A stretch of DNA of 64,000 nt from NCBI GenBank assembly GCA_025353725.1, contig JANXOF010000038.1, forward strand, positions 1-64,000. The letters run 5' to 3'. The position numbers were made by a program, and so were the translations under genes. Source of the DNA: Polyangiaceae bacterium (GTDB lineage Bacteria > Myxococcota_A > Polyangia > Polyangiales > Polyangiaceae). The number at the start of each line of letters is the position of its first letter. The stretch's first letter is position 1. Under the pieces are notes generated by a model, which made no database searches, had not been told where the DNA came from, and worked only from the letters and a program-made list of their open reading frames with translations. Below are positions 1-64,000 of the stretch, piece after piece.

Positions 1-68
1 ATCAGCTCGCGATGCCGCTCGGCCCCATCACGGTGCCGCCCGCGGAACAACAGCCTGCGCCGAGCTAA
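1..68 (+). pseudogene. tnpC: IS66 transposase TnpC, C-terminal codons (partial at window edge)
   Basis: The frame starting at base 3 reads QLAMPLGPITVPPAEQQPAPS and stops with TAA at 66-68. The same C-terminus, frameshifted by one extra base, is found on the minus strand near 4155-4215, next to a clear IS66 TnpC sequence. This identifies the fragment as the 3' end of a DDE transposase gene. Whether the rest is intact cannot be seen. Confidence 0.65.
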
Positions 69-120
69 GCCAACTTCCACGCTCGCGAGTCTCGGTCATC
101 ACAGGCTCCAAGTCGAGAAC

Positions 121-142
121 GTGTCTCCGTGCAGGGGATACC
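121..142 (-). repeat. IS66-type terminal repeat, copy C
   Basis: The reverse complement begins GGTATCCCCTGCACGG and is identical over 22 bp to 4081-4102. It differs by one base (aggcac for agacac) from 3925-3946. It marks the outer end of the insertion element. Confidence 0.7.
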
Positions 143-739
143 GGCGAGCGTGGGATCCTTGTGACCGGACGTCTCGATCGCCTCGGGCGGGACGCGCTCG
201 ATATGCACTAGGTGGTTGCGCTGCTTCTCGATCACGGCGTCCGGATCGTGTCGCTGAAGGACGGGATCGACAGCGCCTCGGGCCTCGGCGGGACGGTGCT
301 CAAGCTCTTGACCAACATCCTCGCGGGCTTCGCCGAGTTGGAGCGGGACACGATCCGCCAACGCCTGCTCGACGGTCGCCGTCGCGCCGAGCGGGAAGGC
401 CGCGCCTACGCATCCGAGCCCCGGTATGGCCGGCGCCTCGGAGAGGATGGGAACACCATCGTGGACGACGTGGGCGAGCTGGCAGCCGTCGAGCGCGCCC
501 GAGCGCTCCGCCAGGAGGGGATGTCCTTCCGCGCCATCGCCCAGAGGCTCGGGGACGAAGGCCATCGACCGCGTCGCGCGACGGTCTGGTCGGCCGTCGT
601 GATCCGCCGCCTTGTGCTCGGGGCTCGCGGGGTACCCGTCGCCGTCGGGAAGCGCCTTGGCCGGGCACGGACTGACATCATCCTCCGTCGCCTGCTCGAC
701 ACCAGCGTCAAGGGCGAGGCATCATCGACCCCGCCGTGA
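143..739 (+). pseudogene. Serine recombinase (resolvase family), disrupted
   Basis: The frame from 143 reads GERGILVTGRLDRLGRDALDMH, then TAG at 209-211, then VVALLLDHGVRIVSLKDG and onward. This is the second half of a resolvase/invertase catalytic domain ('RLDRLGR', 'LAGFAELERDTIRQRLLDGR'), followed by a helix-turn-helix-like segment ('EGMSFRAIAQRLGDEG'). The N-terminal part with the catalytic serine is absent because an IS66 end abuts at 142. With the in-frame stop as well, the gene is dead. Its stop (737-739) overlaps the GTG start of the next gene. It was probably the recombinase of a resident mobile element. Confidence 0.75.
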
Positions 740-1305
740 AGTACGACCGCACCGTCATCGCCTATCACGGCTGCGACACCGCCACCGCCGAGGAGATCCT
801 CGCCGGGGGCACGTTCAAGAAGAGCCAGAACAACTACGACTGGCTCGGCGAAGGCATCTATTTCTGGGAGTTCGGTGCCGACCGCGCCGTCCAGTTCGCC
901 GAGTTCCAAAAGGGCATGGGCAAGGTGAAGACTCCCGCCGTGGTGGGCGCCATCCTCCAACTCGGCGAATGCTTCGACCTCATGGACACGCGATTCACGC
1001 GAGACCTCGCGAAGGCGTACGCCGCCTTCAAGAAGGTGAAGGCGTTGGCCAAGGAGCCCTTGCCGAAGAACAAGGGAAAGACGCCCGACAAGAAGCTGCG
1101 CCACCGGGATTGCGCCGTGCTGAATTTTTATCTCACTGCGCTTGCCGAGGAAGGTCTTCGCTACGACACGGTGCGGTGCGCCTTCGTGGAGGGTGGGCCA
1201 GCCTTCCCTGGGAGCGGCATCCGAAGCGAGAGCCACATCCAGATCGCCGTCCGGAATCCAGCTTGCGTGGTGGGGGTTTTCAGGCCCACAATGGAGAAGC
1301 CATGA
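736..1305 (+). CDS. Predicted ADP-ribosyltransferase-fold protein, candidate toxin
   Basis: A 189-residue soluble protein with no signal peptide. 'AYHGCD' near residue 10 (His11) and 'GEGIYFWE' near residue 40 (Tyr42) resemble the H and Y motifs of PARP/diphtheria-type ADP-ribosyltransferases. A C-terminal 'SESHIQIAVRNP' near residue 170 could supply the third acidic/polar motif. The GTG start at 736 overlaps the recombinase stop. The stop overlaps the ATG of a 71-residue partner (ATGA), so the pair is translationally coupled as in toxin-antitoxin cassettes. Position inside an island supports a toxin role. Family membership is inferred from motif spacing only, and the substrate is unknown. 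Confidence 0.5.
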   Translation: MKYDRTVIAYHGCDTATAEEILAGGTFKKSQNNYDWLGEGIYFWEFGADRAVQFAEFQKGMGKVKTPAVVGAILQLGECFDLMDTRFTRDLAKAYAAFKKVKALAKEPLPKNKGKTPDKKLRHRDCAVLNFYLTALAEEGLRYDTVRCAFVEGGPAFPGSGIRSESHIQIAVRNPACVVGVFRPTMEKP

Positions 1306-1517
1306 GCCAAAAGGCCAAAAACAAGCGCACCGTGGAGAAAGCCAGCGTCGACGCTGGCACCCAGGTGCGCCGCAAGGTCCTGGCCAAGATGGGCAAGATG
1401 TCGCCCGGCGAGCTGTTCGAGCTTGCCGTAAGGGCAGGTATCTACACGGAAAAGGGCAAGCTCACCCGGCCGTACCGGGATGACGCGGGACCCAGCGCCA
1501 GCCGACCGACGGACTGA
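1302..1517 (+). CDS. Small partner protein of the ART-like gene (hypothetical)
   Basis: A 71-residue protein starting at the ATG that overlaps the preceding stop by 4 nt. It is basic at the N-terminus ('MSQKAKNKRTVEK'). It then has a helical segment ('MSPGELFELAVRAGIYTEKGK') that looks like a short protein-binding or DNA-binding module. The overlap and size suggest the antitoxin or accessory partner of the upstream protein. The codon pattern runs cleanly to the TGA at 1515-1517. No named family is recognised. Confidence 0.5.
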   Translation: MSQKAKNKRTVEKASVDAGTQVRRKVLAKMGKMSPGELFELAVRAGIYTEKGKLTRPYRDDAGPSASRPTD

Positions 1518-1824
1518 CCTCGGGCAAGCCCATCGGGACGGCCGCGGCGCTGACGGCACGTTCGCCCGTCCTGGCCGGCTGGTGGTCTCGTGCTTCGACG
1601 TCGTCCGCGCCCTTGCGCGTTGATAGGGTTCCAGGCTCGTCGAGACCGAGCTGGCCTGAAGGCCGAGTAGACCGTTGGCAGCCCGTTGGCGCGGACGACT
1701 TCAAAAGCAGTGGACGCAGGTTGATGCCGGTCGAAGCCGTGGTCGCTCGGAACCTCATGAAGTTCCTACGAAAAGTGTGATTTCGTAGCAAGTTCAAGGC
1801 GTTGCACATAGACCCCTTTCAAAA
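1518..1824. other. No gene recognised
   Basis: This stretch between the ART-like pair and the tmRNA-like fragment has no convincing coding frame on either strand. A long minus-strand frame (1462-1809) overlaps the real 71-residue gene and has a composition expected from the reverse of GC-rich sequence. No clear hairpins or repeats were seen. Confidence 0.4.
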
Positions 1825-1847
1825 TTCGATTCCCGGCGCCTCCACCA
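1825..1847 (+). repeat. 3' end of tmRNA/tRNA-like sequence (possible attachment-site scar)
   Basis: The bases TTCGATTCCCGGCGCCTCCACCA look like the T-loop, acceptor strand and CCA end of ssrA (tmRNA), whose 3' end typically reads TTCGATTCCCGCCGCCTCCACCA. No 5' half, tag reading frame or matching acceptor strand lies upstream. It is directly followed by a strong terminator, as at the true end of an RNA gene. This is what an element that integrated into the ssrA 3' end leaves on its far side. The assignment to tmRNA rather than a tRNA is inference. Confidence 0.5.
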
Positions 1848-1848
1848 C

Positions 1849-1873
1849 GGGACCGCGGGAAAACCGCGGTCCC
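1849..1873 (+). terminator. Strong hairpin terminator after the tmRNA-like fragment
   Basis: GGGACCGCGG (1849-1858) pairs perfectly with CCGCGGTCCC (1864-1873) around a GAAAA loop. It is followed by GTTGCTTTGTGG, a weak T tract. It lies 1 base after CCA, as expected for the terminator of a stable RNA gene. Confidence 0.7.
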
Positions 1874-2013
1874 GTTGCTTTGTGGGGACGCGTTGTGCAC
1901 CGGTTGTGCAGCGCGGAGGCGGGACGTGAGCCACGTGGGTGCTCTACCAGGGGCCGAGCGTTCGAATCAGAATGCCTCAGTCGTGCCCCGCGTCGCGCTT
2001 CTGGTCCTGGTGC

Positions 2014-2538
2014 TCAGGGAGAGGCTCGGTGCGAGGTGCGGGCACAGAGATACTTGGCTACGAAGGCGTCAATGATTGCGTCGCTAATGAACGGGTTGGC
2101 CTCGCCGATGCGCCGGGCGACCGCCTCGGCCTCGCTCGGTGATATGCCGCCCGCCGCCGCCGCCAACCCGAGGACCTCCAGGCCCCACATCACGCTCACC
2201 CCGTCTTGGCCACATGCGGTGCGCAGCGCCTTGTCGTTGGATACGCAGGTCCACTCGTTGACCTTGGCGAGAAGAAGGCAGATGTGGTCGCGAGGCGAAA
2301 GGCGCCCGCGCTTGCGCGCCGACGCATCGAGCATGTCGAGAGTCGGCTCGATCACCACGAGACCAAGGGAGACCGCTTGGTCCTCATCGAGTTCGTCGAC
2401 CTCGTCCAAGACGGTCGACACGATGTGAACCTGTCCTACGTGGCGCGAGATGACCCCGAGCACGGAGACGTCGGCGTCGCAGAAGTCGATGAGGACGCAG
2501 GCGTCGACGATGAGCAGGCGAGGGCCCCCGGACGTCAT
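2014..2538 (-). CDS. PIN-domain protein (VapC-like putative ribonuclease toxin)
   Basis: A 174-residue protein with PIN-domain acidic positions: 'LLIVDACVLIDF' at the N-terminus (Asp12, Asp18), 'LDEVDELDED' in the middle, 'SPRDHICLLLAK' and 'CVSNDKALRTAC'. PIN proteins of this type cleave RNA with a metal cluster made by these acids. It starts 3 nt after the stop of the XRE-ImmA gene, so they are one operon. Pairs of XRE-COG2856 with PIN proteins are a known predicted toxin-antitoxin arrangement. The C-terminal 40 residues are rich in Ala/Glu and may contact the partner. Confidence 0.75.
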   Translation of the reverse strand: MTSGGPRLLIVDACVLIDFCDADVSVLGVISRHVGQVHIVSTVLDEVDELDEDQAVSLGLVVIEPTLDMLDASARKRGRLSPRDHICLLLAKVNEWTCVSNDKALRTACGQDGVSVMWGLEVLGLAAAAGGISPSEAEAVARRIGEANPFISDAIIDAFVAKYLCARTSHRASP

Positions 2539-2541
2539 CGT

Positions 2542-3702
2542 CTACTCAAGCCACGAGGCCGCCACGCTGCGCATCGTCTTGAGATCGACGTCGAGGATTT
2601 CGGCTGCGCGTCCGATCGAAATTTCACCTCGATCCACCCCTTCTTTTACGAGCCGCAACAACCGGTCTTCCACGAAGTCGCACGGAGAAAGGTGCTCCGG
2701 CTCCTCGGCTGCCCGAGCCACTGGCGTGGAAGCACTTGCGGAAAACTCTTGAGGGTCGAGACCCTGGGGCTCTTCGACGCCGCGGAGGGGCCGTCCCGTC
2801 GACCGCTTGTAGGCACTGTAGAACTGAGGCCAGATTTTCGCCGAGTCTGGCGAGCGGGAGGCGATCCTGTACACGACGGTCTTCCAGCTCACGCGAAAGA
2901 TGCGCTTGATCTTGAACACGCGCTCGACAAGTCCGAGACCCCGCGCTTCTGCCCACTCCTTCTCGAAGAGGTCCTCGGGCATCAAGAAGTGCGTGGCAAA
3001 GAGATTGGCCTCGGCTTCCTGAGTTTCGTCCTCTTCTGCCTGCGCCACGTCGAAGGCGTCGAGATGCAACAGGAGGTGGCCGAGTTCGTGAGCCGCCGTG
3101 AAGATCCACCGTTCGACCGAGATGCGATCCCAGCGATTTACGACCACGGCAGGGCCGCCGTCGCCCTCCCCCACCGACAATCCAAAGAACCCTTCCGAGG
3201 CGACCGACGGCGTGAAGACCTTCACGCCGTGGTCCTCAAGCAGCCCGCAGATGTCTCGGATTAGCTCGTGCTGGTCTAGTCCCAGCGCTTCCCTTGCGCG
3301 CTGAGCGGCACCCACGATGTCTCGGTTCTTCTCGCCTCCAAGCGTGCGCGCGAGCGCAGCAAGTTGGAAAGGCTCGCGCCGGTCGAGAAGCCCTTCCAGT
3401 TCGCTATAGTCGTCGAGCCACCGGGCAACGTTGGCGAGCAGGTCCTCTCTCGAAGTCATCTTCTTCTGCGCCCGAAACCGAACGGACCGGAGCTGGCGCA
3501 CTGGCACCAACAAGTCGTCGGCCTTCACGCCAAGGGCGGACGCCACGCGTCTAAGCGACTCGACGCGCGGTTCGACGATCCCCTCTTCGATCCGGCGGTA
3601 CCCCTCGCGCGACAGGCCCGCCTGCTCGGCGACGTCGGCCTGGCTTAGCTTCCGACCCGCCCGTACGCGTCGGAGGTTCGTGCTGAGAACGGTCAGGTCC
3701 AT
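2542..3702 (-). CDS. XRE-family regulator with ImmA/IrrE metallopeptidase domain
   Basis: A 386-residue cytoplasmic protein. Residues 5-60 form an XRE helix-turn-helix ('LSQADVAEQAGLSREGYRRIEEG'). The middle has the zinc-protease signature 'AAHELGHLLLH' (HEXXH) followed by 'EAEANLFATHFLMPEDLF', typical of ImmA/IrrE (COG2856). The tail ('AAEILDVDLKTMRSVAASWLE') looks like another small helical DNA-binding segment. It is the first gene of an operon with the PIN protein and probably acts as antitoxin or autoregulator. The ATG at 3702 is followed upstream by a large dyad that may be its own operator. Confidence 0.85.
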   Translation of the reverse strand: MDLTVLSTNLRRVRAGRKLSQADVAEQAGLSREGYRRIEEGIVEPRVESLRRVASALGVKADDLLVPVRQLRSVRFRAQKKMTSREDLLANVARWLDDYSELEGLLDRREPFQLAALARTLGGEKNRDIVGAAQRAREALGLDQHELIRDICGLLEDHGVKVFTPSVASEGFFGLSVGEGDGGPAVVVNRWDRISVERWIFTAAHELGHLLLHLDAFDVAQAEEDETQEAEANLFATHFLMPEDLFEKEWAEARGLGLVERVFKIKRIFRVSWKTVVYRIASRSPDSAKIWPQFYSAYKRSTGRPLRGVEEPQGLDPQEFSASASTPVARAAEEPEHLSPCDFVEDRLLRLVKEGVDRGEISIGRAAEILDVDLKTMRSVAASWLE

Positions 3703-3717
3703 CTTGATCCTTCCTCA

Positions 3718-3763
3718 TTCAAGGTAGCAGGTTGACAAAGTTTGTCTAGATGCCACCTTTGAA
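3718..3763. promoter_or_regulatory. Divergent promoter region with nested dyads (putative XRE operator)
   Basis: The core GACAAA-G-TTTGTC (3734-3746) is a perfect dyad. It is bracketed by an imperfect outer dyad, TTCAAGGTAGCA (3718-3729) against TGCCACCTTTGAA (3751-3763). A TTGACA hexamer overlaps the core (3733-3738). It lies between the XRE-ImmA start and the divergent truncated gene at 3809, the expected place for an autorepressor site. No convincing -10 hexamer could be picked. Confidence 0.45.
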
Positions 3764-3808
3764 GCTGCCGGCCGGATCTCCCGGCTGCCAACACGAAAGA
3801 CGGCCAAA

Positions 3809-3970
3809 ATGAGCGGCGAGTCAAACGCGACCGAAGAGCACGGGAAGTCCGAGGTGAAGATCACCGTCGACGGCAGCCACTTTGAGATTCACCGAGGGAA
3901 CCGCTCGGTCCTGGAGATCAAGAAGGTATCCCCTGCACGGAGGCACGTTCTTTCATCGATAATGGCTTGA
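3809..3970 (+). pseudogene. Truncated ubiquitin-like (multiubiquitin-type) protein, N-terminal part only
   Basis: The ATG at 3809 opens a frame reading MSGESNATEEHGKSEVKITV then DGSHFEIHRGNRSVLEIKKV. At 3925 the IS66 terminal sequence begins, and translation continues in IS sequence to a TGA at 3968-3970. The native part (about 39 residues) has the start of a beta-grasp repeat: strand 'VKITVDG', strand 'FEIHRG', then a helix start. This resembles bacterial multiubiquitin-domain proteins. Such genes often sit with ThiF/E1, E2 and JAB genes, none of which remain here. The family call is tentative because so little is left. Confidence 0.45.
3925..3946 (+). repeat. IS66-type terminal repeat, copy A
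   Basis: The first 22 bp match 4081-4102 except for one base (aggcac versus agacac). The terminal repeat is at the tnpA end of this element, whereas in the other two copies it is at the tnpC end. It is therefore a true inverted terminal repeat of the IS. Confidence 0.65.
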
Positions 3971-4080
3971 CGGCATACTCGCGTGAATGAGGACGAGTGC
4001 AGAGCAGTGGGCGGAACGTGTACGCGCTTGGCGCGAGAGCGGCGTGACAGGAGAGAAATTCGCGAAGTCCATCGGATGTC
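3925..4080 (+). mobile_element. IS66-family element, left end (copy A), truncated
   Basis: This begins with the terminal sequence GGTATCCCCTGCACGG and continues into the first 31 codons of tnpA. At 4081 it is cut by the end of another copy of the same IS. It interrupts the ubiquitin-like gene. Orientation is plus, opposite to the copy that interrupts it. Confidence 0.65.
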
Positions 4081-4124
4081 GGTATCCCCTGCACGGAGAC
4101 ACGTTCTCGACTTGGAGCCCGTGA
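3987..4124 (+). pseudogene. tnpA: IS66 TnpA (accessory protein), truncated
   Basis: ATG at 3987 gives MRTSAEQWAERVRAWRESGV then TGEKFAKSIGC, the helical N-terminus typical of IS66 TnpA ('EQWAERVRAWRESG'). After residue 31 the frame enters the end of a second IS copy at 4081 and stops at 4122-4124. The normal protein is roughly 100 residues or more, so this is a remnant. Confidence 0.6.
4081..4102 (+). repeat. IS66-type terminal repeat, copy B
   Basis: Identical over 22 bp to the reverse complement of 121-142. It forms the boundary between the tnpA fragment of copy A and the tnpC end of copy B. Confidence 0.7.
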
Positions 4125-4154
4125 TGGCCGAGACTCGCGAGCGTAGAAGTTGGC

Positions 4155-5330
4155 TTAGCTCGGCGCAGGCTGTTGTTCCGCGGGCGGCACCGTGATGGAG
4201 GCCGAGCGGCAACGCGAGCTGCTTCCCGTCGAGGCGAGCCCGCGTTCGCAACCCGTACTTCGGCGCGAGCTCGAGATACCGGTCGCGCGGCCAATACGAC
4301 ACGACACGAATCATCGCCTCGAGGTAAGACTAGGGGTCGAGGTCGTGCAGCATGCACGACGCGAGGAGAGAAAACAGGTTGGCCGCCGCTTGCGCGTGAA
4401 CGCCCGATCCGCAAAACATCCACGCTTTGCGCCCAACAGCAAGGACTCGCAGGGCGCGCTCACTGGCGTTGTTTTCCAGGCGAAGCCTTCCATCGTCAAG
4501 AAAGCGACAGAGCGCGGCGCGCTGGCGGAGGGCGTACCCAAACGCGTTTGCCACGGGACCGCGCACCTGACGAACGCGTTCAAAGACGTGGCGGTGCCCA
4601 ACCGAAAAACTCGTCAAGGAGCGGACGGGAGGCAAGTTGCCTACGTTCGTGCCGTTGCTTCGGCGCGAGCGATGCCCACTGCTTTCTTGATAGTCGAAAA
4701 ACACGTGGTCGCGATCGGCCAGCACGACAAAGAAGTGACCTCTCGCGCAGGCTTGGCGCTTGCCTTCAGGGTGTCGCGACGGTTGTATCTTTATCCCCGT
4801 CGCATCTGTCGAAAGACAGAATGCCGTCTCTCGTGCCTCTTTTGCACATGCGTCGACAATGCACCCCAACGTGGCGCCGACGTGCTCGGCATAGCGGCAC
4901 ATCGTACTGTCGTCGCAGCGAATGCCTTCGCTCGCGAGCTCCTGAACGAGTCGCGTAAACGGCATACCGAAACGAAACTTCTTCGTCAGAATGTGCGCCA
5001 CCAGCGACGGCGCCAGAAGCCCGCTCGCCATGATTTCTTTCGGCAAGGCCGCCGTCACGAACCGAGGCGGCTCTCCCTCGGGCGTTACCTTGTACGTGAC
5101 GCGCGCCATCACGATACGGACCGGACCTCCCGGGCGACGGCCAAGCTTGGAGCTCTCCTCGAATCCGATGCGCTCGGCGACGCCCTCGAGCGACGGGTCC
5201 TCAATCACGACACGCTCCTCGGGCATGTCTTCTTCGGCAAGATTGCGACGACCCGTGGGCGACTTGCTAGTGGGACGCTTTTCTCGCTTCCTCCTTTGTT
5301 TTTGCCTTCGGGCGTTCCGATCAGAACTGC
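4155..5330 (-). pseudogene. tnpC: IS66 transposase TnpC, decayed
   Basis: The minus frame covers a basic lead ('RRKREKRPTSKSPTGRRNLA', upstream of the ATG at 5226). It then has the IS66 body 'LSTDATGIKIQP' with the first catalytic Asp, and the tail 'CRFLDDGRLRLENNASERAL'. Between 'FFDYQESSG' and 'GPVANAFGYAL' the expected block, including the second catalytic Asp ('QADA' type), is replaced by unrelated sequence. This points to an internal deletion. The frame breaks near 4330, continues in another frame as 'YWPRDRYLELAPKYGLRTRA', and shifts again near 4195 relative to copy C. The element is non-autonomous. Confidence 0.75.
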
Positions 5331-5624
5331 GTCCGCGCGAGGATCGCGGAGCACGAGGGCGCGAACCAGAGCTACCTCGAAGACGGAATCCACCTTCTCG
5401 AACTCTCCCGCCGCGCCCACGAGCTGTTCGGGAAGGCTCCGGCGGGCGAGAAACGGAAGATGCTCGCCCTACTACTCTCGAACTCGATCTGGAAGGACGA
5501 CGAGCTGACCGTTACCTACCGCGAACCCTTCGACATCATCGCGAAAACCGCGACGACCCAAAGGGCGTTGGCCCCGACCGGGAGCGGAGATTCCGATCCT
5601 CGTACACTATGGCTCCGACTGTAG
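5331..5624 (+). pseudogene. Serine recombinase, C-terminal fragment
   Basis: The plus frame reads 'ARIAEHEGANQSYLEDGIHL', 'LELSRRAHELFGKAP', 'LALLLSNSIWKDDELTVTYR', 'EPFDIIAKTA' and stops at 5622-5624. This matches the C-terminal region of large serine recombinases. There is no start or catalytic domain, because the fragment abuts the broken IS66 copy B. Its last codons lie on the antisense of the tRNA-Asn 3' end, as if the gene had been next to an attachment site. It may or may not belong to the same element as the fragment at 143-739. Confidence 0.65.
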
Positions 5625-5685
5625 GACTCGAACCTACGACCCGGCGGTTAACAGCCGCCTGCTCTACCAACTGAGCTAAGTCGGA
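5610..5685 (-). tRNA. tRNA-Asn (anticodon GTT)
   Basis: The minus strand folds as a full cloverleaf. The acceptor TCCGACT pairs with AGTCGGA, the D arm is AGCTCAGTTGGTAGAGC, the anticodon arm GGCGGCTGTTAACCGCC carries GTT, and the T arm is GTAGGTTCGAGTCCTAC. CCA is encoded at the 3' end. The 3' end faces the recombinase fragment and mobile debris, so this gene probably served as an integration site. The acceptor stem is intact, so it should be functional. Confidence 0.97.
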
Positions 5686-5854
5686 ATGGTCTCGATGGGA
5701 TACCTGATCGCGGGCGGTCGCGTCAAGCGTCGCTAACGTCCGCGCTTCAAACTTCGCGGCTCGATGAAATGCCGACGCGTGTTCGCTCGCCCGCAGGGCC
5801 CCAGCCCTCAGGTCGAAGAGGCCGTCGAACCCCCACAGCCCGCCGCGCTCCTCG

Positions 5855-6775
5855 TTACTTCGCCGTAGGGCGGCTGCCGGCGTCTCGTTCCATCGGCGCT
5901 CCGGCGTCGGCGTGCATCGCGCCTAAAAAAGCTACGGCGGCGTCCGGGCTCGTCGCTTCCATCTTTTTCGTCGCGATAGCGTGCGTCGCCGGCTCGATCA
6001 CCGCGAGCTTGGCCTCGATCGTTGGTTTCGCGGAGCTGCCCGCCGAAGAGACCCCGAGACGCAGCGCGCGCTCCGTTTCTCGCCAGAGAGCGAGTGAGCC
6101 TTCGAGTGCGCGAAACGTTCCCGAGCCGTAGCTTCCGCCGGGACCCTCGCGGCGCTTCAAGTCGTGCTGCACGCACGCCGCGTGGTCCGCCGAATGCTCG
6201 GTGGCGACAGCGGCTGCTTCTGTTCCTGAGCCAAGCAGCCAGTACGTTGGGCACGCACCGGGGATGGCGCCCGCCACAGCCTTCATCGCGTCGCGCGCGC
6301 CGCTTTCCGTCTCGATGGTTCGGCCGACGACTGGAGCGGCAGCGGCCATCTTTCGCGCGACAGCGAGTCGAAGGGTGTCGGGGCCAGAACCCTTGCCGTT
6401 TCGCAGCGAACCCAGCCAATTTTCGGCGTGCGCGACCCAATCGCCGCGGCCGTCACGCAGGAGCACGACCGCGATCGTCGCCGTCGCGGCGTGATCGGCA
6501 GGCATCGGAAGGAAGCCCTTTTTAGAGCCGAGTGCATTCGCGATGGCCGCGAAGCAACTCACATCACGCGCTGACGCTTGCGTCGTCAGGAGTGCTTCGG
6601 GGGGCGCATCGTTGCATGCGGGGTATCCGCTCGTCGCGCTCGCCACGGCGACGGCGTCGTCGCTTTCGAGCGCTTTGCGAAGAGCGTCAATCTTTGCCAT
6701 CGGCGGTGTGCAACCCGCAGTGGCCGACGCCAACGCGACGGCGAGGGAGCGGGCGAAGGATCGCATCTCCTTCAC
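5855..6775 (-). CDS. Hypothetical lipoprotein
   Basis: A 306-residue protein with a short signal peptide ending in a lipobox-like 'SATAGC' near residue 22, so probably lipid-anchored. The mature part is Ala-rich and mostly helical, with scattered Cys pairs ('PACND', 'VSCFAA', 'GACPTYW', 'AACVQHD'). No domain is recognised. It follows the sensor kinase by 6 nt and is probably cotranscribed with it, which suggests an envelope role linked to that kinase's signal. GTG at 6775 was chosen because an AGGG precedes it at useful spacing; an ATG lies 9 nt inside. Confidence 0.7.
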   Translation of the reverse strand: MKEMRSFARSLAVALASATAGCTPPMAKIDALRKALESDDAVAVASATSGYPACNDAPPEALLTTQASARDVSCFAAIANALGSKKGFLPMPADHAATATIAVVLLRDGRGDWVAHAENWLGSLRNGKGSGPDTLRLAVARKMAAAAPVVGRTIETESGARDAMKAVAGAIPGACPTYWLLGSGTEAAAVATEHSADHAACVQHDLKRREGPGGSYGSGTFRALEGSLALWRETERALRLGVSSAGSSAKPTIEAKLAVIEPATHAIATKKMEATSPDAAVAFLGAMHADAGAPMERDAGSRPTAK

Positions 6776-6781
6776 GATACC

Positions 6782-8158
6782 CTACGATGGCCACGGGAGA
6801 CGCATCGTGAACGTCGCGCCGCCGCCTGGCGTCTCCGTCACCACCACGGTTCCGCCGTGCGCCTCCGCGCTGCTCCTAACGACGGCGAGGCCGAGCCCGG
6901 TTCCGCTCGGCCGCGTCGAATAGAACGGCGTAAAGATACGCTCGCGTTTGTCTTCGGGCACACCAACGCCGTCGTCACGGACTTCGATCACCAGCGTCGC
7001 ACCGTGGCAAGGTTGCCCCGTGCTTTGTGCGACGCGCACGCGGACGGCTTCGCGTCGGTCGGGCGTTTGAAGGGCATTCGTAACCAAATTGATCACGGCC
7101 TGTCGGACCAGTCGCGGGTCGCAGACCGCAGGCTGCACGCCGGTTTCCACGTCGACCACGACCGCGCCTTCAGGGGCGTCGCAGGCGCTGCATGCGGCCC
7201 CCACCGCACTCGTGACCACACCGCCGACCGACGCGACCGCGAACACGGGAGGTCGCGGGCGGGCAAACTCGAGCAAATCCGAGACGACGTCACGCAAGCG
7301 CTCGGCCTCTTCCTGAATAATGCCTGTAAGCGCCTCATGCGCCTCCGAGCCGGGAGTCGCTTTCCGAAGCCCGGACGTCGCGTTGAACACGACAGCGAGA
7401 GGGTTTCGGACTTCGTGCGCGACGACGGCTGCGAGTTCGCCGAGCGCGGCAAGGCGCTCGCGTTTAACAAGCTGTTCTTGAGTCGAAGCGAGATTCTTTG
7501 CGGAGATCTCGAGCGCTCTCGCGCTGGCGACAAAGCTTGTTGTTAGCGAGCCGCCGACCGCGACGACGAGCACTAGCGCGGTCAAGTCGAGAATGTAGGG
7601 CCCGCCGATGAGTCCGACCTGCGCGAGCGAATCGTGAAGCGCACCCACAAGGACGGCCCCTACCGTGATGCACTGCACGGTGGCCTTTTGATCGCCGCGC
7701 TTGAACCGTCGGGCATACCGCACGAAAACGATGGCGAGCGTGCCGAGGTGAAACCCGTAGGCGAGGGTGCCGTAGGTGTTAGGGGCGGTGTCCGCATACG
7801 TGACCCCGAGCCAAGCGACCTTGCGTTCGAGGAGCGTCGAGCCCACGAGCGCGCCTGGAAAGAGCGATAGGATAGCGACGACAACGCCTACCCCGATGAG
7901 CACGCGCTCCCACGCTCGAAGGGCTCTCCGCTCCTGCACCGCCGAATAGCAAAACCACGCAAGCGCGTGCGAACCTCCGAAGAAGAGACTCGCGCGAGAG
8001 GCGAGAAGAACGGTCTCGAGCGGCGCGCGCACAGTGACCAGTCCATTGGAAAGACTGAACATCGCAGCCAGTGCTGCGCACAGAGCAAACCACCGAAGCT
8101 CGCGCTGTCCGGGCGCGGCCGACATTCCCAGAGCCAGAAGGGCCACAAGAAGCCCCAC
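6782..8158 (-). CDS. Membrane sensor histidine kinase (orphan)
   Basis: A 458-residue inner-membrane kinase. About the first 210 residues form six or seven hydrophobic segments ('MGLLVALLALGMS', 'ILSLFPGALVG', 'ILDLTALVLVVAVGG') with no PAS domain. A dimerisation helix with the phospho-accepting His in 'AAVVAHEVRNPLAV' follows. The ATPase domain has an N box 'AVINLVTNALQ', G1 'VRDDGVGVPEDKRE', an F box 'IFTPFYST' and G2 'GTGLGLAVV'. This is the NtrB/ZraS-like arrangement. No response regulator gene is adjacent, so its partner is elsewhere. The start is a GTG and could be off by a few codons. Confidence 0.88.
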   Translation of the reverse strand: MGLLVALLALGMSAAPGQRELRWFALCAALAAMFSLSNGLVTVRAPLETVLLASRASLFFGGSHALAWFCYSAVQERRALRAWERVLIGVGVVVAILSLFPGALVGSTLLERKVAWLGVTYADTAPNTYGTLAYGFHLGTLAIVFVRYARRFKRGDQKATVQCITVGAVLVGALHDSLAQVGLIGGPYILDLTALVLVVAVGGSLTTSFVASARALEISAKNLASTQEQLVKRERLAALGELAAVVAHEVRNPLAVVFNATSGLRKATPGSEAHEALTGIIQEEAERLRDVVSDLLEFARPRPPVFAVASVGGVVTSAVGAACSACDAPEGAVVVDVETGVQPAVCDPRLVRQAVINLVTNALQTPDRREAVRVRVAQSTGQPCHGATLVIEVRDDGVGVPEDKRERIFTPFYSTRPSGTGLGLAVVRSSAEAHGGTVVVTETPGGGATFTMRLPWPS

Positions 8159-8322
8159 GGACGCAGATACAATCGCGAGAAGGGCAGGGAGGGTCAGGCG
8201 TCAGATCCTAGCGACCGACCCTCCGCCATGCACTCACGAACGCGTTAGGTCTCGAACTCCGACCGAAGCGCGCACTTTTCCGCTCTGTCGGTCTGTGGTG
8301 CCTGACGCGTTCAGACTTCGCG

Positions 8323-9156
8323 CTACTCGGCGCGGTTGCGGATCTCCCAACGCGAATCAGCGACCGTGCCGAGCACTTTGCTGACGAACGCCTGGAGTTC
8401 CTCGACAGGCATATCGAGCTTTCGCGCAGCTGACTCGTAGGAAGCAAACGAACCTCCCGAGGGATCCAAGCGCGCGAAGAAGTCCGTGAGCTCGCGGTCC
8501 GAGAACCCCAAGTTGAGGAGGTCTGTTCGGTTGCCTTCGAGGCCGCTCATCATGGCGCCGCGGAGCCGCGTGGCGGAGGCTATTGACATCCCGTGGCCGA
8601 TGGCCATGGCTTCAACCGTGACATGATTGATGTCGTTGCCGATCGTCGTGGGCTGTGACGCTTGCGCGACGAGCGACGTCTGCCCGGCGAACTTGTCGAC
8701 GGCCACGAACCACGACCGCTCTCGGGCCTCCGAGCTATTGGCCATCAGCGACGCGGGACTGCGCACGTCTCCGCAGTAGGCAACACGAGCGCACTCCCTG
8801 GTAATGAAACCGCCAGCGCCGATGCGATCAAAGCATACGTCGGTGTACGCGAATTCGTACGGTGCGCAGGTGATGCGGCCGTTGAGATCGATTTGACGCG
8901 TGCGGCTCGCGACGCACTCGTCGACGAAGCTCGGTGACTTCTGCTGACAGAAAGCCTTGTTGATGATTCCGTCATATTCGTGAGAAATTCCCGTGCTCGC
9001 TTCGGTCGAAGGCGTAGACCGGAGAACGCCAAAATCACACCCGGTTACGGCGATCGCCGCTACCGAGATGGACGAACAGACCACGACCGAAACGAGCGCG
9101 CGGCGCGCGAACGAGCCTGATGAGCGTGACGACGAAAGTAAGAGACTTCGAGACAT
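8323..9156 (-). CDS. Hypothetical secreted lipoprotein
   Basis: About 277 residues from the ATG at 9156, which has a good AAGGGG ribosome site 6 nt ahead. A longer frame reaches 9228 but lacks such a site. The signal peptide 'ALVSVVVCSSISVAAIAVTG' is followed by Cys, suggesting lipid attachment. The mature protein has several Cys ('ACAPYEFAYTDVC'-type spacing, 'ECARVAYCGD') and a helical C-terminus. The domain is not recognised. Confidence 0.7.
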   Translation of the reverse strand: MSRSLLLSSSRSSGSFARRALVSVVVCSSISVAAIAVTGCDFGVLRSTPSTEASTGISHEYDGIINKAFCQQKSPSFVDECVASRTRQIDLNGRITCAPYEFAYTDVCFDRIGAGGFITRECARVAYCGDVRSPASLMANSSEARERSWFVAVDKFAGQTSLVAQASQPTTIGNDINHVTVEAMAIGHGMSIASATRLRGAMMSGLEGNRTDLLNLGFSDRELTDFFARLDPSGGSFASYESAARKLDMPVEELQAFVSKVLGTVADSRWEIRNRAE

Positions 9157-9357
9157 AATAAACCCCTTGGGTTGGCCTACCGTGAGCCAACGAAGAGGGG
9201 TGCTAGTGATCCGCCTTGGAGATGGCAATTCTATTTGGCGCTACCCATCAATCACTAATTGTCACGGACACATAGCGATGAGCTTCGCAATGGCAGTCCG
9301 ACGTTTGCTCACGATACGGCGCGCCTAATCCCCTCGATAGGCGCGTTGAATCCTAAT

Positions 9358-9388
9358 GTGCAACGTGCAACGTGCAACATGTTGCACG
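9358..9388. repeat. Triple GTGCAAC tandem repeat with inverted copy (palindrome)
   Basis: GTGCAAC occurs three times head to tail (9358-9364, 9365-9371, 9372-9378) and is followed by GTTGCAC (9381-9387). This makes a perfect 18-bp palindrome at 9371-9388. It lies just past the stop of the acyl-CoA dehydrogenase and about 200 bp upstream of the lipoprotein start. It could be a terminator without a T tract or a transcription-factor operator. Confidence 0.6.
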
Positions 9389-9396
9389 TTCGCTGG

Positions 9397-11253
9397 CTAA
9401 ACCGTCGCGAAACCCGCGTCCGGGATATCGAGGGGCGAACGGTCTTCGTCCGCCAGCAGTTGGGCCTTTTGCTCGACGCCGGGTAGAACGTTACGTGCAA
9501 AGTACAACGCAGCGGCTACTTTGCCTGCATAGAACGCGAGGTCTGGGTGCGCCTCTGGAACGCTGGCCTTCGCTTTTTCAGCCAAGACAGCGCCCTCCAG
9601 TAGCTGCCATCCGACGGTGAGCTCGCTCATCATTTCGCAAAAGCGATTCGCCGAAAGCGGGACGAGCCCGACTTGCCCACTTTGGAACCACATGAGAAGG
9701 CGCATGGCTGTCGCCCCGACCGCCTCTTGAGCAACGGCGAGCTTTTTTACAGCCGCGCCGAGAGTCGCGTGCGCGGAATTCGCGGCGACAAATTTCGCGA
9801 TGTCGCCGAGGAACGCCTGGAGGTTCGCACCCCCCGCTTGCCCGAGCTTGCGACCGACGAGATCCATCGCCTGAATGTGGTTCGTGCCCTCGTAGATGCT
9901 GAAAATCTTCGCGTCGCGACAGTACTGCTCGACCGGGTAATCGCGCGTGTAGCCTGCGCCGCCGTACGTCTGAATCGCGGTTTCACACACGCGAAATCCC
10001 TGGTCCGAACCATACGCTTTGAGCAGCGGAACGAGCAGGTCGACTTGACCTTGGTGGTACGCGGCCTTCGCGTCGTCTTTGCCTTCGTGGACGAAAACCT
10101 GGTCCTGATGCATGGAGAGTTTCACCGCAAGCGCGCGAAGGCCCTCGACCATGGACTTCATCTGCAGAAGCATGCGGCGCACGTCAGCGTGTTCGATGAT
10201 CGAGACCCGCGGCGCTGTCGCGTCCTTCCAGTGCGTAATGCTCGCGCCTTGCTTGCGGTCCTTCGCGTAGTCGAGAGCATTGAGGTAGGCGCTCGAGGCG
10301 ACGGCGAGGCCTTGAACACCTACCGAAATACGTGCCGTGTTCATGAGTTTGAACATCTGGGCCATACCTTGGTTGATCTTTTCGTCGCCCCCGACGGGCC
10401 AACCTTTGCAACCGCCGTTGTCTCCAAAGTTCAGGACACACGTGGCTGAACCGTTGATTCCCATCTTGTGCTCGAGAGCGCCGACAGATACGTCGTTCGA
10501 GGCTCCGACGCTGCCATCGGCGTTGACAGATAGCTTTGGTACGATGAAGAGGGTCAGCCCTTTGGTGCCTGCCGGCGCCCCGTCGACGCGCGCCAGCACA
10601 AGGTGGATGATGTTGTCGGCAAGGTCGTGGTCGCCGCCGGAGATATAGATTTTCGTACCGCGAATGGAGAAACTTCCGTCCGGATTCAACGACGCTGTGG
10701 TCTTTGCGCTCCCGACGTCCGTGCCCGCGTGCGATTCCGTAAGGCACATCGTACCGCCCCATGCGCCGCTGATCATCGGCTCTGCGAACGTCTTCTTTTG
10801 GGCAGACGTACCGAATTGTTCGATGACTTCCGCGGCTCCGTAGGCCAGCCCCGGATACATATTAAAAGCTGCGTTCGCGCCCGACAGAAACTCTTCAATC
10901 AACACCTGAAGGCATCGCGGCGCGCCGGCACCTCCTTGTTCGGCGGGAACGGCGATAGCCTTCCAGCCGGCCTCGTAAAGCTTCTTCCAAGCGTCTTTGA
11001 ATCCGGTCGGCGTCACCACGCCTCCGTTTTCTAACTTGCAGCCTTGAATGTCACCTACGACGTTGAGCGGTCCAAGGACTTCGCGCGCGAAGCGATAGCA
11101 CTCGGTGAGCGAAGACTTGACCTCCTCTTCGCCCCAGGCCTCATACGGTGCGTGGCCAAGAAGCTCGTTCACTCGAAACTGCTCAAAGAGCAGAAACTGG
11201 AACTCGCGGAGGTCAGCCTTGTAGCGATTGATGGTCTGAATCGGCTTCGTCAC
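9397..11253 (-). CDS. Acyl-CoA dehydrogenase (DmdC/long-form family)
   Basis: An FAD enzyme of 618 residues that oxidises an acyl-CoA at the alpha-beta bond and passes electrons to ETF. The N-terminal extension ('YKADLREFQFLLFEQF') is the one found in 600-residue acyl-CoA dehydrogenases such as DmdC. The middle domain shows 'MCLTESHAGTDVGSAKT'. The C-terminal domain has 'YGGAGYTRDYPVEQYCRDAK' and 'IYEGTNHIQAMDL', the Glu there being the expected catalytic base. GTG at 11253 is preceded by AGGAGA at good spacing. It stands alone; the partial 3-hydroxyacyl-CoA dehydrogenase at the window end may serve the same pathway. The substrate cannot be read from sequence. Confidence 0.93.
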   Translation of the reverse strand: MTKPIQTINRYKADLREFQFLLFEQFRVNELLGHAPYEAWGEEEVKSSLTECYRFAREVLGPLNVVGDIQGCKLENGGVVTPTGFKDAWKKLYEAGWKAIAVPAEQGGAGAPRCLQVLIEEFLSGANAAFNMYPGLAYGAAEVIEQFGTSAQKKTFAEPMISGAWGGTMCLTESHAGTDVGSAKTTASLNPDGSFSIRGTKIYISGGDHDLADNIIHLVLARVDGAPAGTKGLTLFIVPKLSVNADGSVGASNDVSVGALEHKMGINGSATCVLNFGDNGGCKGWPVGGDEKINQGMAQMFKLMNTARISVGVQGLAVASSAYLNALDYAKDRKQGASITHWKDATAPRVSIIEHADVRRMLLQMKSMVEGLRALAVKLSMHQDQVFVHEGKDDAKAAYHQGQVDLLVPLLKAYGSDQGFRVCETAIQTYGGAGYTRDYPVEQYCRDAKIFSIYEGTNHIQAMDLVGRKLGQAGGANLQAFLGDIAKFVAANSAHATLGAAVKKLAVAQEAVGATAMRLLMWFQSGQVGLVPLSANRFCEMMSELTVGWQLLEGAVLAEKAKASVPEAHPDLAFYAGKVAAALYFARNVLPGVEQKAQLLADEDRSPLDIPDAGFATV

Positions 11254-11398
11254 GGGCGAACTCTCCTACTGTTGGCCTCTTGGCCATTTCGGTGGAACGT
11301 AGCGGTTTGAAGATGGTGGGGTGCGGGTTGCATAGGGTCAAGATGAAACTGAATGGCGATTCAGTTCCGCGTCTCAGGCGTGGTCCAGCGCTCGCGGG

Positions 11399-13135
11399 CT
11401 ACTCCTTCCGCTTCACTTTTTGAAAGAGCGAACTTATCGCGTGTTCACCTGAACCGTTGCGGGCGCGCATCTCGAAAATGCGGATTTCGCGATGTGCGTC
11501 GACGTGTTTTGGGTTGAGCGCTACCACGCGCGCAAAGTCGCGAAACGCGTGAGCGGCGTTGTCGAGCCGCTTATGCAAGAGGCCGCGGTAGTAGAGCGCA
11601 CGCTCACAGTCCCGATCGCGGTTCACGGCTCGGTCCAAAAGCTGCACCGCCGCTCGCAACGTTTCGCCCGACGCTTCGCCAGCGAGGGTCATCGCCCAGG
11701 CGGCCAGCGCGTGCGCGTCGGCGTCGTCGACGTCAGCCCGAGCGAGGTCCTGGGCCGCGGACTCGGCGTGACGGAATTCGCGTTTCGTGAGCGCGAGCTC
11801 AATTTCTCGGAGAACCTCCGCGCGCGGTCTTTTTTGAGGCAAGTCGCTCGCGAGTTTGGTGACAGCTCCGTTGGCGAGGTACTCGCGCCGGGCATCGGGA
11901 TCCGTGAGCGTGCGGTGAGCGCGCGTCATGCACTCGAACACCCGTTCGACCTCCATCCGAAACGGCGCGAGATCGGCGGGAAGGCGATCGGGATGCCAAA
12001 GCTTTGCGAGGCGGAAGTACGAGGCTCGCGCCGCCTCAATCGAGGCGCCTTTACCGAGGCTGAGAGCCGTGAACGGGTCCTCGTCGGCGATGACCGACGC
12101 TCGGTGCTCGATGCCGATCGCTCCAACCTCGGCGGGAGAAAGAACGGGCGCAAGGGAAGCCGGGAAGGTCACGTTCGTTCCGCTTGACGCGCGCATTGGG
12201 GGACTTGAGGGAACGCGAAACGATAGGGACGGATGCGCGGCGTCGACCGCGCCCGGACGAAGGGAGACGCGAGCCATCCCCGGCAGGGTGCGGGTCCCGG
12301 CCGCGCGCTGGACGGATCCCTTCACTACGCTCGGAGCAAGGGGCGCACGGATCCCGACAGCCGCCATGCTGGACGGCGATGCCGACGAAGCCTGCGCCGG
12401 CACCGACTCAACACACTTCGTGATGACGAGCAGGTACACAAGCAGATCGAGGCGATCGCTCGTGAGCTGGGAGGCTGCGCGCAACTGCGAAAGTGTCATG
12501 GGCTTCCACATGAGCGACTCGCACAAAAGCGTTTCCTCAGGCTCGAGCCCCGCGTGAGTCATTGGCCCTTCGTTGGCGAGGCGGAGCGTGGCGTTCGCGA
12601 AGCGCGTGAGGACCTCGCGGACACTTTCGACGGGCGGACGTTCGCGCAGGCTTCGCCACGCGGGTTGAATCGGGTCTAGCGTGAACGACGGTTCCTCGAG
12701 CGTTGGCCTTGCCTCGTAAAACGCGAACGTGGCGTCGACCGGCAGCGTGGAGAAGTGATGCACTTTTCGACACATCTGTTCGTTGAGCACGTGGTCGCGG
12801 CCTTTTGGCGTCAGCGAGCCGCGTTCCACCAGGACCTCACCGTGCAGTCGCTTCGACTTCGCGATTTCAAAAAGCGTCGCGTCGAGCGTGGCTGAGTCGA
12901 TGTAGCCGAGCTCGTACGCAAGAGGCCCAAAGTACGCGACGGCGGGGACCGTTCTCGCGTCGCATATGCGACCACGCCAAAGCTCTAAAAATCCACGCAA
13001 TCCACCGCCGGCGTGGAGCTCGAGTCGGCCAGTTAGGCGACGATTTCGAGCGTATACCAGCAGGTGAACGAACGGCCGATCCGCGAGCGTGCCCACGGCC
13101 GATGGCGCGGGTTTCTCGGCGGGCGCATCCTCCAT
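11399..13135 (-). CDS. DUF4388 (PATAN) - DnaJ - TPR fusion protein
   Basis: A cytoplasmic protein of about 578 residues. The N-terminus ('ADRPFVHLLVYARNRRLTGR', 'LELHAGG') matches the DUF4388/PATAN module found in gliding and signalling proteins of myxobacteria and cyanobacteria. The centre has a Pro/Ser linker. Near residue 340 there is a J-domain ('DPFTALSLGKGASIEAARAS') with the HPD motif in 'AKLWHPDRLP', so it could stimulate a DnaK. The C-terminus is TPR-like ('ALYYRGLLHKRLDNAAHAF', 'VVALNPKHVDAH'). ATG at 13135 was preferred to a TTG 18 nt upstream. The combination points to a regulatory adaptor rather than a general chaperone. Confidence 0.8.
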   Translation of the reverse strand: MEDAPAEKPAPSAVGTLADRPFVHLLVYARNRRLTGRLELHAGGGLRGFLELWRGRICDARTVPAVAYFGPLAYELGYIDSATLDATLFEIAKSKRLHGEVLVERGSLTPKGRDHVLNEQMCRKVHHFSTLPVDATFAFYEARPTLEEPSFTLDPIQPAWRSLRERPPVESVREVLTRFANATLRLANEGPMTHAGLEPEETLLCESLMWKPMTLSQLRAASQLTSDRLDLLVYLLVITKCVESVPAQASSASPSSMAAVGIRAPLAPSVVKGSVQRAAGTRTLPGMARVSLRPGAVDAAHPSLSFRVPSSPPMRASSGTNVTFPASLAPVLSPAEVGAIGIEHRASVIADEDPFTALSLGKGASIEAARASYFRLAKLWHPDRLPADLAPFRMEVERVFECMTRAHRTLTDPDARREYLANGAVTKLASDLPQKRPRAEVLREIELALTKREFRHAESAAQDLARADVDDADAHALAAWAMTLAGEASGETLRAAVQLLDRAVNRDRDCERALYYRGLLHKRLDNAAHAFRDFARVVALNPKHVDAHREIRIFEMRARNGSGEHAISSLFQKVKRKE

Positions 13136-13201
13136 GCCGGACGATGCTAGCAACGTCGGCGCCGCAACGTCTGGCTCGTGTTGTCGGGGCGGACTTTTGG
13201 C

Positions 13202-13780
13202 TTAGCGAACAGCGTAAGCGCGGTGGAGCATCAGGAACACAAGTACGCCTGTCACCGAGACGTAGAGCCATATCGGGAAGAGTACTTTGGTTATTCTCTT
13301 GTGCGTCGTGAAGCGCTGCTTGAACGCAAAGTAAAACGCCGCGAGGCACATGGGTACCACCGGTATCGAAAGGAGCACGTGGCTCGCGAGGAGTAGAAGG
13401 TAGCCGGTTCGCAGGGCTCCGGCGCCCGGGTACTTCGTATCGCCGTGGACATAGTGGTAGGCGAGATAACCAACGAGGAAGAGCGAGCTAGAAGCGAACG
13501 CCGAGAGCATCAGCGCCTGATGTTGTGCGACTCGCTTTCGCTTGATAGCGCGTACGCCGAGCACGAGAAATACCGCAGCGGACGCGTTGAAGCTCGCATT
13601 GACTGCGGGCATGAACGAGAGCGCCGCGGGGTCTCCGCCCGATCCGTGGCGCACAAGCAGAATGTAGGTGAGGACCGAAAGTGCGATGACGGACACTACG
13701 CCGTTCACGATCCAGAACGAACGATCGCCTTCGGGCCTAGGCCCACCCGTGGGTACAGGCTGAGGCCGGACCGAGGCCAT
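13202..13780 (-). CDS. DUF420 membrane protein
   Basis: A membrane protein of 192 residues with about five hydrophobic segments ('IVNGVVSVIALSVLTYILL', 'SSLFLVGYLAYHYVHGD', 'GYLLLLASHVLLSIPVV', 'LYVSVTGVLVFLMLHRAY'). His-containing helices ('AYHYVHGD', 'LASHVLL', 'RFTTHKRI') match the DUF420 family, which includes the cytochrome-oxidase assembly factor CtaM. The start ATG overlaps the upstream glycosyltransferase stop as TAATG, so translation is coupled. No oxidase genes are near, so an assembly role is family-based inference. Confidence 0.8.
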   Translation of the reverse strand: MASVRPQPVPTGGPRPEGDRSFWIVNGVVSVIALSVLTYILLVRHGSGGDPAALSFMPAVNASFNASAAVFLVLGVRAIKRKRVAQHQALMLSAFASSSLFLVGYLAYHYVHGDTKYPGAGALRTGYLLLLASHVLLSIPVVPMCLAAFYFAFKQRFTTHKRITKVLFPIWLYVSVTGVLVFLMLHRAYAVR

Positions 13781-16700
13781 TAGAGGTCGGCGCGGACGAG
13801 CACGAACTTGTTGCACACCGTGCGGTCCGTGAGCTCTTTGTAGCTCTTTGCGTTAATCTCACCGCGGAGCCCGCCGGTGCGACTGTGCTCGGTGATGAAA
13901 TACATGACCTTTGCACCTTTCTGTTCCTTCTGCGTCTTCAGCCAGGTCTGGAACGTTGCGCCCGAGGAAACGAACGCTGGGATGTGATTGCCCGTATAGA
14001 AGTTTTCGCCTTTCCAGTTCATCTGGTAGGCGACAAGCTGATCTTCGGGGCCTGTTCGGTCTTTGTAATACGCCTCGATCACCTCATGTTGACCCCAGTG
14101 CGGCGAGGTCTTGACCATGTAGACGTCCAAGCCCCAAAGCGCCCAAACGAGCGAAAAAGCGCAGAACGCACTCACCGCGTGTCGGCGAAAGCGACCGATC
14201 GACATCGCGAGCGACAGGAGCGCTCCGACCGCTGTAAAGCCGCCGATGACTGCCGCAAAGTCCAAGGACTCAGGCCACGTGCGCTTGTAGTTGTACGTAA
14301 AAAGCTGAAGCAATCGGATGGCGCCTGGCTGATCCGAACCTTCGGGTTTAGCGACGAGGTCGCGTCCGACCAGGACGAGTACAAAGGCGCCAAGCAGCAC
14401 TGCACCCGCGATCATCCGTTGCTCGTGCGAGCGCCGACGGGACTCGGAGACACTCTCGTCTCCTACTTTCGCGCCGCCACGGTACGGCGTGAGGCCGAAA
14501 TCGGGGCCGACTTCGCTAACTTCGCACGAGGCGCTTTCGGTCGCATCGGAGGGCAACGAGCTTTTGCCACGGAAGGCATACGCGACGATCGCGGTGGCGG
14601 CGAGTCCGAGACCGCCCATGAGACTGGCCACCACCAAGTTACCTTCGGCGCCCGCCGCGGGAGCTGCACCGAAAACGCTGCCGGGCCAAGCGTGCGACAT
14701 GCCCCAGACGGCGAGGGCCGAGGCAACGCCCAGACCGATGCCGTAGACGGGAAGTCGCCGCAGCGCCGTCAGCGGCTTGTTACCGAGAATGTCGTCCAGG
14801 ACTACGCCGATGAGCATCGCTACGGGCGGAACGGCCGGGAAGATGTAGTGGTGAAACTTCGTTCCCATGAACGTAAACAGGAAAAACGCAAAGAGAAACC
14901 ACATCACGAGCATGACGGAGGCGTCGCCGACGGCCGACCCTGCGACCGAAGCGTCGCCGTTCTCGGTTGCGCGGGTCCCGGCACGAAAAACCCGCGACAA
15001 GGCAGAGTCGCTGCGGCGGAAGCCCCAAATGAGCCCGAGAGGCGCGAGGCCTGTCCACGGGAAGAGCGCATAACCAAGTTGCCAAAGATAAAATCGAATG
15101 CCCGTGTCGTCGCCCTCGTTCGTGTCGTGAACGTGCGCAAAGGCGCGGTTGAACATATCGTGGAAGATCAAGCGATCCGTGAACGGCGCGCCGTGACGGA
15201 CGTACATGGCGACGTACCAAGGCAGCGCCACGGCAAGGATGACAAGCACTCCCGTCAAGATCTCGAGCCGCAAAAGCTCGCTCCAGCGACGTTTCGTCGC
15301 GACGTAAGCGAACGCGCAAATCATGGGCAATGCGAAGCCCGCGGGCCCTTTCGCCATGGTGGCTACGGCGGCGCACAACCAGGCTGCGATATAAAGAAGT
15401 CGACGTGTGCGACGCTCACCCCAGTTCAAGTAAAGCGTGCCGCCGAGTACAAGCCCCCACATGGCAGCCTGAAGCGAGGGCTCGAAGCCCCCAACGTAGC
15501 GGACGACATTGGCCCAAAGGCCGGTCGGATTTGCGCCAACCGACTTTGGAATCGAAGCGGGGTTGTGCATGACACAAGCTTCGTTCCCGGGCAGTCCACA
15601 GTTCATGGCCGAACCGCTCTTGAATTCGTCCCAGTGGAACCTGAACCCCTTGGGTCCGGAGCCGCTCAAGACAAGCTCGATATTGCGTGACACCAGGTAG
15701 AGAATCTGCGGAAGCGCGCAGAGCACGACGATCCCAAACACGAGGTGCCAGAGGGACACACGGAAGCGTCGCCCGAAAAGGTCCACGGGGTAGCTCTGCG
15801 CGCGCGCCTCCTCGTCCGTGTTGAGACCGTTGAGAAGCAAGCCCATGGCGCCCGTCATGGCGGCGACGAAGGGCATGTCGGTCATCGTTTGATGAGCGAG
15901 GAAAAACCAATCGGACATCGTCGCCAAGACAACGGCTCCGAGGAACCCCGCGCGCCGCCCAAAGACCTTCGCTACGCCCTTATAAAGGAGATACATAGCC
16001 ACGAGGGTCATTAGGACGTTCGGCGTTCGGACGACCCATTCGGGCCGGGCCGTCCACGCGCCGTGGGCGCCTGCGAGCATCCTATCGGCGCCGTAGTGCG
16101 TTCCGAGCGACGCCATCGCGAGCGACTGAATCCAGAAGTTGAGGATTGGTTTAGACCAAAACCAGCCGTCTTGGGCCCACCAAAGTGAAACCCAGTCATC
16201 GCGCGCGAGAATCTCACGCGCGACTTCGCCGTAGTGCGTTTCCCAGGGGTCCCAAAGCGATTGGAGCCCCATCGCCGGAAAATAGAGAAGAGCGCCTATC
16301 GCGAGCACCCAAAAGCCGTGTCTTTGCCAGAGTGGGCGCGCCAATCCGAGTTCGTCGAGCCTCCAAGGTCCGATGGCGACTCCGAGGCGAAATACGGACG
16401 CAACGAGCGCGATAAACGAAGACGTGACCGAGAGCGAGCCGAACCACCACGGCCCGACGGCCGCCTGCGCGAGCGCAAGAGAGCCGCAAAACGCGAGAAA
16501 AAGTAGAGTTGTGACGCCAAAAGAGAGTTTTACGGCGTTGGCCGGCTCCACGGTCGTGCTCGAAGGTCGCAACGCACTCAACTCGCCGGATGCCGTACTT
16601 ACCGCCTCGGTGGCCGCAGCGAGCACGCCGCCTCCGCGCGCGTCGTCGTCATCGAACGTGCCAAAAAAGTCGAGCAGACCCCACGCCGCGATGGCCACGA

Positions 16701-16986
16701 AAACGAGGCCTGCCGGGACGCCCCAGGCGACTTGGGTGGTTTTCGCCATGAGCAAAAACGCGGGAATGGCGCCGGCGGCGAACGTTGCGAGGGCGCGCAC
16801 GCGAAGCGGATTCCCCGGTGCCAGCAGCTCGGACTCGGGTGCGGGATCGGCCGTTGGGGCACCTGCTTCGCGACGCATCGCGTCTTCGTCTGGCGGGCTG
16901 TCGACCGCCTCCATAGGAGAAGGCGCGGGGATGTCGTTCGCTTCGGTCGGCCCGTGCGCGTCGTCGGGCAGCTTCGTCTCGGTCAT
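13780..16986 (-). CDS. Large GT39-like membrane glycosyltransferase (ArnT/PMT_2 type)
   Basis: An integral membrane protein of about 1068 residues. After an acidic cytoplasmic N-terminus come two pairs of helices, then the catalytic loop 'LWDPWETHYGEVAREILARD' with acidic residues typical of polyprenyl-phosphate-dependent transferases. 'WWAQDGWFWSKPILNFW' and many further helices follow. Family members move a sugar from a lipid carrier to lipid A, protein or cell-wall polymers. At 1068 residues it is about twice ArnT, with an extra C-terminal membrane block and a soluble end ('EVIEAYYKDRTGPEDQLVAY'). The ATG at 16986 was taken; a GTG at 17037 is also open. Confidence 0.85.
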   Translation of the reverse strand: MTETKLPDDAHGPTEANDIPAPSPMEAVDSPPDEDAMRREAGAPTADPAPESELLAPGNPLRVRALATFAAGAIPAFLLMAKTTQVAWGVPAGLVFVAIAAWGLLDFFGTFDDDDARGGGVLAAATEAVSTASGELSALRPSSTTVEPANAVKLSFGVTTLLFLAFCGSLALAQAAVGPWWFGSLSVTSSFIALVASVFRLGVAIGPWRLDELGLARPLWQRHGFWVLAIGALLYFPAMGLQSLWDPWETHYGEVAREILARDDWVSLWWAQDGWFWSKPILNFWIQSLAMASLGTHYGADRMLAGAHGAWTARPEWVVRTPNVLMTLVAMYLLYKGVAKVFGRRAGFLGAVVLATMSDWFFLAHQTMTDMPFVAAMTGAMGLLLNGLNTDEEARAQSYPVDLFGRRFRVSLWHLVFGIVVLCALPQILYLVSRNIELVLSGSGPKGFRFHWDEFKSGSAMNCGLPGNEACVMHNPASIPKSVGANPTGLWANVVRYVGGFEPSLQAAMWGLVLGGTLYLNWGERRTRRLLYIAAWLCAAVATMAKGPAGFALPMICAFAYVATKRRWSELLRLEILTGVLVILAVALPWYVAMYVRHGAPFTDRLIFHDMFNRAFAHVHDTNEGDDTGIRFYLWQLGYALFPWTGLAPLGLIWGFRRSDSALSRVFRAGTRATENGDASVAGSAVGDASVMLVMWFLFAFFLFTFMGTKFHHYIFPAVPPVAMLIGVVLDDILGNKPLTALRRLPVYGIGLGVASALAVWGMSHAWPGSVFGAAPAAGAEGNLVVASLMGGLGLAATAIVAYAFRGKSSLPSDATESASCEVSEVGPDFGLTPYRGGAKVGDESVSESRRRSHEQRMIAGAVLLGAFVLVLVGRDLVAKPEGSDQPGAIRLLQLFTYNYKRTWPESLDFAAVIGGFTAVGALLSLAMSIGRFRRHAVSAFCAFSLVWALWGLDVYMVKTSPHWGQHEVIEAYYKDRTGPEDQLVAYQMNWKGENFYTGNHIPAFVSSGATFQTWLKTQKEQKGAKVMYFITEHSRTGGLRGEINAKSYKELTDRTVCNKFVLVRADL

Positions 16987-17152
16987 GCTTGGCTTACGAC
17001 AAAAGAAGGCGTTATACGTGGTCTCGGGAACGCCCACCTCCTAGCATACCTGGCCGTGCGCTTGAGCGGTTTGGTCGCGGGCTGCAGAGCGAGAGAGCTC
17101 ACGCAGCCTCCAAAGCGCGCGGCCGGTGTCTCCGGCAATCATCGAACGTGGG

Positions 17153-17791
17153 TCACCCGCAGGCCACCGTAACGGTATGGACATGCGAAAATACGCTGCT
17201 CGACGTCAAGGTGAGGCTAGCTCCGGTCTTGAGCGTCGCGAACTGGGCTTCGTTCATCGAGACCTGGTGGTCGTGGGAGGACGTTCCCTTAATCGCGTAC
17301 GTCTTCGCGACCGCCGCGGCGATGTCGGCCGCGGGCACGGTCAGCGCGTGCCCGTGGTTTCCGCTTATCGCAGTCGCGTTGGCGCCGGTGCCGCACGATG
17401 CTGCGGGCGGCGCAATCGCGACACACGTGACCGTGACCGAATGGGTATGACCAGCGCCGTTCGTTGAGGCGACGGTCAGCGTGCGACCGGCGCCAAGTTG
17501 CGCAAACTGCGCGGCCGTCACCGTGACGGTATGGTCGTGTCCCGAAGTTCCCTTGATGGAGTACGTGCGCGCGGCGGCGGCCGTGACGTCGGCGGCGGGA
17601 ATGACAAGTTGATGTCCGTGATTTGCGCTAATCGCGGCAGGGCCACAGGTGACGATAGCGTCTTCCGACGACGCGACGCCGTCCCCGTCCCCGAACGTGT
17701 TCGAAGCGCACGCGAGAACCGCACGAGAAAAAGCAAAGCTGCCGCCTAGGAGCGCGGCGGACCGGAGAAGTTGACGTCGAGTGGATTGCAT
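17153..17791 (-). CDS. Tat-exported His-rich protein with internal duplication
   Basis: A protein of 212 residues beginning MQSTRRQLLRSAALLGGSFA, a twin-arginine signal, so probably folded before export, perhaps around a metal. The mature part is two copies of an about 75-residue unit. Each has 'NHGH.L..PAAD', 'KGTS.HDH.V', 'AQFA.L..G..LT' and 'HTHSVTVTC' or 'HVHTVTVACG'. The conserved His clusters suggest metal binding. No domain name is known to me. It has no close operon partner. Confidence 0.75.
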   Translation of the reverse strand: MQSTRRQLLRSAALLGGSFAFSRAVLACASNTFGDGDGVASSEDAIVTCGPAAISANHGHQLVIPAADVTAAAARTYSIKGTSGHDHTVTVTAAQFAQLGAGRTLTVASTNGAGHTHSVTVTCVAIAPPAASCGTGANATAISGNHGHALTVPAADIAAAVAKTYAIKGTSSHDHQVSMNEAQFATLKTGASLTLTSSSVFSHVHTVTVACG

Positions 17792-18090
17792 AGGCGCCTT
17801 TTGCTCGCAAAAGGTACCGCGCGCCACGCGGGTTTAAGGCGAACCGCCTTTCCACGTTGGCAAAGCTTTGCATGAGGCGAGTGCTGCTACCGCTTTGGGA
17901 CCGCGGACCAAACGCTTGTTCGTGACAGCTCGTGCCCCCGACGGCGTTGGAGACGTGCCCGACGGAGGTGCAAATTTATGCAGTAGGTATACGTGCGCCC
18001 TTGGTTGTCAGTGTACGCAACGGCGCTACACTTCCTCTATGCGTTGTTTGCAGCAACATCGCTAAAAACTCAACAAAAAGGAAACTGGAA

Positions 18091-19083
18091 ATGTCTACCC
18101 TCAACCGTAAAACGATCGCGTCGGTCGCTCTCGCATTGTTCGTAGGCGCGTGCAGCGCCGCCGAGCAAACGACGGACCTCGAGGCCCAGTCAGATGCTCT
18201 CGAGACCGGTGCCATCGACGCGTGGCTGGTTGAAGGCTCGGCTGGCATCACCTTTACGCGGGCACCCGGCGCGACGCCTAACCCCGTCGGAGAGGGTTGC
18301 AGTTCGGTGTTCGCGAAAAACGTCACACTGTTCGTCCCTGAAGGCCAGCTTGGGTCGAGTCCATTGACCATCAAAACTCAATTTTCGGCTCGGTTTGGAT
18401 CCGGAACATTGTCTGAAGTTTCTGTTCCGTCGTCGGCGTTCACGGGAACGGTGACTCGCGCTTCGGGCGAAAAACTCCGCGTGGCCAGCCAGCCTGACTT
18501 CGAAATCGAACGTTCATGCCAAGGCACCGGCTACAATCTTTATCAAAGTATTGTACTGGGCGAAAAGTTGAATACCACCACTCTCGCTCATGTGATTTCG
18601 TTGCCGGCCTCGAAGCTCCTCCGTTCGGACTCGTGCAAAGAGGAGACTGGGGCTCCGAATACGTCAGCCTACTTTGTCAAGCGATGTTCCGGAGCACTGC
18701 ACGACGAGGTACAGCTTTACATTCGTAACGAACAGGACAGCGGCGACGGTGGCGTCAAGGCAATGAAAATTGCTCGAAAATATAGCGCGTGGGTTTCCGT
18801 CAATGGCGTTGCGAAGCTCTATCCTATGTCTTGCGACGCGACCACGCGAGGTGGTTGGCAGTGCTCCCTCAACGTGACGAGCATGCCGAAGGCCTTCGCT
18901 TACGACAACACGGGATACTACGTAGATTCTGAGCTCTTCAAGTGGTCGCGCCGCGACGCTGCGACCTTGAACGCATGGGATGTGTCATTCGCCATTCTTG
19001 ACGAAGACGGAAACTGGGTTAACAACGACGGTCGTAACTTCACGTCTCGGATCGGCGAAAGGCGTGTTGGTGACGGTACGTAA
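18091..19083 (+). CDS. Hypothetical secreted lipoprotein
   Basis: A 330-residue protein from ATG 18091, preceded by AAAAAGGAAACTGGAA. The signal 'TIASVALALFVGAC' ends in a lipobox Cys. The body is beta-rich with several Cys ('GCSSVF', 'RSCQGTGYN', 'DSCKEETG', 'RCSGALHDEV') and ends with 'FAILDEDGNWVNNDGRNF'. No domain is recognised. The gene looks slightly richer in A+T than its neighbours. It stands alone. Confidence 0.75.
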   Translation: MSTLNRKTIASVALALFVGACSAAEQTTDLEAQSDALETGAIDAWLVEGSAGITFTRAPGATPNPVGEGCSSVFAKNVTLFVPEGQLGSSPLTIKTQFSARFGSGTLSEVSVPSSAFTGTVTRASGEKLRVASQPDFEIERSCQGTGYNLYQSIVLGEKLNTTTLAHVISLPASKLLRSDSCKEETGAPNTSAYFVKRCSGALHDEVQLYIRNEQDSGDGGVKAMKIARKYSAWVSVNGVAKLYPMSCDATTRGGWQCSLNVTSMPKAFAYDNTGYYVDSELFKWSRRDAATLNAWDVSFAILDEDGNWVNNDGRNFTSRIGERRVGDGT

Positions 19084-19203
19084 TCCCAGCGTTTACGCGA
19101 TAGCGACGCCGGCGTGATAGCTCGCGCCGGCGCGCGTCGTGACGCCGCGCCTCGTGCACTTGAAGAACCTGTAGTGTGATCGTGCGCGCTTTCACCTGGG
19201 ATC

Positions 19204-20844
19204 GTGACCGTGGTACACGCGCTCATGGTTACGCCGGAAAAAGCTGCGCCTCGCGCTCGCGCCCACGTGCTCGAGGTTCCTTTTGCCATGCGCGCCGTCG
19301 CCACGGCGGGTGGGGCGCGATGGGATGTGACGCGAAATGTTTTTCTCTATCGAGGGGCGAGGCTCCCGGCTTCTCTCGCGCCTTTTCGCCCGGCGTGGCT
19401 CTCGCTTGAGCACGCCGTCGAACAGGACCTGAACGAGGAAACGCCAGCACCCGCTCCTGCGGGTGGCGCTATCACACTTAGGACTCACCAACTGGAGGGC
19501 GTCCGAGCCATTGCGGCCTCGTACAAGGCCGGGCGCGCGGGCTTTCTGCTCGCGGATGACGTCGGCCTCGGCAAAACCATCACGGCCTGGGAGGCGATTC
19601 TTCGCATGCCCAAGGCTACGCGCGTCTTGATTGTCTGCCCGCTTGCCGTCATTCCCCACTGGCGTCGCACGGTTCAAGCGATGGGCGACGGCGGCAAGCG
19701 CGTAATCCTTATTAACTATGAGCGACTAAACAAACTCTTCGACGTTACGCCCGCGGCACGCAAGAAGATCAAGTCGAAGAAGGGGCTCGCGCGGTCTGGA
19801 AGCGCGGCGGAGTTCGACGTGGTGGTGTGGGACGAAAGTCACAAGAGAAAAAACCCGACATCCGCCCGCTCGAAACTCGCAGTCAAGCTCGACGCACGCG
19901 CGTCGTTTGTCCTCTGGCTCTCGGCGACCGCCGGTCAAAATCCTCTCGAACTGTCGTACCTTGCGTCGCTCCTCGCGAGCGCGACGGGCAGCCGTGCGAC
20001 GGACCTCAAGGACTTCGAGGCGTGGTGTACAAAGCAAGGCCTCGGCGTCGCGCGCGGTGGTTTCGGAAAGTGGGAATGGCGAGGCGACCCCGCCGACTGC
20101 GAAAAAGTTCGCACGCTGCTCTTCGACGGAAAGCCCGCGGCTGGCATCCGTCGTCGCCCCGAAGACATTGCAGGTTGGCCCGAGATTAACCGGATGCTGA
20201 CGGCTATCGAGCTCGATGCCGAGAGCCGCGCTCTTTACGAGACGGCGTGGACCGAGTTTCGCGAGGCGATGGCCCTTGTCCCGTCGGGCCGCGACCCGAA
20301 GTCCGCGCTGGCGGCGGCGCTTCGGCTACGCCAGAAAAGCTCGCTCGTCCGCGTCGCCGGCACCTTCGAACTTGTGCGTGACCTCCTTGAGAACGGACTA
20401 CAGGTCGCCGTGTCCGTCGCGTTTACTGAGACACTTTTTGCTCTTCGTGATGCACTCGAGGCTGACGGAATCGACTGCGCTTTGGTGCATGGCGGTGTGC
20501 CAGGGCCTGCGCGTGAGGAGGAGCGCATGCGGTTTCAGCGCGGGGACGCGAAAGTAGTACTTTTCACCGTCGAAGAGGGAATCTCGCTCCATCAAGGCGA
20601 GCACAACGACGTCCCGCGCTCCGAGGTCATCCACGATCTGCGCTGGTCGGCCATCCAGATGGCGCAGATCGAGGGCCGCTGCCACCGCGACGGTCGTTTT
20701 GCGCAGGTCTACTGGGCCTATGCCGACGGTACCGTCGAGGAGCGTATCGCGCAGGTGGTCGCGCGGCGTATTCAGTCGATGAAGGCGATGGTCGGCGATG
20801 ACGTCGAGACGCTGCGTGAAATCGAGCGACTCCTGACGGGGTGA
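19204..20844 (+). CDS. SNF2-family helicase, phage-like
   Basis: A 546-residue DNA-dependent ATPase. The N-terminus contains 'GGARWDVTRNVFLY', a short module seen before HARP/phage-type helicases. Walker A is 'DDVGLGKT' at residues 118-125 (DEMGLGKT is usual), Walker B is 'DESH', motif III is 'LSAT', and the second RecA domain has 'FTVEEGISLHQ' and the arginine-finger motif 'QIEGRCHRDGR'. It lacks the accessory domains of chromosomal RapA or Swi2/Snf2 proteins. Its compact form is like helicases carried by phages. The GTG start at 19204 is uncertain; an ATG lies at 19225. It is followed 26 nt later by the S1-domain gene. Confidence 0.88.
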   Translation: MTVVHALMVTPEKAAPRARAHVLEVPFAMRAVATAGGARWDVTRNVFLYRGARLPASLAPFRPAWLSLEHAVEQDLNEETPAPAPAGGAITLRTHQLEGVRAIAASYKAGRAGFLLADDVGLGKTITAWEAILRMPKATRVLIVCPLAVIPHWRRTVQAMGDGGKRVILINYERLNKLFDVTPAARKKIKSKKGLARSGSAAEFDVVVWDESHKRKNPTSARSKLAVKLDARASFVLWLSATAGQNPLELSYLASLLASATGSRATDLKDFEAWCTKQGLGVARGGFGKWEWRGDPADCEKVRTLLFDGKPAAGIRRRPEDIAGWPEINRMLTAIELDAESRALYETAWTEFREAMALVPSGRDPKSALAAALRLRQKSSLVRVAGTFELVRDLLENGLQVAVSVAFTETLFALRDALEADGIDCALVHGGVPGPAREEERMRFQRGDAKVVLFTVEEGISLHQGEHNDVPRSEVIHDLRWSAIQMAQIEGRCHRDGRFAQVYWAYADGTVEERIAQVVARRIQSMKAMVGDDVETLREIERLLTG

Positions 20845-20870
20845 CGCCGCCGTGCCATGGTCCTCGGAGC

Positions 20871-21743
20871 ATGTCTTTCGATGACCTTCTTGGCCGCTCC
20901 GCCACCTTGCCGATTCGACGTTTTGGCTCTCCGGGTGCGTTCCTCGGGGTCGATGAGCGCGAACACGGCGACGTCGTACTCTTGCTCGGTAGTGAGATCC
21001 CCGAAGGCGCGACCGAAGGAGACGAGCTTCACGTTTTCGTGTACCGCGATTCGGAAGGGCGCCCGCTCGCGACGCCGCGTCGACCGAAAGTGGAACTCGG
21101 TCAGGTCGCGTTTCTCGAAGTGACATCGATGACCGACTTCGGCGCGTTCGTCGACTGGGGCCTCGCGCGCGATTTACTTGTTCCGTTCGCCCAGCAAACG
21201 AGCGAGCTAAGCGTCGGCGCGCGTCACCCTATCGGGCTCTATATCGACGACACGGGGCGCCTCGCGGGAACGATGCGCGTGAGCGAAATGCTTCGCGGCG
21301 AGCGCGCGTCGTGGGAGCTTGACGAGTGGGTCATCGGCGAGGCGTGGCGGAGCGATCCCGACATCGGACTGTTCGTCATCTTGGAGCGAGCGTTCGTCGG
21401 TCTCGTGCCCGCGACGGAGCCGCACGCGCTGTCCCGCGGTGAGGCGTCGCGCTTTCGCGTGACGAACGTGCTCCCTGATCGGAAAATCGAGCTCTCGCTT
21501 CGCGGATATGCGCACGAGGAGCTCGCGAAGGATGCAAGTTGCATTCTCCGTGTTCTGGGCCGAGCAGGTGCACCGCAGGTGGGCGACAAGTCAACTCCGG
21601 AAGCCATACGGGAGGCCTTCGGCTTGAGCAAAAAGGCGTTTAAGCGAGCCGTGGGCCGACTGCTGAAAGAGCGGGCGGTAACTGTGGGCGACGACGGTTT
21701 GCTGAGTCTCACTTCATCGACTTTATCGCCGCCGAAAAAATGA
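20871..21743 (+). CDS. CvfB-like S1-domain RNA-binding protein
   Basis: A 290-residue cytoplasmic protein. It has tandem S1-type OB folds ('GQVAFLEVTSMTDFGAFVDW' and 'LLVPFAQQ' is a textbook S1 motif) and a C-terminal winged helix ('IREAFGLSKKAFKRAVGRL', 'RAVTVGDDGL'). This is the layout of CvfB/YitL proteins that bind RNA and affect virulence factors in Firmicutes. The ATG at 20871 has GGAGC just before it. Its last 35 bp overlap the 3' end of the convergent lipoprotein gene. Confidence 0.88.
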   Translation: MSFDDLLGRSATLPIRRFGSPGAFLGVDEREHGDVVLLLGSEIPEGATEGDELHVFVYRDSEGRPLATPRRPKVELGQVAFLEVTSMTDFGAFVDWGLARDLLVPFAQQTSELSVGARHPIGLYIDDTGRLAGTMRVSEMLRGERASWELDEWVIGEAWRSDPDIGLFVILERAFVGLVPATEPHALSRGEASRFRVTNVLPDRKIELSLRGYAHEELAKDASCILRVLGRAGAPQVGDKSTPEAIREAFGLSKKAFKRAVGRLLKERAVTVGDDGLLSLTSSTLSPPKK

Positions 21744-22356
21744 CTTTCCGGTCCGCAGCCTTGTAACTCAACCAGGGCGCGCATGTGAGGGCGTCACCCG
21801 GCACCCGCTGAATGCTCACGACTCTCGCCCGCATCCGCGCGTAGTCCGACGTTTGAACGGGATATACGCGAGACGAGTCAAGCACTTGGTCTGCGGCTTC
21901 GATAGCGTTTTTTTCCGTGGTCGCGCCGGCGCCAACCAAAGCGATCGAACCCGCCAGCGCAAAGCAACCGCCGCCGAAGCTTGCTAGGCAAAAAGCGGCT
22001 GTGAAGGGTAGCGAGGCAATACCGCCTACGACGGCGAAGGAACCGAGTGGGAGCTCTGAGCCTGCGACGTCGCTGACCGTCACCGATTCGGGGTTCAGCA
22101 GGCTTGCCGCGTAGCTCTGGCTGGCGCTGCCTTCCCGCGTCCAACTTAGCTCGTAGACGCAATTCTCTGAAGGCTTCGTCGTCGAGCGAAGAACCGTTAG
22201 CAAACGTCGCTGGTTTCCTGAGACGGTTCCGACGAGAGCGGATTCATCGCCCCCGGACGCCTCGCCGCCTTCAGGAGCGGATGGCCCCTGACTGCAACCC
22301 ATGAGGCCACCAACCATCAACGCCGAGAGCGGTATGACAAGCAAAACAATGCGCAT
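21709..22356 (-). CDS. Hypothetical lipoprotein
   Basis: A 215-residue protein with signal 'IVLLVIPLSALMVGGLMG' and a following Cys, so lipid-anchored. A hydrophobic central stretch ('SLPFTAAFCLASFGGG', 'FALAGSIALVGAGATTE') could insert in a membrane. The tail has 'DALTCAPWLSYKAADRKV'. No domain is known. It converges on the CvfB-like gene with a 35-bp overlap of coding ends. Confidence 0.7.
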   Translation of the reverse strand: MRIVLLVIPLSALMVGGLMGCSQGPSAPEGGEASGGDESALVGTVSGNQRRLLTVLRSTTKPSENCVYELSWTREGSASQSYAASLLNPESVTVSDVAGSELPLGSFAVVGGIASLPFTAAFCLASFGGGCFALAGSIALVGAGATTEKNAIEAADQVLDSSRVYPVQTSDYARMRARVVSIQRVPGDALTCAPWLSYKAADRKVIFSAAIKSMK

Positions 22357-22765
22357 AACCAACTTGCAGCATCGGGTATGCCAGCGTAGGCGATCGCGTG
22401 TGTCGACGGTGTAGCCCGCGGTTTATCGCTATTTTTTCTCCTCGTGCGCGTCCGCCATTCGCGAAAGTCATTCTGTCGATCCACCGCGGTCCATCGACAG
22501 CCCCGTGCGGGTTGGCGGCTTGACAACGGGTGGTGCGCACGAGACCGTTCGCGCATGTCGAGCTACGTCGCGCGCTACGCGTGGATCGTTGCGCGCACGC
22601 CGGATGCGACGCGACGCAGGGTGTTTCGGAAGTACGACTGGCTTGAAAAAGCCGAGGCGTTCCAGACCGACAAACCTCTTGCCTACATGGGTCACGCGGG
22701 CGATGGCGCGGTAGCCACTCCTTTCGTGAGCTCGATCCACCGGCGCATTTGTCGTGGTTGGCACA
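22357..22765. other. Intergenic region, possible gene remnant
   Basis: No complete gene is convincing here. A plus-strand frame from ATG 22555 (MSSYVARYAWIVARTPDATR...) has coding-like composition up to about 22740. It then loses sense where the next small gene begins in another frame. This could be a frameshifted N-terminal part of that gene or chance. No RNA gene or clear hairpin was seen. Confidence 0.35.
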
Positions 22766-23062
22766 ATGCGTGTTGTAAAAACCGTCGAAGATCTTGCCAC
22801 TGCTCTTTCCCCGATCGAGAGCGCGGACGAAGCGGCGGTTTTGCTGTCGCTTCGTGGCTATACCCCCAAAGATTGTGGCCTTGAGGGCCCCGCCTCGGTC
22901 CCTGCGGCGCGCGGCACGGGAATGGCCTTCGATTTGACGGTGCACACGGGGGGAGGCTGCGGTGCTCCCCTTAAAGAAGCGGTCATGCGAGTGGACGCCA
23001 ACGGCAGTGTTTCGCGGCTCTCCGAGACCGTGCTGAAGGCCGGTAGACTCTGCAGCGACTAA
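22766..23062 (+). CDS. Small hypothetical protein
   Basis: A 98-residue protein from ATG 22766. It reads 'TVEDLATALSPIESADEAAV' and 'LLSLRGYTPKDCG', then 'FDLTVHTGGGCGAPLKEAV' and 'GRLCSD'. The pattern of a short helix, 'PI.S..EA', and three Cys is familiar from the C-terminal part of myxobacterial lipoproteins. No signal peptide is present, so the real protein may be longer and frameshifted. Its stop overlaps the NdvB gene end by 4 bp, convergently. Confidence 0.5.
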   Translation: MRVVKTVEDLATALSPIESADEAAVLLSLRGYTPKDCGLEGPASVPAARGTGMAFDLTVHTGGGCGAPLKEAVMRVDANGSVSRLSETVLKAGRLCSD

Positions 23063-26000
23063 GCGCTGTCGCCACCCCCTTCGCGAACTCGTTCCTCGTC
23101 CGGAGCCTTCGGATTCGCGCGACTCACGAGCGCGGGCGAGCCCAGGCGAACGCGGATCTCGCGCGTTCCTTTGAGGTTCGCGTCGAGGCGAAGAAGGTTC
23201 GAGGGAAGGGGAGTGCCGTCGAGCGTGACGGCTCGGATTCCCCCGGACACACCGTCCGGGTTTTCGACGACGATGTGAACGTCGTTTGACCCCACACGAA
23301 TCCATGCCTCGAATCCGTTCCACGTAGGCGGAATACACGGATCGATACGAAGGTCGCCCGCCTCTTTCTTCAATCCCAGAATGCCCTCGACGCCCAGGCG
23401 CCACATCCACGCTGCGGCGCCCGTGTACCAAGTCCAACCGCCGCGCCCGACCCACGGCGAGGCCCCGTAAATGTCGCCCGCGAGAACGTAGGGTTCGACA
23501 CGATAATGCTGCATATCTTCGCTCGATTGCGCGCGCAGAATAGGATTGAGTAAGCGAAAGAGGCGCGTGGCCCGCTCTCCGTCTCCGAGCGCTGCGTACG
23601 CCCACCCAAGCCACGTCGCCGCGTGCGTATACTGTCCTCCGTTTTCTCGAATTCCTGGCGGATAGGCGCGGATGTACCCGGGATCGTGGCGGGTGCGATC
23701 GAACGGAGGCGCCAGCAAGAGGACCAAGCGCTCGGCCTCGCGGACGAGGTTGTCATCCGCGGCGTGGACGGCGAGGCGGGCTCGGCTCGTGGTCGTCTGG
23801 AACGCCGTTTGGAGGGGCGCTGGCGAAAACGCCTCCGAGAGAACGGCCCACGACTGGGCGATGGAATCGATTCGGCACTCGCGCTCCTTCGCCGAGCCCA
23901 CCCGCGAGCCGTCGTCGTGAAATGCGCGCAGGTACCAGGCGCCGTCCCACCCATGCTCTTCGATCGATTGGCGCAGCGTCGTCGACCGATCACGCCAGCG
24001 TCCGCCCTCTTTGGTCTCGCCACGGAGCTCGCAAAGGCTCGCGAAGCGATTCATTGTCGCGCAGAGAAACCAACCAAGCCAAACGCTCTCGCCGCGTCCT
24101 TCCGCGCCGACGGCGTTCATCCCGTCGTTCCAGTCGCCGTCACCCATCAACGGAAGCCCATGACGGCCACGCGTGGATGCGCGCTCCAGCGCTCGCCTGC
24201 AATGCTCGAAAAGAGAACCTGAGGTTTTCGATACAGAAAATTCCGCATACCGATCGTGCTCCCCAACCTCCAATTCTTTGCCGCTCAAAAAAGGCAGTGA
24301 GTCTTCGAGAATGCTTGCATCCCCCGTCGCCGAAACGTACTCCGCGGTCACGAAGGGAAGCCACGCAAGGTCGTCGGAACAGTGTGTTCGTACGCCGCGA
24401 CCTGCCGGCGGGTGCCACCAATGGAGGACGTCGCCCTCCTCGAACTGGTGCTTCGCAGCCTCTATAATCTGGGCCCTTGCGAGCTCCGGCGCGCCGTGAA
24501 GTAGCGCCATTACGTCCTGCAACTGATCGCGGTATCCGAAGGCTCCGCTCGATTGGTAAAATCCTGTCCTACCAAAGAGGCGCGCCGAAAGCGTTTGATA
24601 CAGCAGCCACCGATTCAGCATGAGATCCATCGCGGGCTCGGGCGTTTTCACGCGAATCGTGCCCAACTTTTCGTCCCAAAATATGCCGAGCGCCGTCCAT
24701 GCCGCGTCGACGGCGGAGCCGCTGCGAAACTTGCTGACGCACGCCCGCGCTTCGTCCCGGCTAGACGCCTGACCAAGGACGAAGTGTGTCTCGACGCGCT
24801 CGCCCGGTGGGAGCTCGAGATGCACTTGGAGTGCCGCACAAGGGTCTACGCCCGCGTCCGTGTTCGAGGAAAGACCCCAGCGACCGAGAGCTTCAGGCCG
24901 TGCGTAGTCACCGGACCGTCCAAGGAACTCGGCGCGGTCGGCAGTGAAACCATGGGCGTCGCGCTCCGAGGCCAAGAACGCGACGCGGTTCCCAAAATCG
25001 AGGTTCCAGTGACACGTGGCGAGAAGGCACGCGTTCGCGGGGTCGAATTCGCTCACGATATACGGGCGTTGCTCGAGACGCAGACTCCCGAGAACCCACT
25101 CCGCGTAGTAGGTTGCCGTTATGCGTCGGTGCCGAGTGAGCTTGTTTTCGAGTCTCAGGCGAATGACTTTTAGCGTCGCATCGGGCGGGACGAAGACCGT
25201 GAGTTCCTGCACGAGCCCGTGACTCTCTCGGGTATAAGTCGTATATCCGACACCGTGGCGGACAAGCGTTTCGGCGTCCGAACCGGCGGGGAGGGGCGTA
25301 GGTGACCATACCGCCGCTGTTTCCTCGTCGCGTAAGTAGAGCGCCTCTGACGGCGTATCGAAGACAGGGTCGTTCCTCCAGGGCGTGAGGCGGTTTTCGC
25401 CAGCATTGATCGACCACGTCGACCCAAGCGACGACTCGCTCACGAGGCACCCGAACGTCGGATTGGAGAGGACGTTGCTCCACGGCGCAGGAGTCGGGTG
25501 GCCGGGTCGAATCGTCATGAGGTATTCGCTACCGTCCCTGGAAAACCCCCCTTGTCCGTTGTCGAACAGTCCCGGGGCTCGTGACACCTTGCCCGGCAAC
25601 GCCTCGACAGCCCGGGTCGGCTCCAGGCGCGGAAGCTGCGGTGACCGTGCTCGGGAGTCTGTCCCGTGAAGTGGCATGGACATTCGAGCGTCGAGAGATA
25701 CGTCGTGTGTATTGAGCACGACGCGTGCGCTGGCCTCCAGATGAACCTGTTCGCCCTGCGGCACTTGGTCCGCCGCCACGATAAAAATGCCGCCGTGTCG
25801 ATCGATCCACTCGCTGACCTGACACTGTCCGAGCACACTCCGAAGCGTGCCAGGACCATCGGTGACATAGCCCGAGGCCTGGGGGTCGACGAGAACGATA
25901 TCGAAGCGCACGCCGCACGACCGCAAGTAGCGTTGCGCCGCAATCGTCTCGCGTAGCAGTGGCGCCTCAGGATCGTCAACGTGGATGAGCACGATGGGGT

Positions 26001-29000
26001 CATCGCCCGAGATCCCGCGGCCCCACAGTCGGCGCTTGCACGGATGACCGCCTTCGATCACGGAGGCGGCTGCGCGGAACGATCGATCGCCGAATAAGAG
26101 TGCAGAATACAGTTTTTGAACGGCCGGCATGGCCTCGGGAGCGAGCTTCGCACGTGAAAGGCGCCTCGTGCTCTCCTGCTCGGCGTCGCGAAACGCCCAA
26201 CGGAGCGTATGCATCGAGCCGTATCGTCGGGCGAGCTCCAGTGCAGCCGCGCGTGTCCGCGCAACGCTCGTGATGAACGCGAGTGTTACGGTTTCATTCG
26301 GCTCGAGCACGACCCGCGCGGTGAGGCTGAGGATAGGGTCGAGCACCGTGCCGATATGCCCCACGGGTACCGCGCCTCGCGCCAGCAACGACGCCGGCGC
26401 CTGCGGGGTACCACCGCGTCCGAAGAACGCGCCGCGGTCCGTCTCGTACCTTATAAAGGTAACGCTCGACCCGTCGCTGACGAGGCGGTGCACCAGCACG
26501 GCACGCTCGTCGGACGCTGACCGCGGCCGACGCATGAAAAGCAGACCGTCCATGTCCGCAAGGAACTCACTCTCGACGAACAGCCTAGCGAATGCCGGGT
26601 GCGTTGCCGCTTGGGCGGTCGGCAACAGCACGGGCTCGCCCGCACTTGTGACCGTGATTCGACGCGTGCGGTCGGTTTCGTTGTGCAAGGTGAGCTGCCG
26701 GATCTCAACGTCATCGGCCGGGGCAATGGTGACGTCGAGCCTTACCGACAGCCCCTCCCCACGCTGATGAAATTCGACCTTATGGGCAGCGTACGTCGTC
26801 CGGCTTTGCTCCGAAATGGCGCGCCAGAGGTTGCCTGAGTCGTCGTCGCGCAGGTACGTCCACAGGCCGTCGACGTCCCCGACGATGTCGGGCTCATAGC
26901 GCGTGAGCGCAAGGCCTTCCCAGCGCAGCCCTCCGCCGCCTGAGCGCGTTACAATGCTCGAGAGCCGGCCGTTCCCAAGCACAAAGGCTTGAGGGCGCCC
27001 GTGCGCTTCGGGTACCCACGGCGGACTTAGGGCGCCGGTAGGTTTGTGCAGCGGCGCTGGAGGTCCGTTCGCGAGCTCCGCGCTCGGCCATTCGGTCGGT
27101 GATGTGACGGGTGCGCGCTCGTTCAGCAGAAGCTCCCCGGCTTCAACTTGCCTGTCGGCGTGAAAACGCCGAACCATCACTTGGTCATTGAGAAGGTTGT
27201 TGATGGCGACCAGCGCCATCCCTTGATGGTGTGCCATGTACGATCGGACGACAGTGTACGAACGGCCGTCCGGCGCACGATCGGCATCCACGTCCAACGC
27301 CTCGAAAAAGCCGTATTTGCCAAGCATTCCCAACGCTTCAAAGTGCTCGATGTTTTCGAGTACGGCCCGTGGCCTTATCGAAACAGCAAGAAGCGAGGCA
27401 TACGGTGCTACGACGCGATCATCTTCGAGGCCTCGCTTGAATCCAAGTCCAGGCACGCCAAAAGATTGGTATTGATAGGTCTGGTTCGCGTCGAGCCGAG
27501 CGTAAGCAGACTCTGAGACTCCCCATGGCGTGCCGGTCTTCTTGCCGTGAGCGATGTGAGCCTCGACCACAAGCTCGCAGCTACGCGCGAGCAGCGTTCC
27601 CTCTTGGCTGCGCATAAGAAGAGAGGGCATGAGGTACTCGAACATCGTGCCGCCCCATGAAAGGAGAGTCGGTCCTGAGTCGGAGTAAGTCATAGGCCTT
27701 CCGAGAGTGGCCCAATGGGATTCTGGAACGTCGCCTTTTACGATGGCGAGGTAACTTGCGAGTCGTGCCTCCGAGGCCAAAAGATCGTAGTGGTGCCCAT
27801 CGAGTTGGTCTTGAGTCGCGTCATAGCCGATATAAAAAAGCTTTCGTTCGCTGTCATATAGAAGCGAAAAGTCCATTTTTGCGACTTCTTCCTCAGCGTC
27901 TCGTGCGAGCGCGAGCAAGTCGTCGATAAGTCTTTGAGCATGCGAAACGGACCGCTCCAGTGCCTCTTTCAGGCGTTGCGCGGAGAGCTTTGCCTCGGTG
28001 TCGAGGTCGAGGGTATCTGCCTCCCAGCGCTCAAGTGCTGTAAGAAGGGTTCTGGCCACCTCGGGTATCTCCCGTAGCGTCACGCCTCCGGCGAGCGTCA
28101 GTGCCCGGACAGGAAGCTCGAAGCTCAGGGCGAGCCAAGGGACGAGAATTTCGAGCTCGCGTCGCATCTGTCTTACTTGATGATGGGCCTGATCCATCGA
28201 TGAGCGAAGCCGGTGAAGCGTGTCCGGGTCGCGATGCAGCGTGCCTCGTTCGAGCATAACGAGCAGAGCCGCGTCGAGTTCGGCAAACATGTCGTCGCAG
28301 AGCACGCGGAAGCGCTCGTAGGACGCATGGGGCTCCGCGCGACCCACGTCGACGGAGAGCTTCATGCGAGCAAGGATAGTTCGAAGCGCATCCGCATCGG
28401 CGTCGTGCACCGGATCCAAGCTTTCTTCCAGATGCGCGAGCGCGTCGGCGAGTCCTTCCCAGCTCGCCGCCCGACATAGAGGCGCGTCGAGGATGCCGCA
28501 GCAGCCTTCCTTGAGCGCGAGAAGGCAGCCCGCAAAGTTTCCGCTGTCGACGGTGGACACATAGCGTGGCAAAAGCGGTTGAAGATTTTTCGTTTCATAC
28601 CAATTGAGGAGGTGCCCTCGATAGTGCTCGAGGCGTTTGATACTCGTAAACGCACTCCGGACGCGAAGCGCGAGCTCGGTCGGACCCACGTAGCCGAGGT
28701 CGTAGGCTGCGAGAGTAGATAAAAGCATCATTCCAATATTGGTCGGAGAAGTGCGGTGCGCGGTTTGCTCCCGTGGCTCTTCCTGGTAATTGTCTATCGG
28801 AAGCCATTGATCGTTTGGTCCGACGAAAACATCAAAAAAGTGCCATGTGCGCCGCGCGAGCAGGCGAAGCTTTTGACGCTCGGACGGCTGCAACGGCGAC
28901 GGCGTCGAAACCACCGGCAAGCTCACCACCCGAGCGATTTCAGGGGCGATGGTCCACAGGGCGATGAGAGGTAGCGCAACGTAAAGCGACGCCGGCCTTA

Positions 29001-31626
29001 TCCAGGCGATAAGGCCACCGCACGCGAGGGCTACGACCACCGAAATGCGCATCGCGCGCCACATGAGCGCTCGCGGCGACTGCGAGCGGAGTGCGAAAGC
29101 CGTATGTGCAGCCGACGTCCACTGGAGCAGGTGTTTGCGCGTGATTATCGTCCGAATGGCGACACGCACGACAGCGTCGACCACGACTACGGCTTCATGG
29201 GCGAGAAAGGCGACGGCGAGGAGGCCGCGTACGAGATGGGTTGAGCGTCGCCCCCGGTCGCTCAGCAGCGACGGTAGGCTCTGCAGAAGCACGATGCCAA
29301 GGGCGCCCATCGTCCACGGAAGAGCCCCTCCGGGCAGCACGGTAAATCCGAGTACGAGAGTCACAAAAAGGATGGGGCTCGCAAGGCTGCGACGGAGATT
29401 GTCGAAGATCTTCCAACGATCGATGACCGTAAGCTTGGTCGTGACTTTTTCGCCGCTGGCCGAGGGGACCCGCGCGAAAAGCCATGGTAGAAGTTGCCAG
29501 TCGCCTCGCACCCAGCGGTGCATACGCTGAGCATAGGCCACGTAGTTCGAGGGATAATCCTCGAACAAGACGATATCCGTTGCAAGTGCCGTTCGCCCGT
29601 GAATGCCCTCAAACAGGTCGTGACTGGTTAATGCGTTTTCTGGGACACGGCCTTCGACACTCCGTGTAAAGGAATCGACATGGTAGATTCCTTTACCAAC
29701 GTAGATGCCAGCGCCAAAAAGGTCTTGGTAGGTTTCGGAGACCGCGTGCGTATAGATGTCGAATCCGACATTGCCCGAAAAGAGACGAGCAAAGAGAGTT
29801 GCTCGTTCGCTCGTTGGAGATATTTCGATGCGCGGCTGAACAATCGAATAGCCGGTGACTAGTTTGCCCGTGCTTTCGTGAAATACGGGTTGATTTAGCG
29901 GGTGCGCGAGCAGCCCCACGAGGCGACGGGCAGTTCCGATCGGAAGTTGAGTGTCGCTGTCGACGGTGAGGACGTACGTTATATTGCGCAACGCATCTTC
30001 GTTCCCCACGTGAAGCGAGAAGCTTGTGTCCTTCGCCCCGCGGAGCAGGCGATTGAGCTCTTCTAGCTTTCCGCGCTTTCGCTCCCAGCCCATGAAGCGT
30101 TCCTCGGAGGCGTTCCACTGGGGCGTTCGATGTAAGAGGTGAAAGGGCCCGTGCTTGTCTCGGCCATGCCGTGCGTTGAGGTTTTCGATCCCTTGTGAGG
30201 TGGCGTCGAGAAGTTCTTCGATATTATTTCTTGTTACGGAGTCAATACTGTCTGTCAATAGCGCAAATTGAATAGACGGATCACTGTTAGATATATAGTG
30301 GAGCTCGATTTGCCGCAGCATTGACTCCACGTCTTCGCTGCGTCCGAGGAGAGTCGGTATGACGACAAGGGTACGAAGATCCTCCGGAAGTCCCTTGGAA
30401 AAATCGAGTTTTGGTAGTCCTTGGGGTAGGAGGAGGCGAGCAAGTATCCACTGCGACAGCGTTACGGACACGATCGAGAAGGGAAATAGCGCTGCGACTA
30501 TGCTAAGCGCTGCACCGCCAAACCCTACGCCTGAAATCGCAAGGTATAAGGCGAGAAGAACCAACGGTCCGCTCGTCATGGCCGCCAGACTGAAGAGGTA
30601 GAAGAACGTGGGGTGACGCCTTAGCGCACGCCGAATTCGTTCCATACCTCGCGGCGTGTACTTTACTTGACTTTCGAGTAAGTGCTTCCCGTCGCCGATA
30701 AGGTAGTAGCCGACATGACTCAGACGTGAGTCTGGTGAACTATTCTGAGCTAGGCGCACCGCACACCGAGCCACTTCGGGTTCGGTACGATTGGTATCCC
30801 AGGCGAGTGACTCGACCGATTTCCGATAGAAATCGCAAGTTTCAAAGTCCATCGTCGCGTAGACACGCGCGGGGTCTTCGAGTAAAATCGATTCGACGTG
30901 ACTCATTTTTGAAAAAAAATGTTTCCAGTCGACTTCGGACATTAAACGTAACGCGCGAATTGCTTTTTCTATCGCGAGCCCGGCTTTGAGCGATGAGGTT
31001 GCGGCGCTCGCCGTAGCGGTTTCACTCGGCGCACCCCGGCGCAAGAGAACGCGTTCGAGACGACCGTGAACCGGGACGTTCAGGGCTTCGAGCGAGTCAA
31101 TGAGCCCATCAATCAGCGAAGCGCGGAGCATCGTGGGAAACGCCCAAAGCTCTGCGATTGTCAGAGGTGACACGGTCTGATAGGCCTCCACGAAACTTTG
31201 CGTTTCGGTGAGAGTCATCGCCACGATGCTCCTACCCACCAGGGCACGAGCTAGCGCTTGGACACGTGGGGAGCCCTTGTCTTTGCCGTGGGCGAGGTGC
31301 GGTAAATGTCTAACAAATCCGGGCGGTAAGTCATGAGTCAACTCTCTCGCGACGCGCCGAATGAGATAGTAGTTATCTAGAAACCATTCCGCTGCTTTTT
31401 GGAGGGCCGCGTCCCCTTGCGTGAGCTCGCGTGGCGCAAGATACCTGCGTGCACGTTCGAGAGATCGCGCAACGCGCGAAGGGAAGAGGTCGGGGAGCGG
31501 GGCGCGCGTGATTTCGGTCCTGACCAGGCCATGGCTCACATGCCCTGCCGCAACTTCTGTGGCCTCCCGTATGAGTTCCGAGGGGGGGAGGGTGTCTTCC
31601 GGCGCAAGCTTTGCCACCGCCGCCAT
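23059..31626 (-). CDS. ndvB: Cyclic beta-1,2-glucan synthase (NdvB/ChvB type)
   Basis: A giant inner-membrane enzyme of 2855 residues, the normal NdvB length (about 2830-2870). In order it has a helical N-terminal region and a membrane pair near residue 400. The GT84 glucosyltransferase follows ('VLTVDSDTQLPIG', 'HDLFEGIHGRTAL', 'HRWVRGDWQLLPW'), then membrane helices near 780-920. Next come a glycoamylase-like domain ('SPTNIGMMLLSTLAAYDLGY'), two beta-sandwich blocks, and a GH94 phosphorylase-like domain with 'MGDGDWNDGMN' carrying the catalytic Asp. It makes osmoregulatory cyclic glucan in the periplasm. The ATG at 31626 overlaps the upstream stress-protein stop as TGATG. Stretches near 30.2-30.9 kb are A+T-richer, hinting at transfer. 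Confidence 0.96.
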   Translation of the reverse strand: MAAVAKLAPEDTLPPSELIREATEVAAGHVSHGLVRTEITRAPLPDLFPSRVARSLERARRYLAPRELTQGDAALQKAAEWFLDNYYLIRRVARELTHDLPPGFVRHLPHLAHGKDKGSPRVQALARALVGRSIVAMTLTETQSFVEAYQTVSPLTIAELWAFPTMLRASLIDGLIDSLEALNVPVHGRLERVLLRRGAPSETATASAATSSLKAGLAIEKAIRALRLMSEVDWKHFFSKMSHVESILLEDPARVYATMDFETCDFYRKSVESLAWDTNRTEPEVARCAVRLAQNSSPDSRLSHVGYYLIGDGKHLLESQVKYTPRGMERIRRALRRHPTFFYLFSLAAMTSGPLVLLALYLAISGVGFGGAALSIVAALFPFSIVSVTLSQWILARLLLPQGLPKLDFSKGLPEDLRTLVVIPTLLGRSEDVESMLRQIELHYISNSDPSIQFALLTDSIDSVTRNNIEELLDATSQGIENLNARHGRDKHGPFHLLHRTPQWNASEERFMGWERKRGKLEELNRLLRGAKDTSFSLHVGNEDALRNITYVLTVDSDTQLPIGTARRLVGLLAHPLNQPVFHESTGKLVTGYSIVQPRIEISPTSERATLFARLFSGNVGFDIYTHAVSETYQDLFGAGIYVGKGIYHVDSFTRSVEGRVPENALTSHDLFEGIHGRTALATDIVLFEDYPSNYVAYAQRMHRWVRGDWQLLPWLFARVPSASGEKVTTKLTVIDRWKIFDNLRRSLASPILFVTLVLGFTVLPGGALPWTMGALGIVLLQSLPSLLSDRGRRSTHLVRGLLAVAFLAHEAVVVVDAVVRVAIRTIITRKHLLQWTSAAHTAFALRSQSPRALMWRAMRISVVVALACGGLIAWIRPASLYVALPLIALWTIAPEIARVVSLPVVSTPSPLQPSERQKLRLLARRTWHFFDVFVGPNDQWLPIDNYQEEPREQTAHRTSPTNIGMMLLSTLAAYDLGYVGPTELALRVRSAFTSIKRLEHYRGHLLNWYETKNLQPLLPRYVSTVDSGNFAGCLLALKEGCCGILDAPLCRAASWEGLADALAHLEESLDPVHDADADALRTILARMKLSVDVGRAEPHASYERFRVLCDDMFAELDAALLVMLERGTLHRDPDTLHRLRSSMDQAHHQVRQMRRELEILVPWLALSFELPVRALTLAGGVTLREIPEVARTLLTALERWEADTLDLDTEAKLSAQRLKEALERSVSHAQRLIDDLLALARDAEEEVAKMDFSLLYDSERKLFYIGYDATQDQLDGHHYDLLASEARLASYLAIVKGDVPESHWATLGRPMTYSDSGPTLLSWGGTMFEYLMPSLLMRSQEGTLLARSCELVVEAHIAHGKKTGTPWGVSESAYARLDANQTYQYQSFGVPGLGFKRGLEDDRVVAPYASLLAVSIRPRAVLENIEHFEALGMLGKYGFFEALDVDADRAPDGRSYTVVRSYMAHHQGMALVAINNLLNDQVMVRRFHADRQVEAGELLLNERAPVTSPTEWPSAELANGPPAPLHKPTGALSPPWVPEAHGRPQAFVLGNGRLSSIVTRSGGGGLRWEGLALTRYEPDIVGDVDGLWTYLRDDDSGNLWRAISEQSRTTYAAHKVEFHQRGEGLSVRLDVTIAPADDVEIRQLTLHNETDRTRRITVTSAGEPVLLPTAQAATHPAFARLFVESEFLADMDGLLFMRRPRSASDERAVLVHRLVSDGSSVTFIRYETDRGAFFGRGGTPQAPASLLARGAVPVGHIGTVLDPILSLTARVVLEPNETVTLAFITSVARTRAAALELARRYGSMHTLRWAFRDAEQESTRRLSRAKLAPEAMPAVQKLYSALLFGDRSFRAAASVIEGGHPCKRRLWGRGISGDDPIVLIHVDDPEAPLLRETIAAQRYLRSCGVRFDIVLVDPQASGYVTDGPGTLRSVLGQCQVSEWIDRHGGIFIVAADQVPQGEQVHLEASARVVLNTHDVSLDARMSMPLHGTDSRARSPQLPRLEPTRAVEALPGKVSRAPGLFDNGQGGFSRDGSEYLMTIRPGHPTPAPWSNVLSNPTFGCLVSESSLGSTWSINAGENRLTPWRNDPVFDTPSEALYLRDEETAAVWSPTPLPAGSDAETLVRHGVGYTTYTRESHGLVQELTVFVPPDATLKVIRLRLENKLTRHRRITATYYAEWVLGSLRLEQRPYIVSEFDPANACLLATCHWNLDFGNRVAFLASERDAHGFTADRAEFLGRSGDYARPEALGRWGLSSNTDAGVDPCAALQVHLELPPGERVETHFVLGQASSRDEARACVSKFRSGSAVDAAWTALGIFWDEKLGTIRVKTPEPAMDLMLNRWLLYQTLSARLFGRTGFYQSSGAFGYRDQLQDVMALLHGAPELARAQIIEAAKHQFEEGDVLHWWHPPAGRGVRTHCSDDLAWLPFVTAEYVSATGDASILEDSLPFLSGKELEVGEHDRYAEFSVSKTSGSLFEHCRRALERASTRGRHGLPLMGDGDWNDGMNAVGAEGRGESVWLGWFLCATMNRFASLCELRGETKEGGRWRDRSTTLRQSIEEHGWDGAWYLRAFHDDGSRVGSAKERECRIDSIAQSWAVLSEAFSPAPLQTAFQTTTSRARLAVHAADDNLVREAERLVLLLAPPFDRTRHDPGYIRAYPPGIRENGGQYTHAATWLGWAYAALGDGERATRLFRLLNPILRAQSSEDMQHYRVEPYVLAGDIYGASPWVGRGGWTWYTGAAAWMWRLGVEGILGLKKEAGDLRIDPCIPPTWNGFEAWIRVGSNDVHIVVENPDGVSGGIRAVTLDGTPLPSNLLRLDANLKGTREIRVRLGSPALVSRANPKAPDEERVREGGGDSA

Positions 31627-32741
31627 CAAATGCCTTCTGGAAAGGATGCGCGCAGCGCCGGAGCACGCCAGTCTTGAGTCTCGCCGCAGGGCTCGGGCTC
31701 GCGCAGGTCTTGAAGGACCATTAACGGCACGAGTGCGTGCGTGAGGAGGTGTGCCGTAATGCTCCCGCAGGTCAACGACGGGTTGCAGGTCGACCCGTGT
31801 GCGGACACCACGATAAGGTCGCTTCGCTCTGCCTCGGAGAGCTCGAGTAACGATTGACGTTCATCGGCGCTCCGAATGACCCTCCCGCGCGCTGATACTC
31901 CCTCACGCTTCATTTGAGCGGTCAAGCCTTCCAAGTAGCCCGCCCCGGTTCTCTCGAGCCGGGTAGCCAGGGCTTGGGCGACCTCGAAATCTCCCCCCGA
32001 CCGAAGTATGGCTGTAGGCACAGGTTCGCGTACGACGAACGCGAGCAACAGCTCGGCGCCGTGGGACTTCGCGAGGCGCACGGCGGTTGGCAAAACGCTC
32101 TCGGCTCTCCGCGAGCCATCGAGAGGAATCAGGATTCGCGTAAGCGCGGCGTCGGCGTGAAGTGGCGACTTTCGCACGATAAGGACCGACCCTCGGGCGA
32201 TGGCAAGTACCTGCTGCACGGTGCTTCCAAGGTTCCACCGCGCGGCTCCGTGCTCGCCTTGACTGCCGAGAATGGTGAGGTCTGCGTCGAGTTCGCGCGC
32301 TACAGCGGTGATGCGTTCGGCCGGATGGCCTTGCTCGAGCCTTGTATCAACGTGCTGCTGTAATTCTTTCGCGGCTGCTCGTTGGAGCGTCTCAAGGTAA
32401 GCCAGCGCTTCTTGGCGTGCCGCCTCCCAATCGAGTACATCCGTCGCGGGAAGGCCCGAACGTTCATACGCTGGCTGCATCACGTGGACGAGCGTCAACG
32501 CGCCACCAAGACTCTTTGCGAGTGTGATGGCGTGGCGCATGCACGGGTCCGAGAACGCCGAACGGTCAATACACACGAGAATTCGGTGAATCGCGCGGCC
32601 GGCCTGGCCGAGCGGTGCCGACGCGGACGCAGCCCGCGGAACGTGGAGAGGTCGTGGCTTAGAACTTTCGGCGAGACTGCCCATTGGAATGGTGGCGCAA
32701 TTCAAGAAGCCTGCCACCGCACGAAACCACGGTTTAAGCAC
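31626..32741 (-). CDS. Tandem universal stress protein
   Basis: A 371-residue cytoplasmic protein with two UspA domains. The first has 'RILVCIDRSAFSDPCM', 'DLTILGSQGEHG' and 'SVLIVRKS'. The second has 'RILIPLDGSRRAESV' and 'DLIVVSAHGST'. The Gly-rich stretches that bind ATP in UspA are partly kept. It is the first gene of an operon with ndvB (TGATG overlap), so it may modulate glucan synthesis or share its stress signal. GTG at 32741 gives the longest form; an ATG at 32684 ('MGSLAESS') is an alternative. Confidence 0.88.
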   Translation of the reverse strand: MLKPWFRAVAGFLNCATIPMGSLAESSKPRPLHVPRAASASAPLGQAGRAIHRILVCIDRSAFSDPCMRHAITLAKSLGGALTLVHVMQPAYERSGLPATDVLDWEAARQEALAYLETLQRAAAKELQQHVDTRLEQGHPAERITAVARELDADLTILGSQGEHGAARWNLGSTVQQVLAIARGSVLIVRKSPLHADAALTRILIPLDGSRRAESVLPTAVRLAKSHGAELLLAFVVREPVPTAILRSGGDFEVAQALATRLERTGAGYLEGLTAQMKREGVSARGRVIRSADERQSLLELSEAERSDLIVVSAHGSTCNPSLTCGSITAHLLTHALVPLMVLQDLREPEPCGETQDWRAPALRASFPEGI

Positions 32742-32936
32742 TCGCCGAGCCTCGCCGCGAGAGACCGGTTGCGTACAAACCGCCCACTCAGCATTTTCGC
32801 CTCACGTCGGCTCAACCAGCGAGCGCCGCGATAGGCTCGCCGCGGTGGGCGTGAACTTCCGTAGGTCCCAGTGTTATCCTCCTCTTGCTCTTGCTCTTGG
32901 CGGATGTCCGGCAGCTCTGGCTGCGAAGGTTGACTT

Positions 32937-33383
32937 ATGAAACATGTTATCTGTATTTTGCATATTCTAATGCTCACGACCGTCGCTTGCGCGACCAAGT
33001 CCAAGGAGCAGTCAACGTTTGGGATGGCCGTCGATTACGTCGACGGACGCCCTGGAACCGGTCTCTGCCAGACTGCAGGTTTCAGTGGAGTTACGAGTTC
33101 ACTGAAGTTGGACTTGGAAACAACGCCAGGGCCAAAGGTTTGGCTCGAGATGAGTCAAAACTTTGATGACGAGCGATCCTACGTTGTCCGGGCTTACGCG
33201 GAGAGCGTAGACGAGCACTTAGCTTTGGTGCCAAACTCGCGAGAAGAGCTCTTCGAGCGTCGCTACGACGAGGCTTTTGGAATTTTGGGGAAAACGGACA
33301 CTTTTGAGGTTCTGTTCGACGGCAAGCGCTACAAGTTTACGGCGGAGGGGCTGCCCGGTAAGGCTGCGTGTCCCAACATTTGA
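32937..33383 (+). CDS. Small hypothetical lipoprotein
   Basis: A 148-residue protein from ATG 32937 with signal 'VICILHILMLTTVAC' and a lipobox Cys. The mature domain reads 'VDYVDGRPGTGLCQTAGFSG' and 'WLEMSQNFDDERSYVVRAYA', a beta-rich fold with two more Cys. No family is recognised. It is followed by a GC-rich hairpin. Confidence 0.65.
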   Translation: MKHVICILHILMLTTVACATKSKEQSTFGMAVDYVDGRPGTGLCQTAGFSGVTSSLKLDLETTPGPKVWLEMSQNFDDERSYVVRAYAESVDEHLALVPNSREELFERRYDEAFGILGKTDTFEVLFDGKRYKFTAEGLPGKAACPNI

Positions 33384-33682
33384 CGTCGAGCTGCCGCACG
33401 GCGGCGTTCGCCGCCGATTAGACGTCAACGCAAGCCAACCCGTGCCTTGCACGCGTGGCATAGGAGGTGCTGCCGCGGGCCAACTCCGCGAACGTGCTTT
33501 CGGAGGCAACGCGAAGCCTCAGCGTAACCGGTCACGCTCTACATTGAACCGCACGGCGATGAGTCGCCCCCGGTTGACTCAGGCTTTGGCGAGCATCGTT
33601 TACGCGCTTCGGCTCGCGACAGCTCCTTCACACCCTTCTTCGAGTGTCGTAACGTCGCGGTACACCCGAGGGGGGCATCCTG
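33384..33682. other. Intergenic, with one GC-rich hairpin
   Basis: About 300 bp with no supported gene. A perfect inverted repeat CGGCGGCG-TT-CGCCGCCG (33400-33417), just after the lipoprotein stop, may act in termination, though no T tract follows. The rest shows no repeat or RNA gene that I recognise. Confidence 0.45.
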
Positions 33683-34729
33683 ATGTCACGAAAGCTAATC
33701 TCAAGAGGTCCGAAGGTCGGCGTTCGACTTGCGCTGAGCCGCGGCCTCTGCGTTTCTTCGGTTGTGGCGGTGACGGTTGCGGGATGCGCGGAGGGGTCCA
33801 AACCGGACCTATCGGTCCTAGAGACCGCTCGCGATCCGAGCGCTACCGAGCCGGCCGCTCCGCCTTCCGACCTTCCATCGTCGTCCGTCTCCGGTAAGGT
33901 TCCTGCCACCACGGACTCGGGTTCGCGCGACGACGAGGCCGGAGTGGCGCGTTCGGATGCTTCCGCGCAGGATCCCGCGCCGGACAGCGGCGCGGCTGAC
34001 AGCGGCGTCGTTGACAGCGGTGGTGTCGTCGCTGACGCGGCCACGCAGGTCGACAGCGGGCCGACCTCGAACGCGTGTTCGGCCGCCCTCGCTTCGATCA
34101 AGTTTGACTTCGAGGCAAGCGACCAAGGATGGTCGCACCGTCCTTCGGACAATGCGGCGAGCGACGACCCAAACTGGCCGTTTGACCCGTGGGGACGAGG
34201 GTTGGCGGCTACTGTCGCCTGTCCCGAGCGCTCGTGCTGGGCGTCTGAGCTTCTCCAGAATTATGCTCAGTGTGGACGTGGCGAGCTAACTTCCCCCCCC
34301 ATCGACTTGCATGCGTGCGCGGGTGAACGTGTGACACTCGTGTTCCGGCACGCCTTCGCGTTCTGGTCGGGCACGGTCAATCGCGAAACTTGGTACGACG
34401 GTGGCATCGTCGAAATTTCGTCGAACGACGGCGCGTCGTGGGTCGTTCCTCCCGCCGCATATCCGGGTACCGTGAAGATTCTCGGAAAGCGTAACGGTAT
34501 TGAGTGCGTGCGCGCCGACGGCTTTCATGTGCACGACAAGCCCGGCTTCACGGGCAAGCAGTACGCACCGTCGACCGTCGAAATCGACGTGCCCTCTTCG
34601 GCGCTGACATCTACGATGCGTGTTCGGTTTTCCCAGGGCTCGGGCGTCAGCACGGCGTCCAATGGACAGCAGCGCGGAGGCACCGCAGCGGGCTGGCGCG
34701 TTGATGACGTTCACTTTGTACGGAAGTAG
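33683..34729 (+). CDS. Hypothetical lipoprotein with C-terminal beta-sandwich domain
   Basis: A 348-residue protein from ATG 33683 (GAGGGG ahead). The signal 'CVSSVVAVTVAGC' ends in a lipobox. Residues 30-125 are a low-complexity Asp/Ser/Ala linker ('DSGAADSGVVDSGG'), common in myxobacterial surface lipoproteins. The C-terminal 210 residues ('FDFEASDQGWSHRPSDNAAS', 'WASELLQNYAQCGRGELTSP', 'GWRVDDVHFVRK') resemble the MAM/jelly-roll sandwich attached to secreted M6-type peptidases, without the protease. It is followed 2 nt later by the dioxygenase gene. Confidence 0.72.
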   Translation: MSRKLISRGPKVGVRLALSRGLCVSSVVAVTVAGCAEGSKPDLSVLETARDPSATEPAAPPSDLPSSSVSGKVPATTDSGSRDDEAGVARSDASAQDPAPDSGAADSGVVDSGGVVADAATQVDSGPTSNACSAALASIKFDFEASDQGWSHRPSDNAASDDPNWPFDPWGRGLAATVACPERSCWASELLQNYAQCGRGELTSPPIDLHACAGERVTLVFRHAFAFWSGTVNRETWYDGGIVEISSNDGASWVVPPAAYPGTVKILGKRNGIECVRADGFHVHDKPGFTGKQYAPSTVEIDVPSSALTSTMRVRFSQGSGVSTASNGQQRGGTAAGWRVDDVHFVRK

Positions 34730-34731
34730 TC

Positions 34732-35517
34732 ATGAGCGCAAATCAGGATACGATGCCTGTCGTCTTTATCGCGCACGGCGCGCCGCCACTGCTCGATGAC
34801 GCGTCGTGGAAGTCCGAGGTCGCGACTTGGGCCAGGGCGCTGCCTGTTCCCAAAGGGATCCTGTCCCTGTCTGCGCATTGGGAGCATCAACCGGTCGCCA
34901 TCGGAGCGACGACGCGCGTTCCCCTCATCTACGACTTTCATGGATTTCCAGAGCGCTACTACGCACTTGAGTACCCATCGCCTGGCGCGCCCGAGGTTGC
35001 GGCGCGCGTGCGTGACCTTCTTCGCGAAAGTGGCATCGCGTTTGTCGATGAGCCCTCGCGCGGGCTCGATCACGGCACGTACGTCCCGTTGATGTCGATG
35101 TTTCCCGATGCGGATATTCCAGTCCTCCAGGTCTCTCTGCCCGGGCTCGATCCGAAGGCGCTTTACGCGCTCGGTCGTGCCCTTTCGCCGCTGCGCGGTG
35201 AGGGCGTGCTGATCGCCGCGAGCGGGTTTCTCACGCACAACATGCGAAGCCTTAGCGAACGAATGACGCCCGCCTGGGCGCACGAATTCGACGCATGGGT
35301 TGCCGAGGTGCTTCTGCGCGGTGACGTCGACGCGCTCGTGGACTTCCACGGGCGGGCTCCTGCCGCGCGCCTCGCACACCCTCGCGAGGAGCACTTTGCG
35401 CCCGTCATCGCCGCGGCGGCGGCAGCGATGAGCCGCGTCGGCAAAGTGACATTCCCTATCGCCGGATTTTGGAGCTTGGCGCCGTCGTTCTCACGTCGAA
35501 CTGTCCAGTTCGGTTAA
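34732..35517 (+). CDS. ygiD: LigB-type extradiol dioxygenase (YgiD/DODA family)
   Basis: A 261-residue cytoplasmic non-haem iron (or zinc) enzyme. It has 'FIAHGAPPLLDD' (metal His), 'ILSLSAHWEH' (second His), 'RGLDHGTYVPLMSMFP' and 'LIAASGFLTHNMRS', the DODA family layout. Relatives open catechol rings such as DOPA. The natural substrate is unknown. It starts 2 nt after the lipoprotein stop and is probably in the same transcript. The gene ends at a bidirectional terminator. Confidence 0.9.
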   Translation: MSANQDTMPVVFIAHGAPPLLDDASWKSEVATWARALPVPKGILSLSAHWEHQPVAIGATTRVPLIYDFHGFPERYYALEYPSPGAPEVAARVRDLLRESGIAFVDEPSRGLDHGTYVPLMSMFPDADIPVLQVSLPGLDPKALYALGRALSPLRGEGVLIAASGFLTHNMRSLSERMTPAWAHEFDAWVAEVLLRGDVDALVDFHGRAPAARLAHPREEHFAPVIAAAAAAMSRVGKVTFPIAGFWSLAPSFSRRTVQFG

Positions 35518-35520
35518 CCT

Positions 35521-35551
35521 CTCCCCCCAGCGCGTGAAGCGCGAGGGGGAG
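35521..35551. terminator. Bidirectional hairpin terminator between dioxygenase and valS
   Basis: CTCCCCC...GCGCG pairs with CGCGC...GGGGGAG around a TGAA loop, with one mismatch. It lies between two convergent genes, so it can end both. Confidence 0.6.
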
Positions 35552-35573
35552 CTTGAACCGAAGGCGACCGCTT

Positions 35574-38453
35574 TCAGAGTTCGTCGGCGAGGCGACGGGC
35601 CTCTTCAAGTCTCGTTCGAGCACCTTCAAGTTGTGCCTTTTGCGCGTTCGTTTCGTCGACAACCTCTTTCGGTGCCCGTTCGAGGAAGTTTTTCGAAGAC
35701 ATCTTCTTCTCGATAGACCCGAGATCTTTCTCGAGACTTTTCAAGCCGCGTTCGATGCGAAGAAGTTCTGCGTCTTTCGTGACATGTCCCTTGAGCCCTA
35801 CGAGCACCTCAATCGGGCCGAAGGCACTTGGCACAACGCTGACTGCCGTGCCCGCGAGGCGCGCGCCTCCTGTCGTCTCGACCGCCGGCGCCGCGCTTCC
35901 GACGAGGAATGACATCGCCTGAAGGCGAGCTGTCACGAACGCGCGTGCTTCCGCGCGCTCCGTGCGAATCAAAAGTGGGAGGTCGGCTTTTCGCTCGATC
36001 CCGTGCTCTGCGCGAATCGTCCTGACGGCTGAAACGACGGCCTTGAAGACGTCCATTTCGCGCAGCACGGTCTCATCGCTCGCGGCATCGGCGTCGCTCG
36101 GGTACGGGCCAAAGGCTATCGAAGAACGACGACCTTCCGGCCGAGGAGATCGTTGCCAGAGTTCCTCGGTGAGGTAAGGCATGAGAGGATGAAGGAGCCT
36201 CAAGCAGGTTTCGAGAACGTGCGCGAGGACCCTCCGCGTCTCGTGGGCTTCGGGGCTTTGCAATGCGTGGCCTTCCGAACCATCCTCCGTGCGCGCGCCG
36301 CGTAAAACGGGCTTCGTGACCTCGAGGAACCAATCGCAGAAGTCATTCCAGAAAAATCGATAGGTCTCGTTGGCGGCTTCGTCGATGCGGAAGGCCGCAT
36401 AGCCCGCGTTGCACGCGCGAATGCTTTTGTTGAGCTGCGCAAGAATCCAAACGTTGAAGAACCCTTTTGGTTCGAGCCGGTCACCGTCCTTGCCAAAGAG
36501 CTCGGTGGCCGTGAGCCCCTCGAGCTGACCCAAGACCAAGCGGCTGGCGTTCCACACCTTATTGGCGAAGTGCCGATTGCCCTCGATACGTTTGGGGGCG
36601 AGCGCAATGCGCTTGTTGGAAGGCGAGAACGTCGCGAGCGTGAACCGAAGGGCATCGGCGCCGAACGCAGGAAAGCCCGTGCCCATCGTCGCCGTCGACG
36701 GATACGCCTTTCGGAACTTGGCCATCGCCTCCGCTTCCGGCGCGCCCGGCATCGTCTTGCGGACCATCGCCTCGAACGTAGTCCCGTAGATGAGGTCGAG
36801 GGGGTCGATGACGTTTCCCTTCACTTTGCTCATCTTCTCGCCCGTTTCGTCGACGACCAGGCCATGCAAAAGCACGCGTTTGAAAGGCACTTCTTTCATG
36901 AAGTGCAGCCCGAACATCATCATACGAGCGACCCAGAAGAACAGAATGTCGTATCCGGTCTCGAGATCACTCGCCGGGTAGAACTTCTTGAGCGCGTCTG
37001 TGTGGTTCGGCCAACCGAGCGTCGAAAACGGCCACAAAGCACTCGAGAACCACGTATCCAGGACGTCGGGGTCCTGCACCCATCCTTCACCGCATTCCGA
37101 AGGACGTGTTCGCGCGACGCGAATCTCCCCGTCGGGCCCATGCCATGCGGGGATTTGATGCCCCCACCAAAGTTGCCGAGAAATGCACCAATCTTGAATG
37201 TTGAGCAGAAAGTGCTCGTACGTTTTTTGCCACTCCTCGGGGAGTATCTGCGTGCGCCCGTCGCGCACGGCGGCCACGGCTTCGTCGGCCATCGTTTTCA
37301 TTTTCGTGAACCACTGCGTCGAGATCATCGGCTCGACGACGCCGCCCGAGCGTTGACACTTCGGGAGCGTGAGAATGTGAGGCTTTGAACCCCGCGCGAG
37401 CCCCTTCTCATCGAGTGCCTTTTTCACGGCCGTCCGTGCGCGCTTTCGATCGAGGCCCTGAAAGGAGCCCGTATTCGCGTTCATCGTGCCGTCGAGGTTG
37501 AAGATATTAATCTCTTCGAGCGCGTGCCGCTTCCCCGTTGCGAAGTCATTGAAGTCGTGCGCGGGCGTTACTTTGACAGCGCCCGTCCCAAACTTTGGGT
37601 CGACGAGAATCGTATCCGTAATGACAGGTACTTTACGGTCCAAAAAGGGGTGACTGAGACTCTTTCCGTGAAACCGCGTATACCGTTCGTCTAACGGATG
37701 CACGGCCACGGCGGTGTCGCCGAGCATCGTTTCCGGGCGTGTTGTTGCGACCACGATTTCGTCGTCGGTACCGTCGACCTTGTACGCAAACTCGAAGAGC
37801 TCGCCGTTGGCTCCTTCTTCGTTATCGACCTCGAGATCCGAGAGTGCAGTTTGGCATTCGGGACACCAGTTGATGAGCCGCGTCGCGCGGTAGATAAGAC
37901 CTGCCTCGAAAAGTTGCACAAACGCTTCGGTCACGCCCAGCGAAAGGTCGGGATCCATCGTGAACTTGGTGCGCGCCCAATCGGGCGAAGCTCCCAGCTT
38001 TCGCATTTGGTTGGCGATGGTCCCACCGCTTTCGGCTTTCCACTTCCACACGCGCTCGATGAACGCTTCGCGCCCGAGGTCGTGCCGCGTCTTGCCTTCA
38101 CGAGCCAGCTGTCGCTCTACGACGGTCTGCGTCGCAATACCGGCGTGGTCGATCCCCGGTTGCCAAAGCGTGTTCTTCCCGCGCATTCGCTCCCACCGCA
38201 CGAGTGCATCTTCCAGGGTAACCATGAGGGCGTGCCCCATGTGAAGCGAGCCTGTCACGTTGGGCGGAGGAAGCGGAAGAACGTAAGCGGCTCGTGTGTC
38301 CTTCGGGTCGTCAGAGGCATGGAAAACGCCTTCTTTCTCCCAGAATTCGTACCAGCGCGCCTCGACTTCGCGTGGCTCGTACGCCTTTGTGAGGTCGGGG
38401 CCGGTGCTGCTCGTGGTATCCGGGGTGTTGGTGCTCGATTCGGCCGCGCTCAT
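35574..38453 (-). CDS. valS: Valyl-tRNA synthetase
   Basis: A class I enzyme of 959 residues that charges tRNA-Val. It shows the HIGH motif in 'PPPNVTGSLHMGHAL' (residues 63-75), editing-domain sequence 'VATTRPETMLGDTAVAVHP', KMSKS as 'GEKMSKVKGNVIDP', an anticodon-binding alpha domain ('FFWNDFCDWFLEVTKPVL') and the C-terminal coiled coil ('RIERGLKSLEKDLGSIEKKM') typical of ValS. The length is normal. The first residues are a Ser/Thr-rich extension. Confidence 0.98.
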   Translation of the reverse strand: MSAAESSTNTPDTTSSTGPDLTKAYEPREVEARWYEFWEKEGVFHASDDPKDTRAAYVLPLPPPNVTGSLHMGHALMVTLEDALVRWERMRGKNTLWQPGIDHAGIATQTVVERQLAREGKTRHDLGREAFIERVWKWKAESGGTIANQMRKLGASPDWARTKFTMDPDLSLGVTEAFVQLFEAGLIYRATRLINWCPECQTALSDLEVDNEEGANGELFEFAYKVDGTDDEIVVATTRPETMLGDTAVAVHPLDERYTRFHGKSLSHPFLDRKVPVITDTILVDPKFGTGAVKVTPAHDFNDFATGKRHALEEINIFNLDGTMNANTGSFQGLDRKRARTAVKKALDEKGLARGSKPHILTLPKCQRSGGVVEPMISTQWFTKMKTMADEAVAAVRDGRTQILPEEWQKTYEHFLLNIQDWCISRQLWWGHQIPAWHGPDGEIRVARTRPSECGEGWVQDPDVLDTWFSSALWPFSTLGWPNHTDALKKFYPASDLETGYDILFFWVARMMMFGLHFMKEVPFKRVLLHGLVVDETGEKMSKVKGNVIDPLDLIYGTTFEAMVRKTMPGAPEAEAMAKFRKAYPSTATMGTGFPAFGADALRFTLATFSPSNKRIALAPKRIEGNRHFANKVWNASRLVLGQLEGLTATELFGKDGDRLEPKGFFNVWILAQLNKSIRACNAGYAAFRIDEAANETYRFFWNDFCDWFLEVTKPVLRGARTEDGSEGHALQSPEAHETRRVLAHVLETCLRLLHPLMPYLTEELWQRSPRPEGRRSSIAFGPYPSDADAASDETVLREMDVFKAVVSAVRTIRAEHGIERKADLPLLIRTERAEARAFVTARLQAMSFLVGSAAPAVETTGGARLAGTAVSVVPSAFGPIEVLVGLKGHVTKDAELLRIERGLKSLEKDLGSIEKKMSSKNFLERAPKEVVDETNAQKAQLEGARTRLEEARRLADEL

Positions 38454-38491
38454 GCCTCCGGAACTACCACACCTCGGCGTTGTCGCTCTCG

Positions 38492-39505
38492 TTACGCCCT
38501 CATGAGGCGCTGGATCTCTTCTTTAATCATAGTCTCGGCGAGCTGCGGGACGACCTCCCAGACGACGCGTTCGACGACGTCGCGCGACAGCGAGAGCACC
38601 GCATCGGCTTGCGTCTGAGACAGACCGAGTTCGCCAAGTTTGCGGGCCAGCTGTCCGGTTACCGCCGCACCAATCGTGCCAGGTGCCGTCACAGGTAAGG
38701 ACGCCCGCTGTCCGGTCGGCGCCGACACTGCGGCGGCCAGCAAGGCGGCTGAGGAGGCGACCGGCGGTGCGGGAGGGGGAGGCCGTGCCGCGAGGGGCGC
38801 GGGTCGGGGGGGCATCGGCCCTGGCGTGTGCACGGCGGGGGCCGCGGGCGAATCACCGAACATCAAGGTGCCCGTACGGGGGCTCGGGGCGCTCCCGCCC
38901 ACAGACGGCAGCGTGCCGCGCGCAAATCCGCCCGAGCCGCCCTGCATGGGGCCCCCAGCGTTCGGAGTCGATGAAGATGCGGACATCGATGCCGACGTCG
39001 GCAGGCCCTGCGCAGCCATGGGCACCGGAGGGCGGTCACGAAGGGGCGCGCCGCCGGCCGGCTGCGCAACCTGCGGAGCCTGCGCAACCTGCGGAGGAAA
39101 CACGACGGGCGAGGTGACCGATGCTCCGGCCGACTCCCGAGCGAGCACGGCTTTTCGAACCTTATCGATGAGCTGCTGGGTGTCGAAGGGCTTGTCAGCC
39201 CAATCATCCGCACCGGCATCTTGGCCTCGGCCCGCGTCGTAAGGGGCGTAGCGGCTCGTCAGGAGGAGGATGGCCGCACTCGGGCAGCGCTGCCGCAGCT
39301 CTTTGACGAGGGTGTAGCCATCCTCACCAGCGCCTCCTGTGAGCAAGCTATCAACCAAAAAAATCTCAGGATTTTCCCCGAGGCTCGCGAGTGCGCTTTG
39401 CGTGTTATCCGCGGTGATCACGCGAAAGTCCTCACCACTAAAGGTGATTTCAAGGACCTTGCGCATCGTGACGCTGTCGTCGACAGCAAGCAGTGTCTTG
39501 GTCAC
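38492..39505 (-). CDS. Orphan response regulator with Pro/Ala-rich linker and conserved tail
   Basis: A 337-residue protein. The receiver domain (1-120) has 'LLAVDDSVTMRKVLE', phospho-acceptor Asp52 in 'IFLVDSLL', 'ILLLTSRY' and 'DWADKPFD'. About 130 residues of Pro/Ala/Gly linker follow. The end, 'LSLSRDVVERVVWEVVPQLA' then 'ETMIKEEIQRLMRA', is a motif found at the tail of many deltaproteobacterial response regulators, so it probably binds a partner protein. There is no DNA-binding domain and no kinase nearby. It lies just upstream of the pseudouridine synthase on the opposite strand. Confidence 0.87.
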   Translation of the reverse strand: MTKTLLAVDDSVTMRKVLEITFSGEDFRVITADNTQSALASLGENPEIFLVDSLLTGGAGEDGYTLVKELRQRCPSAAILLLTSRYAPYDAGRGQDAGADDWADKPFDTQQLIDKVRKAVLARESAGASVTSPVVFPPQVAQAPQVAQPAGGAPLRDRPPVPMAAQGLPTSASMSASSSTPNAGGPMQGGSGGFARGTLPSVGGSAPSPRTGTLMFGDSPAAPAVHTPGPMPPRPAPLAARPPPPAPPVASSAALLAAAVSAPTGQRASLPVTAPGTIGAAVTGQLARKLGELGLSQTQADAVLSLSRDVVERVVWEVVPQLAETMIKEEIQRLMRA

Positions 39506-39588
39506 GGTTCGTCTCCGATTTGGCCCTGATTGTGCGGAGCTGGGGCAACCTCTGTCAAGCTACCTTCTCGCGGGCAGCGGCTAAGCCT

Positions 39589-40638
39589 ATGACAGCCGCT
39601 CCGAAATGGCATGCCCCGCAAATGACTGACAAAAAGCTTGTACCTTTCACGGTTCCGCAGGATCTCGCCGGGACGCCGCTCGACGCCGCCGTTCGCGCCG
39701 GATTCGGCCTCTCTTGGGGTCGCGCGCGCGACCTCGTCCGCCGCGGCAAGGTAGCGATCGACGGCCGAACGATCACCGAGCCGGTAAGGTACGTCCACGT
39801 GGGGCAGGTGGTGAGCATCGATCTCGCGGCCCGTAACACGCGCACGATAGCGACCGACCTGCCTGGAGGTACGCTCGTGCACGTCGACCCGCATGTCGTT
39901 GTCGTCGACAAGCCGGCCGGCATAAGCACGGTGCCGTTCGACCCCGAAGGCATGGGGGCCTCGATCGCCAAACGAGCGTCGAAGGGCGAAGAGGCTACGC
40001 TCGATGAACGCGTCCGCGTGGCCCTCGCGCGCCGCGAAAAGCGCCCGGGTGCAGGGAGCGTCCCGCCGTCGGTCGGCGTCGTACACCGGCTTGACAAGGA
40101 GACGTCGGGGCTTCTCGTTTTTACGCGTACGTGGTCGGCGAAAAAGAGCTTGATGGATCAGTTTCGCGCGCACACAGTGCATCGTCGCTACCTCGCGTTG
40201 GTGCACGGTGCCGCCGACGCACGCACCATCAAAACGCACTTTGTCGAAGACCGCGGCGACGGCCTTCGCGGATCCATTGAGCATCGCGGCGGGAGGAAAA
40301 AACCTGTCGGCAATGAGCGGTCTCAAGTCGCGATTACTCACTTTGATGTCGTCGAGCGCCTCGAAAGCGCAGCCATCGGCCAATGCACGCTCATCGCGTG
40401 CCGCCTCGAAACGGGACGCACCCACCAGATTCGTATTCACCTCTCGGAGGCCGGTCACCCCGTCGTAGGCGAGCGCGTTTACATACGCGGGTACCGCGGA
40501 ACGGTCGTCCCCGCGCCGCGCCTGATGCTTCATGCCGCAGAGCTCGGATTTGTGCATCCTGCAACGAACGAAGAGGTGAGCTTTCAAAGCGAACTTTCGA
40601 GCGATATGCAGGCTTTGCTGGAGTCGCTTCGCAGGTAA
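39589..40638 (+). CDS. RluA-family pseudouridine synthase
   Basis: About 349 residues. An S4 RNA-binding domain comes first ('LDAAVRAGFGLSWGRARDLV', 'RRGKVAIDGRTITEP'), then the RluA catalytic domain with 'VVDKPAGISTVPF', 'VHRLDKETSGLLVF' (catalytic Asp) and 'RLETGRTHQIRIHLSEAGHP'. It modifies uridines of rRNA or tRNA. The insertion 'EHRGGRKKPVGNERSQVAIT' is normal for the RluC/D group. ATG 39589 is used; ATG 39622 is also possible. The target site cannot be told from sequence. Confidence 0.94.
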   Translation: MTAAPKWHAPQMTDKKLVPFTVPQDLAGTPLDAAVRAGFGLSWGRARDLVRRGKVAIDGRTITEPVRYVHVGQVVSIDLAARNTRTIATDLPGGTLVHVDPHVVVVDKPAGISTVPFDPEGMGASIAKRASKGEEATLDERVRVALARREKRPGAGSVPPSVGVVHRLDKETSGLLVFTRTWSAKKSLMDQFRAHTVHRRYLALVHGAADARTIKTHFVEDRGDGLRGSIEHRGGRKKPVGNERSQVAITHFDVVERLESAAIGQCTLIACRLETGRTHQIRIHLSEAGHPVVGERVYIRGYRGTVVPAPRLMLHAAELGFVHPATNEEVSFQSELSSDMQALLESLRR

Positions 40639-40745
40639 TTTCGCGCTAGCGCTTTGTGCTTGAGATGGACGAACAGTGGTCCGCCTCAGGAAACCCGTGG
40701 TAGTCCGAATGTCGTCGGATCTCCGACTCGAAAAGGACTACTCTT

Positions 40746-41687
40746 ATGCAAGCATTTTCTCGGTTCGCGGCCGCGGCCGCCGTGGTCGGTTGCGTAGCTT
40801 TCGGTGTTGTTTCCGCCAGCTCGCTCGTCGGCTGTGACGACCCTGCTTTGATGGCTCAGAGCAAAACGTCGGCGTTGGAGAACGTCGGCAAAGCTTCCGC
40901 GAAGCTCACGGCTGCGAAAGCCACGTTGGACGGCTTGATGAAGAAGGTCGACGGAATGCCGGCCGACATGCCGGGCGTCGCAGACTTCAAAACGAAGCTG
41001 CTTGCGCAAAAGGGCATGCTCGAGAAGCTTGCAGGAACCGTTCAGGGGTTCACTGGGAAAATCGAAGAGGTCTCGAAGAGCGGCAAAAAAGAAGACGTCG
41101 ATGCGCTCAGCAAGAACCTCGAGACCGAGTTGATGGGGCTCACCAGCATCGAGGGTACGCTGACCGACGCGACGAAGAGCCTCACGGAAATGGAGATGAA
41201 GGCCAAGTTGGCGATGCCGACACTCACCTCCTTCGCGCGCAAGCTCTCGACGGGGTACGACATCAAGGCGTCGTCCATCGGCATCGAGCACGATCTCATC
41301 GACTTCGTCGACGACACCAAGAAGGTCGTCGACAAGACCACCTGGTTCAACTTCGACCAGCTCACGTTCAAAACCGGCGGGGCGGAGCTCGACATGGATA
41401 AGTCGAAAGCCCAGCTCGAGAACGTCGTCGAGATCATGAAGGCTTACCCGAAAATGAAGCTCAAGGTTGGCGGATACACCGACAACACCGGTCCTGCGGA
41501 TGCCAACAAGAAGATTTCCGCGGCGCGCGCCGAGGCCGTGAAAAAGGCAGTGGTTGCAAAAGGCATCGACGCCAAGCGCCTCGAGGCCGAGGGCTACGGT
41601 CCGGAGCACGCGGTCTGCGAGGCGAACGACACGGACGAGTGTAAGGCGAAGAACCGCCGCATCGCCGTTCGCGTCTCCGAAAAGTAG
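40746..41687 (+). CDS. OmpA-domain lipoprotein
   Basis: A 313-residue protein from ATG 40746, preceded by AAAAGGAC. The signal ends in 'ASSLVGC', so the N-terminus is probably lipidated. The middle is a long Lys/Ala-rich coiled coil (residues 40-190). The C-terminal OmpA/Pal domain ('LTFKTGGAELDMDKS', 'LKVGGYTDNTGPADANKKIS', 'AEGYGPEHAV') binds peptidoglycan. It likely bridges outer membrane and wall. It stands alone. Confidence 0.9.
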   Translation: MQAFSRFAAAAAVVGCVAFGVVSASSLVGCDDPALMAQSKTSALENVGKASAKLTAAKATLDGLMKKVDGMPADMPGVADFKTKLLAQKGMLEKLAGTVQGFTGKIEEVSKSGKKEDVDALSKNLETELMGLTSIEGTLTDATKSLTEMEMKAKLAMPTLTSFARKLSTGYDIKASSIGIEHDLIDFVDDTKKVVDKTTWFNFDQLTFKTGGAELDMDKSKAQLENVVEIMKAYPKMKLKVGGYTDNTGPADANKKISAARAEAVKKAVVAKGIDAKRLEAEGYGPEHAVCEANDTDECKAKNRRIAVRVSEK

Positions 41688-41828
41688 AGCTCACGAGACG
41701 TGCGCGTGTCGGCGTCGCGACCGCGTGTCGCCGCAGACCGCGCATGTCGCATGCCGCGCTTTGACTCGAGCGTTGTTTGTGGTTAGGTGCGCCGCCTCTC
41801 GGGGTAGTCAAGGAGACGGCGGGCGAGC

Positions 41829-43586
41829 ATGGCAAGCACGGCAAGCACGGAATCAGGGCCTTCCGGCAACGCGAACGCGAACGCGAATCCGAACCGAGAG
41901 GCAGGCAAACATGGTGACGGCGCCGTGAATCAGGGGCACCCAAGCGGCCTCTACGTTCTGTTCGGAGCCGAAGCTTGGGAGCGCTTTTCTTACTACGGGA
42001 TGCGCGCGCTCCTCGTTCTCTATCTGGTAAACAAGCTCGGATACTCCCGCGAGCGGGCGCTCGAGATGTACGGGCTCTATACGGGTCTCGTTTACCTGAC
42101 GCCGCTGCTGGGCGGATACCTCGCTGACAAGGTGCTCGGCCGCCGCAAGGCGGTGCTTATCGGCGGCATCTTGATGGGGGTCGGTCAGATCTTCCTGATG
42201 TTCCCGGCGACGCTTTCGCTCGCCCTCGGGTTGCTGATCGCGGGCAATGGATTCTTCAAACCGAACATCTCGACGATGGTCGGCGGCCTGTACCGGGAAG
42301 GCGACGCCCGGCGCGATGGCGCGTTTACTATTTTCTACATGGGCATCAATCTCGGTGCGCTCTTTTCGCCTATCATTTGCGGGAATTTAGGCGAGCGGGT
42401 GAGCTGGGCGGTCGGCTTTGGCTCCGCCGCCGTCGGGATGACGCTCGGACTCGTGCAATTCGTCTTCGGCCAGCGTCACCTCGGCGATACGGGGCTGCCC
42501 CCCGGGCGCGTTGGCGAGACGAAAACTGGCGGTGCAGGGCCATACCGGGCGGGCGACCTTCCGAGCGGACCCGCGACGACGCTTATTCCGCGCGACTACA
42601 TCGATGTTCTCGTTTGGTGCGGGGGAACGGCGGCTGTCGTTTTCGCCATTCTCTCCGCGTGGACTTTCGTGGGGCCGGCCTGGAGCGCGTTGCCGGGTTG
42701 GTCCAAGCTCGGACTGCTTATCGCCGCGATTTCGGTCGTCTTTTTCCAGCTCTACAAGGAGACGACGAGCTCCGAGAAGCAAGAAGTGAGCGTCATCATT
42801 ATTCTTGTCACGTTCAACATCTTCTTTTGGATGGGGTTCGAGCAAGCCGGCGGGACAATGACTTTGTTTGCCGACGAGCAAACCAACCGAAACGTAGGCC
42901 CCCTCGGGCTGTTCGTGATCGCCTCGGTCGTCTTCGCGTGCGCCTACAACTTCTGGCGTTCGACCAAAGACGAGATTTCGGGTCAGGCCTTGTGGAAGGG
43001 ACTCACGGGGATGTTCGCGCTGATGGGCTTCGCGACGATCGGGCTCGCGATCTACAACGCGACGACGGGTCAAACGACGAACATCCCGGCGTCTCAGTTT
43101 CAGGCCATCAATCCGCTTCTCATCGTTGCGCTCGCGCCCACGTTTTCGAATCTTTGGTCAAAGCTCGACTCTGGTAAGTTCAAAAGCTCGACGCCCACGA
43201 AGATGGCTATAGGGATGATCATTCTCGGCGTCGGATTCTTTGTTCTCTACGTCGGCCAAAAAGTCGCGATAGCTTCGGGAACGAAGGCGAGCCCGGCGTG
43301 GCTTACTGCGGTTTACGCTATTCACACCATCGGAGAGCTTTGCCTGTCACCGATTGGCTTGTCGATGGTGACCAAGCTCGCACCGCCGCGCGTCACGTCG
43401 CTCGCCATGGGCCTCTGGCTTTTCTCATCCGCCGTGGCGAACTACCTCGCAGGGATACTCGAGTCGCTCCTCACGAAGGTGAACGTTCCGATTTACGGAT
43501 TCCTCATCGTCAGCTCGATAGGCCCTGCGATTTTGCTTCTCGCACTGACGCCGCTTCTCAAGAAGTGGATGCACGGTAAGGCGTAG
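41829..43586 (+). CDS. Proton-dependent oligopeptide transporter (POT/PTR2 family)
   Basis: A membrane transporter of 585 residues with about 14 helices. It has the signature 'EAWERFSYYGMRALLVLYLV' (ExxERFxYY, proton coupling) and 'KLGYSRERALEMYGLYTGLV'. 'GNGFFKPNISTMVGGLY' is the second family motif. It imports di- and tripeptides with protons. The first 35 residues are Asn/Ala repeats ('GNANANANPNREAG') and probably disordered. The start could also lie a few codons further in. Confidence 0.94.
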   Translation: MASTASTESGPSGNANANANPNREAGKHGDGAVNQGHPSGLYVLFGAEAWERFSYYGMRALLVLYLVNKLGYSRERALEMYGLYTGLVYLTPLLGGYLADKVLGRRKAVLIGGILMGVGQIFLMFPATLSLALGLLIAGNGFFKPNISTMVGGLYREGDARRDGAFTIFYMGINLGALFSPIICGNLGERVSWAVGFGSAAVGMTLGLVQFVFGQRHLGDTGLPPGRVGETKTGGAGPYRAGDLPSGPATTLIPRDYIDVLVWCGGTAAVVFAILSAWTFVGPAWSALPGWSKLGLLIAAISVVFFQLYKETTSSEKQEVSVIIILVTFNIFFWMGFEQAGGTMTLFADEQTNRNVGPLGLFVIASVVFACAYNFWRSTKDEISGQALWKGLTGMFALMGFATIGLAIYNATTGQTTNIPASQFQAINPLLIVALAPTFSNLWSKLDSGKFKSSTPTKMAIGMIILGVGFFVLYVGQKVAIASGTKASPAWLTAVYAIHTIGELCLSPIGLSMVTKLAPPRVTSLAMGLWLFSSAVANYLAGILESLLTKVNVPIYGFLIVSSIGPAILLLALTPLLKKWMHGKA

Positions 43587-43606
43587 TCCGCGTCTATCGC
43601 GGACTC
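43586..43606. terminator. Hairpin between convergent genes
   Basis: AGTCCGCG (43586-43593) pairs with CGCGGACT (43599-43606) around TCTAT. It overlaps the transporter stop codon and lies 10 bp before the end of the convergent gene. No T tract follows, so its strength is uncertain. Confidence 0.5.
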
Positions 43607-43615
43607 GTCATCGCG

Positions 43616-44581
43616 TTAGCGAACGAGCACCCAGCGGACGCCCGCAGTCACTTCAAGGTGGAAGTGATTGCGGTGGGGCCAGTTGTAGTCGGGCGTTAGC
43701 AAGACATTAAAGAGCTGCGCGTCCGCGGCCTCACACACAATGCGACGAAGCGTGATGGCCGAGTCGGGTAGGCCGTTCGACGAAGCGGCGTCGGGTCCGC
43801 ACGGCTTGCTGCCGATGTGGCCGTGAAAGTCTTTCTCGACACTAAGGGTCTGACCGTCGCGTAGCTTGAAGAGAGCGGCGTCAATGGCGAGCGCGCCACT
43901 GTGTCGTCGACCCGCGCCGCTAAGAACTTCTTTCGAGCCCGGTGGCCGATACACCGAGTAGTGAACGACCTCTTTCACGTCGTGGCGCGCCAGCACTCTC
44001 GCCCAATCATCAAGCGCAAGCACGAGGCGGCAGTCGTAAATTTCGTAGGGGGATGTGCGGCGCTGGGCGGGCGGCAGGAGCGAATGAAATTCGACACCAG
44101 CAATCGCGCCTTTGAGGCGTAGCGGCGCGACGACCCCTCGCGTTTCCCCGACGCGATCAAAGGCGATGCGTCGCCTTCCGAGCTCAGCTTCGCACGTCAC
44201 CTGATTGAGGGATGCGTACCGCGATGCGGGTGAATTTCCGGTCGAGTTTGCGCCCGCTGAGAGTGAGACGGGAAAGAGCGCCGGATCGTGGTTCCCGTCG
44301 CTCGTCGGGGGTGTGGCCTGCAGCGCGGCATCCCCGTCGCCAAGCGGCGCGTCGCGAGGAACGACCTGCGCGAAGAGACCGTCGACCGCTCGACCGAAGC
44401 CGGTCGCGCCGCGGCTCGAACTCGTACGGGCTGCCGACGCGCTAGGCGCAAGAGGCACGTCCGAATCGCCTCGGACGGTAAAACCGTGTCCGCACGCGAG
44501 CGCGCTCAAAGCGAGAGACGCAAGCATCGAGAGGTGCCAGGCGCGTGACGCAGAAATGGTAGAGCGGAGAAAACCCGACAT
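43616..44581 (-). CDS. Extensin-like C-terminal domain lipoprotein
   Basis: About 321 residues. The signal 'LSMLASLALSALAC' gives a lipobox Cys. The C-terminal 170 residues match the extensin-like (PF06904) fold related to D-Ala-D-Ala peptidases: 'YEIYDCRLVLALDDWARVL', 'HYSVYRPP', 'RHSGALAIDAALF' and 'NWPHRNHFHLEV' with the metal-type His pair. The family is thought to act on peptidoglycan. ATG 44581 has AGGGTGG ahead; GTG 44590 is possible. It is divergent from hrcA. Confidence 0.82.
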   Translation of the reverse strand: MSGFLRSTISASRAWHLSMLASLALSALACGHGFTVRGDSDVPLAPSASAARTSSSRGATGFGRAVDGLFAQVVPRDAPLGDGDAALQATPPTSDGNHDPALFPVSLSAGANSTGNSPASRYASLNQVTCEAELGRRRIAFDRVGETRGVVAPLRLKGAIAGVEFHSLLPPAQRRTSPYEIYDCRLVLALDDWARVLARHDVKEVVHYSVYRPPGSKEVLSGAGRRHSGALAIDAALFKLRDGQTLSVEKDFHGHIGSKPCGPDAASSNGLPDSAITLRRIVCEAADAQLFNVLLTPDYNWPHRNHFHLEVTAGVRWVLVR

Positions 44582-44649
44582 GGACGCCACCCTAGCGCTG
44601 CGGAGGCGAGGCGGGAAAACGAGCGGCTAAATGCTACGGTTGAAAGTCG

Positions 44650-45702
44650 ATGTCGGACCTTCCGCAGCGCGCGAGGCAGATTCTCTACGCCTGCATCACA
44701 GAGTTTGTGGCAAGCGGTGAGCCCGTTGGCTCGCGTACGCTCTCGAAGAAAGGGATCGCGCTCTCGGCGGCGAGCATTCGCAATGTGCTCTCGGACCTCG
44801 AGGAGATGGGTTACCTCCACCAACCCCACACGAGCGCCGGGCGCGTGCCGACCGACGCTGCATTTCGCCTGTTCATCGACGCGATGATGGAGGTACGCCA
44901 TTTGACCGACGCCGAGAATAGGAATCTCTTTCAGCGCTTTTCTGAAATCGAACTTGGGCCGAATTTTTTGCGCGAAACGGGTCGCCTTCTTTCCGAACTC
45001 GCGGGCACGGCGGCGGTCGTCGTTTCACCTCGCGCGGAGACCCTCACGCTCAAGCACTTACGGTTTATACGAACGCTCCCGGGGGAGGTTCTTGCCGTTC
45101 TCGTGATGGCCAATGGCGCCGTTCAAAATTGCTTTTTCCGGGCGAGCGTTGAAGAGCACGAGCTCCAAAAAGTGCACAATCTCCTCGACGACGTGATCGA
45201 GGGCCGCTCCCTCGGCGAACTCCGCGAACTTTTCGCCCGTCGACTTCAGAGCGACAAGGTGCAGAACGACGCCGTCCGAAAACGCGCCTTCGAGCTCGGG
45301 GAGGCCGCGCTCGCCGACGCGGCCGATGCGGGGGCGGACGTCGTGATTGAAGGGCGTTCAAAGCTGCTCAACTTGCCGGAGTTCGCGCAGGGTGAGGGCT
45401 TGATGGAAATCGTCAATGCGCTCGACGAGGCGCAAAGCATCGTGCGCCTACTCGACGCGACGTTGGCTGCCAAAGGCACCTCCGTCGTGGTGGGGCGCGA
45501 GGCGGGCGGCTTGGCCGGGGGTCACCTTTCTATCGTTGGCGCCTCGTACACGAACCAAGGCCGCAGCGCCGGCTCGATTGGTGTCATTGGCTCCACTCGG
45601 ATGGACTATCCGAAGGTCGTGCCCCTGGTCACGGCGACGGCCAACGCCATGAGCGCCTTGGTTGAGCTGCGCTCGGATTCGAGAGAAGACACTCATGACT
45701 GA
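44650..45702 (+). CDS. hrcA: Heat-inducible transcription repressor HrcA
   Basis: A 350-residue repressor of the groESL/dnaK heat-shock genes. An N-terminal winged helix ('GEPVGSRTLSKKGIALSAAS', 'IRNVLSDLEEMGYL') is followed by 'HTSAGRVPTD', the diagnostic HrcA motif. The GAF-like and C-terminal domains ('LSIVGASYTNQGRSAGSIGV', 'IGSTRMDYPKVVPLV') are complete. Usually grpE/dnaK/dnaJ follow, but here none do. No CIRCE operator (TTAGCACTC...GAGTGCTAA) was seen upstream. Confidence 0.97.
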   Translation: MSDLPQRARQILYACITEFVASGEPVGSRTLSKKGIALSAASIRNVLSDLEEMGYLHQPHTSAGRVPTDAAFRLFIDAMMEVRHLTDAENRNLFQRFSEIELGPNFLRETGRLLSELAGTAAVVVSPRAETLTLKHLRFIRTLPGEVLAVLVMANGAVQNCFFRASVEEHELQKVHNLLDDVIEGRSLGELRELFARRLQSDKVQNDAVRKRAFELGEAALADAADAGADVVIEGRSKLLNLPEFAQGEGLMEIVNALDEAQSIVRLLDATLAAKGTSVVVGREAGGLAGGHLSIVGASYTNQGRSAGSIGVIGSTRMDYPKVVPLVTATANAMSALVELRSDSREDTHD

Positions 45703-45781
45703 GGGACCTGAGCAAACTTAGCGAAGCGCTCTCCTCCGGGTCTACGGACGAATCGAGCGGACTGTAGTATATGTGCTCGTC

Positions 45782-47143
45782 ATGATGCGTACGGTCCCGC
45801 CGGACCTCCCAGGAGCCCAGACCGTCGACTCTCCGCTTGATCGCGCCCTCGCGTTGCTCCTTGCTGGGGAGCGCGAGGCTGCACTGCGTTGGAGCGCGGC
45901 GGCGGTACAACAGGATTCGTCCGTCTCGAGCGCGCTCATCCTCACGTGTCGCCTGCTTGCCGATGCCGGGCGTACGGAGGCCGCCATCGAGGGCTTCAGG
46001 CTCGGCGTGAAGCGCGCCATCGATACGGGCAACTTACCCCTCGCCGTGGCCGCGCTGAGTGACTTGCGTGCGCTTGCGGTCGACGTCGCGTCACTTCTCG
46101 ACGAAATCGCGTCGACGTTTTGCGCGGGCTCCCCACGCCTCGCAACCGATGCGGCACCGCCGCCGCCTCCGCTCCCGCAGGAGGCGAGTTTTCAATCCCT
46201 GAGCTCGTTCCTTTCGGGGCCTGCGCTCCTGTCCAAGGCGACGGGAATCATCCACCAAGCCTCGCTCGACTACGAAGTGCTTTCCGAGTTCGAGGCGCCG
46301 CTCGTATCGCCGCTCCCGCTCTTCAGTGCGCTTGAAAAAGATGGCCTACGGGCGCTGATTGGCTGTTTTGAAATGTTTACGGTCCCTGCGGGAAGCGACG
46401 TCATCGCACAAGGCGAAGAGGGAGCCGAAGCTTACATCGTCGCCCGTGGCGAGCTCGAGGTGAGGCGCGTCACCGAAGAGGGAGATCACGTCACGCTTGC
46501 GCGTCTCAACAACGGCGCGCTCTTCGGCGAAATGGCTCTGTTGTCGCGTGCCCCGCGCGCGGCGAGTGTGGTGGCGTGTCGACCGTCCATCCTGCTCGTC
46601 GCGCGTCGTGAGGCGCTCGAGCAAGTGGCCGAGAAGCGCCCCGACATCGGGATCGAGCTCGCGGCTCACTGCCGCCGTCGCATGGTGGCAAACCTCCTCC
46701 GCACCTCGAAGCTGCTCCTTGCGGTGGACGCTGCCGCGCGCCCTGCGCTCGTCGAGCGGTTCGAAACGTGCGTCTTCGAGAAGGGCGACACGTTGATTCG
46801 TGCCGGTGAAGAGACGGCCGGCCTGCACCTCATTGCGTCCGGCGAGGTTGCGGTCGTAGGCCGCGAAGAAGGAGGTGAGTCGTTCGTCATCGCCACGCTT
46901 CCGGTGGGGGAGACGGTGGGGGAAGTTGCGCTCATTTTGCGGCGCAAAGCGAACGCTGACGTCGTCGCCGTGCACCCAACTGTGACGCTTCATCTTCCTC
47001 GTGGCCAGTTTCTAGGTCTCGTTCGCGAACATCCGGCGATCTTGTCCGGCCTCTACCTGGCCGCCGTAGAACGTGACGACGAAACCACGAGTGTCCTCGA
47101 CAGCTCCACGACCTCGGTGTCCGATGACTACGTGCTCGTCTGA
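45782..47143 (+). CDS. Dual cyclic-nucleotide-binding-domain protein with TPR-like N-terminus
   Basis: About 453 residues, soluble. Residues 20-110 are TPR-like helices ('RALALLLAGEREAALRWSAA'), followed by a Pro-rich linker. Two CAP_ED domains follow: the first with 'GALFGEMALLSRAPRAASVV', the second with 'VGETVGEVALILRRKANADV', both phosphate-binding cassettes. There is no DNA-binding helix, so this is a sensor/adaptor and not a CRP activator. Its stop overlaps the ATG of the CDF transporter (TGATG), tying it to that exporter. The GTG 9 nt upstream is an alternative start. Confidence 0.87.
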   Translation: MMRTVPPDLPGAQTVDSPLDRALALLLAGEREAALRWSAAAVQQDSSVSSALILTCRLLADAGRTEAAIEGFRLGVKRAIDTGNLPLAVAALSDLRALAVDVASLLDEIASTFCAGSPRLATDAAPPPPPLPQEASFQSLSSFLSGPALLSKATGIIHQASLDYEVLSEFEAPLVSPLPLFSALEKDGLRALIGCFEMFTVPAGSDVIAQGEEGAEAYIVARGELEVRRVTEEGDHVTLARLNNGALFGEMALLSRAPRAASVVACRPSILLVARREALEQVAEKRPDIGIELAAHCRRRMVANLLRTSKLLLAVDAAARPALVERFETCVFEKGDTLIRAGEETAGLHLIASGEVAVVGREEGGESFVIATLPVGETVGEVALILRRKANADVVAVHPTVTLHLPRGQFLGLVREHPAILSGLYLAAVERDDETTSVLDSSTTSVSDDYVLV

Positions 47144-48180
47144 TGAGTGATTCGCACGGTCACGATCACGGGCATGGTCACGATGGTCACGATGGTCACG
47201 GTCACGGGGAACGCCGTGAGCCCGCCGCGAAAGAGAAGAGCCAAGCCCGGCGACTGCTCCTCGTCCTCGTGGTCGTCGCTTGTTTTTTCGTCGTCGAGTT
47301 GATTGGCGCGAAAGCGGCAAGGAGCGACGTTCTCGAGGCTGACGCCTACCACCTGCTGATGGACGTGTTCGCGCTCGCGATAAGTCTCGCCGCGATGAGG
47401 CTCGCGACGACCAAGCCTAGTCTACGATTCACGTACGGCCTTCGCCGCGTCGAGCCGCTCGCGGCGCTCGTGAATGGAGCACTCGTCTTCGGTGTGGCCA
47501 TCGAAATTGTGAGTGATTCGGTCGCGCACATGGCTCATCCCACGATGCCGAAGTCGAGCCTCATGATGATGGTCGCGACGGCAGCACTCGTAGTTAACAG
47601 CTTTAGCGCCTGGGTTCTGCACGGCGCGATGCACGCACACGGAGGCCATGCCCACGGCCACGGAGGCGACGGCCACGAGTCTTCGGTGCCGGCGAACGGG
47701 GTCGTTGACGCGTCGGACGACCCAGAAGGCCATCACGCCGCGGCGCACGCGCATCACCTCAATCTGCGGGGGGCGTGGCTGCACTTGCTCGGCGACGCGC
47801 TCGGTTCCGTTGCGGCGTTCATGGCAGGCTTCGCCATTCGCTGCGGCGCGTCACCGATGGTCGACCCCCTTGCGAGTTTCCTCGTCGTCGCGATTCTCGT
47901 GGTGGGCGCGTATCGCTTGGTCCGTGACGCCGTTCTCGTGCTTCTCGACGCGGCACCGAAGCGAATGCCCGTCGCGCGAATCCGTACTATCGTCCTCACG
48001 TATCCAGGCGTAAAAAGCTTGCATGCGCTCCACGTCTGGTCTCTCGGCACGGGGCACGACGCCGTAACGGTTCACGTCGTTTCCGACGGTGAAGACCCTC
48101 ACTTAGGCACACGTCTCGGTGACGTGCTTCGTGCCAAGTTCAAGGCCGAATACGTTACGGTGCAAGTCGACTGCGGGTAA
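47143..48180 (+). CDS. Cation diffusion facilitator (CzcD/ZitB-like zinc exporter)
   Basis: A 345-residue inner-membrane antiporter with six helices. The N-terminus is a His/Asp/Gly run ('HGHDHGHGHDGHDGHGHGER'), and the IV-V loop holds a second His cluster ('HGGHAHGHGGDGHE'). Metal-site acids are seen in 'VLEADAYHLLMDVFALAISL' (HxxxD) and 'HLLGDALGSVAAF'. It exports Zn, Co or Cd in exchange for protons. It is translationally coupled to the preceding cyclic-nucleotide-binding protein, which suggests second-messenger control. Confidence 0.94.
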   Translation: MSDSHGHDHGHGHDGHDGHGHGERREPAAKEKSQARRLLLVLVVVACFFVVELIGAKAARSDVLEADAYHLLMDVFALAISLAAMRLATTKPSLRFTYGLRRVEPLAALVNGALVFGVAIEIVSDSVAHMAHPTMPKSSLMMMVATAALVVNSFSAWVLHGAMHAHGGHAHGHGGDGHESSVPANGVVDASDDPEGHHAAAHAHHLNLRGAWLHLLGDALGSVAAFMAGFAIRCGASPMVDPLASFLVVAILVVGAYRLVRDAVLVLLDAAPKRMPVARIRTIVLTYPGVKSLHALHVWSLGTGHDAVTVHVVSDGEDPHLGTRLGDVLRAKFKAEYVTVQVDCG

Positions 48181-48250
48181 CGCGCGAATCGCTCGCCCTG
48201 TAGCGCCAGAGGGCTCCATTCTATAGCGCTGTCGGTTTTTGCCTCCGCCT

Positions 48251-48859
48251 TCAGCGCTCGACGTAGGGAACTGGACCGAGCTTTATCTTGGCGAGTTCCG
48301 CGGACTCAAGCAGATCGTCGAGTACTTCGACCTCCACCATCGCATTGTCATATTTCCCCTTGTCGCTTCCAAACAGGTACCGATTGACGGGGGAGCTCGC
48401 GTCGAGGACTGGTTTGCCCGTCGATGACGCTTCCACGGCGCATGACGGGCCGTGGTCCAAAACGGCGGCCACGACCGACTTTTTCGCCTTGTGGTTCGTG
48501 ATCCGCAGGCGGGTCAGGCAGCCGAATCGCCCTGCATCGGCTGTGTAGTAGGCGGTATTCTCTTCGCACTGGCGACCGCTCATCCCCTCGCAAATCCCGT
48601 TGGACTGCCTGGCTTTTGGTAGGCAACTCGGCAAGCAGTTATCTTGCCGGTCTCGGGATGCGTCGGAGCACCCGAACGCGGTCATCCGGTACTTCCCGTC
48701 GGCCGCTTGCTTCGTTGCAAAGCACGCTTGGAGCGAGGACGAGGAGGCCTCGTCCCCTGGCGAGTCCTCGTCGATGACGTCTGGCGCGCACGCGGCGCTC
48801 GCGAGACAGGCACCCAGCGTAAGCGCTCTGGATCGAAAAGAAGTGAGGGGAGTGAGCAT
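48251..48859 (-). CDS. Lipoprotein with double-psi beta-barrel (expansin/RlpA-like) domain
   Basis: A 202-residue protein with a signal ending 'LASAAC'. The mature part starts acidic. It then has 'ENTAYYTADAGRFGCLTRLR', 'VVAAVLDHGPSCAVEASSTG' and 'KPVLDASSPVNRYLFG', which match the double-psi barrel of RlpA/expansins, including the Asp of 'VLDAS'. Three Cys pairs are likely. Such proteins bind or cleave cell-wall glycans. The call is from motif pattern, not a database hit. Confidence 0.65.
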   Translation of the reverse strand: MLTPLTSFRSRALTLGACLASAACAPDVIDEDSPGDEASSSSLQACFATKQAADGKYRMTAFGCSDASRDRQDNCLPSCLPKARQSNGICEGMSGRQCEENTAYYTADAGRFGCLTRLRITNHKAKKSVVAAVLDHGPSCAVEASSTGKPVLDASSPVNRYLFGSDKGKYDNAMVEVEVLDDLLESAELAKIKLGPVPYVER

Positions 48860-49013
48860 TGTCCTACACGTAGGCAGATTGTGTGCCGTTAGAAGCGCGT
48901 GTAAATTTTAAGGGTTCTGTGCGCTTGGCGCCCGGAACGCGCAGGGCGCGTGAGACTCGGGCGATCCACGCTCAGTCGCTCCAGACGGCGGCGGTTTCGG
49001 CTATGAAGGCCGG

Positions 49014-50519
49014 GTGAACGCTCCCTTCTTTCATCTCCTTTTTGTTCTTTTAGGCGCCTGCGTGCCCGTGGGGTGCGCAGTCGCGTCACCGCGTGCGGTG
49101 CACCGCGGTGACACGTCAGCGGCGCGGCTGTCGCCGTCCCGGGCCACGGAGCCGCTGGCGAGCTTGAAAAATACACCTGCCGCATCGCACACGGTTCGCG
49201 AGCTTCTCGCGTCTGGGCTTGCCTCGCGCCACGCCTCGGAGATCGTCCAAAGCCTCACGGACGACGTGGGCCCTCGCCTTGCGGGTTCGCCTGGCGACCA
49301 AGCCGCCGTCGCCTGGGCTCTCGCGCGCCTCCGCGCGGAAGGACTGTCAAACGTCCACGCCGAGGAGGTGATCGTGCCCCATTGGGAGCGCGGCGTGGAA
49401 ACCGGGGAGATCGTTTCCCCGACTCGTCAAAAGCTTAGGCTCACGGCCATCGGTGGAAGCATCGGTACTCTGCCAGCCGGGGTCGAGGCCGACGTTATAG
49501 AAGTTCAAACCCTCGAAGCCCTCGACACTCTCGACGCCATCGCGGTGGCTGGAAAAATTGTATTCTACAATACGCCCACCGAGCGTACCCGTGACGGGTC
49601 AGGCTACGGCAGGGCCGTCGCGGTTCGCGCGCTCGGAGCGAAGCGAGCGTCAGCAAAAGGCGCCGTCGGCGTCGTCATTCGTTCCATCGGCACGGATCAA
49701 GAAAGGCTTCCTCATACCGGAGCCCAGCGCGGGTTTGAGAAAGGCGAGACGTCCATTCCTGCCGCCGCGCTCTCCATGCCGGACGCCGACCTGCTTCACC
49801 GGACATTGGCGGCTAAGAAAGCCGCGCGCCTTCGGATGACGCTCGGATGCCGTCATTTGCCCGACGCTGTCTCGGCCAACGTCATCGGCGAAGTTCCTGG
49901 CACGACGCGGGCGGAGGAGCTCGTCGTGCTCGGCGCCCATCTCGACTCGTGGGACCTGGGTACGGGGGCGCTGGACGATGGGGCCGGTGTCGGCATTGTC
50001 ATCGAGGCCGCGCGGCTCATTCTTGCGACCGGTCCTCGGCCTGCGCGCACGCTCCGCGTCGTTCTTTTCGCAAATGAAGAAAATGGACTGGCGGGGGCGA
50101 AGCAGTACGCCAAAGCGCACGCGCACGAACTCGACCGACACGTCGTCGCCCTCGAAGCCGACAGCGGGACCGACAGAGTCACTAGCGTGACGTACGGCGG
50201 TGCTCCGTCACAGCACGCGGAGTTCGTCGCGATGGCGGCGAACCTATCTCCGCTTGGTATCGCGGCGGACAGCGCCGAGGCCGACGGCGGTGCAGACCTG
50301 AGCCCGATTCGTGCGCTAGGCGTCCCCGTGGTGTCGCTCTCGCAGGACTCGTCGGGCTACTTTGATATCCACCACACCGCGAACGATACGTTCGACAAGA
50401 TCCATCCCGACAATCTCGCTCAGGCGGCGACGGCGTTTGCCGTGGCGGCGCACGTCGTACTCACGATGAACGAGAACTTCGGCCGTGTTCCGGAAGAGAA
50501 GCGCGAGCGACGTCACTAA
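49014..50519 (+). CDS. M28-family zinc aminopeptidase, secreted lipoprotein
   Basis: A 501-residue protein. The GTG start gives 'MNAPFFHLLFVLLGACVPVG', a signal with Cys. The metal site is complete: 'LGAHLDSWDLGTGALDDGAG' (His, Asp), 'ANEENGLAGAKQYA' (Glu-Glu), 'ALEADSGTD' (Asp) and 'DIHHTANDTFDKI' (His). A PA-like insert ('KIVFYNTPTERTRDGSGYGR') lies before the catalytic half. Family members remove N-terminal residues outside the cell, fitting a predatory or saprophytic life. A short Lys-rich gene converges on it. Confidence 0.93.
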   Translation: MNAPFFHLLFVLLGACVPVGCAVASPRAVHRGDTSAARLSPSRATEPLASLKNTPAASHTVRELLASGLASRHASEIVQSLTDDVGPRLAGSPGDQAAVAWALARLRAEGLSNVHAEEVIVPHWERGVETGEIVSPTRQKLRLTAIGGSIGTLPAGVEADVIEVQTLEALDTLDAIAVAGKIVFYNTPTERTRDGSGYGRAVAVRALGAKRASAKGAVGVVIRSIGTDQERLPHTGAQRGFEKGETSIPAAALSMPDADLLHRTLAAKKAARLRMTLGCRHLPDAVSANVIGEVPGTTRAEELVVLGAHLDSWDLGTGALDDGAGVGIVIEAARLILATGPRPARTLRVVLFANEENGLAGAKQYAKAHAHELDRHVVALEADSGTDRVTSVTYGGAPSQHAEFVAMAANLSPLGIAADSAEADGGADLSPIRALGVPVVSLSQDSSGYFDIHHTANDTFDKIHPDNLAQAATAFAVAAHVVLTMNENFGRVPEEKRERRH

Positions 50520-50571
50520 GTCATTCACGACGTGAATCGCTCGCGCACACCGTAGGACTCGGGAAGCGGGA

Positions 50572-50703
50572 CTACTTGCCCTTCTTCGCGACCGGTGCGG
50601 GCGCGACTTTGGTCTTCGCGTCAGCGGCCGCCTTCTTTTGGTTCTTGTCGTTCGTGCCCTGCTTCTTAGCCTTGTCTTTGGCTTTCGGAGACTTGTCGCC
50701 CAC
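50572..50703 (-). CDS. 43-residue Lys/Ala-rich small protein
   Basis: GTG at 50703, with AAAGGTGG 6 nt ahead, opens VGDKSPKAKDKAKKQGTNDK then NQKKAAADAKTKVAPAPVAK and KGK, stop 50572-50574. Similar short basic proteins starting MGDKSPKAK occur widely in Gram-negatives with unknown function. There are no hydrophobic segments; it is probably disordered and may bind nucleic acid. It is too small for most ORF callers but the ribosome site and composition support it. Confidence 0.65.
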   Translation of the reverse strand: MGDKSPKAKDKAKKQGTNDKNQKKAAADAKTKVAPAPVAKKGK

Positions 50704-50813
50704 GGGTTACCACCTTTGTTCAAGCATTTAGAGACGAGAGATCGAGCGTATCGAAACCTGAGAGCGAGAAAGGTAGCACCTCGACTCGCGCGTCGTCACT
50801 CCCTCAAAAGGGT

Positions 50814-51782
50814 TCAACGGCACTGGTTGTCTATGCATGTCTTGCCGTCCCTGCACTCGCCTGAGGCCACGCACTGCGCATTGACCTCGCCGGCGGTGCG
50901 GCAAACGAGGTCTTTCGCGCACGAGCCTATTCGGTTGTCGACCGTACGGCAGTACTTGTCCCCCGTCTCGTCCGAGGAGGTGCACGCGTACTTACAAAAG
51001 CCACCCACACACCGTTTGGCAGTTGCGGTGCTTCCACCGCATTGCGCGTCCGCGGTGCAGTTTGGCTTCGGCCGCGTGTCGACCGCACAGACGCCAAGTT
51101 CGCAGTACTTACCGGGGACGCATTCCGTATCCGCCACGCAAGCCGTCACGCACGAGCCTGCCGTGCATCGAGGCGCCTCGACGCCGCACTCTTGATCACT
51201 CGAGCAACTCGGTCGGGGGGAAGGTGCACATAGTCCGCGGACGCAGCTCGAGCCGCCAGGGCACGGAGCGACGTCGCAACCCGCGAGGCATCGACCATCC
51301 GCGCATACCTTGCCGGCCTCACATTCGCTTGAAAACCGGCACGCGTTGGCAGCTGGCGTACACGCGCCCGCGGCGCACGCACGCCCATCCCCGCAATCGG
51401 CTTGCGTGGTGCAGTCCCTCTTGGATCCCGGCTCGGCCGCGGGAGACATACAGAGTCCCGATTTGCATACGTCGCCTTTTTCGCACGGGTAATTCGGCGA
51501 GCATGTGGGAGTGCATCCCTTGTCGGTACACGCGGAGCCTGCGCTGCAGCTCCGAGTGCCCGTACAAGCACTTTTTGTCGGCGACGGCACGGCGGCACAG
51601 CCGTACGCGTCACATTCGTAACAGGCCGCGGAGTCGCAGTAGTACCGTGTTGATTCCCCCGATCCGCAACCGGCCCAGACCGCCACGCCGAGTGCTGCGA
51701 GCGTGGCCATGATGCTGACTCGTGAGGCACTTGAGGGACAGGTGGTCGACGTGCGAGTCGTGCGAATCGTCCGAATCATCAT
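50814..51782 (-). CDS. Cys-rich secreted lipoprotein
   Basis: About 322 residues from ATG 51782. The signal is 'MATLAALGVAVWAGC' after an Arg/Thr-rich start. The mature protein is a series of about eight Cys-rich units ('CDSAACYECDAYGCA', 'CTGTRSCSAGSACTDKGC', 'CSSDQECGVEAPRCTAGSC'). They have C-x(5)-C-x(6)-C spacing like EB/dickkopf-type modules found in myxobacterial surface proteins. No catalytic motif is seen. A longer frame extends to 51878, but it has no better start. Confidence 0.78.
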   Translation of the reverse strand: MMIRTIRTTRTSTTCPSSASRVSIMATLAALGVAVWAGCGSGESTRYYCDSAACYECDAYGCAAVPSPTKSACTGTRSCSAGSACTDKGCTPTCSPNYPCEKGDVCKSGLCMSPAAEPGSKRDCTTQADCGDGRACAAGACTPAANACRFSSECEAGKVCADGRCLAGCDVAPCPGGSSCVRGLCAPSPRPSCSSDQECGVEAPRCTAGSCVTACVADTECVPGKYCELGVCAVDTRPKPNCTADAQCGGSTATAKRCVGGFCKYACTSSDETGDKYCRTVDNRIGSCAKDLVCRTAGEVNAQCVASGECRDGKTCIDNQCR

Positions 51783-52042
51783 GGTAGAGGTCTCCGAGGT
51801 ACGCGGCGTCGCGGCCCAGTATCCACGCGCCGTGCCAGCGGGTCCACGCCCGCGAGCGGCGTTCTTGTGGCTGCGCAATGACTTTACTTCTGGGCGATCG
51901 GCCTCCGCCTAGGGCGGAATTGCCTGGGCGGGTGTAAACCACTGTTCTCGGTTAAGGTTCCTAAGGCGAGAACGGAGCCGTCGAATCTGGGCGTCCGCGG
52001 CCTGCCTTGACCCCGTGTCTCGCATTCGCTACCTGGCGTTTC

Positions 52043-52675
52043 ATGAGTCGTCCCCGTTCGGCCTCCGTGTTTGCCCCGCTGGTGTCGTCGGCAGCGGCAT
52101 CGTCATCGTGTTCGTTAACAACCTCCCTCAAGTCCGTGTTGCCGCTTGCTGCGGGCCTCGTCCTTGCGTTCACGGTTTGGCTGCAGCCTGGTACGGCCAA
52201 CGCTGACACCAAGGTCGGAATCATCGACGTTCAGCGCGCTGTAGCGAGCACCGAGGACGGGCTGCGCGCACAGGCGACGCTAAAAAAATTGTTCGACAAT
52301 CGTCAGCAAGAGCTCAACAAAAAGCAGACCGACTTGCAGCGTCAGCGTGAGGACCTCGACAAGCAAGCCAAAGCCCTCCCTAAAGACGCGCTCACGAAGC
52401 GTGTTGACGACTGGCAAAAGCAGATGATGGACCTGCAGGCGGTTTTCCTCGAGTACAACAAGGAGCTCGAAAAGAAGCAAAAAGAGCTTACCGACCCGGT
52501 CTTTGAGAAGATTCTCCAAATCGTCAAACGCATTGCGACGAGCGAGAACATCGACGTTGTCCTCGATAAGGCAACCGTCGCCTTCGTGAGGACGGATCTC
52601 GACCTGACCGACAAGGCGATTCAAATATACAATGGCGGCGGTGGTACAACGTCAGGACCAGCTCCCAAAAAGTAG
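52043..52675 (+). CDS. skp: Skp/OmpH-family periplasmic chaperone
   Basis: A 210-residue protein with a signal peptide ('SVLPLAAGLVLAFTVWLQPG', cut after 'ANA'). The body is a helical hairpin ('QQELNKKQTDLQRQREDLDK', 'EKKQKELTDPVFEKILQIVK') with the family start 'KVGIIDVQRAVASTEDGLRA'. Skp holds outer-membrane proteins in the periplasm. It is followed by lpxD and lpxA, the usual order, though bamA is not upstream. ATG 52043 starts the signal; an earlier frame to 52007 adds 12 residues. Confidence 0.92.
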   Translation: MSRPRSASVFAPLVSSAAASSSCSLTTSLKSVLPLAAGLVLAFTVWLQPGTANADTKVGIIDVQRAVASTEDGLRAQATLKKLFDNRQQELNKKQTDLQRQREDLDKQAKALPKDALTKRVDDWQKQMMDLQAVFLEYNKELEKKQKELTDPVFEKILQIVKRIATSENIDVVLDKATVAFVRTDLDLTDKAIQIYNGGGGTTSGPAPKK

Positions 52676-52718
52676 GTCCTCGACGGCCACGGGCTCGGAA
52701 GCTGAGTTCGCGTAGCCG

Positions 52719-53657
52719 ATGTCGATATCTGTCGTGAGTAGTGGCGTTTCTCTTTGCCCACGCCTTTTGCAGGACCTCGTCCAACGGCACGGCGGCGACG
52801 TGCGGGGGGGGGCGACCGGCCTTGTGCGTCGCTTAGTGCCGGTGAGTCGCGCGAGGAGCGGGGACCTCGCACCGCTCCTGAGCGCTCGGTATATCCAAGA
52901 CGCGATTGCCGCACGTCAACGCGGCGCGCTCTTGCTTATCGAGCAGTCTTTGGCCGACCGTTCGGCCCTGGCGGCTGTGCCCGGCTGGTTTCATCCTTAC
53001 GCCGTCTATGCGCTCGCCGAGCTACTCGACGCAGGTGACGCACCGGCAGACGGTGCCTCGGTCGGCGAAGGCTCGACGGTTGGGCCCGGGGTGATCCTGA
53101 TGCCGCGCGTGAGAATCGGCGCCCGCGTCACGATTGGCGCGGGCGCGGTCCTTGGCGAGGCCGGTTTCGGTTTCGCTGTGGGCCCGGCCAACGCGATCCG
53201 TTCCATCCCGCATCTCGGGGGGGTAGTCGTCGAAGACGACGTCTACATTGGTGCACTCTGCACGATCGCCGCCGGAACCCTCACGCCGACGATTCTCCGT
53301 CGCGGGGCCAAGCTCGATGCGCAGGTCCACGTCGGTCATAACTGCGAGATCGGCGAAGGCTCGAGGATTGCGGCGCAAAGTGGCCTGGCAGGTTCGGTGA
53401 CCGTTGGACGTGGCGTCATGATGGGGGGTCAAGTCGGCGTCGCGGACCATGTCGTCATCGGCGATGGCGCTCGTATCGCGGCGAAAAGCGGCGTGATTGG
53501 TGACGTCGACCCCGGAGCTACGGTGGCCGGGTACCCGGCGGTCGAGCGTCAGCGATGGCTGCGCGGCCTTGCAGAGCTTTACCGCGCGACGCGCCGCCGT
53601 CGGGCGGTCGCCGCACCCCGCGAAACGACCGATCCCTCCGTGGAGGGACAATCGTGA
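52719..53657 (+). CDS. lpxD: UDP-3-O-acylglucosamine N-acyltransferase LpxD
   Basis: A 312-residue left-handed beta-helix acyltransferase of lipid A synthesis. The N-terminal uridine-binding domain ('RYIQDAIAARQRGALLLIEQ') precedes hexapeptide repeats ('RVRIGARVTIGAGAVLGEAG', 'GFGFAVG') with the catalytic His in 'VHVGHNCEIGEGS'. Its stop overlaps the lpxA GTG (GTGA). fabZ, normally between lpxD and lpxA, is absent, so it must lie elsewhere. Confidence 0.95.
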   Translation: MSISVVSSGVSLCPRLLQDLVQRHGGDVRGGATGLVRRLVPVSRARSGDLAPLLSARYIQDAIAARQRGALLLIEQSLADRSALAAVPGWFHPYAVYALAELLDAGDAPADGASVGEGSTVGPGVILMPRVRIGARVTIGAGAVLGEAGFGFAVGPANAIRSIPHLGGVVVEDDVYIGALCTIAAGTLTPTILRRGAKLDAQVHVGHNCEIGEGSRIAAQSGLAGSVTVGRGVMMGGQVGVADHVVIGDGARIAAKSGVIGDVDPGATVAGYPAVERQRWLRGLAELYRATRRRRAVAAPRETTDPSVEGQS

Positions 53658-54481
53658 CGTCGACTCTCGGCGCGCGGGGAGTCCGTGTGCACTCTACGGC
53701 GATCGTTCATCCGTCCGCGGAGCTCGCGTGCGACGTGGAGGTGGGAGCGTATTGCGTCGTCGGTTCGCGCGTCCGCATTCATGCGGGAACGCGACTTTTG
53801 ACTCATGTGGTCGTTGGGGGCCGCACCACGATAGGCGAAGGCAACACGCTTCATCCGTTCGTCGTCATGGGAGGGGAGCCTCAACTTCGCAGTCCGGAGT
53901 TGTTGAAACGAGACCCGAAAGGTGACGGTCCTGCGGCGCCGATTGAGGCGGTGCTGCTTATCGGCGACGGTAACGTGTTCCGCGAGGCCGTCACCGTCAA
54001 TGGTTCAAGCGGTGTCAGCCCCACGTCGATCGGCGCCCACAACCTCTTTATGGCTGGCGCTCACGTCGCCCACGACGTGGTCGTGGGATCGAACTGTGTC
54101 GTCGCGAACGCCGTCCAACTTGCGGGCCATGTCATCGTCGAAGACTGGGTAACCTTTGGCGGGCTCTCGGGTGTCGCTCAGCATTTACGTGTCGGCCAGA
54201 GTGCCTTTGTCGCCGCCGGGGCGATGTGCGAGCGGAGCGTTCCGCCTTTTGTGATCGTTCAGGGAGACCGCGCGCGCGTGCGAGCGCTCAATGTCATCGG
54301 GCTTGAGCGGAGAGGTGTCTCTCCGTCTTCGATACAGGCTCTAAAAACGGCGTTTCGCCAGGTGTTTCTGCGCCGCAAAGCCGACCAGAGCTTTGACCAA
54401 GCCGTCCGCGGATTGAACGTGGCGGACCCTCTTGTCGCGGCGCTTGCCCGGGCCCTAACAGCCTGTTCTCTAGCGGGTTAA
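53654..54481 (+). CDS. lpxA: UDP-GlcNAc O-acyltransferase LpxA
   Basis: A 275-residue enzyme of the first committed lipid A step. The hexapeptide helix ('VHPSAELACDVEVGAYCVVG') has 'LFMAGAHVAHDVVVGSNCVV' with the catalytic His, 'LAGHVIVEDWVTFGGLSGVA' and the C-terminal helical domain ('SSIQALKTAFRQVFLR'). The GTG start at 53654 overlaps the lpxD stop. lpxB is not seen downstream; an opposite-strand gene follows. Confidence 0.95.
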   Translation: MTSTLGARGVRVHSTAIVHPSAELACDVEVGAYCVVGSRVRIHAGTRLLTHVVVGGRTTIGEGNTLHPFVVMGGEPQLRSPELLKRDPKGDGPAAPIEAVLLIGDGNVFREAVTVNGSSGVSPTSIGAHNLFMAGAHVAHDVVVGSNCVVANAVQLAGHVIVEDWVTFGGLSGVAQHLRVGQSAFVAAGAMCERSVPPFVIVQGDRARVRALNVIGLERRGVSPSSIQALKTAFRQVFLRRKADQSFDQAVRGLNVADPLVAALARALTACSLAG

Positions 54482-54487
54482 TCACGC

Positions 54488-55513
54488 TTAGAGAACTTTC
54501 GAATCGAGGAGATGGGCGTGCACGACACGACGCGGTTTTGCTCCTGCGTTGGCAGCGTCGCCCTTGACCGAAAAAATGTCGGGGTCAACGATGACGACGG
54601 GAATTTTCAATTCGCGTGAAACTTTGATGACATGAATCTTCGGGAGCACGTCGAGAATCGCGACTTTAGGCGACTCTACGCCCTCGCCTTTCGACGTTTG
54701 CTCCCCGAAGAACGAAACGTCCGTTCCCGAATCATGACCGCTCGGGATCTTCCACGCGGAGGTGATCTCTACCCGCATCTCTGTCCGCGACGCATGGGGT
54801 GGCATGCGGAGGGTCGTGCCCGCCAACCCCGAGCGCGCCAGCTCGGCCGTTTGAGCCCAGGCTCCAGTCTCACCGTCACACTCCACGACTTCGATACCGA
54901 CAATCATTCCTGCGTCATCGGCAACCGCGCGGAACACGGCGCGACCCCGGACCGGAGCGACACTTGCGAACGTGGCGCTACACAACGCTCGGAGCACGGG
55001 CGCTTCGGGCCCGAGTCCGAGATCGCGGTCACGTTTTTGGGCTGGCTCGCGGAAGAGGTCGCGGGTCGCGCGCTTTGACTCCGGCAGTGACAGCGCCGCT
55101 CGTGCGAACGCTTTCTTCGTCACGACCGCAAGCTCAACGCGAAAAATTTGTGCGATGCCTCCCACCGTCACCCCCGCGAAGGGCGCTGCGGTGAGCTCCT
55201 TGTCCGCGGATGCACGTAGAGGTGCCTGCGGCGCGATCCGCACGCCCGGACGAGGGCGGCCGTGAATCGTGGCGATGGCGGAAGCGCGGTGCGGCTGGGG
55301 CCCGAGAGCTGGGCCGAGGTCGGTCCCCTCGAGGGTGACTTCGATGGTCTGGTCGCTTGCGGCTGCGGCTTCCTCTGAGCTAGGCCCGGCCCGCGTCGTC
55401 TGGCCCCGCGAAGAACCGACAACGGCCTGCGAGAGTGGGGTCTCCCGCGCGCGAGAAAACGAAGAGGCGAGCGAACCCCAAAGTGCGCCGTGAATCGAAG
55501 TCGCCACCAGCAA
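54488..55513 (-). CDS. Hypothetical protein, probably membrane-anchored
   Basis: A 341-residue protein converging on lpxA. The N-terminus ('MLVATSIHGALWGSLASSFS') is hydrophobic and may be a signal anchor. A low-complexity stretch follows, then a region with 'VLRALCSATFASVAPVRGRA' and a beta-rich C-terminus ('IHVIKVSRELKIPVVIVDPD'). No domain is recognised. Composition and length favour a real gene. The exact start is uncertain. Confidence 0.62.
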   Translation of the reverse strand: MLVATSIHGALWGSLASSFSRARETPLSQAVVGSSRGQTTRAGPSSEEAAAASDQTIEVTLEGTDLGPALGPQPHRASAIATIHGRPRPGVRIAPQAPLRASADKELTAAPFAGVTVGGIAQIFRVELAVVTKKAFARAALSLPESKRATRDLFREPAQKRDRDLGLGPEAPVLRALCSATFASVAPVRGRAVFRAVADDAGMIVGIEVVECDGETGAWAQTAELARSGLAGTTLRMPPHASRTEMRVEITSAWKIPSGHDSGTDVSFFGEQTSKGEGVESPKVAILDVLPKIHVIKVSRELKIPVVIVDPDIFSVKGDAANAGAKPRRVVHAHLLDSKVL

Positions 55514-55671
55514 TGCCCGGAGCGACCTTCGTCGTTGTGCCGTGATCGCGAACAGGCCACAAGACGTGCCATCCTCGGAGCCAACGGGTCAACGCGGGCG
55601 TCTTATGGATGAGCAAACAGGTGGGCGATCCCCTTGCATTAGAGCACCAGCATCCTTACGGTCTCCGCAAA

Positions 55672-56286
55672 ATGACGGATAAAGTTCATCGTGCGCTTCG
55701 ACTCCTCATCCATGCCCTCATGTTTGTAGGCCTCTTCGCACTACCCGGCTGCCAGAAGTATGACGAGCTCGTCGAGAAGGACCAAGTCGCGCTGCAAAAG
55801 TGGTCGGATCTCGAAGCGGACCTCCAACGGCGTTCCGAGTTGATTCCTAACCTTGTTGCGACAGTCAAAGCGTCGGCCAACTACGAGCAGTCGACGCTCA
55901 CGAAAATCACGGAGGCCCGCGCGTCTGCCACCAGCATCAAGCTGACCGGTGATGACTTTAGCAACCCTGAAAAAATGAAGGCTTTCGAGGCGGCGCAAGC
56001 AAAACTCAGTTCGGGCGCGATCGGCAGGCTGCTGGTGCAAAATGAGAACTACCCAAAGCTCCAGGCGAATGGCCAATTCACCGACCTGATGAAGCAACTC
56101 GAGGGCACCGAGAACCGTATCCTGCGTGCGCGTCAGGAGTACAACGAGGCTGTAAAAGCCTACAACTCCGAGCTCGGAAAGATCCGCGGCTCGATTGTAA
56201 ATAAGGCGACGGGACAACCTTTCAAACCTCGCGTCTACTTCTCCGCGGCACCGGAGTCGACAGCGGCCCCTAAAGTGTCCTTCTAG
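55672..56286 (+). CDS. lemA: LemA-family lipoprotein
   Basis: About 204 residues from ATG 55672. The signal 'LLIHALMFVGLFALPGC' carries a lipobox Cys. The LemA helical bundle is clear ('VQALQKWSDLEADLQRRSEL'-type helix, 'IPNLVATVKASANYEQSTL', 'NRILRARQEYNEAVKAYN'), ending in 'VNKATGQPFKPRVYF'. LemA proteins have an unknown membrane role and often sit next to TPM-domain or HtpX genes, which are absent here. ATG 55609 would add 21 residues. Confidence 0.9.
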   Translation: MTDKVHRALRLLIHALMFVGLFALPGCQKYDELVEKDQVALQKWSDLEADLQRRSELIPNLVATVKASANYEQSTLTKITEARASATSIKLTGDDFSNPEKMKAFEAAQAKLSSGAIGRLLVQNENYPKLQANGQFTDLMKQLEGTENRILRARQEYNEAVKAYNSELGKIRGSIVNKATGQPFKPRVYFSAAPESTAAPKVSF

Positions 56287-56441
56287 GCTCTCATCACGCA
56301 CTTCTCATGCTCGCGGTGCACCTCGAAGGCCGTGAGCTGCGCGTTTCGTTCGCAGGGTGTTACGTACGCCTTGCCGGAATGCGATACGTAATCAGCCTAA
56401 GGCAACGACGCGCGCAGAGCTCTGTTACGCTGCAGTGAAAG

Positions 56442-58124
56442 ATGGCGCGGCGGCGTAGCTACTGGGCTTGGGGATATGAAGACCGGTTTCCGAGCGCGGA
56501 GACGCGCGCGGAGCTCGCGGAGCGCGTGGGCGGTGCCTTAGGCCTTCCGGGATTTGGCTCCGCGCGTGCGCAGGCTCCGCTGCCGAAGCTCGAGGCCATG
56601 CGCCCTCTTGCGGAGCCTCGGTATACTCCGCCCAGGGAGCTTCGGGGCATCGGTACGACCGAACCACACGCGCGAGCCAGCCACACCTACGGTCGGGGCT
56701 ATCGCGACCTGGTTCGCGGCTTTCGAGGTGAGTTCGACTCGGCGCCCGACTGGGTCTTTTACCCAACCGAAGAGGCCCACCTTTCCGAGCTGTTTCGCTT
56801 TTGCGAGCATGAGTCAGTCGCCCTTATCCCGTTCGGCGGTGGTACGGGCCTGGTGGGTGGAACGGAACACCTGGCGACAGGCCGTTTTCGAGGTACGGCA
56901 TGCGTGGACCTGACGGCGATGGATCGCGTGCTCGAGGTCGACTCCCTCTCGCACGCGGCACGTATCCAAGCGGGAGCGAGTGGACCGCGTATCCGAGAGC
57001 AGCTTCACGGGTACGGGCTTGCGCTCCGCCACTACCCACAAAGTTTCGAGCTATCCACACTCGGAGGCTGGATAGCGACGCGCGCGACGGGTCACTACGC
57101 GACGCTGTACACCCATATCGGCGACTTCGTCGAATCGGTGCGAATGATGACGCCTGCAGGCTCGTTCGAGACGCAGCGCTTACCGTCCTCAGCCGCGGGC
57201 TTGCGCCCTGATGCACTCGTGCTCGGGTCGGAAGGCGCGCTCGGGATTATCACCGAGGCGTGGGTTCGCCTGCAAAGGCCCCCACGTTGGCGCGCCTCTG
57301 CAAGCGTTCACTTCGCTCGTTTCGAAGACGGCGTTGATGCCGCGCGCATGCTCTCCCAGTCAGGGCTGTATCCGTCGAACTGCCGCCTCCTCGACCCCTT
57401 TGAAACCCTGCTTCATCAGGTCGCGAACAATGGCGCAAGTGTGCTGCTCATCGCGTTCGAATCCGCCGACCATCCCGTTGACGCGTGGATGGAGCGCGCG
57501 CTCTCGATTGCGACAGACCTCGGTGGTCAGTGCGACGAACCGAAGTACACGATCGACGTCGTGAACTCGATAGCTCCGCGCGCTCTGGCCATGCTTGAGT
57601 CTCCGCCGCCTTCTCGACCCTCCCCGGTCGATCATGACACGCACGACGCAGCGCACTGGAAGCAAGCGTTTCTCGAGGCGCCATACCTTCAGAGCGCGCT
57701 CGTTTCGCTCGGCGTGGTGTGCGACACCTTCGAGACGGCGTGCACCTGGGATCGTTTTGCCGAGCTTCATGACGCCGTGACCCGCGCCGTGGGGGCTGCG
57801 ATGAACACGGCCTGCGGGAGCGGTCTTTTGAGTTGTCGATTTACACACGTCCACGCCGATGGGCCCGCGCCGACCTACACCTTCCTCGCCCCAGGGAGGC
57901 CTGGTGACGAACTATCGCAGTGGGCCGCGATCAAAGCCGCGGCGAGGGATGCCGTCGTCGCGCACGGTGGCGGCCAGCACTATCAGGCGGTCGGGAGACT
58001 TTACCAGCCCGACTATCGTAAGGAGATTTCCCCTCTTTTCGCCTCCGTCCTCGAGGCCGCAAAAGGTCGGTTTGACCCGAGGGGGATCCTGAACCCGGGC
58101 TGCCTGCTCCCGTCGAAGCCGTAG
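56442..58124 (+). CDS. FAD-linked oxidase, alkylglycerone-phosphate synthase-like
   Basis: A 560-residue flavoprotein. It has the FAD-binding PP loop 'ALIPFGGGTGLVGG', 'YPQSFELSTLGGWIATRATG' and 'HIGDFVESVRMMTPAG', followed by 'LVLGSEGALGIITEA'. Downstream are 'YPSNCRLLD' and a C-terminal 'AHGGGQHYQAVGR'. This pattern is that of alkyl-DHAP synthase (AGPS), which makes the ether bond of plasmalogens. Myxobacteria contain ether lipids and AGPS homologues, so a lipid role is plausible, though another hydroxyacid oxidase is possible. The gene is monocistronic. Confidence 0.8.
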   Translation: MARRRSYWAWGYEDRFPSAETRAELAERVGGALGLPGFGSARAQAPLPKLEAMRPLAEPRYTPPRELRGIGTTEPHARASHTYGRGYRDLVRGFRGEFDSAPDWVFYPTEEAHLSELFRFCEHESVALIPFGGGTGLVGGTEHLATGRFRGTACVDLTAMDRVLEVDSLSHAARIQAGASGPRIREQLHGYGLALRHYPQSFELSTLGGWIATRATGHYATLYTHIGDFVESVRMMTPAGSFETQRLPSSAAGLRPDALVLGSEGALGIITEAWVRLQRPPRWRASASVHFARFEDGVDAARMLSQSGLYPSNCRLLDPFETLLHQVANNGASVLLIAFESADHPVDAWMERALSIATDLGGQCDEPKYTIDVVNSIAPRALAMLESPPPSRPSPVDHDTHDAAHWKQAFLEAPYLQSALVSLGVVCDTFETACTWDRFAELHDAVTRAVGAAMNTACGSGLLSCRFTHVHADGPAPTYTFLAPGRPGDELSQWAAIKAAARDAVVAHGGGQHYQAVGRLYQPDYRKEISPLFASVLEAAKGRFDPRGILNPGCLLPSKP

Positions 58125-58149
58125 CTGCAGCCAGGGCGTTTACCGATGG

Positions 58150-60630
58150 CTAAAGCGCGCAGGGCGGGCCGTAGCCGGTATTGGTCTGCGGCGCCGCAAA
58201 GGGAAGCTTCGCGGAGGCTCCGACGAGGTTTCCAGCGTCTTTCGCCACGATGCCGCCGTAGCTAATGCTGAATACGAAGTTTTCCAGGAACACGCCGCGC
58301 CTCACCTGCGGACCATACGTGCCTCCGCAGTAGCCTTGCGGGTTCTTCGAGACGAGGTCCGTATGGTCGATGGCCCCAAGCTTGGCGAAGCCTGAGCTCG
58401 CATTGACGCTGAATAGTTCGAGCGAACTATGCATCGCGCCACCGTTCTGAGAGTAAGCAAAGTACGGGAAGGCGAGGAGTTTCTTGTCCGCAAAGTACGT
58501 GAATGCTTTGGCGTCGTGCTCGGCGTCGCTAAACCCGTATTCGGAACCCGTGTACGTAAACTTGTGAGCCAGAATTGGGTTTGTTCCGTTGGCGACGTCA
58601 AAAATCTGAAGTTGAAGACCTTGTGCTTGGCCCGTGCCCGTTGCGTCACGTCCGATGGTGAGCAGGTGGGTCGCGTCGAGCGGGTGCATGTACTCGCTGA
58701 ACCCAGGAATTTTCAGCTCGGCGAGCTTCTTGGGAGCCTTCGGATCGTCGAGGTCGAGGACAAAGAGCGGGTCGACGCGTCGGAAGGTGACCACGTAACC
58801 GCGACCTTCCAGGAAACGAACGCTATAAATCTGTTCGTTCGGCGCAAGGTCGCCGACGTCACCCACGGTGTCCAGCCAAGCGCCGTTCACGCCCAAAACG
58901 AAAACGTGATTGACGGTTTGAGGTCGGTCGAGCGCGCCCTCGGTCTGGCCGGCAAATGTCGGCTGAGCGTACGCCCCCGTCTGGTCAACGTACATGCGAT
59001 TTTCGCTTGTGGCGATACGCAGGTAACCGTTGCGATCATCGAGGGAGAATTTATCCTTCACCTGGCCAACGACGGTCCCGGAGGCGACGTAGTTCGGAAA
59101 GCCCGGGTCGGTCGCGAACTCGAACTTATGAACATGCGTCTTATTTTTCGCCCAAGCCGTGACGGCGGTAGGCGCGGTGGTTCGCGGCGCAAGGCTTTTC
59201 ATTGAAGGTGCGCTCGGCGCGGGCACCGGCGTGTCGGGTGCGGGAGGCGACGCGACGGCTACAGAGCCGCCGCCGCTCGCGGCCACGGGACCGTCTTGCC
59301 ACGAAAACGGCGGCTCAACCCACGCCTGGGCCGCGAGGTACAGCGTATCGGCGCTGCCATAGACCGTTTCTGTACGACCTAAGATGGCAGACTCGCGGGG
59401 GAGCGCCGTTGGGTTCGCGAGATCGACCGACGCTATCTCGGTGAGACCGCTCTCGGTCGTTCCAGTCGTTGGGATATAGAAGTCCTCACAAGCCACGCTC
59501 GACACCGCGACAGCGGCTCCGTTTTTCGTAAACGTGTTGGGCATCCAGTCGTTGAGTTGGCTCGCGTCGATCGAGGTCTTGTTCGCGGTACGTAGCCTTT
59601 CGAGCGCAGCTATCATCGCGGAGGCCGTCTGCGGATAGGCGTTCGGTTGAGACACGTTTGGGTCGGACACGCTGTAGGCGATTTGTGGCCCGTGCGCGTA
59701 GCTCGAAAGGACGGTACGCACATGGGTGCCGACGCGGCGTGAGTCGAGGTAAGAGCCCTCGAAATACATCTCCCGTGCAACTTGCGCCGTGACTCCGTTG
59801 TGGGTGAGGACCGTCATTTTTGTAAGCGGGACGTACGCTTCGACGCCGCTCACGGGCGCCGCCGGGTCTGAGACTCCGGACGGTGCTCCTGCGGACGCTT
59901 TTGCATCTCCTCTGTCCTGACTACCGACACCGGCATAACTGTAATCTGAATAGGTATTCTTCGGTTTGATGCCCGCAGCGGCGTAAAGACTTGCGCCGTT
60001 CACTTGCGAGTAGACAACGACTTTGCCTCCCTCGACGAACATCTCCGTCGGCGTCCCTTCGATATCGAGCGACGATAGCTCCTTCAGATCCGTCGCGGGC
60101 CAGGCTTTGACGATCTTGAAGGCCTTCCCGTGGATGATGTAGAGGTTCGCGCCGTCCGTTTTGACGAAATCGGCTTCGTCGACGCCCTGAACTTGCGTGT
60201 TGGTCTCGGAATGGGACGCCGCGGCGGGAGCTGAGGTGCTGTTCGCGGCGCCTGCCGCGGGAGCGGAAGGCGAAGCGGCTCCCGACTTCGCGTCCGCCGC
60301 CTCGACGGGCGCACCTGACGATGACCCCCGCTCTGCAAACCCACCGCCGTAATACCCGCCGTACGACGCGCAGTTCGACTCGGAGCCACCGCTTCGAACA
60401 AGGCACTGCTGAATGGATTCGACTTGTCGATCGATACCCTTGTTGAGTTTGTAGGTCGCGTCCGCTTTCAGGTCTGAAAGGAGGTCGCCGCATCCTTTGG
60501 CTCGATGGAGCGACGCGCGCGCCGTCCCGCTCGAAGAATCCTTCGACGTAGTTCGGCCTGTCCCGGCGCAGCCGAGTGCGGTGGCGCAGGTGGTTGCCGT
60601 GATGAGCACGAAAGCAGTATGGATCTTCAT
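58150..60630 (-). CDS. Secreted beta-propeller lipoprotein
   Basis: An 826-residue protein with signal ending 'ATALGC' and a lipobox Cys. After a Ser/Ala-rich stretch, 'NTQVQGVDEADFVKTDGANL' starts a propeller domain of the kind found in secreted proteins with a C-terminal beta-propeller. Blades contain 'SVRFLEGRGYVVTFRRVDPL', 'FVLDLDDPKAPKKLAELKIP' and 'AFPYFAYSQNGG'. A Pro-rich insert lies at about 470-500. The protein has no catalytic motif; binding or scaffolding is likely. Confidence 0.82.
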   Translation of the reverse strand: MKIHTAFVLITATTCATALGCAGTGRTTSKDSSSGTARASLHRAKGCGDLLSDLKADATYKLNKGIDRQVESIQQCLVRSGGSESNCASYGGYYGGGFAERGSSSGAPVEAADAKSGAASPSAPAAGAANSTSAPAAASHSETNTQVQGVDEADFVKTDGANLYIIHGKAFKIVKAWPATDLKELSSLDIEGTPTEMFVEGGKVVVYSQVNGASLYAAAGIKPKNTYSDYSYAGVGSQDRGDAKASAGAPSGVSDPAAPVSGVEAYVPLTKMTVLTHNGVTAQVAREMYFEGSYLDSRRVGTHVRTVLSSYAHGPQIAYSVSDPNVSQPNAYPQTASAMIAALERLRTANKTSIDASQLNDWMPNTFTKNGAAVAVSSVACEDFYIPTTGTTESGLTEIASVDLANPTALPRESAILGRTETVYGSADTLYLAAQAWVEPPFSWQDGPVAASGGGSVAVASPPAPDTPVPAPSAPSMKSLAPRTTAPTAVTAWAKNKTHVHKFEFATDPGFPNYVASGTVVGQVKDKFSLDDRNGYLRIATSENRMYVDQTGAYAQPTFAGQTEGALDRPQTVNHVFVLGVNGAWLDTVGDVGDLAPNEQIYSVRFLEGRGYVVTFRRVDPLFVLDLDDPKAPKKLAELKIPGFSEYMHPLDATHLLTIGRDATGTGQAQGLQLQIFDVANGTNPILAHKFTYTGSEYGFSDAEHDAKAFTYFADKKLLAFPYFAYSQNGGAMHSSLELFSVNASSGFAKLGAIDHTDLVSKNPQGYCGGTYGPQVRRGVFLENFVFSISYGGIVAKDAGNLVGASAKLPFAAPQTNTGYGPPCAL

Positions 60631-60953
60631 GGTGGTCGAGCTCCCAAGGCGACATTCAGCAATGCGCAGGCCAAAGGCGCGTCGATGCGCGCTGACCTAG
60701 AATACAGTCTCTACGGAGCAAAGCACACGCTGCGTACTCAGGCAGGCGAGTCAGCCTGTGGCACCACTTGGCACAGGCGGTGCGTCGGGCCGTGTGCGTT
60801 CCGGTGGCGCGTGCCGCATTGCCGCATCGAAGCTCGGCTGGGCTGCTATGACACGGCTTGTGCTGCGTACCTGTCACGAGCCCTCCGTACGAATCCCGAC
60901 ATTCTTGACCCTTTCCGCGAACTTCGGTCCATCCGAGTTCGAAGTACGGACTT
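60631..60953. other. Intergenic region, nothing recognised
   Basis: A 323-bp divergent spacer between the propeller gene and the symporter. It must hold both promoters. Short frames are present but lack ribosome sites. There is no tRNA, clear operator or strong hairpin. Confidence 0.5.
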
Positions 60954-62306
60954 ATGCCCGATAGCCCCAAAGTCGTAGTTTCTGGCTCTCCAAACGAATC
61001 TGCCTCGGGAGGGTTGGCGCCGCGCGCGCGCAAACCGTTTTGGCGATCAAGTACGGCGCTCATCTTTCTCGCTCTCCTGCTCGGTGTCGTCGTCGGTGGG
61101 TTTCTTCCCTCCGACCGCCACCCGTCGGCATTTGCGTTCTTCCAATTTTGCTCCAAGGGCTTCCTCGCGCTGATTAAAGGGATCATCGTCCCCCTCCTCG
61201 TCGCGTCGATCATCACTGGAATTGCGCAAACCGGAGACCTCAAAGCGGTTGGGCGGATGGGGGCCAAGTCACTTTTGTACTTCGAGGCTGTGACGACGAT
61301 CGCTCTTTTCTTGGGGCTCGGAATAGCGAACTGGCTGAAGCCGGGGGAGGGCTTGCCGCTCAAAGCCGAGGCGAGTGCAGTGCTCGCGCCGCAACAGACG
61401 GGTTGGCAAATCGCACTTCACGCGTTTCCGTCGAACGTCATCGAGCACGCCGCGAAGGGAGATATTCTCCCCGTTGTCGTCTTTGCCACGCTTTTTGGGA
61501 TCGCGCTTACGCGTGTTGGCGAACGCGGTGCACTGGTTCTTCGCTTTTTCGATGGCGTCGCTCAGGTCATGTTTAAATATACAGCCATGGTCATGTCGCT
61601 GACCCCGGTCGGTGTATTTGGTGCCATGGCGTACAACGTGAGCCATATGGCGGCCGGCGCGCCCGGAAGCAGCCTGAAAGGCTGGCCGGCAGTGTTCGAT
61701 TTGCTTGCCCACTATTCGGTGCTCGTCGGCAGTTTGTATCTGGCGCTTTTTCTCCTCTTTTTACTCGTGTTCGTTCCAGTGATGCTCGTCGCGCGCATTC
61801 CAATTCTCGAATTTCTACGACACGTCCGCGAACCGGCAACACTCGCTTTTTCGACGGCTTCGAGCGAGGCTGCGCTTCCCAAGCTCCTTGAGCAGATGGA
61901 GAAATTTGGCGTTCCGCGCCGCGTCGCGAGTTTCGTTATCCCTACTGGGTATTCGTTTAATCTCGACGGCTCTACGCTTTATCTCGTTCTCGCTTCGCTG
62001 ACGATCGCGCAGGCGGCGAAGATTGAAATGAGCCTAACGTCACAAATCGCGATGGTCTTCACGTTTATGCTTACCTCGAAGGGCGTTGCCGGTGTCCCGC
62101 GGGCGACGCTCGTGATCATCGCGGGGACGGCGCAGAGTTTTGGTCTCCCGGGAGAGGCAGGCGTGGCGATGATCCTCGCGGTTGACGAAGTCATGGATAT
62201 GGCGCGCTCGGCGTTGAATCTGACCGGAAATGGGCTGGCTGCGTGCGTCATTGCCCGCTGGGAAGGCGTGTTCGGGGAGACACCCGAGCTTGAAAGCGCC
62301 CCGTGA
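60954..62306 (+). CDS. Dicarboxylate/amino acid:cation symporter (DAACS)
   Basis: A 450-residue inner-membrane carrier of the GltP/DctA family. Family motifs: 'ATLAFSTASSEAALPKLLEQ' (Ser-rich hairpin), 'IPTGYSFNLDGSTLYLVLAS' (TM7), 'SKGVAGVPRATLVI' (second hairpin) and 'DEVMDMARSALNLTGNGLAA' (TM8, substrate-binding Asp and Asn). It imports glutamate/aspartate or C4-dicarboxylates with sodium or protons. The N-terminus carries a 25-residue Arg-rich tail. Confidence 0.95.
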   Translation: MPDSPKVVVSGSPNESASGGLAPRARKPFWRSSTALIFLALLLGVVVGGFLPSDRHPSAFAFFQFCSKGFLALIKGIIVPLLVASIITGIAQTGDLKAVGRMGAKSLLYFEAVTTIALFLGLGIANWLKPGEGLPLKAEASAVLAPQQTGWQIALHAFPSNVIEHAAKGDILPVVVFATLFGIALTRVGERGALVLRFFDGVAQVMFKYTAMVMSLTPVGVFGAMAYNVSHMAAGAPGSSLKGWPAVFDLLAHYSVLVGSLYLALFLLFLLVFVPVMLVARIPILEFLRHVREPATLAFSTASSEAALPKLLEQMEKFGVPRRVASFVIPTGYSFNLDGSTLYLVLASLTIAQAAKIEMSLTSQIAMVFTFMLTSKGVAGVPRATLVIIAGTAQSFGLPGEAGVAMILAVDEVMDMARSALNLTGNGLAACVIARWEGVFGETPELESAP

Positions 62307-62421
62307 AGTCACGATCCAGTGCACGATGTAGGAGCTCCGGTTCCACGATCATCGGCCGGGTTAAGTGACAGGCGGCGAACGCGGCGTCGCCTGGCACGAG
62401 CGTTGCTCGTAATCTCACCGC

Positions 62422-63213
62422 ATGAAAAAGCGCTCTTTGGGTGTGGCGGTCGCCGGCGCATCGCTACTGGCAGCCGGCATCGCAGCTTGCTCTACGCAGG
62501 TAACCAATCCTGGTGCGGCGGGCGTGCCGGCCGTCGGTCGCGAGGCCGATGCAGGAACGTTCCTGCGCGACGGGAGCGTTTACGACTCCGCGCCACCGCC
62601 CGCGTCGGGACTCGGGATACTGCTTTTACGGCCTGATAAGCTCTATACCGGCCGCGATGGCACGCACGCGTTCAGCGTCCCCGTGGCCGTTTATGATGCT
62701 GACGCCGACCTCACCGTCACGGCGGACGACCCCTCGGTGGTTACGCTTACCAAGACGGCGCTCAAGAATCCTGTCGGGGTAGACGGCGTAGTGGACAGCG
62801 GAATCTACTTTTTGGTGTCTGCGAAAAAAGCTGGAACATACACGCTTACGGCGACATCGAGGGGCGTCCGCACGACGGCGTCGCTCACAGTTTCGGACTA
62901 CGATTCGGATAGCTATGCGGCGGGAGAGGCCCGCTACGCGAACAACAAAACGTCGAAGACCAAAGACCGAGCGTGCACCACGTGTCACGTTCAAGGAGCC
63001 GGTATCGACCACTCTCCTGCGGCGCTCGCCTCGGTGAGCGACCAGGATGTCGGCGTGATCATCGCGAGCGGTGTGAAGGCCGGAGCTGCAGGGCCGCAAG
63101 TCATCACCATCGCGTCTGAGCCGGGGACACTGCATAAATGGAACGTCACGGATAGCGAGAAAGATGGCCTGGTCACGTACCTTCGCGCGCTCGCGCCGCG
63201 CGGGTTCCAGTGA
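62422..63213 (+). CDS. Lipoprotein with C-terminal cytochrome-c-like domain
   Basis: A 263-residue protein from ATG 62422. Its signal reads 'SLGVAVAGASLLAAGIAAC'. The middle is an Ig-like beta domain ('DKLYTGRDGTHAFSVPVAVY', 'SAKKAGTYTLTATSRGV'). The C-terminal 80 residues have one haem motif 'CTTCH' after 'DRA', and a helix end 'EKDGLVTYLRALAPRGF' typical of class I cytochrome c. A Met axial ligand is not obvious, so ligation may be unusual. Related genes occur in myxobacterial respiratory or surface redox loci. Confidence 0.77.
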   Translation: MKKRSLGVAVAGASLLAAGIAACSTQVTNPGAAGVPAVGREADAGTFLRDGSVYDSAPPPASGLGILLLRPDKLYTGRDGTHAFSVPVAVYDADADLTVTADDPSVVTLTKTALKNPVGVDGVVDSGIYFLVSAKKAGTYTLTATSRGVRTTASLTVSDYDSDSYAAGEARYANNKTSKTKDRACTTCHVQGAGIDHSPAALASVSDQDVGVIIASGVKAGAAGPQVITIASEPGTLHKWNVTDSEKDGLVTYLRALAPRGFQ

Positions 63214-63268
63214 CGCCGTCCATTTTCTCCTAGCGCGCGGACCCTCAACTTGGTCTGATTCGCGTGCC

Positions 63269-64000
63269 ATGAACAAGACGATTCGCCGTACCGCCGTCAT
63301 CGGAGCCGGAGTCATGGGCAGCGGAATCGCTGCTCACTTCGCCAACGCAGGTCTCGAGGTGCTCCTCCTCGACATTGTCCCGGAAGCTCTCGCTGGGGCG
63401 GGGGATTCAGGGAAGAAGGACAAGTCGAAGCGCGACGCGTGGGCCGCCGGCGGCCTCGACAAGGCGCTCAAATCGCGCCCTGCAGCGTTCTTTCACAAAG
63501 ACAATGCGAGGCTTGTGACGACCGGCAACGTCGAGGACGACCTCGAGAAACTGAAAGATTGCGACCTCGTCATCGAGGCAATCATCGAGAAGGTTGAAGC
63601 GAAACAGGCGCTCTTTGCGAAGATCGAAGCGGTCGTCCCGTCGCACTGCATCATCGCCTCGAACACGTCCGGCCTCCGCATCGAGGACATGACCAAGGGC
63701 CGCTCGGACAACTTCAAGAAGCACTTCTTGGTGCTCCATTTCTTCAATCCCGTTCGCTACATGAAGCTGCTCGAAATTGTGGCGGGGCCCGACGCCGACC
63801 GAGAAGTCGTCGCGCACGGCGTTCGCTTCGCAGAAGACACGCTCGGAAAGGGCGTGGTTTTCGGGAAAGACACTCCAAATTTCGTTGGAAATCGCATCGG
63901 CGCGCACGCGATGATGGCAACGATTCACCAAATGCTCGAAGACGGCCTGTCGCCTGAAGATGTCGACAGCATTACGGGTACGCCCATGGCGCACCCGAAG
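63269..64000 (+). CDS. 3-hydroxyacyl-CoA dehydrogenase, N-terminal part (runs off window)
   Basis: The first 244 residues of a beta-oxidation enzyme. The NAD-binding Rossmann fold is clear ('AVIGAGVMGSGIAAHFANAG', 'LEVLLLD'). Further motifs are 'CDLVIEAIIEKVEAKQALF', 'IIASNTSGLRIEDM', 'HFFNPVRYMKLLEIVAG' with the catalytic His, and 'KDTPNFVGNRIGAH'. A 40-residue insertion ('GDSGKKDKSKRDAWAAGGLD') after the fold suits the long multidomain form that often carries a C-terminal enoyl-CoA hydratase. The rest lies beyond the window. Confidence 0.93.
   Translation, partial: MNKTIRRTAVIGAGVMGSGIAAHFANAGLEVLLLDIVPEALAGAGDSGKKDKSKRDAWAAGGLDKALKSRPAAFFHKDNARLVTTGNVEDDLEKLKDCDLVIEAIIEKVEAKQALFAKIEAVVPSHCIIASNTSGLRIEDMTKGRSDNFKKHFLVLHFFNPVRYMKLLEIVAGPDADREVVAHGVRFAEDTLGKGVVFGKDTPNFVGNRIGAHAMMATIHQMLEDGLSPEDVDSITGTPMAHPK

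What the first reader, a model, noticed from the sequence alone, without database searches (positions are those of the whole stretch)
3809..3970. IS66-cut gene for a ubiquitin-like (multiubiquitin-type) protein
The first 39 codons look like the start of a beta-grasp repeat and diverge from the XRE-ImmA/PIN operon. Bacterial ubiquitin-like operons are of interest as defence systems, and this one seems destroyed by a transposon. An intact version may exist in relatives next to the same XRE-ImmA-PIN pair.
Basis: inference. Interest (0 to 1): 0.6.

Follow-up and report, generated by a model that had tools for sequence, protein, structure and literature searches.

The report
Transposon-cut ubiquitin-like gene beside toxin pair
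A bacterium carries the first 39 codons of what is probably a ubiquitin-like protein gene, cut off by a jumping gene, next to a repressor-protease/toxin gene pair whose counterpart in a related bacterium sits beside a complete ubiquitin-like defence operon.

Summary
An ATG-led, coding-like frame runs 39 codons (3809-3925) and is cut by the left end of an IS66-family element; a second, truncated IS66 follows. It diverges, 106 bp apart, from an XRE-ImmA gene and its PIN-like partner.

No curated library recognises the 39 residues and no homologue was found. Yet a profile of 17 multiubiquitin domain sequences from relatives aligns them to the domain's start at 9.9 bits, reached by 2 of 10,000 shuffles and 0 of 3,012 control pieces and inside the range of equally truncated true members.

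Context supports this. In G271 (same family) the homologous pair diverges from a Ubl-E2-JAB-E1 (Bil) operon; in G022 a fused XRE-ImmA precedes multiubiquitin and E2 genes; 5 of 14 multiubiquitin loci carry an ImmA/CapP-family protease. An operator-like repeat lies between the divergent genes.

Best reading: remnant of a Bil/Bub-type operon under a RosmerTA-like controller. Against it: no E1, E2 or JAB survives here, only 1 of 25 relatives read shows such an operon, G271's Ubl is of another kind, and AlphaFold shows strands without the expected helix.

The parts
3809..3925 (+). First 39 codons of the interrupted gene; residues 14-39 align with the start of the multiubiquitin (PF14452) domain
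   Evidence: ORF; codon-position G+C; profile score and controls
3926..4080 (+). Left end of IS66 copy A: inverted repeat and start of tnpA, cut off after about 155 bp
   Evidence: TnpA model E=7.5e-6, just under cut-off, for the ORF that starts at 3987
4082..5300 (-). Second IS66 copy, right end first; tnpC on the - strand (ORF 4330-5226), 5' part apparently missing; right limit approximate
1..142 (+). Right end of a further IS66 copy at the contig start; 25-143 pairs with 4080-4198 as an inverted repeat (97% over 119 nt)
   Evidence: window position on the contig
3734..3746 (.). Operator-like palindrome GACAAAGTTTGTC in the 106-bp intergenic region, part of a TGACA-N5-TGTCA-like site seen upstream of many XRE-ImmA homologues
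2542..3702 (-). XRE-ImmA protein, 386 aa: HTH, M78 metalloprotease with HELGH, weak UPF0175 match at the C-terminus; matches RmrA, capP and capH models
2014..2538 (-). PIN-like protein, 174 aa, probable toxin partner
   Evidence: PIN_4, E=0.088, below cut-off; PDC-S70, E=0.003; conserved neighbour; the L025 partner just reaches the PIN cut-off
736..1305 (+). 189-aa protein related to PD-T4-9_A of an anti-phage system; other cargo of the same region
   Evidence: E=2.7e-6; phrog_14664, E=1.2e-16
212..739 (+). Truncated serine recombinase
   Evidence: Resolvase, E=4.7e-8
5610..5685 (-). tRNA-Asn (gtt) to the right of the disrupted region

Best explanation
The fragment is the N-terminal part of a ubiquitin-like (beta-grasp, multiubiquitin-type) modifier, the first gene of a lost bacterial ubiquitin-like conjugation operon of the Bil/Bub kind. 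The surviving divergent pair is its controller: the XRE-ImmA protein binds the inverted repeat between the two genes and represses both its own toxin operon and the ubiquitin-like operon. Infection or DNA damage would activate the ImmA protease, cut the repressor, switch on the modifier operon and free the PIN nuclease. An IS66 insertion after codon 39 destroyed the modifier gene. A second IS66 and later deletion removed the rest, while the toxin-antitoxin pair survived. Shown: the frame, the IS66 cut, the domain similarity, the recurrent repeat, and an intact parallel in G271. Inferred: repression, protease triggering, PIN toxicity and the order of events.
For: Profile of multiubiquitin domains from phylum relatives: 9.7-9.9 bits, aligned at the domain start; 2 of 10,000 shuffles and 0 of 3,012 control pieces reach it; it is the top hit among six-frame segments of 30 aa or more in 28 XRE-ImmA loci plus the window's first 9 kb, though with E=1.1 in that space. 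17 true members cut at the same column score 4.8-25.4 bits in leave-group-out tests; the fragment scores 7.9-11.1 with the same profiles, above 5 of the 17. G271/L025: XRE-ImmA/PIN divergent from Ubl-E2-JAB-E1; PADLOC BilB E=0.0027, BilC 1.3e-9, BilD 2.3e-26; the E1 matches the solved BilD 8tyz at 3.1e-17. G022/L161: fused XRE-ImmA, an ORF I read as PIN-like (no Pfam match), Multi_ubiq (4.5e-8), Prok-E2_E (2.6e-40) in a row. 5 of 14 Multi_ubiq loci have an ImmA/CapP-family protease: 4 capP on the opposite strand, facing away, and 1 fused RmrA. Operator: 18 of 26 upstream regions within 2 mismatches, shuffle mean 3.9, maximum 8 in 200. PMC13373217 (passages read) reports 219 of 544 Bub operons with CapW or CapH+CapP.
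Against: No hit in Pfam, NCBIfam, PADLOC or PHROGs at permissive thresholds. No credible homologue in 306 class genomes, in plasmids, or by scans of genome contigs and viral contigs. AlphaFold of the 39 residues alone gives three strands (16-21, 24-29, 32-38; mean pLDDT 80, other models 57-65) and no helix where a beta-grasp should start one. No PF14452, Prok-E2_B or BilD-like E1 match in the own genome; searches had no positive control that rang. G271's Ubl scores -0.7 bits with the same profile. Of the 25 relatives whose upstream side was read, only 1 has a ubiquitin-like operon there. A global MAFFT placement put the fragment at the other end of the domain.
Confidence: 0.68

Rival explanations
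1. The fragment is the start of an unrelated small protein of a defence island (for instance another toxin-antitoxin or effector gene) whose beta hairpin resembles a beta-grasp by chance; XRE-ImmA/PIN is a free-standing RosmerTA-like pair and its neighbours are random island cargo.
For: Other XRE-ImmA loci have varied divergent neighbours: DUF2188 (L023), C5 methylase (L038), a chimeric-looking ORF with DUF1016/YhcG (L032), a weak HTH protein (L014); type I restriction on a Methylomagnum plasmid. AlphaFold shows three strands. The profile score is just under 10 bits.
Against: Specificity controls, calibration on true members, and recurrence of ImmA-family proteases next to multiubiquitin genes in 5 of 14 loci.
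Confidence: 0.22
2. The ORF is a chance open frame upstream of the IS66 insertion and codes for nothing.
For: Only 39 codons remain; no homologue was found.
Against: ATG start, third-position G+C 0.87 with second position 0.36, stops in each other frame, divergent position 106 bp from XRE-ImmA, and the profile match.
Confidence: 0.08
3. The gene encoded a BilA-like modifier of a Bil operon, as in G271, rather than a multiubiquitin/Bub-type one (overlaps with the best explanation, which leaves Bil or Bub open at the operon level).
For: The one intact parallel with a close XRE-ImmA (about 60% identical) is a Bil operon.
Against: The fragment matches the multiubiquitin profile whereas G271's Ubl does not.
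Confidence: 0.15

Closest known systems
Bub operons (bacterial ubiquitination-like; multiubiquitin PF14452) with CapH+CapP
   Same: Modifier gene facing away from an ImmA-family protease gene; seen here in 4 of 14 phylum loci with stand-alone capP; CapW or CapH+CapP reported at 219 of 544 Bub operons (PMC13373217, passages). That PF14452 genes belong to Bub operons is recalled
   Different: Here HTH and protease are one protein, with a UPF0175-like tail and a PIN partner; the modifier operon is destroyed
Bil (bacterial ISG15-like) operon
   Same: G271's homologous XRE-ImmA/PIN pair diverges from a Ubl-E2-JAB-E1 operon with BilB, BilC and BilD matches
   Different: The fragment does not resemble G271's Ubl; no Bil gene survives in the window
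RosmerTA (RmrA ImmA-protease antitoxin with diverse RmrT toxins)
   Same: XRE-ImmA matches RmrA models up to E=2e-31; association of the ImmA antitoxin node with PIN-like domains is in PMC10440598 (passages)
   Different: Toxin here is a PIN-like protein, weakly recognised; in G271 the pair adjoins a modifier operon
CapK+CapS and VapKSC
   Same: A DNA-damage controller found beside Bub, Bil and CBASS operons, with a related version holding a VapC-like (PIN) toxin (PMC13373217, passages)
   Different: Kinase plus STAS repressor, not an HTH-protease; there the toxin version is a standalone locus
IS66 family insertion sequence
   Same: TnpA and TnpC homology, terminal inverted repeats
   Different: The copies here are partial

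Membership tests
Multiubiquitin (PF14452) | Match to the Pfam model above its gathering score | tested here: not met
   No hit for the 53-aa and 39-aa queries at E<=1, nor for the 39 residues at E<=10 (HMMER's filters drop most weak matches); the fragment covers about 26 of 69 positions
Multiubiquitin (PF14452) | Sequence pattern of the domain's N-terminal part | tested here: met
   9.9 bits with a profile of 17 relatives' domain sequences, 2/10,000 shuffles, 0/3,012 pieces; within the range of true truncated members. The profile is mine, not a curated one
Multiubiquitin (PF14452) | Complete beta-grasp fold | tested here: inconclusive
   AlphaFold of the truncated 39 residues: hairpin plus third strand, no helix
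Multiubiquitin (PF14452) | Repeated domains or C-terminal tail | not testable with these tools
   Sequence after codon 39 is lost
Bil/Bub conjugation operon | E1 (ThiF), E2, JAB or equivalent downstream | tested here: not met
   IS66 remnants follow instead; own genome has no BilD-like E1 or Prok-E2_B match (without a ringing control) and its 3 ThiF matches lie on other contigs
RosmerTA | HTH-ImmA protease antitoxin (RmrA) | tested here: met
   PADLOC RmrA E=2e-31; Peptidase_M78 E=1.9e-16; HELGH motif in the sequence
RosmerTA | Toxic partner neutralised by RmrA; phage protection | not testable with these tools
   PIN-like neighbour conserved in 20 of 28 loci; no assay possible
CapH+CapP controller | Repressor and protease as two separate proteins | tested here: not met
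   One 386-aa protein matches capH at residues 4-85 and capP at 143-285
IS66 | Transposase DDE_Tnp_IS66 and terminal inverted repeats | tested here: met
   PF03050 105.1 bits over its cut-off of 23.1; repeats. NF033517 scores 142.7, under its cut-off of 180, which fits a truncated copy
IS66 | Target duplication with a partner end | tested here: not met
   None of the 30 ends whose flanks were read (of 35 found) has the outward flank TCAAGAAG; 5 ends were not read. The 8-bp duplication of IS66 is recalled

The most novel reading that the evidence does not exclude
Fused XRE-ImmA antitoxins with PIN toxins form a further class of dual-purpose controller for ubiquitin-like conjugation operons (Bil and Bub): one protein represses the modifier operon and holds back a PIN nuclease, so a single proteolytic event arms modification and cell suicide together, and loss of the modifier operon leaves an addictive toxin pair behind, as in this window.
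Probability: 0.27. Interest if true: 0.62.

Novelty: new variant of a known kind. Interest (0 to 1): 0.38.

Why it matters
Bacterial ubiquitin-like operons are a young class of putative immune systems whose control is only now being worked out. [quoted passage not shown] A fused HTH-protease with a PIN toxin next to such operons would couple their control to a toxin-antitoxin pair and gives a clear bench prediction in G271's intact locus. The window itself is a dead remnant, so it matters as a pointer rather than as a working system.

Tried and rejected
Family libraries on the fragment: nothing in Pfam, NCBIfam, PADLOC or PHROGs. PDB by sequence: DARPin and collagen-adhesin noise, best E=0.22. 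PF14452 in the own genome: none. Fragment against 306 class genomes: besides the window itself, two weak hits (E=0.051 and 0.092), rejected on reading the surrounding frames. Plasmids: one chance hit, E=6. The 53-aa query over genome contigs: 422 stretches matched a pattern, none confirmed. A degenerate DNA pattern for [VIM]DGxx[FY]E[IV]H[RS]G over genome contigs gave 45 stretches; by my reading about 38 are ABC-transporter ATPases and none of the 45 looks ubiquitin-like. Viral contigs: nothing confirmed with the alignment query and one chance match with the pattern. These collections may leave out records very near the window's genome. Fold search with G271's Ubl model (mean pLDDT 54.5) returned mostly ferredoxin-like designs, best E=0.002; discarded as uninformative. 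The first calibration of the profile test was mis-cut because MAFFT placed the fragment at the other end of the domain; it was redone with the cut taken from the profile alignment. A promoter scan of the intergenic region found nothing. Search for the lost half of the gene by its target duplication: not found. ARAGORN's tRNA-Gly at 3108-3189 lies inside XRE-ImmA and is taken as false. An early guess that L032's divergent gene is a CD-NTase was dropped: Pfam sees DUF1016/YhcG and the frame looks chimeric.

Limits and dropped rows: the operator motif was chosen after looking at the same sequences, the shuffles keep base composition only, and the gap could vary from 3 to 7, so 18 of 26 is optimistic; 8 of 26 fit best with a gap of 5 and at most one mismatch. 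Of 21 XRE-ImmA places outside the window, 20 were fetched in full, not the partial G017:C306. Of 28 fetched loci, 3 (L039, L040, L041) were left out of the upstream reading because the gene is partial or only 29-31% identical, while L151 of similar identity was kept; L145 and L146 have only 315 and 127 bp upstream. The profile leaves out L046 (near-identical to L045) and L053 (same gene as L049), and includes two matches just under Pfam's cut-off (L051, L052) and two second-domain stretches that I chose (L043b, L045b). The control pieces come from mechanically chosen longest ORFs, some of which are not genes. Many contigs are short, so absence of E1 is weak evidence.

Full report
What is there. 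The window is the start of contig C30 (81,422 bases) of a 6.6-Mb genome in 98 contigs. The ORF at 3809-3970 exists. Its first 39 codons have coding-like base composition (G+C 0.54/0.36/0.87 at positions 1/2/3), while each of the other five frames has a stop in that stretch. From 3926 on, the sequence is the left end of an IS66-family element; the same inverted repeat recurs at 4082 and, reversed, closes the IS66 end at 1-142. With up to 2 mismatches the repeat occurs 35 times in this genome and the reversed control pattern not once. Two types of end can be told apart (GGAGGCACG and GGAGACACG): copy A shows the first type and the start of tnpA, copy B shows the second type and a tnpC that looks 5'-truncated. 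A third end, of the second type, opens the contig. The lost half of the interrupted gene was sought through the 8 bases before the insertion; none of 30 ends with flanks read, of 35, carries them.

The neighbours. The divergent pair is an XRE-ImmA protein (HTH, M78 protease with HELGH) and a PIN-like protein. The first matches RmrA of RosmerTA (E=2e-31) and, in separate parts, capP (1.1e-17) and capH (8.5e-10); a weak UPF0175 match lies at its C-terminus (E=0.008; 1.5e-4 in the G022 protein; both under the cut-off). Further left lie a PD-T4-9_A-like protein and a truncated serine recombinase; to the right a tRNA-Asn. I read this as a decayed defence island.

Is the fragment ubiquitin-like? Curated libraries are silent, which is not surprising for about 26 of 69 domain positions. 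I built a profile from the PF14452 domains found in relatives: 14 domain sequences in the first version and 17 in the second, after three more loci. The fragment's residues 14-39 align to positions 10-35 of the first profile, near the domain start. Scores: 9.7 and 9.9 bits; with either profile 2 of 10,000 shuffles and 0 of 3,012 39-residue control pieces reach this. In a six-frame search of the 28 XRE-ImmA loci and the window's first 9 kb the fragment is the top hit, though with E=1.1 for that search space. Genuine members cut at the same column and scored without their close relatives give 4.8-25.4 bits; the fragment gives 7.9-11.1 with the same profiles and beats 5 of 17. This is a test of one stated hypothesis, not a database search, and supports but does not prove homology. 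AlphaFold on the 39 residues alone gives a hairpin plus a third strand and no helix, which speaks mildly against it; a truncated single sequence may be predicted wrongly.

The prediction about relatives. XRE-ImmA homologues were found in 20 of 317 class genomes at E<=1e-20, own genome included, and in 16 of 377 phylum genomes at E<=1e-40, own included, 8 of them not in the first list. I fetched 28 neighbourhoods and read the upstream side of 25. In one, G271 (same family; XRE-ImmA about 60% identical, PIN 47%), the pair diverges from Ubl (116 aa), E2, JAB and E1 genes that overlap end to start. PADLOC gives BilB 0.0027, BilC 1.3e-9, BilD 2.3e-26 and nothing for the Ubl; Pfam gives ThiF 7.7e-10 and a Prok-JAB match under its cut-off; the E1 matches the solved BilD 8tyz at 3.1e-17. 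The Ubl has no family match and its model is poor, so its ubiquitin-like nature rests on position. ThiF was near XRE-ImmA only in G271 among 20 genomes, own included.

The reverse look. All 14 genomes with PF14452 matches (11 of 306 at E<=1e-3, 6 of 377 at E<=1e-4, 3 shared) were fetched around the match. Five of 14 have an ImmA/CapP-family protease nearby. Four are capP (E from 1e-32 to 3e-58), each on the opposite strand to the modifier gene and facing away from it, about 0.3-1.3 kb apart. The fifth, G022, is a fused XRE-ImmA (RmrA E=4.5e-25) followed by an ORF that I read as PIN-like but that has no Pfam match, a multiubiquitin ORF matched over 41 of 69 profile positions, and a Prok-E2_E gene; I saw no E1 behind it. 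G022's XRE-ImmA is only distantly related to the window's (28% identity over 281 residues). So an ImmA-family controller beside a multiubiquitin gene recurs, and in G271 and probably G022 a fused XRE-ImmA beside a modifier operon brings a PIN partner.

A likely operator. Upstream of the XRE-ImmA start lies GACAAAGTTTGTC (3734-3746). A TGACA-N-TGTCA inverted repeat within 2 mismatches is present in 18 of 26 upstream regions, against a mean of 3.9 and a maximum of 8 in 200 shuffles; the motif was chosen after the fact. In the window and in G271 it lies between the two divergent start codons. A consensus promoter scan of the window's region found nothing.

Literature. PMC13373217 (passages read): 219 of 544 Bub operons are associated with CapW or CapH+CapP; CapK+CapS genes lie beside Bub, Bil, CBASS and other operons, with control shown for a Bub operon; a CapK/CapS-like pair also controls a VapC-like toxin; Bub operons have not been shown to protect against phage. 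PMC10440598 (passages read): RmrA-type ImmA antitoxins, often with an N-terminal HTH, pair with varied toxins, PIN-like domains among them. I found no paper on XRE-ImmA/PIN pairs beside Bil or Bub operons in the listings of three searches; the library lacks most subscription papers and preprints, so this says little. PMC12255303 (passages) adds only background.

How it most likely worked. By analogy with CapH+CapP, XRE-ImmA would repress both divergent units and be cut or relieved on damage or infection; the tail may hold the PIN protein. Each of these steps is inference. What survives can at most be a toxin-antitoxin pair. The beta-grasp topology, the 8-bp target duplication of IS66 and the placing of PF14452 genes in Bub operons are recalled and come from no call.

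Verdict. The general point, a fused HTH-protease/PIN pair beside modifier operons, is the part worth testing.

Noticed in passing
L161 (G022), 7985-10753: Fused XRE-ImmA, an ORF I read as PIN-like (no Pfam match), a multiubiquitin ORF that loses the profile after 41 of 69 positions, Prok-E2_E and a possible JAB start in a row, then unrelated genes: perhaps another decaying modifier operon.
   Followed up: partly
L153 (G051), 13457-14323 (-): Besides its capP gene, this multiubiquitin locus has a second, XRE-ImmA-like match (25% identity, E=1.9e-9).
   Followed up: no
window 736-1517: PD-T4-9_A-like protein (189 aa) followed by a 71-codon frame whose ATG overlaps its stop codon; possible two-gene defence or toxin pair.
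   Followed up: partly
own genome, 35 places: IS66 ends of this family are abundant and many lie close to contig ends, so the assembly is probably broken at them, including at the window's first base.
   Followed up: partly
L032 7464-8525 (-): Reading frame that to my eye begins like a nucleotidyltransferase and continues as a DUF1016/YhcG nuclease, divergent from XRE-ImmA; looks chimeric.
   Followed up: partly
L025 12175-17949: Beyond the Bil operon of G271 lie a helicase-like protein and a methylase-like protein (my reading of the translations), so the pair seems to sit in a larger defence island.
   Followed up: no
L152 (Methylomagnum ishizawai plasmid pRS11DPr4): XRE-ImmA homologue (48.5% identity) with a 169-aa hypothetical partner beside a type I restriction system and a SprT-family protease gene.
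   Followed up: partly
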